Virus record (IMG/VR): IMGVR_UViG_3300005613_000433
Span: 1-22,624 of that record
DNA from: a virus
Reading direction: 5' to 3' (one strand)
Length of the DNA stretch: 22,624 nucleotides
Positions 1-22,624 of the stretch are shown piece after piece; positions within the stretch are counted from its first letter, which is position 1; each line of letters opens with the position of its first letter. The position numbers and the translations under genes were made by a program. Under the pieces are notes generated by a model. That model had not been told where the DNA came from. It did not search any database and worked only from the letters and a program-made list of their open reading frames with translations.

Positions 1-735
1 TAATGAATTTTTGTAAAATGTATTTGCAATTCCAAGACCACTCACTGGTGTATCTAAAACTTTGAGTTGTAAATCACCATATGGATTATCTACAGTTGGA
101 TCTGCTGGTTCAAGATCAGGATAGTATGTAACAATAGTATTATCTGGATATATTTGACCAGTTCCAACATAATTCACACTTGAAATGCTGGTAAACGCAA
201 TACCTGTCAGAAAGACTGTACTACCAATTCCAAATGTACCTGCAGCTCCAGCAATAATGACACTAAAAGGATTCCCAATTTGTGATGTTCTGGCGATGGC
301 AACAGTTCCAGATCCTCCATCGGAAGTTGTAACTGCTGCTCCTGCAGAAAAGGTAGTACTACTATTCACATTCAAACCAATAAAATTGAGATTTGGCATA
401 ACCTCAACACTTGTAAGAACATCATCAAATAAGTTTTCTGTAGCTGTCTGAGCATTATTCTCAGTATTGTAATAAATTGGATGAGTATAAAAATTACTTC
501 CATCAGCTAAATTTACAATACTAGTTTTATCTGTAGAAATATCATCAATATATTCGATGAGTTTATTGTCAAGAGCTTCACAAGGTTCAAGAATTTGATT
601 ATATCTCGATAAATTGACACCAAGAGTTGTTTGATTTTGATTTAAATTAAGTAATTCTTGTTGAGAATTAATTCTAGCAGATAATAATCCAATAACTGGT
701 GTTGATCCTTGATAACTTGTAACTGCAAATCCCAT
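1..735 (-). CDS. Virion structural protein, N-terminal part (runs off window)
   Basis: The frame is open for 245 codons from the ATG at 735 to the window edge, so the C-terminus is missing. The protein starts MGFAVTSYQGSTPVIG, followed by a short polar stretch rich in Asn, Gln and Leu (about residues 20-45) that may be helical. The rest is beta-type sequence rich in Gly, Thr, Val and Ile, with repeated GIG/GTG turns such as FGIGSTVFLTG. That composition is usual for fibre or baseplate-periphery proteins of marine T4-like phages. The ATG overlaps the stop of the upstream 284-aa gene by one base (TAATG), so the two are probably translationally coupled. I do not recognise a named family; the structural role is inferred from composition and position at the end of the hub operon. 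Confidence 0.7.
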   Translation of the reverse strand, partial: MGFAVTSYQGSTPVIGLLSARINSQQELLNLNQNQTTLGVNLSRYNQILEPCEALDNKLIEYIDDISTDKTSIVNLADGSNFYTHPIYYNTENNAQTATENLFDDVLTSVEVMPNLNFIGLNVNSSTTFSAGAAVTTSDGGSGTVAIARTSQIGNPFSVIIAGAAGTFGIGSTVFLTGIAFTSISSVNYVGTGQIYPDNTIVTYYPDLEPADPTVDNPYGDLQLKVLDTPVSGLGIANTFYKNSL

Positions 736-1589
736 TATGCTACCTCTTTATAACCTGCTACTGTATATTCTCTGTTGTCACCTGGATAATCAGATGGACT
801 ATTTCCTTGATACTCAGGTATATTTTTTGCTACATCTTTTCTCTCACCACAGACCACAAAACTACAATCAATTGATCCACCATTTGCATTTCTAATTTGA
901 ATTTTAGTTCCCCACTCAATAGATTTAATATAAAGTTCTTGATATGATCCATGAGGAGTCAGGTTAACTGTAATTGTATCAGAATCAACTAAATCTTTCC
1001 AATAATCTGGAAGTTCAATGACAGTTCCTTTGAGTCTTCCTCTATAATATACTGCTGCTTCTGGTCCTTCTAAACAAATATATCTAAGTCTATGATTTTC
1101 TTTCGATGGATGAGAAATATCAAATGACTTCTTACTATTTGCAATTGTTCTTGTGGTTTGCATGTATGACGCAACATCACCTACACCAGAAAGATTTAAG
1201 TTTCCATTCAAAGTATACTGGCCATATGAAGTAATATTTCCTACTGCAACAATATCTCCATTAACTTGAATATTTCCATTTACATTTGTTTGTGATGCAA
1301 AAACATTAAAAACTGGAATATTTCCATATGACGCTTCTAAAGTCATCTGTGAAGTACTGACATAATCACAATGAAATCCTACATAATCTTCTTGGCTATT
1401 AAAAAGATAGGCTCCGAGATCTAAGTTTTTAAAAGAAGTATCAAAATTAATTAAAGTGTGCCATTCACCTTCAATTGATGAAGTATCATAATTATAATCA
1501 CCTGTCAAATATTGTGGCCCAGCAAATGTACCAAAATGTCTAAATGTAAATGGAAACTGAGCTTCAGTAAGGTTAAAATCACCCAACAT
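735..1589 (-). CDS. Structural protein with beta-rich N-terminus and shared C-terminal domain
   Basis: The 284-aa product has three parts. Residues 1-95 are an unrecognised globular region. Residues 96-145 are short beta repeats (NGNIQVNGDIVAVGNIT, then LNGNLNLSG), typical of fibre shafts. A C-terminal domain at about 153-253 is clearly homologous to the C-terminus of the upstream 223-aa protein; shared features include CLEGPE, VYYRGRL, WKDLV, ITV, TP-G and ERKD. In domain order it resembles a small fibre or spike protein with a common C-terminal cap. A good Shine-Dalgarno (GGAGG, 10 bases before ATG) lies inside the end of the upstream gene, and the start overlaps that gene's TAA by one base. 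No enzyme motif is visible. A virion role is likely; the exact position in the particle is unknown. Confidence 0.75.
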   Translation of the reverse strand: MLGDFNLTEAQFPFTFRHFGTFAGPQYLTGDYNYDTSSIEGEWHTLINFDTSFKNLDLGAYLFNSQEDYVGFHCDYVSTSQMTLEASYGNIPVFNVFASQTNVNGNIQVNGDIVAVGNITSYGQYTLNGNLNLSGVGDVASYMQTTRTIANSKKSFDISHPSKENHRLRYICLEGPEAAVYYRGRLKGTVIELPDYWKDLVDSDTITVNLTPHGSYQELYIKSIEWGTKIQIRNANGGSIDCSFVVCGERKDVAKNIPEYQGNSPSDYPGDNREYTVAGYKEVA

Positions 1590-2260
1590 TATTCTTTTAC
1601 CTCCGTTTTAAGTCTTGGAATATCTTTTCTTTCTGCAAAAACATGGTAGTAACAATCGATTGGAATTCCTGGTTTTGCGTCAAGAACAATCTCATTATTT
1701 TGAATTCCTTTTACAATAATATTTTGTTGAGTTCCAATTGGTGTAATTGATACTGTAATAGATTTTTCTTCTACAAGATCTTTCCATACTTCTGGAAGTT
1801 TAATCCTATCATATCCTCTTAATCTTCCACGATAATAAACTCCACACTCTGGACCTTCAAGACAGGAATAAACAAGCCTCTTTCCTTTTTTTTGTGGATG
1901 AGGAATTGAAAAGTTTTTAACTTTTGCAATCAAGACTTCAGTAAAAATGACTTTACTTCTAATATTTTCTGAGATAAAAAGTTTATCAACTTTCAAGAAA
2001 CTTTTAATTCGTGCATAAGTTTTGGCAATGAATGCATAAAATGGATAAGGTTTATTCATTTCAACATTAGCATTCTGTCCTGCCATTGTTGCTCCCAATT
2101 CAAATGAATCGGGATTATTAAATTCTGTAGGATCTCCTGTAATTTGTGGTCCTTCTACATAAGCAGAACCACGAACTTCAACTGGACCTTTTCCAAGTAT
2201 TTCTGGTTTTCCTAATCCTACAAATAATCTTTTACCTACAAATAAATCTGGAACTTTCAT
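1589..2260 (-). CDS. Structural protein with shared C-terminal domain (paralogue of downstream gene)
   Basis: The 223-aa product has a short Gly-rich N-terminal beta region (residues 1-60), a basic middle segment (80-113) and a C-terminal domain (114-213) that matches residues 153-253 of the next protein. Conserved landmarks are HP near 121, SCLEGPE at 132-138, VYYRGRLRG at 141-149, WKDLV at 159-163, ITP near 172, IDC near 201 and AERKDI near 209-214. The two N-termini are unrelated, so this looks like a mobile or duplicated cap domain on different shafts. The start overlaps the previous gene's TGA (ATGA) and has a strong Shine-Dalgarno (AAGGAGG, spacer about 9). No function beyond a likely virion component can be assigned. 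Confidence 0.75.
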   Translation of the reverse strand: MKVPDLFVGKRLFVGLGKPEILGKGPVEVRGSAYVEGPQITGDPTEFNNPDSFELGATMAGQNANVEMNKPYPFYAFIAKTYARIKSFLKVDKLFISENIRSKVIFTEVLIAKVKNFSIPHPQKKGKRLVYSCLEGPECGVYYRGRLRGYDRIKLPEVWKDLVEEKSITVSITPIGTQQNIIVKGIQNNEIVLDAKPGIPIDCYYHVFAERKDIPRLKTEVKE

Positions 2261-2844
2261 GTAGAATAACCTCCTTTTGCTTGAAGTTCGTTTGTTGAGA
2301 ATGTTTTTGAACCTAAAAGTTTAGTTGCTCCATCAGCAGCATCAATTAATCCACCATACATATTCAATATCCCATTTCCAATAATTTCAGTAGTTTTTTC
2401 TGAAAATATTTTTGTCGAAACTTTTGATGATGAGTCAATTGTTTGTGCTCTCATAACAATTTTTTCATTGGCATCAATGGTGATGACTCCATTTTCACCA
2501 TCAGCACCAGAAGCAATTATATCAACATTAATTCCTTCAATTCTGACTCTTCCGCTTGGAGCTCTAAGAACAAGATCACCACTCACTGCTTCAATATAAA
2601 CACCAGGAATATCTTCTCCTACATTATCACCAGCTCGAACTTGGAATGAACCAGGTGATCTTGAAATCGTTCCGTGTTTTCTATGATCCTCTCCAGTCGA
2701 ATCTAAAGTGAAATAATGATTATTAACCGCACCACTTCTTAAAAGACATGCGGACAATACATTGTCTTGTGTCAAATGGCCAAATTTTAATTCTCCTTGT
2801 GCAGTTCCATAACGAACTGTATGATAATTTTTTAATTCTGCCAT
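2257..2844 (-). CDS. Baseplate spike-like beta-rich protein next to gp5
   Basis: The 195-aa protein is nearly all predicted beta. After residues 1-60, alternating hydrophobic strands such as GVYIEAVSGDLVLRAPSGRV and GVITIDANEKIVMRAQTI recur at short intervals. This pattern resembles the intertwined triple-stranded beta-helix of T4 gp5C and VgrG-type spikes. It lies directly downstream of gp5, sharing one base (TGATG), which suits a separate spike or needle that sits on the gp5 trimer. No Cys, no catalytic motif and no membrane segment are evident. The name spike is inferred from strand pattern and neighbour; a chaperone or fibre subunit is possible. An AGGTAAG sequence lies 9-15 bases upstream as a weak ribosome binding site. 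Confidence 0.65.
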   Translation of the reverse strand: MAELKNYHTVRYGTAQGELKFGHLTQDNVLSACLLRSGAVNNHYFTLDSTGEDHRKHGTISRSPGSFQVRAGDNVGEDIPGVYIEAVSGDLVLRAPSGRVRIEGINVDIIASGADGENGVITIDANEKIVMRAQTIDSSSKVSTKIFSEKTTEIIGNGILNMYGGLIDAADGATKLLGSKTFSTNELQAKGGYST

Positions 2845-5351
2845 CAGAACTTACCTACACAATCAATAACTGTAACAACCTTATCTTGAAATGTTGGTTC
2901 TTTAAGTTTGTCATTACCAATTCTATCTATACAAAATTTTGGACGCAATACAGCATTATAACCAGTTTCTGATTGTATGTAAATATTTGGGAAAACAGTG
3001 AATCCCTCACCACGTTGAGTAACTTTGATTGATGTTACTCTACCTTGAGAATCGAACTTAGGTTCAGCAGTTGCACCTAGACTTGGTTCAATTATAATTT
3101 TGTCACCATTCATGTAATTGATACCTGATTCAATAATTTTAACATCACAGAGATACAAAATTACAGGATAAGAACCAGTTGAAGATGTTGGATAATTACC
3201 AGATTGTCTTGAGTAATCTGGAGAAGGAGTTGTAATAATACCAGGACGCAAAATTGTATATGGATTACCTCCAAAAATAGTTTCTCCTCCTCCTTGTCCT
3301 GATGTTGATTCTGCATTTCCTTGACTACTAATAGCTTCAATGTCATTACCTGGTTGAAGAGGATTTAAATATGTATTACCTCCGATAAGAGAAGGTGTTT
3401 CTCCAGTTGATGTATCAGTAGGTTGAGTTATTGACTCTCCGCCAGGTTGTGGTTCTGTGATTACAGTCGTTCCAGGTGGTAATGTAATTTCATCACCAGG
3501 ATTGACTACAAGTATATTTCCTGGTGGTGTTGGTGTTTCATATGATCCATCTGGATGCTTCAAAGTTGTATCTTCTGGATCAGCCCAAGTATATTCATTT
3601 CCACCTCGACTTCCGTCAGGAGCAGGCAAATAACCAGTCCCAGACTCTATAACATCAACATCAATAATTCCAGTTTGAATATCTTCATTGTCGTCCACAT
3701 AATCTCCAATCACAGGTAAAATTACAGCACCAGATCCTTTTCCGCAATTATCAAATACTTTTCCATAAGTTCTATTAGAGTCATATCCAAAACCAAAACT
3801 TATCATGTCCACACCAAGCACTTCACCTGCAGATCCAATAATAACATTACCAGCTGCTCCTACTCCACTCCCAAAAAAGTTTGATGATGGAGGACCGCAA
3901 AAAACTGGACCAATATCACATCCAGATTGGTCAAACACTCCTTCAAAATTTGTATCAAAAGAAAAATTTTCAGGATCTATAGTATTTTGAAAACCTGAAG
4001 CAAAATTTTGTGCCTTTCCTATAATAGAATCAATATCAGATCTACTTGTTTTATTGCCACCACTCAAAATATTCCATTCATCTATTGATGAACACTGTGG
4101 TTTTTCCTCACATGAAAGAAAAGATAAAATATCTGTTAAGATACCAAGAATATCTCCTGCAATTGATGCAGCTTGTCCTACTAGTGAAACTATACCAGAT
4201 AAAGAAGAATTAATAATATCTGAAACTAATTTAATAATTTGACCAAGTGTTTGACCAATCACATTCTCAACAAAACATCTTGCACCATTAATAACTCTAG
4301 TTGCAGCATCTTTAAGAAAATTACCAATCTGTGATATAAGAAGATTAATAAATTTTCTGAATAGACATGCAATAAGATCGTTGATATTTTCAATTGCCAA
4401 CTTTAAATCAGGTCTTTCATTTGGAAAAATTAAAAAGTAAGTATCTTTTAATACATTATTGACTTTATTCAGCACAAACTTTTGAATTTGAGTGAAAATC
4501 CACTTAATACCTGAAGCAATAAACTTAGTTCCTTTGTTAATTAAGTTGTTTATTTTATTCTGAATATCCGAAACTTGATTTTGTACTGCTCTATTATAAG
4601 TATAAATTGATTTCTGTATTTTTTGAATCTCAACAATGATATTTTGTATCTCTTTTTGAATTCTACCCACTGGTATGGGTTCACAGTCAGATGGCAATGC
4701 AATAGGTTGAGTTTGTTCTTCGCTTGCTGCTTGTGATGCAGATTCCTTTAAACTATTTGATGAGTTTTGACTTTCAGTAATCTGTGAATTATTAGGAGTT
4801 CCTGTTTTATCTCCTTGTGCTTGGGATTTACCAACAACTACCTGTGGACCATCTTGTGTAATAACAGTTCCACCTTTTTCTGTTCTTTGTGAATAATGAG
4901 GAACGTAATCGTTTGGTTGAAATCCACTGAAAGGAACAAATCTAGCAGGAGGAATATTCTTACTGACTGCCGCATAGTCATTGTTTCCTAAACAACCAAT
5001 GATGATTGGTGTCTGAGCATCTTCACCATCCAAAAAGAATCCAAAGACAAAATCTCCTTGTGATAGGTTTGCAGATTGACCACCTGATCTGCCACCAGTT
5101 CCTGCAGTAGTAGGATACATGACATATCCCCAAGGTAATTCATCATCAGCTATCTTATTAATATCAGCAGTGTGATATCCCATGATACGCACACGATATC
5201 TCTCACCAAATCCTTGTATATCATCATTAGAACCGACAGGTACACCAGGAATATTATCCTTCCAGGATTCCTCTGATGCAATCTGACCTATCCACCAGAT
5301 GAAACCATCTCTACCTACAAAATGCCTCTTGAAAAGTCCTTGTTCGATCAT
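2844..5351 (-). CDS. gp5: Baseplate hub subunit gp5, OB-fold type without visible lysozyme
   Basis: The 835-aa protein starts with the gp5/VgrG OB-fold (about residues 8-130). Landmarks are FVGRDGFIWWIGQI, RYRVRIMGYH, DELPWGYVMYP, GDFVFGFFLDGEDAQTPIIIGCLGN, paralleling the T4 gp5 N-terminus (FVGVVED, RVRVVGLH, EKLPWMSVIQP, GTRVYGHFLD). Next come a low-complexity linker (150-215), a long largely helical region (about 225-425), a Gly/Asn-rich region and a Thr/Pro/Gly-rich segment (600-700). Four G-x-G-[YF]-like beta units near residues 520, 570, 743 and 780 fill much of the C-terminal half. T4 gp5 places a lysozyme domain after the OB-fold; I see no glycosidase motif here. It is larger than T4 gp5 (575 aa). 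The role should be the central hub/puncturing trimer on the gp27-like ring encoded immediately upstream. Confidence 0.85.
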   Translation of the reverse strand: MIEQGLFKRHFVGRDGFIWWIGQIASEESWKDNIPGVPVGSNDDIQGFGERYRVRIMGYHTADINKIADDELPWGYVMYPTTAGTGGRSGGQSANLSQGDFVFGFFLDGEDAQTPIIIGCLGNNDYAAVSKNIPPARFVPFSGFQPNDYVPHYSQRTEKGGTVITQDGPQVVVGKSQAQGDKTGTPNNSQITESQNSSNSLKESASQAASEEQTQPIALPSDCEPIPVGRIQKEIQNIIVEIQKIQKSIYTYNRAVQNQVSDIQNKINNLINKGTKFIASGIKWIFTQIQKFVLNKVNNVLKDTYFLIFPNERPDLKLAIENINDLIACLFRKFINLLISQIGNFLKDAATRVINGARCFVENVIGQTLGQIIKLVSDIINSSLSGIVSLVGQAASIAGDILGILTDILSFLSCEEKPQCSSIDEWNILSGGNKTSRSDIDSIIGKAQNFASGFQNTIDPENFSFDTNFEGVFDQSGCDIGPVFCGPPSSNFFGSGVGAAGNVIIGSAGEVLGVDMISFGFGYDSNRTYGKVFDNCGKGSGAVILPVIGDYVDDNEDIQTGIIDVDVIESGTGYLPAPDGSRGGNEYTWADPEDTTLKHPDGSYETPTPPGNILVVNPGDEITLPPGTTVITEPQPGGESITQPTDTSTGETPSLIGGNTYLNPLQPGNDIEAISSQGNAESTSGQGGGETIFGGNPYTILRPGIITTPSPDYSRQSGNYPTSSTGSYPVILYLCDVKIIESGINYMNGDKIIIEPSLGATAEPKFDSQGRVTSIKVTQRGEGFTVFPNIYIQSETGYNAVLRPKFCIDRIGNDKLKEPTFQDKVVTVIDCVGKF

Positions 5352-5357
5352 GTTATA

Positions 5358-6641
5358 TTAAAATCCTGTTTTCTTTCCAAAAGAATCTCTTACGAGTGAA
5401 AGTTTTGTAAATGTATCTCTTGGAGTAACTCTATGACATACACTTGCTACCATATATATACCTCCTGTTTGTTTGTTTGGATCTATTTGCTTCTTACCTT
5501 CGACATGTGCAAACTCACAATAAATTAAATCACCTGCTTTGATACTAAAGTCGGCATCAAGTGTAACAACAATTTTGATAGAGAACATTTGATTGTATCT
5601 CATCAATGGTTGAACCAGAGCATTTTCTGCATCAAAATTGGGAGACTTAGGACTTTGTTTCCAATTTTCTAACTGAGCATTTCCAACACCATTTGGCATT
5701 GTTCCTACATCAAACACATGACTCATCAATCGAGTGGGTGATTCTGTGAATTCTTTTGCAACTTGTTCTCCACCAAAATATTTTCCAGACTTACCAAGTT
5801 CCTTTTCTCTATACTTATATTCTGTTACAAAATAATTCATCGAAAAGAAATCAAAATAGATTGATCTATTATGATAAGTTCCTAAAGTCATATTCTGTTT
5901 TAGATCAATATCTTCATCAAGTGCAACGTCTAAAATGTTAGCATCAAATCCTTCAGGAGTAAGTCCTGTGTTGTTAAAGACATATTTCTTAGTTGGTTCT
6001 TGTTCAAAGAGTGAATCAATTGATCTAAAATTAAATCCATCTCTCGTTTGATAAAACAAATATCCTGCTCTAGATCCAATATTTTCATCTGGAACTGCTT
6101 TAGATGCTAACCAAGTACAAGTATAAAATGGTTTTCTATCATTACCAATAAAATTATATGTTGAAGATGTTGGATCTATTTTTTCTATTTTTCCGTTGAT
6201 AGATCTAATAATTTTTTCAACGTGATCAGATATTCTTCCTTCATATCTTTCGATCACTCTTTGTTGTTCGTTTGCAAAAAATTCTTTTGACGCAAAATCT
6301 AAAAAATAAACTTCTTTTGATGTACCAGGATCACCATTTTTAACTCTGTTCACATACAATCCATCAGACGTGAACTGTAATTTATTTCCATTATTATCTT
6401 CTACAATAATATCAGTTCTTTCCCCACCACGAATTGGAAGTTCATCTAATACAGACTTAGCTGGACCAGAAGTATCATAACCACTATCAACAATGACTGC
6501 TGACGCAGTCAAGTTATTTGATAAAACACTTTCATAATATTTAAATTCTGAAATTGCACCAGACAAATCCTTTGCACCACCTCCTTTATTAGAAGAGATT
6601 ACAAACTTAGCAATATTTGCTGGTAAAATTGGTCCTGCCAT
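5358..6641 (-). CDS. gp27-like baseplate hub protein
   Basis: The 427-aa protein begins with a beta domain (residues 1-110, with KYYESVLSNNLTASAVIVD and IVEDNNGNKLQF), like the tail-tube-type domains of T4 gp27. It ends with SIKAGDLIYCEFAHVEGK followed by GGIYMVASVCHRVTPRDTFTKLSLVRD. This mirrors the end of T4 gp27 (PGVKIIFND, then FYVDEVIHELS-NNSVTHLYMF). The middle (150-330) contains alpha/beta sequence with many aromatic residues. The family forms the trimeric ring that links gp5 to the tail tube. Its start overlaps the stop of the 921-aa gene by one base (TAATG) and gp5 follows six bases after its stop, as expected for hub partners. Similarity to T4 is recognised by eye from pattern, not high identity, so the assignment is good but not certain. 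Confidence 0.7.
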   Translation of the reverse strand: MAGPILPANIAKFVISSNKGGGAKDLSGAISEFKYYESVLSNNLTASAVIVDSGYDTSGPAKSVLDELPIRGGERTDIIVEDNNGNKLQFTSDGLYVNRVKNGDPGTSKEVYFLDFASKEFFANEQQRVIERYEGRISDHVEKIIRSINGKIEKIDPTSSTYNFIGNDRKPFYTCTWLASKAVPDENIGSRAGYLFYQTRDGFNFRSIDSLFEQEPTKKYVFNNTGLTPEGFDANILDVALDEDIDLKQNMTLGTYHNRSIYFDFFSMNYFVTEYKYREKELGKSGKYFGGEQVAKEFTESPTRLMSHVFDVGTMPNGVGNAQLENWKQSPKSPNFDAENALVQPLMRYNQMFSIKIVVTLDADFSIKAGDLIYCEFAHVEGKKQIDPNKQTGGIYMVASVCHRVTPRDTFTKLSLVRDSFGKKTGF

Positions 6642-9406
6642 TATCCCTGTTTATATAAGAATCCCAAAAGTTGAGACTTGTAGTAACTATTTAATACTGC
6701 TTGAGTACTGGATCCCATGATCATAGATCCAGATGATCCACCTCCACCTCCACGCATTTGTCCTCCACCAACAGGAACCATTATTACATTATTACCACCT
6801 TGTCTTTGATCATAAGGTGCTTGTCTTTGAATATCAGTATATTGTCTTTCTACAGGTTGTGATATGACTTGACCTGTTACTGATTTCGATTCACCTGATG
6901 GTGCAGAACTACTCAAGATAAGATAACCAATATAAGGAGAAGGATCTCCCATTCCACCATATCTTGCACTACCTTTGATATTATCAACTTCAAAGTGTAG
7001 ATGTGGTCCAGTCGAAGATCCAGATCCCTTATCACCTTTGGCACCACCTGTGATACCAAGTGGAACACCTGCAGGAACCTTTTGACCTTGTGATACTAAT
7101 CTTTTACTTAAGTGTGCAAGTCTAAATTGAACCCCTAAAGATGGTGCCCAAGCGTCAATCACATTACCATATCCCGATCCTGTACCACCTTGCATTGTTG
7201 AATAAAGAATCTCAACATCAACTGATAATGCAACATATGTTCCAACAGGAGTTCCAACATCGATACCTCCATGTGTACCTCCCCATCTTTTACCATAACC
7301 TGAAGTAACAGGGAAACCACTAATAGTATCTCCCTTCTTACCACCTGTTGTTTTACCCATCTTCTCGATAATACCAGAAGTACTTTGAGGGGGAGGAGTA
7401 GTAACTTGGGCAGGTTGTGGTGTTGATTGTGAGGGTATTTGTTGTGGTGTTGATTGTCTTGGAGTACCTACGTATTGAGATAAATTTTTCTTTAAAGCAT
7501 CAGTAAATTTAGTTCCCTTTGTTCCAAATCCATCTTCAGTATCAGCAACACCTGTCTTTAACCAATTTCTTGCATTTGCCCATCCTTGATTATGAGCATA
7601 ACCAAGATACTGCATTCTTTGTATAGTACCAGCATTTGAATACTTGGGACTTCCTTTCATCAAATAAGTATGATTAGCATAAGTATAAGCCAAGAACATT
7701 TTTTCTTGAAGTTCGGGATTGGCTCTAAATTCTGATCGCGAAGGTATTGAAATACCTAATATTCTAGCAGCATCAGCTTTTGCTGCAGCACCCATCTGAT
7801 ATCTTCCATCATATCTGTCACCACTACCACCAATAGCACCATAAGAACCTGATTTTGAATATCCAGAAGTTTCAATGGAAGCAATTGTATCTGTGTATGT
7901 TTTCCAGACCTGACCATCAATACCTAATTTTGAAAGAAGAGGATCACTTCCACTTGGAGTTGAAGGGGAACCAGGAATATATGAAGGAGTTTCTTGACCA
8001 GGTTGATAGTCAGGCATAGAAGCTCCTCCTTCTGGAGGAGTCCATGATTCATCAACCCCAAATATATTTCTCCATGTCATACTATCATTAACGGCAGTTT
8101 CTCCAATGTTAACTTGACCTAAATTCTTTTTAAAATCTTGATACATACTTTTCGCAATAGAGTCTCCAACCATTGAACCAAGAATACCTCCAATAATCTT
8201 TCCTGCTCCAGCACCTATCAAATTACCAGCAATAGGAACTACAGAACCTACAGCAAATCCAAGAGCTCCACCAGCAATTGACCCAAGAGCTCCACCAATA
8301 AGACCTCCAACAGCTCCCACAACTGCACTATCTAATGGTTCTCCTAAAACCAGATCAATAACTAAAGAAATCAGACTTCCAATAACTGGAGCTCTTTTAA
8401 ATACATTTCTAAATTTTGAGAGTCTTTTTACTCCTGTTTGACCAAATATTTTACTAGCTGACTTTGGTGGTGTTGTTGGTGCTGATCCTAATGGTTTTGG
8501 TTTTGGTGGAACCTTTGCTCCGCCACGAGCTGCAGCTTGTCCAGCACCAGTAGCTGCAGTACTTGCAGCACCTCGGGTTGCGATGTTTTTTGAGGACTTT
8601 ACAATATTTTTAACAGTATTTACAATTGAAGAACCTAATTTTTTAAATGTACGAGTCAATTTTGGAGTGATCTTTTTAACAAGATTTTTAATTCCATTTC
8701 CACTCTTCTTTAGTACATTAAATGCTCCCTTAAAGAAAGATTGTATGGGGTTTCCAAACGCTATACTAATACCTTGAATCACTGATCTCATCAGTTTAAA
8801 GGGATTCTCAAAATTTTCTTTCAGTGTTTTGAATAAATCCTGTATTTTATCAACATTATTCAACAAAAATACTACGAGTGATCCAAGTAAAATATTTGCA
8901 AAGAAATCAAATATAGAACTTCCTGCCTTAGATGATAATCCTATTCCAGGTATACTAATTTTCTTTCCTTTTGACTCAAGTCCTCTTTCTCTTTCATCAG
9001 CTTTTTGTTTATCTCTTCTTCTTTCTAAAGTATCTTGTTTATCTTTTTCCACATCAAGTTCAGACTCAGAAACTTTCACCATAGAATCAGTAGTTTCTTT
9101 TATTTTATCAAGAGTTTGACTTACAGATTCAAAACTTGTTTTTCCACTTGTTTCAATTTTTTTATTTGATGGTTTGTAAGTTGGTATTTTAATACCAGAA
9201 ACCATTTTTTCTTTTGGAATAGACTCAGCAACTTTTGTATCATCACCTACTTGTTGATTTGGTCCATCTCCTTGTTCAATACCTGTACCAGACTTTTTAT
9301 ATTTTTTCTTACCAGTAACAAATCTTTTGGCTGCAGAAAACTTTCCTGTAGTTTTTTTAAGTGTTGTAAATCCTTTTACTAAGTTTCCTATTAATGGTAA
9401 TACCAT
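6641..9406 (-). CDS. Tail hub/tape-measure-like protein with muramidase-like and M23 peptidase domains
   Basis: The 921-aa protein, in order: a basic N-terminus (1-45); a charged coiled-coil-like stretch (95-148); a hydrophobic segment at 165-183 (FDFFANILLGSLVVFLL); an amphipathic Lys-rich region (185-275); an Ala/Gly/Pro linker; a glycine-zipper hydrophobic region (about 340-415); a lysozyme/transglycosylase-like domain (about 495-640) with candidate catalytic Glu512 in ASIETSGYS and YDGRYQMG downstream; a Pro/Gln linker; and a complete M23 endopeptidase (about 695-830) with His712-x3-Asp716, His765 and His802-x-His804, the full set of zinc and catalytic positions. A Gly-rich tail ends in a hydrophobic peptide. 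It would cut glycan strands and cross-links during injection and may line or span the membrane. It shares the 165-183 segment with the upstream 891-aa protein. A lysis role is less likely given its place in the hub operon. Confidence 0.75.
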   Translation of the reverse strand: MVLPLIGNLVKGFTTLKKTTGKFSAAKRFVTGKKKYKKSGTGIEQGDGPNQQVGDDTKVAESIPKEKMVSGIKIPTYKPSNKKIETSGKTSFESVSQTLDKIKETTDSMVKVSESELDVEKDKQDTLERRRDKQKADERERGLESKGKKISIPGIGLSSKAGSSIFDFFANILLGSLVVFLLNNVDKIQDLFKTLKENFENPFKLMRSVIQGISIAFGNPIQSFFKGAFNVLKKSGNGIKNLVKKITPKLTRTFKKLGSSIVNTVKNIVKSSKNIATRGAASTAATGAGQAAARGGAKVPPKPKPLGSAPTTPPKSASKIFGQTGVKRLSKFRNVFKRAPVIGSLISLVIDLVLGEPLDSAVVGAVGGLIGGALGSIAGGALGFAVGSVVPIAGNLIGAGAGKIIGGILGSMVGDSIAKSMYQDFKKNLGQVNIGETAVNDSMTWRNIFGVDESWTPPEGGASMPDYQPGQETPSYIPGSPSTPSGSDPLLSKLGIDGQVWKTYTDTIASIETSGYSKSGSYGAIGGSGDRYDGRYQMGAAAKADAARILGISIPSRSEFRANPELQEKMFLAYTYANHTYLMKGSPKYSNAGTIQRMQYLGYAHNQGWANARNWLKTGVADTEDGFGTKGTKFTDALKKNLSQYVGTPRQSTPQQIPSQSTPQPAQVTTPPPQSTSGIIEKMGKTTGGKKGDTISGFPVTSGYGKRWGGTHGGIDVGTPVGTYVALSVDVEILYSTMQGGTGSGYGNVIDAWAPSLGVQFRLAHLSKRLVSQGQKVPAGVPLGITGGAKGDKGSGSSTGPHLHFEVDNIKGSARYGGMGDPSPYIGYLILSSSAPSGESKSVTGQVISQPVERQYTDIQRQAPYDQRQGGNNVIMVPVGGGQMRGGGGGSSGSMIMGSSTQAVLNSYYKSQLLGFLYKQG

Positions 9407-9412
9407 ACTAGA

Positions 9413-12088
9413 TTACCCCACAATATTATAAATTGACTTGACAACAATCAAATCAGCATTATTTAAATCTTCTGCAGAAAATCCTGGCGTTCTTCTTTGA
9501 GATGGTGATGCACCACTAGATGGTGCTCCTTGACCACCAGCCGGTAATGGTAAAACTGAAGTTTGTCCAGATGAAGAAGGTGTGCTTGGAGCTTTAGGAG
9601 GTGTTGTTTTTTGTAATGGAGAAATAGATGTAGAAGGAATTGAAGTTGGTGAAGGAAGAATTGGTGCAGGAGGTGGAACTTCCATTGCTCCTCCACCAGA
9701 TAAACCAGGAAGCATGGAATTCAAAACCTTACTTGCAAGATTCATTGATTCTTTTCCAACTGTCCCTTTCTTAACTTCTCCTAGAAATTGACCGATTGAA
9801 GGATCATCTATAGCTGCTACTTCCAAAATAGTACCACCAACAGCTGTAACTCCTTTTTCTTGAGGAGTTACTCCAGGATAGTTACCAAACACTGCAGCCA
9901 TTGATCTATCAACGGAAGATATTTTATTTCGATTTGGATTTAAAACTCCACCTCTTCCACCTCTTGCATCAAAATGTAAATCCACAAATTGAGTTCCTGA
10001 TTGTTTTTCTACATTACTTGGTATACCTTTGAGTCCTTTATATGATGTAATATTTTGAAATGATATTCTATCTCGATATGGAGAATTTGAAACAAGTTTT
10101 TTTAATGCCTTAACCAAATGACGAGTTGCTTCCCACTCATTAACTTTAGATCCATGTATGTCTTGTGTTCCTTGAACTGGTCTACCATCAGAACCTAAAG
10201 CAATACCTTTCATTGCATTTTCTTCTGACGGAGCATGACCTGCACCAATTACAAGTTTACCAACTTGTCCTCCTCCCTGAAAACCAGGAATCCTACCAAA
10301 TTTTGGTTTATTATTTCCACCTGCTGCAGCATTTGCAGCTAAAAGATTATCAGCTCCATAAGCATCAACTGCCTTTTTACTCATCATAATCTCGCCAGGT
10401 TGAGCTGCAATTAACTGAGTATCATTTCCTAAACCAGAAATTGTAATTCCAGAAGACCTATCAATCGCTCCACCTTTTTCAAAAGAAAGATTTTTAACAT
10501 TAATAACTGTTCCACCACCTTCTTGTTGTTGAAATCCTTTTTCAACAACCATTCCACCATCTTCTTGTTGTTGAATCCAATCTGGATATTTAATAGGATC
10601 AATAGGATCTATGGCTACAGGATCAATATCTGGTATATCTATTGGATCTATTCCTGGCAAAAATCTTGCTACTTGATTTACAGCAGATTCAATAGCATTA
10701 AATGCATCATTTAAACTTTTAATTACGGTATTAATTGGTAAAAGTATAACGTCATTTATGTATTTTATAATTTCATTTATAAAATCTATCATCTTATTAC
10801 CAAAATCAATCAACCCTTTCAAATATTTTCCAGGATTCTGAATGATATCTAATAATCTGACAACTGCTGAGCCAAGCAAAATATTTAAAAAGAAGTCGAT
10901 AATAGTGTCAATAATACTTTTAGCTGGAGCAATAACTTTTGCTATCCTATCTTTTGTTTTGGATTTATCTGATGCTCCTTCTAATTCTTTTTCTTTTTCT
11001 TTAAATGCTAGATTTTCTTGTCTTGTCTCTAGATCCTTAGCAGATTGTTTTTCTAAATCAAGTCTATCTTCATTTAACTCTAAGATTTTTTCAAGATTTT
11101 TTTCAATCTCAGTCAATGATGATGAAAGTGGTATAAGAACCTCTTGATTATTTTCATCAACTTCTGCTTTAATATCTTCAGATAAATTTTTTGTAGGTGG
11201 TACTAACTTTGATGCATCAACTTTAGTTGCTGTAGTCTTTGTTCTTTCTTCTCCAACAAAAGTTTCAGCCTTAATTTTTTTACCTCTTATTTTAAATCTG
11301 CCAGTTTTAGACTTAACTCTTTTAAATTCATTAGTTAATAACTCCACCTCTTCAGTAGGAATTTGACTATCTGCCATTCTTCCAGTAACTAGTCTTTCCC
11401 TGAGAAGAGTTTTATATGTAGAATAATCTATATCACTTAAATCAGTAAGACCTAATAAATCAAGAATACTTTGATCAATTTCTTCATCAACAAGATCTTC
11501 ATCTTTAGTACCTTCATACTTAACTAAAGCTGATATATTTTTTCCCGATTCTTGCTTATCTTCTTTTCGGATTTGGTCAAGTAAATCATCAAGACCTTTT
11601 GGAACTTCTTCTTCTTTAATATCATCAACTTCTTTCCGAATATCATTTAAAAGATCATCAAGACCTTTTGGAACTTCTTCCTTAACATCATCGACTTCTT
11701 TTTGAATATCTTTTAAAAGACCATCAAGACCTTCAGGTATTTTATCTGTATCTTCTTTAATTTCCTTAACTTCTTCTTGAATATCCTTAAGTAAGTCATC
11801 AAGACCTTCAGGTATTTTATCTTCCTTCTTAGTAAATTTTTTCTTATCAGCTTCTGAGACTGATGCTACTTCGCCATCAACAATACCCTGTGCCATTCCT
11901 CTGGCAACATCTAGAAAATCACCTCGACCTTGTACAAGATCACTATCAACTTTACTTTGTTCTTTTGGAGGAAGTGAATTATAGTATTGTGATAACTTTT
12001 TAATTTGAGCATCAGAAAGTTTGGATGCGAGATCCTTTCCGAGTTTATACTCGTAAGCTTTTCTTAGTGTTTTGGGATCTCTAGCCAT
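9413..12088 (-). CDS. Tape-measure/hub-like protein with amidase_3-like domain
   Basis: The 891-aa protein, in order: residues 1-90 helical; four tandem acidic repeats (91-180); a coiled-coil-like charged segment (325-380); a hydrophobic segment at 397-413 (IDFFLNILLGSAVVRLL) homologous to one in the 921-aa neighbour; an Asp/Ile/Pro-rich spacer (478-500); and TQLIAAQPGEIMMSKKAVDAYG at 557-578, a motif often seen near the ends of phage tape-measure proteins. A domain at about 610-770 has the amidase_3 pattern: His618 in VIGAGHAP, Glu651/653, His705 in VDLHFDA and Glu756 in ILEVAAID. That fits a zinc N-acetylmuramoyl-L-alanine amidase. A Pro/Ser linker leads to a short conserved-looking C-terminal peptide. 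It starts inside the end of the 56-aa ORF (8-base overlap). Tape measure, hub plug or both are possible; the amidase call rests on motif spacing only. Confidence 0.65.
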   Translation of the reverse strand: MARDPKTLRKAYEYKLGKDLASKLSDAQIKKLSQYYNSLPPKEQSKVDSDLVQGRGDFLDVARGMAQGIVDGEVASVSEADKKKFTKKEDKIPEGLDDLLKDIQEEVKEIKEDTDKIPEGLDGLLKDIQKEVDDVKEEVPKGLDDLLNDIRKEVDDIKEEEVPKGLDDLLDQIRKEDKQESGKNISALVKYEGTKDEDLVDEEIDQSILDLLGLTDLSDIDYSTYKTLLRERLVTGRMADSQIPTEEVELLTNEFKRVKSKTGRFKIRGKKIKAETFVGEERTKTTATKVDASKLVPPTKNLSEDIKAEVDENNQEVLIPLSSSLTEIEKNLEKILELNEDRLDLEKQSAKDLETRQENLAFKEKEKELEGASDKSKTKDRIAKVIAPAKSIIDTIIDFFLNILLGSAVVRLLDIIQNPGKYLKGLIDFGNKMIDFINEIIKYINDVILLPINTVIKSLNDAFNAIESAVNQVARFLPGIDPIDIPDIDPVAIDPIDPIKYPDWIQQQEDGGMVVEKGFQQQEGGGTVINVKNLSFEKGGAIDRSSGITISGLGNDTQLIAAQPGEIMMSKKAVDAYGADNLLAANAAAGGNNKPKFGRIPGFQGGGQVGKLVIGAGHAPSEENAMKGIALGSDGRPVQGTQDIHGSKVNEWEATRHLVKALKKLVSNSPYRDRISFQNITSYKGLKGIPSNVEKQSGTQFVDLHFDARGGRGGVLNPNRNKISSVDRSMAAVFGNYPGVTPQEKGVTAVGGTILEVAAIDDPSIGQFLGEVKKGTVGKESMNLASKVLNSMLPGLSGGGAMEVPPPAPILPSPTSIPSTSISPLQKTTPPKAPSTPSSSGQTSVLPLPAGGQGAPSSGASPSQRRTPGFSAEDLNNADLIVVKSIYNIVG
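11549..11818 (-). repeat. Four in-frame tandem repeats in the 891-aa protein
   Basis: Residues 91-180 contain four copies of a 19-25 residue unit with the pattern [IV]-P-[EK]-G-L-D-x-L-L-x-[DQ]-I-[QR]-[KE]-E. They start near residues 91, 116, 139 and 162. Copies one and two begin IPEG, copies three and four begin VPKG. The DNA is also repetitive, with near-identical blocks on the plus strand around 11590, 11660, 11725 and 11800. This points to recent duplication of an acidic amphipathic helix unit. Confidence 0.85.
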
Positions 12089-12251
12089 TCTGTTGTGCCT
12101 TAATCCTTTGCTCTTCTTCTTCTAAATGTTGCTTAAGTAATGTCACATAGATGTCTCTTTCCCAAGGCATCATATTTTCTATTTCAGTCAAAGAATATTT
12201 ATGGTATTGCATCAAGGCAAAATTTAAACGAAAATAATTTTCAAGATCCAT
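12081..12251 (-). CDS. Small tail-assembly-chaperone extension (GT-like), probable -1 frameshift product
   Basis: This 56-aa ORF fills the gap between the gp26-like gene and the 891-aa gene. It begins MDLENYFRLN, contains the helix-rich stretch YSLTEIENMMPWERDIYVTLL and ends in a charged Glu/Gln/Lys tail. The LTEIENMMPWERDIY pattern recalls small proteins encoded just before tape-measure genes in many myophages. The stop overlaps the next start by eight bases. A Shine-Dalgarno before its ATG is lacking. The same frame is open upstream through six codons to a T TTT TTC heptamer at 12269-12275 at the end of the gp26-like gene. It may therefore be made mainly as a C-terminal extension of that protein (about 300 aa in total). 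Independent initiation at ATG 12251 is the alternative. Confidence 0.7.
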   Translation of the reverse strand: MDLENYFRLNFALMQYHKYSLTEIENMMPWERDIYVTLLKQHLEEEEQRIKAQQNG

Positions 12252-12258
12252 ATGGATC
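12245..12258. repeat. 14-bp perfect palindrome downstream of the slippery site
   Basis: GATCCATATGGATC reads the same on both strands and could form a five-base-pair stem with an ATAT loop in RNA. It starts ten bases after the slippery heptamer on the minus strand and contains the ATG of the 56-aa ORF. It could act as a weak frameshift-stimulating or start-masking structure; it could also be chance. Confidence 0.45.
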
Positions 12259-12262
12259 AAGG

Positions 12263-12982
12263 CTATCCGAAAAAACTTGATAACCCTTCTAAGACTACTG
12301 TACTCTTAACTTTTGTAACTGGATTTGTAACTTCAACTGTATGTGAAAGTTTAGGCATAGTCTCAAAGAACTTTTCAATTTGTTTAAATTGAATAGAGTT
12401 CATCTGTTCTAAAAATTCTACAACTTCTTTCTTACTCACATCAGCAGTTGACCATACTTCTTCTTCACTATAAATCTTATCAATACATGTTGCAATGAGT
12501 TCAAAAGATCTATCAATATTACTTTCTTCATTAAAATCAAAATTATTTTTGATGAATTGATCTAATGATGGATATTTCATTTCCATCATCAAGTTATCAT
12601 CAAGTCGAATTTGTTTTTCGTGATCTTCATTCTCAACAACCTTAATTTCATCAAGGTCAATTTGAATCGGAATGGTTGTCTTCCCATCATCAGGAGCAAT
12701 AATACTAACTTCTACCTCTTCTCCTACTGATTTACCTCTGATGTTTAAAAAGAGATATTCAATATCAAAAGTTGGAAGTTCTTCGACTTTGACTCCCTTT
12801 GTAGAAATACAATTTTTGATAACAGTTTTAATTGCTGTTGTAATTTGTTTCGTATCTTCACTCTCTAATGCAAGAACAAGAAGTTTTTCCTCTTTGACAA
12901 GAAATGGTCTATATTTAATCGTTTGTTTTGTTGAAGGCAATTCCAACTCATACAGTGGAGTAGCAATCTTTGGTAAAGGCAT
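12263..12982 (-). CDS. gp26: gp26-like baseplate hub/tail assembly protein (T4 baseplate protein family)
   Basis: The 239-aa product starts MPLPKIATPLYELELPSTKQTIKYRPFLVKEEKLLVLALES, a hallmark of the gp26 baseplate-hub family of T4-like cyanophages. That N-terminus is followed by the conserved FDIEYLFLNIRGKSVGE near residues 72-88. Family members take part in hub assembly and, by gene position, resemble tail assembly chaperones. The C-terminal half is acidic and helical. The gene lies between gp4 and the hub genes. A late-promoter-like CATAAATA lies 29 bases upstream and an AGGA motif sits about 7 bases before ATG. The last codons carry a -1 slippery site, so a longer fused form is predicted. 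I am confident of the family; the chaperone role is inferred from the frameshift architecture. Confidence 0.85.
   Translation of the reverse strand: MPLPKIATPLYELELPSTKQTIKYRPFLVKEEKLLVLALESEDTKQITTAIKTVIKNCISTKGVKVEELPTFDIEYLFLNIRGKSVGEEVEVSIIAPDDGKTTIPIQIDLDEIKVVENEDHEKQIRLDDNLMMEMKYPSLDQFIKNNFDFNEESNIDRSFELIATCIDKIYSEEEVWSTADVSKKEVVEFLEQMNSIQFKQIEKFFETMPKLSHTVEVTNPVTKVKSTVVLEGLSSFFG
12269..12275 (-). promoter_or_regulatory. Programmed -1 frameshift slippery heptamer T TTT TTC
   Basis: In the gp26-like frame the end reads AGT TTT TTC GGA TAG. The heptamer T TTT TTC fits the X XXY YYZ rule for simultaneous slippage, two codons before the stop. After slipping back one base, the ribosome reads CGG ATA GCC TTG ATC CAT and then the ATG of the 56-aa ORF in frame, with no stop until 12081. 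The predicted fusion is 238 residues plus 6 linker residues plus 56. Confidence 0.65.
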
Positions 12983-13011
12983 AATGTCCTAATAATGATT
13001 TCAGTTAAAAA

Positions 13012-13019
13012 TATTTATG
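13012..13019 (-). promoter_or_regulatory. Candidate T4-type late promoter for the gp26/hub operon
   Basis: CATAAATA matches the T4 late octamer TATAAATA at seven of eight positions and overlaps the gp4 stop codon. It lies 29 bases before the gp26-like ATG, a spacing close to other candidates here. gp33 is encoded in this window, so late promoters of this kind are expected. Confidence 0.45.
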
Positions 13020-13494
13020 GGCGTTTTCTTCGCCTTTTTGGTGGAGAAATTCCAAGATCATTTTCTGTTAATACTTTAAATTCAATTCCATTATCTTTCG
13101 CAAACTCAGCTGCATATTTCCATTTAGCTTGATTGACAGCATAAGTTGTAACTTCATTAATATATGTTTTAGTCATTCTTGATGGTTTTTTGGGTTCTTT
13201 TGTTTGTCTTTCTGGTTTAATTTCTACAATATATTTTTTGACTTCTCCATTGTTGTGTCTAATCTTAACATAACCATCAGGATAATATCTGTGTACTCTA
13301 TTATCCACTGGTGAAACATAAGGAATAGAAAATTCTTCGGATGCATATTCAATAACAGCATCATTTCTGTCACACCATTTTAAAAAATGCAGTTCCCAAC
13401 TACTTCTGTATATTATATTTCTAGAATCGCCAAGATATTTTTCTGGATGTTGAGGATGAAATCTACCTTGGTGCCATTTGGAATCCCTAGGCAT
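13015..13494 (-). CDS. gp4: Head completion protein gp4 (endonuclease-like fold)
   Basis: The 159-aa protein matches the gp4 head-completion family (T4 gene 4, also called 50/65). Landmarks are YLGDSRNIIYRSSWELHFLKW (residues 20-40), then YYPDGYV (71-77) and YIVEIKP (88-94). Glu34, Asp73 and Glu91-x-Lys93 have the spacing of a PD-(D/E)XK/TnsA-like nuclease core. The basic C-terminus (KRRRKR) could bind DNA. In T4, gp4 acts after packaging to prepare the filled head for tail joining. The gene is divergent from the gp54 cluster, with 38 bases between starts. No Shine-Dalgarno is visible before ATG 13494. Family call is secure; nuclease activity is inferred from motifs. Confidence 0.88.
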   Translation of the reverse strand: MPRDSKWHQGRFHPQHPEKYLGDSRNIIYRSSWELHFLKWCDRNDAVIEYASEEFSIPYVSPVDNRVHRYYPDGYVKIRHNNGEVKKYIVEIKPERQTKEPKKPSRMTKTYINEVTTYAVNQAKWKYAAEFAKDNGIEFKVLTENDLGISPPKRRRKRP

Positions 13495-13498
13495 CGGT

Positions 13499-13506
13499 TA
13501 TACATA
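13499..13506 (+). promoter_or_regulatory. Candidate late promoter for the gp54-gp48-gp53 cluster
   Basis: TATACATA matches TATAAATA at seven of eight positions and ends 26 bases before the gp54 ATG at 13533. It faces the minus-strand candidate at 13526-13533 across only about 20 bases. Confidence 0.4.
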
Positions 13507-13525
13507 GTAATAGTAGTAATAATGG

Positions 13526-13533
13526 TATTTAGA
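13526..13533 (-). promoter_or_regulatory. Candidate late promoter for gp4
   Basis: TCTAAATA on the minus strand matches the late octamer at seven of eight positions and ends 31 bases before the gp4 ATG. Its first base overlaps the A of the opposing gp54 ATG. Confidence 0.35.
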
Positions 13534-14207
13534 TGCCCTCACCAACAGGTGGTCCAAAACCAAAACCATTTAAAACATCAGAAATAAAAAGTAGAATATT
13601 AAACATAGCAAAACCTACCATTTATATGGTCAGGTTACAACCACCAGTTGCAGTGACTAATTTTATTCAACAAAGAGGTATTAATTATCTGACTGTTGGT
13701 GAGGATATTGAATTGAGATGTTTCAGAACAAGTACTCCAGCCACTTCTTTTTTGACGCATGCTGTCAGTGCTGATTATCATGGTGTTGTAGAAGAGATAC
13801 CATATCGAAGAGGTTATGAGAATGAAATCAACATGTCTTTTTATGTTGATACAAACTACAATACAATAGAATTTTTTGAAGGATGGGTAGACTATATGAG
13901 TGGTCTTGGAATCACTGCACCAAGAGATTCATATTATTCTTCTCAGGCATTTTTCAGAATGAGTTACTATGATTCATATCGAGTTCCTATTTTTCTAACC
14001 AAGTTTGAAAAAGATATATCATATGAAAAAAATGTATTAGATACTGCTGATAGAAAGTCTCTTGAATATACTTTTATTGATGCTTATCCTAAAGCTATAA
14101 ATAGTATGGAATTGAGTTATGATTCTACTGAAGCACTCACTCTTGATGTGACATTTGGATATAGTAGATATGTAAGAAGAAGATTAAACGTCAAAAATCC
14201 AGAATAA
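13533..14207 (+). CDS. gp54: Tail-tube-family baseplate protein, gp54-like tube initiator
   Basis: The 224-aa protein has the tail-tube/gp54 pattern. Landmarks are FLTHAVSADYHGVVEEIPYRRGYENEINMSFYVD (residues 87-120), FFEGWVDYMSG (128-138) and LEYTFIDAYPKAINSMELSYDSTEALTLDVTFGYSRYV (181-218). The last segment matches the shared C-terminal strands of T4 gp19 and gp54, which carry the aromatic-Tyr-Pro turn and the final TFxYxRYV strand. gp54 seeds tube polymerisation on the baseplate together with gp48, which is encoded three genes downstream, so gp54 fits better than the bulk tube protein gp19. It is shorter than T4 gp54 (320 aa). No clear Shine-Dalgarno precedes the ATG. A gp19-like identity is the main alternative. 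Confidence 0.75.
   Translation: MPSPTGGPKPKPFKTSEIKSRILNIAKPTIYMVRLQPPVAVTNFIQQRGINYLTVGEDIELRCFRTSTPATSFLTHAVSADYHGVVEEIPYRRGYENEINMSFYVDTNYNTIEFFEGWVDYMSGLGITAPRDSYYSSQAFFRMSYYDSYRVPIFLTKFEKDISYEKNVLDTADRKSLEYTFIDAYPKAINSMELSYDSTEALTLDVTFGYSRYVRRRLNVKNPE
14096..14103 (+). promoter_or_regulatory. Late promoter octamer TATAAATA inside gp54
   Basis: This is a perfect TATAAATA preceded by GC, 103 bases upstream of the ATG at 14207 and inside the gp54 reading frame. It could give a shorter late transcript for the downstream baseplate genes. The coding sequence alone (K-A-I-N-S) also explains it. Confidence 0.4.
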
Positions 14208-14782
14208 TGAAGACCTTTCAGAAATTTTTAGCAGAAGCAGAAGCATCAACTTCTGATACTCAATCAGCAATATCTAGATCAGTATCTGGAGGAGGATCTG
14301 ACTATAGAAGAGTTGGATATGATCGAGGATTTAAAAAATTAGATTTGTTGAGATTGAGAAATATAAGACTTAAACAAAAAGGTAAAGATAAAGAAAAACA
14401 ATCTGATACTTCTTCTACAACAAGACCAGCACTTCCATATAGATATAAGGCAAAAGAAAAATCTGCAGTCGAGAAAGGTGGTCCACTTGCAAAGAGACCT
14501 CCTTCTCAAGAAAAATCAAGAGTAGTTCAAAGAACAAAAGAAATACAACAACCACCACAACATAAGCAAATTTCTGCCAGACCAGCATCAACAGCAATGG
14601 CTGGAAGTAGACAAAGACCAGCAATCAAACCTGCTAAGTCCAATCTCTCAAGAGATAATATGGGTGTTCAAAGGGTTAATGTCAGAGACGAAGGACCAAC
14701 TCAACAGAAACAACTATCTCCATCACAACAAAGACAACTACCTCAATCTCGTCAAAAACAATTAGCCCCTGCTAGATCTTGA
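14207..14782 (+). CDS. Basic, disordered baseplate-cluster protein with MKTFQKFLAEA N-terminus
   Basis: The 191-aa product begins MKTFQKFLAEAEA, an N-terminal pattern seen on a number of structural and head-associated proteins of T4-like phages. The rest is low complexity: Lys/Arg-rich (40-120), then Gln/Pro/Arg-rich to the end (QKQLSPSQQRQLPQSRQKQ). No folded domain, membrane segment or Cys is evident, and the charge is strongly positive. The ATG overlaps the gp54 stop by one base (TAATG). It sits among tube-initiation genes, so a scaffold, linker or nucleic-acid-binding virion role is possible, but I cannot assign one. The Gln/Lys/Arg composition is unlike that of the neighbours. Confidence 0.75.
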   Translation: MKTFQKFLAEAEASTSDTQSAISRSVSGGGSDYRRVGYDRGFKKLDLLRLRNIRLKQKGKDKEKQSDTSSTTRPALPYRYKAKEKSAVEKGGPLAKRPPSQEKSRVVQRTKEIQQPPQHKQISARPASTAMAGSRQRPAIKPAKSNLSRDNMGVQRVNVRDEGPTQQKQLSPSQQRQLPQSRQKQLAPARS

Positions 14783-15168
14783 TGGATCTTACACAAGAAG
14801 ATTATATTAAAAGTAAAACGAATAGACTTCCCGAATCAGAAGTCAATAGAATCATTAGTCTTACTAGTGAAGATGATATGATGTTAGAAATTACCGATCT
14901 TCTGAAAGAAACAGAGATCATACCAACACCTGGAAGATATTATACATTTATATACTTAGCAAAGACACCAAGAATTGAGTATGATGAATTTCCTTTAATT
15001 GCATGTACAAATGTACAAAAATGGGGATTCAGAGGTCTCAATTATCATTGGGGAGAATTCAGAAACTATACATGGGAAGAAATACTAGGTTACTTACATA
15101 TTGTTTATCCAGAAGAATTGAAGACTTTGAGATCTATTCCATATCAAAATTTTAAAATAAATAACTAA
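14782..15168 (+). CDS. Conserved baseplate-cluster protein, function unknown
   Basis: I place the start at ATG 14782, which overlaps the upstream TGA by one base (TGATG). An in-frame TTG three bases earlier is less likely. The 128-aa product has an acidic helical N-terminus (1-50), then TPGRYYTFIYLAKTPRIEYDEFPLIACT and WGFRGLNYHWGEFRNYTWEEI, an aromatic-rich beta core, and ends LRSIPYQNFKINN. The PGRYYTF...WGFRG.N.HWG pattern looks familiar from proteins encoded beside gp53 and gp48 in marine T4-like phages, but I know of no assigned role. A virion or baseplate-assembly function is inferred from the gene order. There is no signal peptide or enzyme motif. Confidence 0.75.
   Translation: MDLTQEDYIKSKTNRLPESEVNRIISLTSEDDMMLEITDLLKETEIIPTPGRYYTFIYLAKTPRIEYDEFPLIACTNVQKWGFRGLNYHWGEFRNYTWEEILGYLHIVYPEELKTLRSIPYQNFKINN
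15156..15163 (+). promoter_or_regulatory. Candidate late promoter before gp48
   Basis: AATAAATA matches the late octamer at seven of eight positions, overlaps the stop region of the 128-aa gene and ends 24 bases before the gp48 ATG. The gp48 start has no Shine-Dalgarno. In AT-rich DNA such matches also arise by chance. Confidence 0.35.
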
Positions 15169-15187
15169 ATGGTAAAAGTCTAAAATA

Positions 15188-16732
15188 ATGTCCATTAGAA
15201 CCTATCCTACTTTTCCAGATATTATCTTTACGGATGTAGTATGGAATGGTGTAGTTTTTGAAGAAAGGATTAATATAATTACTGGAGAAATTGGCATATA
15301 TCGTAAAACTTCAGGTAATAATATACCTAGTACAACATTAGAATCTTATACATATGCAAAAGATGATGTGTGGATAATTAGAGATCCTAATAATTTTTTA
15401 ATTAATTATAATAGAGGTAGACCACCTGGTCAAAATTTTATATCATATGATGAATTTGAAAAAATATTTTATACAGAAGGTATAGAACTTTTCAATAGAG
15501 ATCGAGCAACAATCTTAGAAGAATTTTCTACTGAATCAAATAAATTGCAATTTTTTGTAAATGGAATACCTGGAATACAAGATCCAAAAACAAAAAGATA
15601 TGTTAACCTCGATGGAACATATACCGATCAAAATCCGTTTGCTCAACAAGTAAATCCTAATGATGCGGATGACTCTGTATTTGGAAACCCATATGGAGAT
15701 GATATACAATTAACCACATACAGTGGAAATAATGGTAGTACATCTGGTTCTACAAACGGAAATGGATCACAATATAGTATAGGTTCAGTTGGTGCATCAC
15801 AGTATGAATCAAATAATCGGGTAGGAGATTTTTCTTCGACTAGTAACAGAAATGGTAATGGAGTTGGTAGTAGTGGACTTTTAAAATATCCTCTTCTTGA
15901 ACCACCCGCAGAATTTCAATATGATTATATTATGATTCAAGCATTTGATTATACTGAATCTGGATTAAAAAACAATAAAGATCCTCTTAAAAATTTGGGT
16001 GCTGCAAGAGAAATTACAATCTTACCCATGCAACCCAATATTTCTGAAACAAATGCTGTAAATTGGTCTGATGATCAGTTAAATCCTGTCAAAGCTGCTC
16101 TGGGCAATTTTGCATTCGAAACAATTGAAAGTCTTGGAGGAGATTATACTAAAATAGTTGATTCATTTAAACAAGGAATGAATGATTTTAAAGACATGTT
16201 AAATGCTCCAGGTATTAAATCATTTGCTGCTGCTTATTTCGCTGGACAGGCGGTAGGCTCAAATATTTTAGGAAGAAGTACAGGTATGGTTGTGAATCCA
16301 AATCTAGAACTTCTTTTTAATGGCCCAAATCTTAGAACATTTAATTTTAGTTTTAGATTTACACCAAGAAATAAAGAAGAAGCTGAAATGATTCGCTTAA
16401 TTATTCGAGCATTTAAGAGAAATAGTGCAGTAATTAGAGAGACAGGTTTTCTTTTCTTAAGATCACCTAGAGTGTTTAAACTACAATACATTTATAAAGG
16501 ATCACGTATTCCTGAAGGAGGAAAGGAAGATAGTTCAGATTTGCATCCATATCTAAATAAGATAAAACCGTGTGCATTAACAAGTTTTTCTGTAAATTAT
16601 ACACCAGATAATTCATATATGACATTTGAAAATGGTTCACTAACTTGTTATCAAGTAGATATGACTTTTAGTGAATTAATGCCTATCTATGAGGATGAAC
16701 TTCAAGGTTTTGAGCCAAATATGGGTTACTAA
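15188..16732 (+). CDS. gp48: Baseplate tail tube cap gp48
   Basis: The 514-aa protein carries the gp48 core in its C-terminal part. Landmarks are LRTFNFSFRFTPRNKEEAEMIRLIIRAFKRNSAV (about 377-410), FLFLRSPRVFKLQYIY, PCALTSFSVNYTPDNSYMTFENGSLTCYQVDMTFSELMPIYEDEL. This corresponds to the T4 gp48 segment with FRTFSLKFDFAPRN. gp48 caps the baseplate and, with gp54, starts the tail tube. A hydrophobic Gly/Ala-rich stretch (about 345-362) lies just before the core. T4 gp48 is 364 aa; the extra 150 or so residues are N-terminal and include an aromatic beta region (1-110) and a Ser/Gly/Asn linker (175-225). gp53 follows after two bases. The family assignment is firm; the role of the extension is unknown. 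Confidence 0.85.
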   Translation: MSIRTYPTFPDIIFTDVVWNGVVFEERINIITGEIGIYRKTSGNNIPSTTLESYTYAKDDVWIIRDPNNFLINYNRGRPPGQNFISYDEFEKIFYTEGIELFNRDRATILEEFSTESNKLQFFVNGIPGIQDPKTKRYVNLDGTYTDQNPFAQQVNPNDADDSVFGNPYGDDIQLTTYSGNNGSTSGSTNGNGSQYSIGSVGASQYESNNRVGDFSSTSNRNGNGVGSSGLLKYPLLEPPAEFQYDYIMIQAFDYTESGLKNNKDPLKNLGAAREITILPMQPNISETNAVNWSDDQLNPVKAALGNFAFETIESLGGDYTKIVDSFKQGMNDFKDMLNAPGIKSFAAAYFAGQAVGSNILGRSTGMVVNPNLELLFNGPNLRTFNFSFRFTPRNKEEAEMIRLIIRAFKRNSAVIRETGFLFLRSPRVFKLQYIYKGSRIPEGGKEDSSDLHPYLNKIKPCALTSFSVNYTPDNSYMTFENGSLTCYQVDMTFSELMPIYEDELQGFEPNMGY

Positions 16733-16734
16733 AA

Positions 16735-17400
16735 ATGGCACAAAAGTATTTCAGATACGTTCCTAACTTTGAATATGTCAATCGGACGAGTAATAAAAGT
16801 ATCTCCGATTATACAAATGTAAAAAACTTATTCAAAAGAGTAAAATTGAGAGAAGATATTTTTCAAGACCTTACATACTTCACAAAGTATCAAGTCATCG
16901 GAGATGATAGACCAGATAATGTAGCACATGAAGTTTATAATGATGCAAATTATGACTGGTTAGTCATGCTCTCAAATAATATTGTGAATCTTGAGACAGA
17001 ATGGCCAATGACACAAGAGTCATTTGAAAAATATCTTCTGAATAAGTATGGTTCATATGAAAATTTATATAACATTAAACACTATGAGACAAGTGAAATT
17101 GTTGATAGTCGAAAAAGAATTATAGTTCCAAAGGGTTTAATAGTTCCAAGTGATTATAGCATCACCTATTTTGATACTAATTTGAATCAATATGTGACAA
17201 GATCAGGTCTCATTGAAGTGACAAATTATAATTATGAATTAAATCTCCAAAACGAAAAAAGAAATATCTTCCTTCTTAAACCTTATTATATAAGTCTTGT
17301 TCTTGATGATTTAGATCGACTCATGCCATACTCTGAAGGATCAAGTCAATATGTATCTGATAGTTTGGTAAGAGGAGAAAACATCAGACTTTATCAATAA
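16735..17400 (+). CDS. gp53: Baseplate wedge subunit gp53
   Basis: The 221-aa protein shows the gp53 signature: KYFRYVPNFEYVNRT at the N-terminus, NLFKRVKLREDIFQDLTYFTKYQVIGDDRPDNVAHEVYNDANYDWLVMLSNNIVNLETEWPMTQESFEKYLLNKYGSYENLYNIKHYET (residues 28-118), matching T4 gp53 in D-P-x-Y-x-W-V-I-L and E-W-P-M-S. It contains the LysM-like segment typical of this family. gp53 clamps neighbouring wedges together when six of them close around the hub. It is the last gene of the plus-strand cluster, with gp48 two bases before it and a converging terminator hairpin 24 bases after its stop. Length is close to the family norm. A weak Shine-Dalgarno (ATGGG) lies within the end of gp48. Confidence 0.9.
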   Translation: MAQKYFRYVPNFEYVNRTSNKSISDYTNVKNLFKRVKLREDIFQDLTYFTKYQVIGDDRPDNVAHEVYNDANYDWLVMLSNNIVNLETEWPMTQESFEKYLLNKYGSYENLYNIKHYETSEIVDSRKRIIVPKGLIVPSDYSITYFDTNLNQYVTRSGLIEVTNYNYELNLQNEKRNIFLLKPYYISLVLDDLDRLMPYSEGSSQYVSDSLVRGENIRLYQ

Positions 17401-17415
17401 AAAAAGTAATAGGAC

Positions 17416-17443
17416 AAAAAAATACCCCGAATTTTTTTCGGGG
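17416..17443 (-). terminator. Intrinsic terminator of gp32 transcript (convergent region)
   Basis: The hairpin stem CCCCGAA / TTCGGGG (17425-17431 with 17437-17443, five-base loop) is perfect. Read on the minus strand it is followed by TATTTTTTT, the U-tract of a rho-independent terminator, 30 bases beyond the gp32 stop. Read on the plus strand no U-tract follows, so it would stop gp53 transcription only weakly. Confidence 0.85.
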
Positions 17444-17472
17444 CATATGAGAATTAATTATTGATTTTTGTA

Positions 17473-18405
17473 TCAGGAATCAGCCAATTTTGAGAAATAG
17501 CTGAGCGGGTCATCGTCATCATCAACGGATGTTGTTTCAACATTCTTTGATGCTTTGTAAGATTCTTCAAGTTTTTGCATGACTTCATCTTCACTGACTG
17601 ACTTTCGTTCTGTCGCAGCATAGTTGTCATATTCCGTCTCCTCTTCTACTGTTGTCATACGACTGGACTTATTGCCCAGAACATAATCAAGACGTTTTTT
17701 CAGTTCATCATATGATTTGAACTGATCAGGAGCAGTAAATGCCGTCAGTGAATATTGCTTTTTCCAAATTGCTTCCAATGCATCGTCATCATCCAAAAGA
17801 GGACCAGGACGATCGAATTCAGACTTATCGTAATTCCAGTATCCATCTTTCTTTTGCAACTTCAGTTTGAAGTTAGCACCTTGCCAAAAGTCAAAAGGAT
17901 TAATTGGTGTTTCATCCTCAAATTCTGGTTGCATCACATCCATAATCTTATCAAAGATCTTCTTACCGAACTTGTAAAGAAAAGCTTTACCCTCATTTTG
18001 AGGATTGGCAGGATCTTTTACAACATAAATGTTTGCATAGAAAGACAATTTACGCCTTTGTTTACGAACAGTATCTTTATCTGTTTCATTTCCAGTATTC
18101 CACAGTTCCCTGTTGAGTTCACTAATAGGATCTTTCTGACCAATTGTGGTCAAAGAATTCTCAATATACCATCCTCCAGGACCTTGAAAGGCATGAGAGA
18201 ACAGTTTAACCCAAGGAAGATCTTCTCCTTCAGGTGCAGGAAGAAAACGAATAACTGCATAACCATTTCCACTTTTATCCATCTCTGGTTTCCAGAGGCG
18301 ATCATCACTGCTACTACCAGTGTTATTCATCTTTTCTACTTCTTTTACCAATTTACTGGTAAGAGAACCCAAAGAAGATTGTTTTTTAAGATCAGAAAAC
18401 GACAT
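17473..18405 (-). CDS. gp32: Single-stranded DNA-binding protein gp32
   Basis: The 310-aa protein aligns with T4 gp32. It has an N-terminal cooperativity region with a LAST-like basic/serine motif (KKQSS, residues 7-11), then GNGYAVIRFLPAPEG (46-60), HAFQGPGGWYIENS (71-84), ANIYVVKDPANPQNEGKAFLYKFGKKIFDKI (124-154) and WQGANFKLKLQ. It ends in an acidic tail (DDDDDPLSYFSKLADS) that in T4 recruits gp59 and other partners. His71 matches T4 His64, but the three zinc-binding Cys of T4 are replaced and no Cys occurs anywhere, so the zinc site is lost. The start has GGAG five bases upstream. A sigma70 promoter (18470-18498) and a terminator (17416-17443) make it an independent transcription unit. 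It coats ssDNA in replication, recombination and repair. Confidence 0.93.
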   Translation of the reverse strand: MSFSDLKKQSSLGSLTSKLVKEVEKMNNTGSSSDDRLWKPEMDKSGNGYAVIRFLPAPEGEDLPWVKLFSHAFQGPGGWYIENSLTTIGQKDPISELNRELWNTGNETDKDTVRKQRRKLSFYANIYVVKDPANPQNEGKAFLYKFGKKIFDKIMDVMQPEFEDETPINPFDFWQGANFKLKLQKKDGYWNYDKSEFDRPGPLLDDDDALEAIWKKQYSLTAFTAPDQFKSYDELKKRLDYVLGNKSSRMTTVEEETEYDNYAATERKSVSEDEVMQKLEESYKASKNVETTSVDDDDDPLSYFSKLADS

Positions 18406-18469
18406 GTTTACTCCGTATTAGATGTATTTGGCCTTTGTGCTTTAGCTTGGTAGAGGATCAGCCAGCCTC

Positions 18470-18498
18470 AATATAGATCAAATTGAAAGAAGTGTCAA
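18470..18498 (-). promoter_or_regulatory. Sigma70-type promoter for gp32
   Basis: On the minus strand TTGACA (18493-18498) and TATATT (18470-18475) are separated by exactly 17 bases, a near-consensus host promoter. The -35 overlaps the stop codon of the DUF1825 gene. The start of transcription would be near 18463, giving a leader of about 58 bases with GGAG before the gp32 ATG. Confidence 0.75.
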
Positions 18499-18827
18499 CT
18501 CTGATTAAGAGAATTTTTCATGTTTTCAATAATGTTTGTCATATTTGAAAATACATATCCGAGATCAACATCTTCAGGAAATCCAAGTTGTCGAGCAGAA
18601 ATCATGATATTCTCTTTCATTTGTTTAGCTTCAGGATCATCAGACAAACTCAATCTTGTGTAAAGAACTTGTTGTTTTTTCAAAAGTTGTTCTAACATTT
18701 CAATATGTTCCAGTTTATCTTCTTTTGTCATTGAAGACATAGAAAAAATTTTTTTATAAATTTCTTCTTGGAGTTCTGAGATTTCTCTCATCTCAGATTG
18801 AACAATGTCTGATTTAAAAAAGCTCAT
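18495..18827 (-). CDS. DUF1825 family protein
   Basis: The 110-aa, mostly helical protein begins MSFFKSDIVQSEMREISELQEEIYKKIF and continues with MTKEDKLEHIEMLEQLLKKQQVLYTRLSLSDDPEAKQMKE. This matches the pattern of the DUF1825 family, small proteins conserved in cyanobacteria (host members start GFFDSEIVQQE) and in T4-like cyanophages. The host protein's function is not established, as far as I know. The gene lies between the 54-aa gene (ATGA overlap) and gp32. A replication or host-takeover role is only suggested by its neighbours. Its presence is the best single hint that the host is a cyanobacterium. There is no Cys, membrane segment or catalytic motif. Confidence 0.85.
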   Translation of the reverse strand: MSFFKSDIVQSEMREISELQEEIYKKIFSMSSMTKEDKLEHIEMLEQLLKKQQVLYTRLSLSDDPEAKQMKENIMISARQLGFPEDVDLGYVFSNMTNIIENMKNSLNQS

Positions 18828-18988
18828 TCTTGTTCCTCAATTTCTTGTTTTGAAGATTCAATCTGTTCCAGAACTTCAATAGCTCCACAAATTTTTAGAT
18901 AGGCTTCTCTTCCTACCTCAATTTGATTTTCAAGTTCATTCCTTTGTTTCTTGAGATTTTCAAGTACAACCGAATTTTCAAGAGCCAT
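18824..18988 (-). CDS. Small coiled-coil protein between gp59 and DUF1825
   Basis: This 54-aa ORF starts MALENSVVLENLKKQRNELEN and continues as one long charged helix with heptad-like Leu/Ile spacing, ending KQEIEEQE. It has the strongest ribosome binding site in the region (AAGGAGG at 18998-19004, nine bases before the ATG). It starts 11 bases inside the gp59 gene, and its stop overlaps the DUF1825 start (ATGA). Coupling on both sides and a strong Shine-Dalgarno make it very likely real. The sequence predicts a coiled-coil dimer or a partner-binding helix; no family is recognised. Confidence 0.75.
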   Translation of the reverse strand: MALENSVVLENLKKQRNELENQIEVGREAYLKICGAIEVLEQIESSKQEIEEQE

Positions 18989-19589
18989 GAATAATAACCT
19001 CCTTCAATATTTGTTTAAATTTAAATACATCAATATGTATAAAAGAATTATACTTATCAATTCTCATAGATAAAAATTTCCATACAGGATCTTTTAATTT
19101 TTTATCGAAATCATTTTTGAATCCGATAACTTTATTTAAAATAACTAAAGACTCAAGTGATAAATTTTTTGATAGATGTTCTTTAATTACTGGAGGATGT
19201 CTAGTCCCCTCAAATCTAAACATATCATCAAAGTTTTTTTCACCGAATACATTTTCAATTTCTGATTTAAATGTATAACTTAATGATTGAAGTTTTCTCT
19301 TCCAATCAGTATAGTTCTGTTCACCATTTCTGACAATCTCACCAATCCATAATGATTGGGGATCATCACAACTTACAAAATTTGAAACAAAGAATTCAAC
19401 AACTTCACTATCATCTTTTTGTCTACTTAATTTTTCAAAGAAGAAACGATCACGTCTTTTATAAAAAGAATTTAATGACGCTCTTGATTTTCCAGAATAT
19501 TTGTGAAAATCATACTTCTCTTTTGTAAAATGGTTTTTTAATCCTAAGTAGGATTTATAACAATCGAATGGACTCACTTTGGGAATCAT
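18978..19589 (-). CDS. gp59: DNA helicase loader gp59
   Basis: The 203-aa protein resembles T4 gp59 throughout. Matching segments are PFDCYKSYLGLKNHFTKEKYDFHKYSGK (T4: VYKLYLMIKQHMNGKYDVIKY), YKRRDRFFFEKLSRQK (T4: YQKRRDKYFFQKLSEK), FFVSNFVSCDDPQSLWIGEI (T4: IFISNLVANQDAWIGDI), and the late SLESLVILNKVIGF and VWKFLSMRIDKYN. gp59 loads the gp41 helicase onto gp32-coated forked DNA. It is all-helical and slightly shorter than T4 gp59 (217 aa). The start overlaps the gp33 stop (ATGA), in a gp33-gp59 run close to gp32, its physical partner. Assignment is by side-by-side pattern and is strong. Confidence 0.85.
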   Translation of the reverse strand: MIPKVSPFDCYKSYLGLKNHFTKEKYDFHKYSGKSRASLNSFYKRRDRFFFEKLSRQKDDSEVVEFFVSNFVSCDDPQSLWIGEIVRNGEQNYTDWKRKLQSLSYTFKSEIENVFGEKNFDDMFRFEGTRHPPVIKEHLSKNLSLESLVILNKVIGFKNDFDKKLKDPVWKFLSMRIDKYNSFIHIDVFKFKQILKEVIIHGS

Positions 19590-19855
19590 ATTGGAAGTTT
19601 ACCATGTGATGTTCTTTTCAATAAATTGAGTTCTATTGCTTCACACTTAAGTTTTTCCTTAAGAGGTTTTGATATTAACTTAGGAATAGACTCAACATCA
19701 ATATTATTTTTTTCACAAAAAAAGACAATTGCATCCATGTACTTCATGTCTTTATTTTCTTTAGCAATCTTTTCAATTTGTTCAGAAAAAGTTCGACTAC
19801 TGTAAAACTTATTTTCTATGATTTGATCTATATTAAGTTCTTCAGGTTTTTGCAT
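19586..19855 (-). CDS. gp33: Late promoter co-activator gp33
   Basis: The C-terminal region KYMDAIVFFCEKNNIDVESIPKLISKPLKEKLKCEAIELNLLKRTS matches T4 gp33 (SYLEATTAFLEENSIPETQFAKFIPSGIIEKIQSEAIDENLLRPS). gp33 binds the RNA polymerase beta-flap and connects the sliding clamp to late transcription. I chose ATG 19855 (MQKPEELN, 89 aa), which overlaps the exonuclease gene by only 14 bases. In-frame ATGs at 19927 and 19960 would give 113 or 124 aa but need overlaps of 86 or 119 bases. An AGGA lies only two bases before 19855, so the start is not settled. The TATAAATA-like elements in this window are its expected targets. Confidence 0.8.
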   Translation of the reverse strand: MQKPEELNIDQIIENKFYSSRTFSEQIEKIAKENKDMKYMDAIVFFCEKNNIDVESIPKLISKPLKEKLKCEAIELNLLKRTSHGKLPI

Positions 19856-20516
19856 AGTCCTGCAACTTGAAGTTAACAAACTCTCTAATATATTCTGAGA
19901 GTAATTTAATGTACTTTCTTTTGTCATATTCTTCATAAACGACACATTCACCATCCTCACAAGACATAATGATTACAAACTTTTTAACTATGATACCTGT
20001 CATTTCATATAACATGCATGCATATGCAGCACATTGTACAAAGTAATGTTCAATCCATTTTTTTGGTTTTGGTTTTTTACTTGTTTTAAAATCAATAACT
20101 GCCAGTTCTCCTTCATGCTCAGCAATACAATCAACAGTTCCTGCTACACCAAGTTCCTTACTAAAAAGTGATTGTTCAATTGCATGAATATTATCAATTT
20201 TATTCAAGTCAGATTTGGCTTGTTTAAATAAAAAGTCTGATAATGGTTGAACTTCAGGAAGTTCTTGATTCAACAAATAATTTTCAACCAAAGTGTGCAT
20301 ATCAGTACCACGACTGGTTGCAGCTTTGGTGATTTTATTTGCTTCATCATTACCAACCTTTGCTCTCCATTCTCTGAAGATCTCACGATTGTAATGACTA
20401 ATGACAGAAGTAATAGATACTAGTTTTTGTCCGTCAGGAGTATCATAATATCTTACACCATCAATTGTTTCTCTTTCAAGTTGAGGATAATTTATTTCAA
20501 TATGATTAAACATCAT
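19842..20516 (-). CDS. PD-(D/E)XK exonuclease (RecB/MGME1-like)
   Basis: The 224-aa protein carries the RecB-type nuclease core in order: SITSVISHY (34-42), RGTDMHTLVE with His74 (69-78), GVAGTVDCIAEHEGELAVIDFKTSKKPK with Asp129, Asp142 and Lys144 (123-150), and YFVQCAAYACMLYE with Gln161 (158-171). All expected metal and catalytic positions are present. Similar phage proteins are often named exonuclease or mitochondrial genome maintenance exonuclease 1-like. It would process DNA ends in replication or recombination, or degrade host DNA. The start ATG overlaps the stop of the homing endonuclease gene (ATGA; a second ATG follows). Its gp33 neighbour begins inside its 3' end. No Cys cluster for an Fe-S site, as found in Cas4/AddB relatives, is seen. 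Confidence 0.85.
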   Translation of the reverse strand: MMFNHIEINYPQLERETIDGVRYYDTPDGQKLVSITSVISHYNREIFREWRAKVGNDEANKITKAATSRGTDMHTLVENYLLNQELPEVQPLSDFLFKQAKSDLNKIDNIHAIEQSLFSKELGVAGTVDCIAEHEGELAVIDFKTSKKPKPKKWIEHYFVQCAAYACMLYEMTGIIVKKFVIIMSCEDGECVVYEEYDKRKYIKLLSEYIREFVNFKLQDYAKT

Positions 20517-21148
20517 GATTTATTTTTTCTTTGTAGTGCTTTTTGTCTAATCTTTTCGATAGTTTCTGGAGAGTGTTTTTTGCCATACATTGGGTTATTT
20601 TCACCAGATATATCATAATGATTTTCACTTATCTTTTTTTTAGTTTCTTGACTAAGTTTTTTCCCCAGATGTTTTTGTCTAATTTTTTCTTTAGTATCTT
20701 CACTTAGTTTTCTGTTCAGACAGTATTGTTTACCTTTATGTGATTCTTTCATTTTTTCAATAGTTTTTGGGGAGTGTTTTTTACCATACATACCAACTTT
20801 TTTTTCTTTATGTAGTTGTTTAACTCTTTCAGAACATTCTTGTCGATATTCTTCGGTCACTTCCCAACCAAAAATACCATCACCACCATCAGTTAAATTA
20901 TACCCATTTGGAACTTTAGTATCATACTTTTTAATATAATACTGTTCTAATTCATACGCCCTTCCAGCAGTGTCAACATCTTCAATTAATTCTATACTAA
21001 ATTTGTCTTCACCATATTTTTGAATTGCTTCAGTTAAAATGAATCCTCTTTTGATATGTTGAGAAAACCTTTCTTCAATAGAAAATTTGGTTATCCCAAC
21101 ATATTTTTTTGCATTTTCCAAATTAGTAACTAAGTAAATCTTATACAT
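20513..21148 (-). CDS. Free-standing GIY-YIG homing endonuclease
   Basis: The 211-aa protein has an N-terminal GIY-YIG nuclease domain (1-90): YLVTN near 5-9, KYVGIT at 15-20, Arg27 in EERF, Glu67/69 in ELEQYY and Asn84 in NGYNLTDGG. The rest is a DNA-binding region of NUMOD3-type repeats, KKHSPKTIEKMKESHKGK (123-140), KLSEDTKEKIRQKHLGK (147-163) and MYGKKHSPETIEKIRQK (187-203). Such genes spread by cutting phages that lack them. It sits between phoH and the exonuclease with no intron signs, so it is intergenic. The 3' end overlaps the exonuclease start. The region before its ATG has no Shine-Dalgarno but contains a perfect inverted repeat and a TATAAATA element. All key nuclease residues appear intact. 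Confidence 0.9.
   Translation of the reverse strand: MYKIYLVTNLENAKKYVGITKFSIEERFSQHIKRGFILTEAIQKYGEDKFSIELIEDVDTAGRAYELEQYYIKKYDTKVPNGYNLTDGGDGIFGWEVTEEYRQECSERVKQLHKEKKVGMYGKKHSPKTIEKMKESHKGKQYCLNRKLSEDTKEKIRQKHLGKKLSQETKKKISENHYDISGENNPMYGKKHSPETIEKIRQKALQRKNKS
20559..20791 (-). repeat. Direct repeat within the homing endonuclease (NUMOD3 units)
   Basis: Two 32-base blocks, 20559-20590 and 20760-20791, differ at three positions. They encode the MYGKKHSP-[KE]-TIEK unit at residues 120-131 and 187-198. They are 201 bases apart and reflect internal duplication of the DNA-binding module. Confidence 0.8.
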
Positions 21149-21149
21149 T

Positions 21150-21201
21150 ATAGTTCATGAAAGTCATAATTACATATATTATTTTAACTTTCATGAACTA
21201 T
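21150..21201. repeat. Perfect 15-bp inverted repeat before the homing endonuclease
   Basis: ATAGTTCATGAAAGT (21150-21164) and its exact reverse complement (21187-21201) flank 22 AT-rich bases. One arm covers the phoH stop codon; the other ends one base before the homing endonuclease ATG. In RNA it would form a strong hairpin abutting the start codon. There is no following T-tract on the minus strand, so a terminator is unlikely. Confidence 0.85.
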
Positions 21202-21971
21202 TTATATGTTATTCCTAGTTCATGTTTTGCAATTAAATATTCTTTAACCAGTCCAGAGCGAACAATATCATTAACTCCGAATTCAATAATATCAAAAGAT
21301 GGCATATTTGTCAAGATTCTCATAAAATCAGCAATACCATTTCTCTCATTTGTTTTGATTAAGTCACTTTGTTCTGCATCACCACAAAACATCATTTTTG
21401 TATTTTCTCCAACACGAGTAATCATCGAATCTAACTCATGAAAGTTTAAATTAGAAAATTCATCAACAATTACAATGACATTATCCAATGTTGTACCACG
21501 AATGAATGAAGTGGACCAAAAAGAAATTGTTCCTTGTGCCTTGAGATTATTATACAACATCTCAAAAGAAGCATCATCAGGCATCTCAAACATATACTTT
21601 ACCATATTCTTATAAGGAATCTGATAAAGAGATGATTTATCTTCATGATCGCCAGGAAGAAAACCAATTTCTCTGGTGGGTACAAGGGACCTGACGATGT
21701 AAATCTTCTCGTAGGGTGTCTTGGAATCTAAAACATCCAGAAGGGCATTGTAGAGGGTTATAAAAGTCTTTCCAGTCCCCGCACAACCATATGCAACAAG
21801 GTTCTGTTCTAGTTTATACTTTTCAAAGAATAACTCTTGATTCTCTGTGATTGGTTCAACTTTCTTGATATAATCAAGATTAATTGGTTTCTTTCTTTTC
21901 ATAGTTCGATTACTCATACCAAATGGAACTGGATTGGTACTACCGATACCCGTCTTTTTCTTAGTCGCCAT
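21198..21971 (-). CDS. phoH: PhoH-like P-loop ATPase
   Basis: The 257-aa protein shows the PhoH ATPase core: TENQELFFEKYKLEQNLVAYGCAGTGKTFI with Walker A at 62-69, VRSLVPTREIGFLPGDHEDK (93-112), Walker B VIVIVDE with Asp170-Glu171, and MMFCGDAEQSDL as the sensor-like segment. A basic N-terminus (KKKTGIG, MKRKKP) precedes it. phoH is one of the most widespread genes of marine phages; in bacteria it belongs to the phosphate regulon, but its phage role is unsettled (an RNA- or nucleotide-linked ATPase is a common suggestion). It starts one base after the stop of the 83-aa gene, with a weak AAG-type ribosome site. A homing endonuclease is inserted directly downstream. Confidence 0.93.
   Translation of the reverse strand: MATKKKTGIGSTNPVPFGMSNRTMKRKKPINLDYIKKVEPITENQELFFEKYKLEQNLVAYGCAGTGKTFITLYNALLDVLDSKTPYEKIYIVRSLVPTREIGFLPGDHEDKSSLYQIPYKNMVKYMFEMPDDASFEMLYNNLKAQGTISFWSTSFIRGTTLDNVIVIVDEFSNLNFHELDSMITRVGENTKMMFCGDAEQSDLIKTNERNGIADFMRILTNMPSFDIIEFGVNDIVRSGLVKEYLIAKHELGITYK
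21199..21206 (-). promoter_or_regulatory. Late promoter TATAAATA for the homing endonuclease
   Basis: This exact T4 late octamer lies on the minus strand at the very end of phoH, 50 bases before the homing endonuclease ATG. It overlaps the outer bases of the upstream hairpin arm. A transcript started here would begin near 21193 and keep only about half of that arm. Confidence 0.6.
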
Positions 21972-21972
21972 A

Positions 21973-22224
21973 TTACTTGAAAGGTTTTACTTTTGAGCCT
22001 GGAGCTTTAGATGCCTTTGTAAGTACATCATTCCATCCAGGATGAGTCTTCATCATCTTATCCGACCATTCACCTACCTCACCCACTCCAGGTAAGGTGG
22101 AAGGATCTGAGTAATCTCTGAGCCAATCTGGATTATCTTTTCTCCACTGGTCCCATTCATGAACACTCATTTTGACTTCTTTCTGTTCACCAGTCTTGGT
22201 GTTAATTACTGGATATGATGCCAA
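21973..22224 (-). CDS. Conserved small protein between thyX and phoH, TTG start
   Basis: The 83-aa product starts ASYPVINTKTGEQKEVKMSVHEWDQWRKDNPDWLRDYSDPS (after the initiator) and continues GVGEVGEWSDKMMKTHPGWNDVLTK. It is Trp-rich, has no Cys and no membrane segment. The pattern, with an acidic W-x-x-W-x-x-x-N-P-x-W core, looks like a small protein I have seen beside phoH in marine T4-like phages; its role is unknown. The start is a TTG seven bases after GGAGG; an ATG 14 bases upstream is in another frame and closes quickly. Nothing shows whether it works with PhoH or ThyX, but the one-base gap to phoH implies co-expression. Confidence 0.8.
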   Translation of the reverse strand: MASYPVINTKTGEQKEVKMSVHEWDQWRKDNPDWLRDYSDPSTLPGVGEVGEWSDKMMKTHPGWNDVLTKASKAPGSKVKPFK

Positions 22225-22248
22225 GTTATTTCCTCCATGATATATTAA

Positions 22249-22256
22249 TATTTATT
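22249..22256 (-). promoter_or_regulatory. Weak late-promoter-like octamer before the 83-aa gene
   Basis: AATAAATA on the minus strand (seven of eight matches) overlaps the thyX stop and ends 24 bases before the TTG start. The spacing equals that of other candidates, but phoH-region genes need not be late and the DNA is AT-rich, so chance is a real alternative. Confidence 0.25.
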
Positions 22257-22624
22257 ACCACTCCAGAGCTTCCGAAATCACAGGAAATTGTTCTTTAAAA
22301 ATTTCCTTACAAGAAAGAGCAATGTCCATATGTTCTTTCTGTGTTCCATTGGCAGAGCGTAATTCAATATAATGAATCCAACTCCGCAATGAGCCACTCA
22401 TATACATCTTAGTAGGAGTAGCAAGTGGAAGAACAAAACGAGCACATTCTTTTGCAACTCCTGCTTCCAACATCTGATTATAAAGATTGGATGCAGAACT
22501 GAAAAGAGTTACCATTTGACGATTAAACTTCTCAATCATTTCTGAATCAAGATCGTCAATTGAATTCTGACGATTCTTTGTATCCTGACGACGAAGTTCA
22601 GGAAGTTCAATATTCGACGACAAA
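22255..22624 (-). CDS. thyX: Flavin-dependent thymidylate synthase ThyX, C-terminal part
   Basis: The frame is open to the window edge, so only the last 123 or so codons are present; the N-terminus with most of the FAD-binding residues lies outside. Visible ThyX features are LPELRRQDTKNRQNS, then FNRQMVTLFSSASNLYNQMLEAGVAKECARFVLPLATPTKMYMSGSLRSWIHYIELRSANGTQKEHMDIALSCKEIFKEQFPV, which includes the ECARFVLP and RSWIHYIELR segments that form the dUMP and flavin pocket. ThyX makes dTMP from dUMP using CH2-THF, FAD and NADPH and supports phage DNA synthesis. The gene ends 30 bases before the TTG of the 83-aa gene. A TTG near the edge is an internal Leu codon, not a start. Confidence 0.92.
   Translation of the reverse strand, partial: LSSNIELPELRRQDTKNRQNSIDDLDSEMIEKFNRQMVTLFSSASNLYNQMLEAGVAKECARFVLPLATPTKMYMSGSLRSWIHYIELRSANGTQKEHMDIALSCKEIFKEQFPVISEALEW

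Follow-up and report, generated by a model that had tools for sequence, protein, structure and literature searches.

The window, which is the whole 22,624-nt stretch of DNA analysed, carries on its minus strand a gp26-like open reading frame (ORF), a short ORF in the -1 frame and a tape-measure-like gene. The features at the locus are as follows (TAC, tail assembly chaperone; SD, Shine-Dalgarno):

12263..12982, minus strand: G component (TAC-N), 239 aa by standard decoding; annotated in relatives as gp26 / baseplate hub
12284..12289, minus strand: SD-like GAAGGG, 8 nt 5′ of the heptamer; possible 5′ stimulator
12269..12275, minus strand: slippery heptamer T_TTT_TTC, in the right phase for a tandem -1 slip
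12263..12265, minus strand: zero-frame stop TAG of the G ORF
12245..12258, minus strand: small hairpin GATCC-ATAT-GGATC, 10 nt 3′ of the heptamer; possible 3′ stimulator, weak here
12249..12251, minus strand: ATG of the 56-aa ORF, not conserved among homologues
12081..12275, minus strand: -1 frame running from the heptamer to the end of the T domain, 64 codons and a stop; annotated in relatives as gp51 / hub assembly catalyst
9413..12088, minus strand: 891-aa gene, tape-measure-like, its ATG at 12088 overlapping the T stop

The 239-aa G ORF ends GAA GGG TTA TCA AGT TTT TTC GGA TAG, so that a single sense codon, GGA, separates the heptamer from the stop. The initial annotation had read a canonical -1 heptamer in the last five of these codons, an open -1 frame running through the ATG of the 56-aa ORF to give a 300-aa fusion, no Shine-Dalgarno sequence at that ATG, and a position directly before the 891-aa gene, all of which was borne out. 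The heptamer occupies 12275-12269 in the proper phase; the -1 frame, whose translation begins F F R I A L I H M D L E and whose stop lies at 12083-12081, adds 62 residues past the shared Phe-Phe to 238 aa of G, with a predicted junction peptide of ...LEGLSSFFRIALIHMDLENYFR...; and a search 5′ of the ATG in the window found no strong Shine-Dalgarno sequence. A second possible start for the 56-aa ORF is a TTG at 12260.

In profile searches the G component matched PF12322 (8.8e-73) and phrog_150 (2.8e-78), and its AlphaFold2 model had a pLDDT of 85. The T part matched phrog_634 (5.6e-30) and the C-terminal part of phrog_150 (241-281/282; 1.6e-5), and aligned with the C-terminus of T4 gp51. The earlier assignment of G and T parts is supported by this comparison, yet is better worded as a T4 gp26-like protein plus the C-terminal part of T4 gp51. 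Tape-measure-like PHROG matches were found in both large genes after T (891 and 921 aa), those of the 891-aa gene being weak (phrog_37649, 1.7e-4; phrog_4200, 0.012), and in many relatives a tail tube gene lies directly upstream.

Conservation of the heptamer and the -1 frame

A total of 271 related loci were compared, with codon and start statistics determined on 138 non-redundant loci. The heptamer T_TTT_TT(C/A/T), positioned 7-13 nt 5′ of the G stop, was kept in 265 of the 271; the loci lacking it were those of T-even phages (in which the gene is already fused), one broken contig and Vibrio K369, which retains the T frame. Heptamer loss and stops in the -1 linker had been named beforehand as observations that would speak against frameshifting; the site was largely retained, and linker stops were absent. 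All 260 complete -1 frames span 50-69 codons. In the 80 closest IMG/VR relatives the heptamer is identical and at an identical distance from the stop (80/80), and its presence is therefore not a matter of chance.

Heptamer and -1 frame were found together in 14 of 15 diverse isolates, including SAR11, Methylophilales, Ochrobactrum, Sinorhizobium, Stenotrophomonas, Vibrio and Aeromonas phages, and further in Aeh1, S13, Ci1, nt-1, VmeM32 and S-SM1. The marine setting that was first proposed is too narrow: phages of Aeromonas, Cronobacter, Citrobacter, Vibrio, Stenotrophomonas, Sinorhizobium and Ochrobactrum share the arrangement.

Start codons of the T frame

GenBank annotation regards the 56-aa ORF as a small gene of its own ('gp51, baseplate hub assembly catalyst') that would start at its own ATG or by termination-reinitiation. 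The window offers the ATG at 12251 and the TTG at 12260, separate CDSs are annotated in most GenBank records examined, and in five of the 138 non-redundant loci a start codon (ATG or GTG) shares bases with the G stop, so that reinitiation could add free T there. However, no ATG is present within nine codons after the heptamer in 60 of the 138, and in 44 of them ATG, GTG and TTG are all absent 5′ of the conserved T core; the 56-aa ORF therefore cannot be solely self-initiated, contrary to the last of the outcomes that the initial annotation had named as counting against frameshifting. The linker protein FFRIALSHxSLENYY is conserved, also upstream of any ATG, and an SD-like motif precedes 78 of 136 G starts but only 12 of 91 T-frame ATGs. 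Annotations place the start inconsistently or give none (about 30 aa in P-HM2; none in S-PRM1, AS-szw and Aeh1), and an independent gene would leave both the fixed heptamer and the T4 gp51 fusion unexplained. Since many homologues have no start codon, independent initiation was rejected as the general mode, and we regard a separate 56-aa gene as very unlikely.

Codon choice and RNA signals around the heptamer

The slippery codons are fixed among the non-redundant loci while their neighbours vary. The first Phe codon is TTT in all 138 (usage 0.70), the second is TTC in 118 of 123 (usage 0.30; p ~1e-54, with shared ancestry ignored), and the Ser codon before Phe-Phe ends in T in 108 of 108. Upstream, the Glu of a Glu-Gly pair is GAG in 77 of 122 non-redundant loci (usage 0.30) and, where it is GAA, the next codon is GGG in 19 of 45 (usage 0.07); Glu-Gly at other places in the same genes is mostly GAAGGA/T. 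Codon choice is thus biased family-wide towards an upstream SD-like element (GAGG/GAAGGG), which is a candidate stimulator.

Directly 3′ of the heptamer, RNA structure across the family exceeds that of synonymous controls (mean z about -2.4; 64% at p<=0.05), against z of -0.5 to 0.1 in control windows at least eight codons further on or inside G. Stem registers vary by clade, with compensatory changes. The clade of the window (60 loci) has a mean z of -2.5, and covarying pairs occur in the register of the hairpin, while the hairpin of the window itself, compared with synonymous shuffles, is not significant (z -1.16, p 0.13). By these comparisons a downstream stem-loop is selected beyond protein coding across the family, the stem of the window being a weak one.

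A homopolymeric site, extended to T7 or T8 in a few relatives, might also let the -1 frame be reached through slippage of the polymerase rather than of the ribosome. Because the T run is almost always exactly six (133 of 138 loci), transcriptional slippage is highly improbable; descriptions of it in bacteria concern runs of about nine A or T (PMC5009743), and the choice of TTC with avoidance of TTT at the second Phe counts further against it. Both the SD-like element and the mRNA structure under selection suggest that it is the ribosome that slips. A heptamer that simply reflects conservation of Ser-Phe-Phe or AT-rich codon usage, without frameshifting, would suit the conserved FF and the prevalence of TTT for Phe in these genes, but has next to no probability given the second-Phe and Ser codon counts and the conserved protein that the open -1 frame encodes from the heptamer onwards, and chance or codon bias as its source was rejected on the codon statistics.

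Comparison with T4 gp26 and gp51

PF12322 is matched by both T4 gp26 and T4 gp51. In profile comparison, gp51 matched phrog_150 over 13-280 and also phrog_634, whereas gp26 matched the G part only, and the C-termini of gp51 and of the G-T fusions align across the junction. T4 gp51 unites G and T in one uninterrupted reading frame and gp26 is a paralogue with G alone, the G domain being homologous in both and the gp51 C-terminus homologous to the T domain of the window. T-even genomes hold two PF12322 genes, which are divergently oriented paralogues (26, G only; 51, G plus T) without a frameshift, while each frameshifting relative examined holds one; one was found in the window, a 22.6-kb fragment, where a single gene would supply both forms. 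The two-gene arrangement is a T-even trait and not a trait of the PF12322 family.

In T4, gp26 and gp51 are counted among the hub assembly chaperones, and the finished particle does not contain gp51 (PMC3004832). A 2010 comparison of 26 T4-like genomes gave cyanophage gp51 about 20% of the length of other gp51 proteins and found gp51 missing only in Aeh1 (PMC3037559). Cyanophage gp51 would be short by about 200 N-terminal residues, and Aeh1 would lack gp51, because the missing part is the gp26-like ORF that the -1 frameshift joins to it. Likewise, T4 was singled out in a 2016 review as departing from the conserved G/GT frameshifting (PMC5009743), which would follow from the same G and G-T pair being made there from two genes. 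A tree of G domains, with long branches and an arbitrary root, settled neither the ancestral state (frameshift versus two genes) nor whether 26 and 51 are sisters.

Relation to known frameshift systems

G/GT frameshifting of tail chaperones is classic. The present locus shares with lambda G/GT and related -1 frameshifted TACs (Levin 1993; Xu 2004; P2 E+E′) a short ORF with a heptamer near its end, a -1 extension into a small T ORF, a place before tape-measure-like genes, and a short and a long form from one gene. It differs from lambda G in protein family (PF12322) and in its heptamer, T_TTT_TTC, and its fold match to solved TACs is suggestive only: in a PDB fold search all three solved TAC structures, 3fgx, 2ob9 and 3klu, appeared with the highest Foldseek probabilities among the matches listed, at 0.41, 0.25 and 0.23, but with non-significant E values of 0.8-3.7. 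A sequence-profile search of the PDB yielded no informative relative, and a fold search with a T4-type gp51 model no matches.

The E. coli dnaX-type cassette likewise combines a 5′ SD-like element about 10 nt upstream, a homopolymeric heptamer and a 3′ stem-loop; on the T4-like side, by contrast, the heptamer is rich in T, the product becomes longer through the frameshift and the stems vary by clade. The TAC locus of Pakpunavirus Adele / Vandenendeviridae (PMC12846349), from another phage lineage, has a conserved poly-T (GTTTTT) -1 site ending TAC-N. According to papers citing it (PMC10885494, PMC12846349), the study of Vladimirov, Gautam and Davidson (2022; Virology 566:9-15) identified short and long T4-like chaperones, encoded by separate genes in some T4-like phages and apparently through poly-T slippery sites in others. 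The suggestion that such frameshifting is not well described for T4-like phages thus stands in part only, and novelty is limited, as the principle is known and, by those citing accounts, T4-like chaperones had already been identified.

Proposed decoding and implications

Very probably, one tail assembly chaperone gene here gives two products, a 239-aa G and, via a -1 slip at T_TTT_TTC, a 300-aa G-T. What the sequences show is the slippery site and the open frame, both conserved, the lack of T start codons in many homologues, an RNA structure under selection, and how gp51 and gene copy number compare; slippage itself, its efficiency and the chaperone function we infer. Most ribosomes would end at TAG, giving the G-type chaperone (TAC-N, corresponding to T4 gp26). 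At the heptamer, a minority would move one base back with both Phe tRNAs re-pairing, aided by the upstream SD-like sequence and, in most relatives, by a stem-loop starting about 4-10 nt downstream, and would translate 62 more codons to yield G-T (TAC-NC, corresponding to T4 gp51). By analogy with lambda, G in large and G-T in small numbers would coat the tape measure protein, the helical T part would bring in tail tube subunits, and both would be gone before tail completion. A literature search on cyanophage ribosome profiling found nothing usable.

For the family as a whole, a single-gene -1 frameshift with a three-part signal (SD-like element, T_TTT_TTC and a clade-shifting stem-loop) is probably the widespread way to two tail chaperones in the wider T4-like group. 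By the same reading, the T-even pair 26/51 would be derived, having replaced the frameshift through gene duplication, the seeming truncation or absence of gp51 in cyanophages and Aeh1 would be an annotation artefact, and the stem would turn over in position between clades with its effect kept. The RNA signal lends itself to a simple reporter assay. The comparison accounts for gp51 seeming truncated or missing in many T4 relatives, and hundreds of phage records would receive a corrected annotation; one requirement for two products would have found two genetic solutions, a frameshift and a pair of paralogous genes.

A slippery heptamer and an open −1 frame at the end of the gp26-like gene

The gene pair in question is encoded as follows.
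12982-12263, minus strand: gp26-like ORF (G), 239 aa
12275-12269, minus strand: T_TTT_TTC heptamer, in a phase that fits a tandem −1 slip

The G ORF ends in GAA GGG TTA TCA AGT TTT TTC GGA TAG, and the −1 frame (encoding the T domain) comprises 64 open codons that run through the ATG (12251) of a 56-aa ORF and end at 12081. The heptamer, the open frame and the predicted G-T fusion of 300 aa, as proposed in the initial annotation, were all exact in the sequence. Two large genes follow on the minus strand, of 891 aa (9413-12088) and 921 aa (6641-9406), either of which may be the tape measure; the second encodes an M23 peptidase domain and matches PHROG families that are tape-measure-like. A 191-aa low-complexity protein rich in Gln, Arg, Lys and Ser (14207-14782, plus strand) adjoins the tail tube gene.

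All 80 closest IMG/VR relatives carry the identical heptamer 10 nt upstream of the stop. Conservation across homologous loci, the check that had been proposed, was borne out by five further scans seeded with diverse members: among 271 usable loci, T_TTT_TT(C/A/T) was found in 265, and the −1 frame spans 50-69 codons in 260 of 260 complete cases. Of the six loci without the heptamer, four are from T-evens, one (L275) is a broken contig resembling HTVC008M, and one is from Vibrio phage K369. The K369 locus (L090, 2555-2752) has an open −1 frame with a T-like domain, but reads TCA CTT TTC AAG TAA; another signal or reinitiation may take the place of the heptamer. Isolates harbouring the signal include P-SSM4, S-PM2, P-HM2, P-TIM68, S-PRM1, MA10, S-SM1, nt-1, VmeM32, HTVC008M (SAR11), Melnitz-3 (Methylophilales), Ochrobactrum OC, Sinorhizobium phiM19, Stenotrophomonas BUCT608, Vibrio D490 and EniLVp02, Aeromonas AS-szw, Aeh1, Cronobacter S13 and Citrobacter Ci1. 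Therefore, it is not confined to marine phages or to Kyanoviridae, and Straboviridae outside the T-evens are among its carriers.

Codon statistics were determined on a non-redundant subset of 138 loci (<85% identical), with P values that ignore shared ancestry. The codon 5′ of the heptamer ends in T in all of them, the first Phe codon is TTT in 138 of 138 (usage 0.70) and the second is TTC in 118 of 123 (usage 0.30), while the codons flanking the slippery site vary freely. Exactly six T make up the run in 133 of 138 loci. In HTVC008M (L097, ~16556-16563) and Melnitz-3 (L085, ~2687-2696), a run of eight T enters the stop (AGT TTT TTT TAA), so transcriptional slippage is harder to exclude there.

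That T is generally an independent gene was rejected, as 44 of the 138 loci have no ATG, GTG or TTG within nine codons after the heptamer, though this start-less stretch is still conserved as protein (FFRIALSHxSLENYY). SD-like motifs precede the T-frame ATG in 12 of 91 cases, versus 78 of 136 for G starts. Accordingly, T is annotated inconsistently: its length is given as about 30 aa for P-HM2 and 45-47 aa for HTVC008M and Melnitz-3, and it is absent from S-PRM1, AS-szw and Aeh1. No annotated join of the two frames was found in the records examined. Taken from sequence, the predicted G/G-T −1 frameshift at the window locus is well supported as real and of a known kind.

Candidate stimulators of frameshifting

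A conserved Glu-Gly lies 14-9 nt upstream of the heptamer. Its Glu is GAG in 77 of 122 (usage 0.30) and, where Glu is GAA, its Gly is GGG in 19 of 45 (usage 0.07); no bias to GAG or GGG was found at Glu-Gly elsewhere in the same genes. The resulting GAGG or GAAGGG is a candidate 5′ stimulator, whose spacing from the heptamer resembles that of the dnaX stimulator.

Folding of the 51 nt after the heptamer was compared with that of synonymous shuffles preserving the T protein. Mean z was −2.38 (negative being more stable), with P≤0.05 in 64%, and decayed to about −0.2 eight codons downstream; within G it was −0.5 to −0.1. Significant stems mostly start 4-8 nt past the heptamer, in registers that vary by clade, and compensatory pairs are present. 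The window has a weak hairpin, GATCC-ATAT-GGATC, with z −1.16 and P 0.13; the mean z of its clade is −2.5. In the S-PM2 group (loci L127 and L084), a very long stem of about 13-17 bp follows shortly after the heptamer, AAGTTTGTTTTATAATA pairing with TATTATAAAACAAACTT in L127; this stem is a good reporter candidate.

Relationship to T4 gp26 and gp51

In profile searches, the window G ORF matched PF12322 (8.8e-73) and phrog_150 ('baseplate hub'), and the T ORF matched phrog_634 ('baseplate hub assembly catalyst') plus the C-terminal 40 positions of phrog_150, a hint that some family members hold G and T in one protein. PF12322 is matched by both T4 proteins. Gp51 (249 aa) matches phrog_150 positions 13-280 plus phrog_634, whereas gp26 (208 aa) matches the G part only, so gp51 naturally joins G and T in one protein and gp26 is a paralogue with G alone. 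The window T frame aligns across the junction with the gp51 C-terminus (second row of the pair, FFRIALIHMDLENYFRLNFALMQ). AlphaFold2 models of G and a gp51 homologue share a similar element order, with extra C-terminal helices in the latter. A single PF12322 gene is present in the frameshifting phages examined, and two divergently oriented ones in T4 and the other T-evens. In the G-domain tree, whose root is arbitrary, gp51 and gp26 form two separate long-branched groups, compatible with more than one order of events.

Gp26 and gp51 are listed as hub assembly chaperones (Leiman et al. 2010, PMC3004832), gp51 being required yet absent from the particle (PMC3004832). Both lambda proteins, G and G-T, attach to the tape measure, and the tube protein is recruited by T (PMC5009743). 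A PDB fold search gave no significant match; the highest probabilities among the matches listed, also without significance, belong to 2ob9, 3fgx and 3klu, which are all three solved tail assembly chaperones (PMC9603447). From the T4 and lambda roles and these fold matches, we infer a chaperone function for the window G/G-T.

G-T frameshifting has been described as conserved 'except T4' (Atkins et al. 2016, PMC5009743), cyanophage and marine vibriophage gp51 as without about 200 N-terminal residues, and Aeh1 as the only genome missing gp51 (Sullivan et al. 2010, PMC3037559). In Aeh1 (L298, locus 598-1550), an unannotated 60-codon −1 frame after T_TTT_TTC encodes the T domain; its gp51 was overlooked because the first start codon does not occur before codon 20 of that frame.

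Vladimirov et al. reportedly identified the T4-like tail chaperones in 2022. A passage of the PRFect paper (PMC10885494) on T4-like phages states that 'some' have a short and a fused gene, and one in the Adele paper (PMC12846349) refers to Vladimirov et al. 2022 on the poly-T slippery sites that TAC-N genes of T4-like phages contain. The initial view that this frameshift is not well described thus stands only in part: as cited, the frameshift in the T4-like chaperone gene is probably already known, but the results on stimulators, and the reason given here why gp51 looks truncated or absent, may add to that work.
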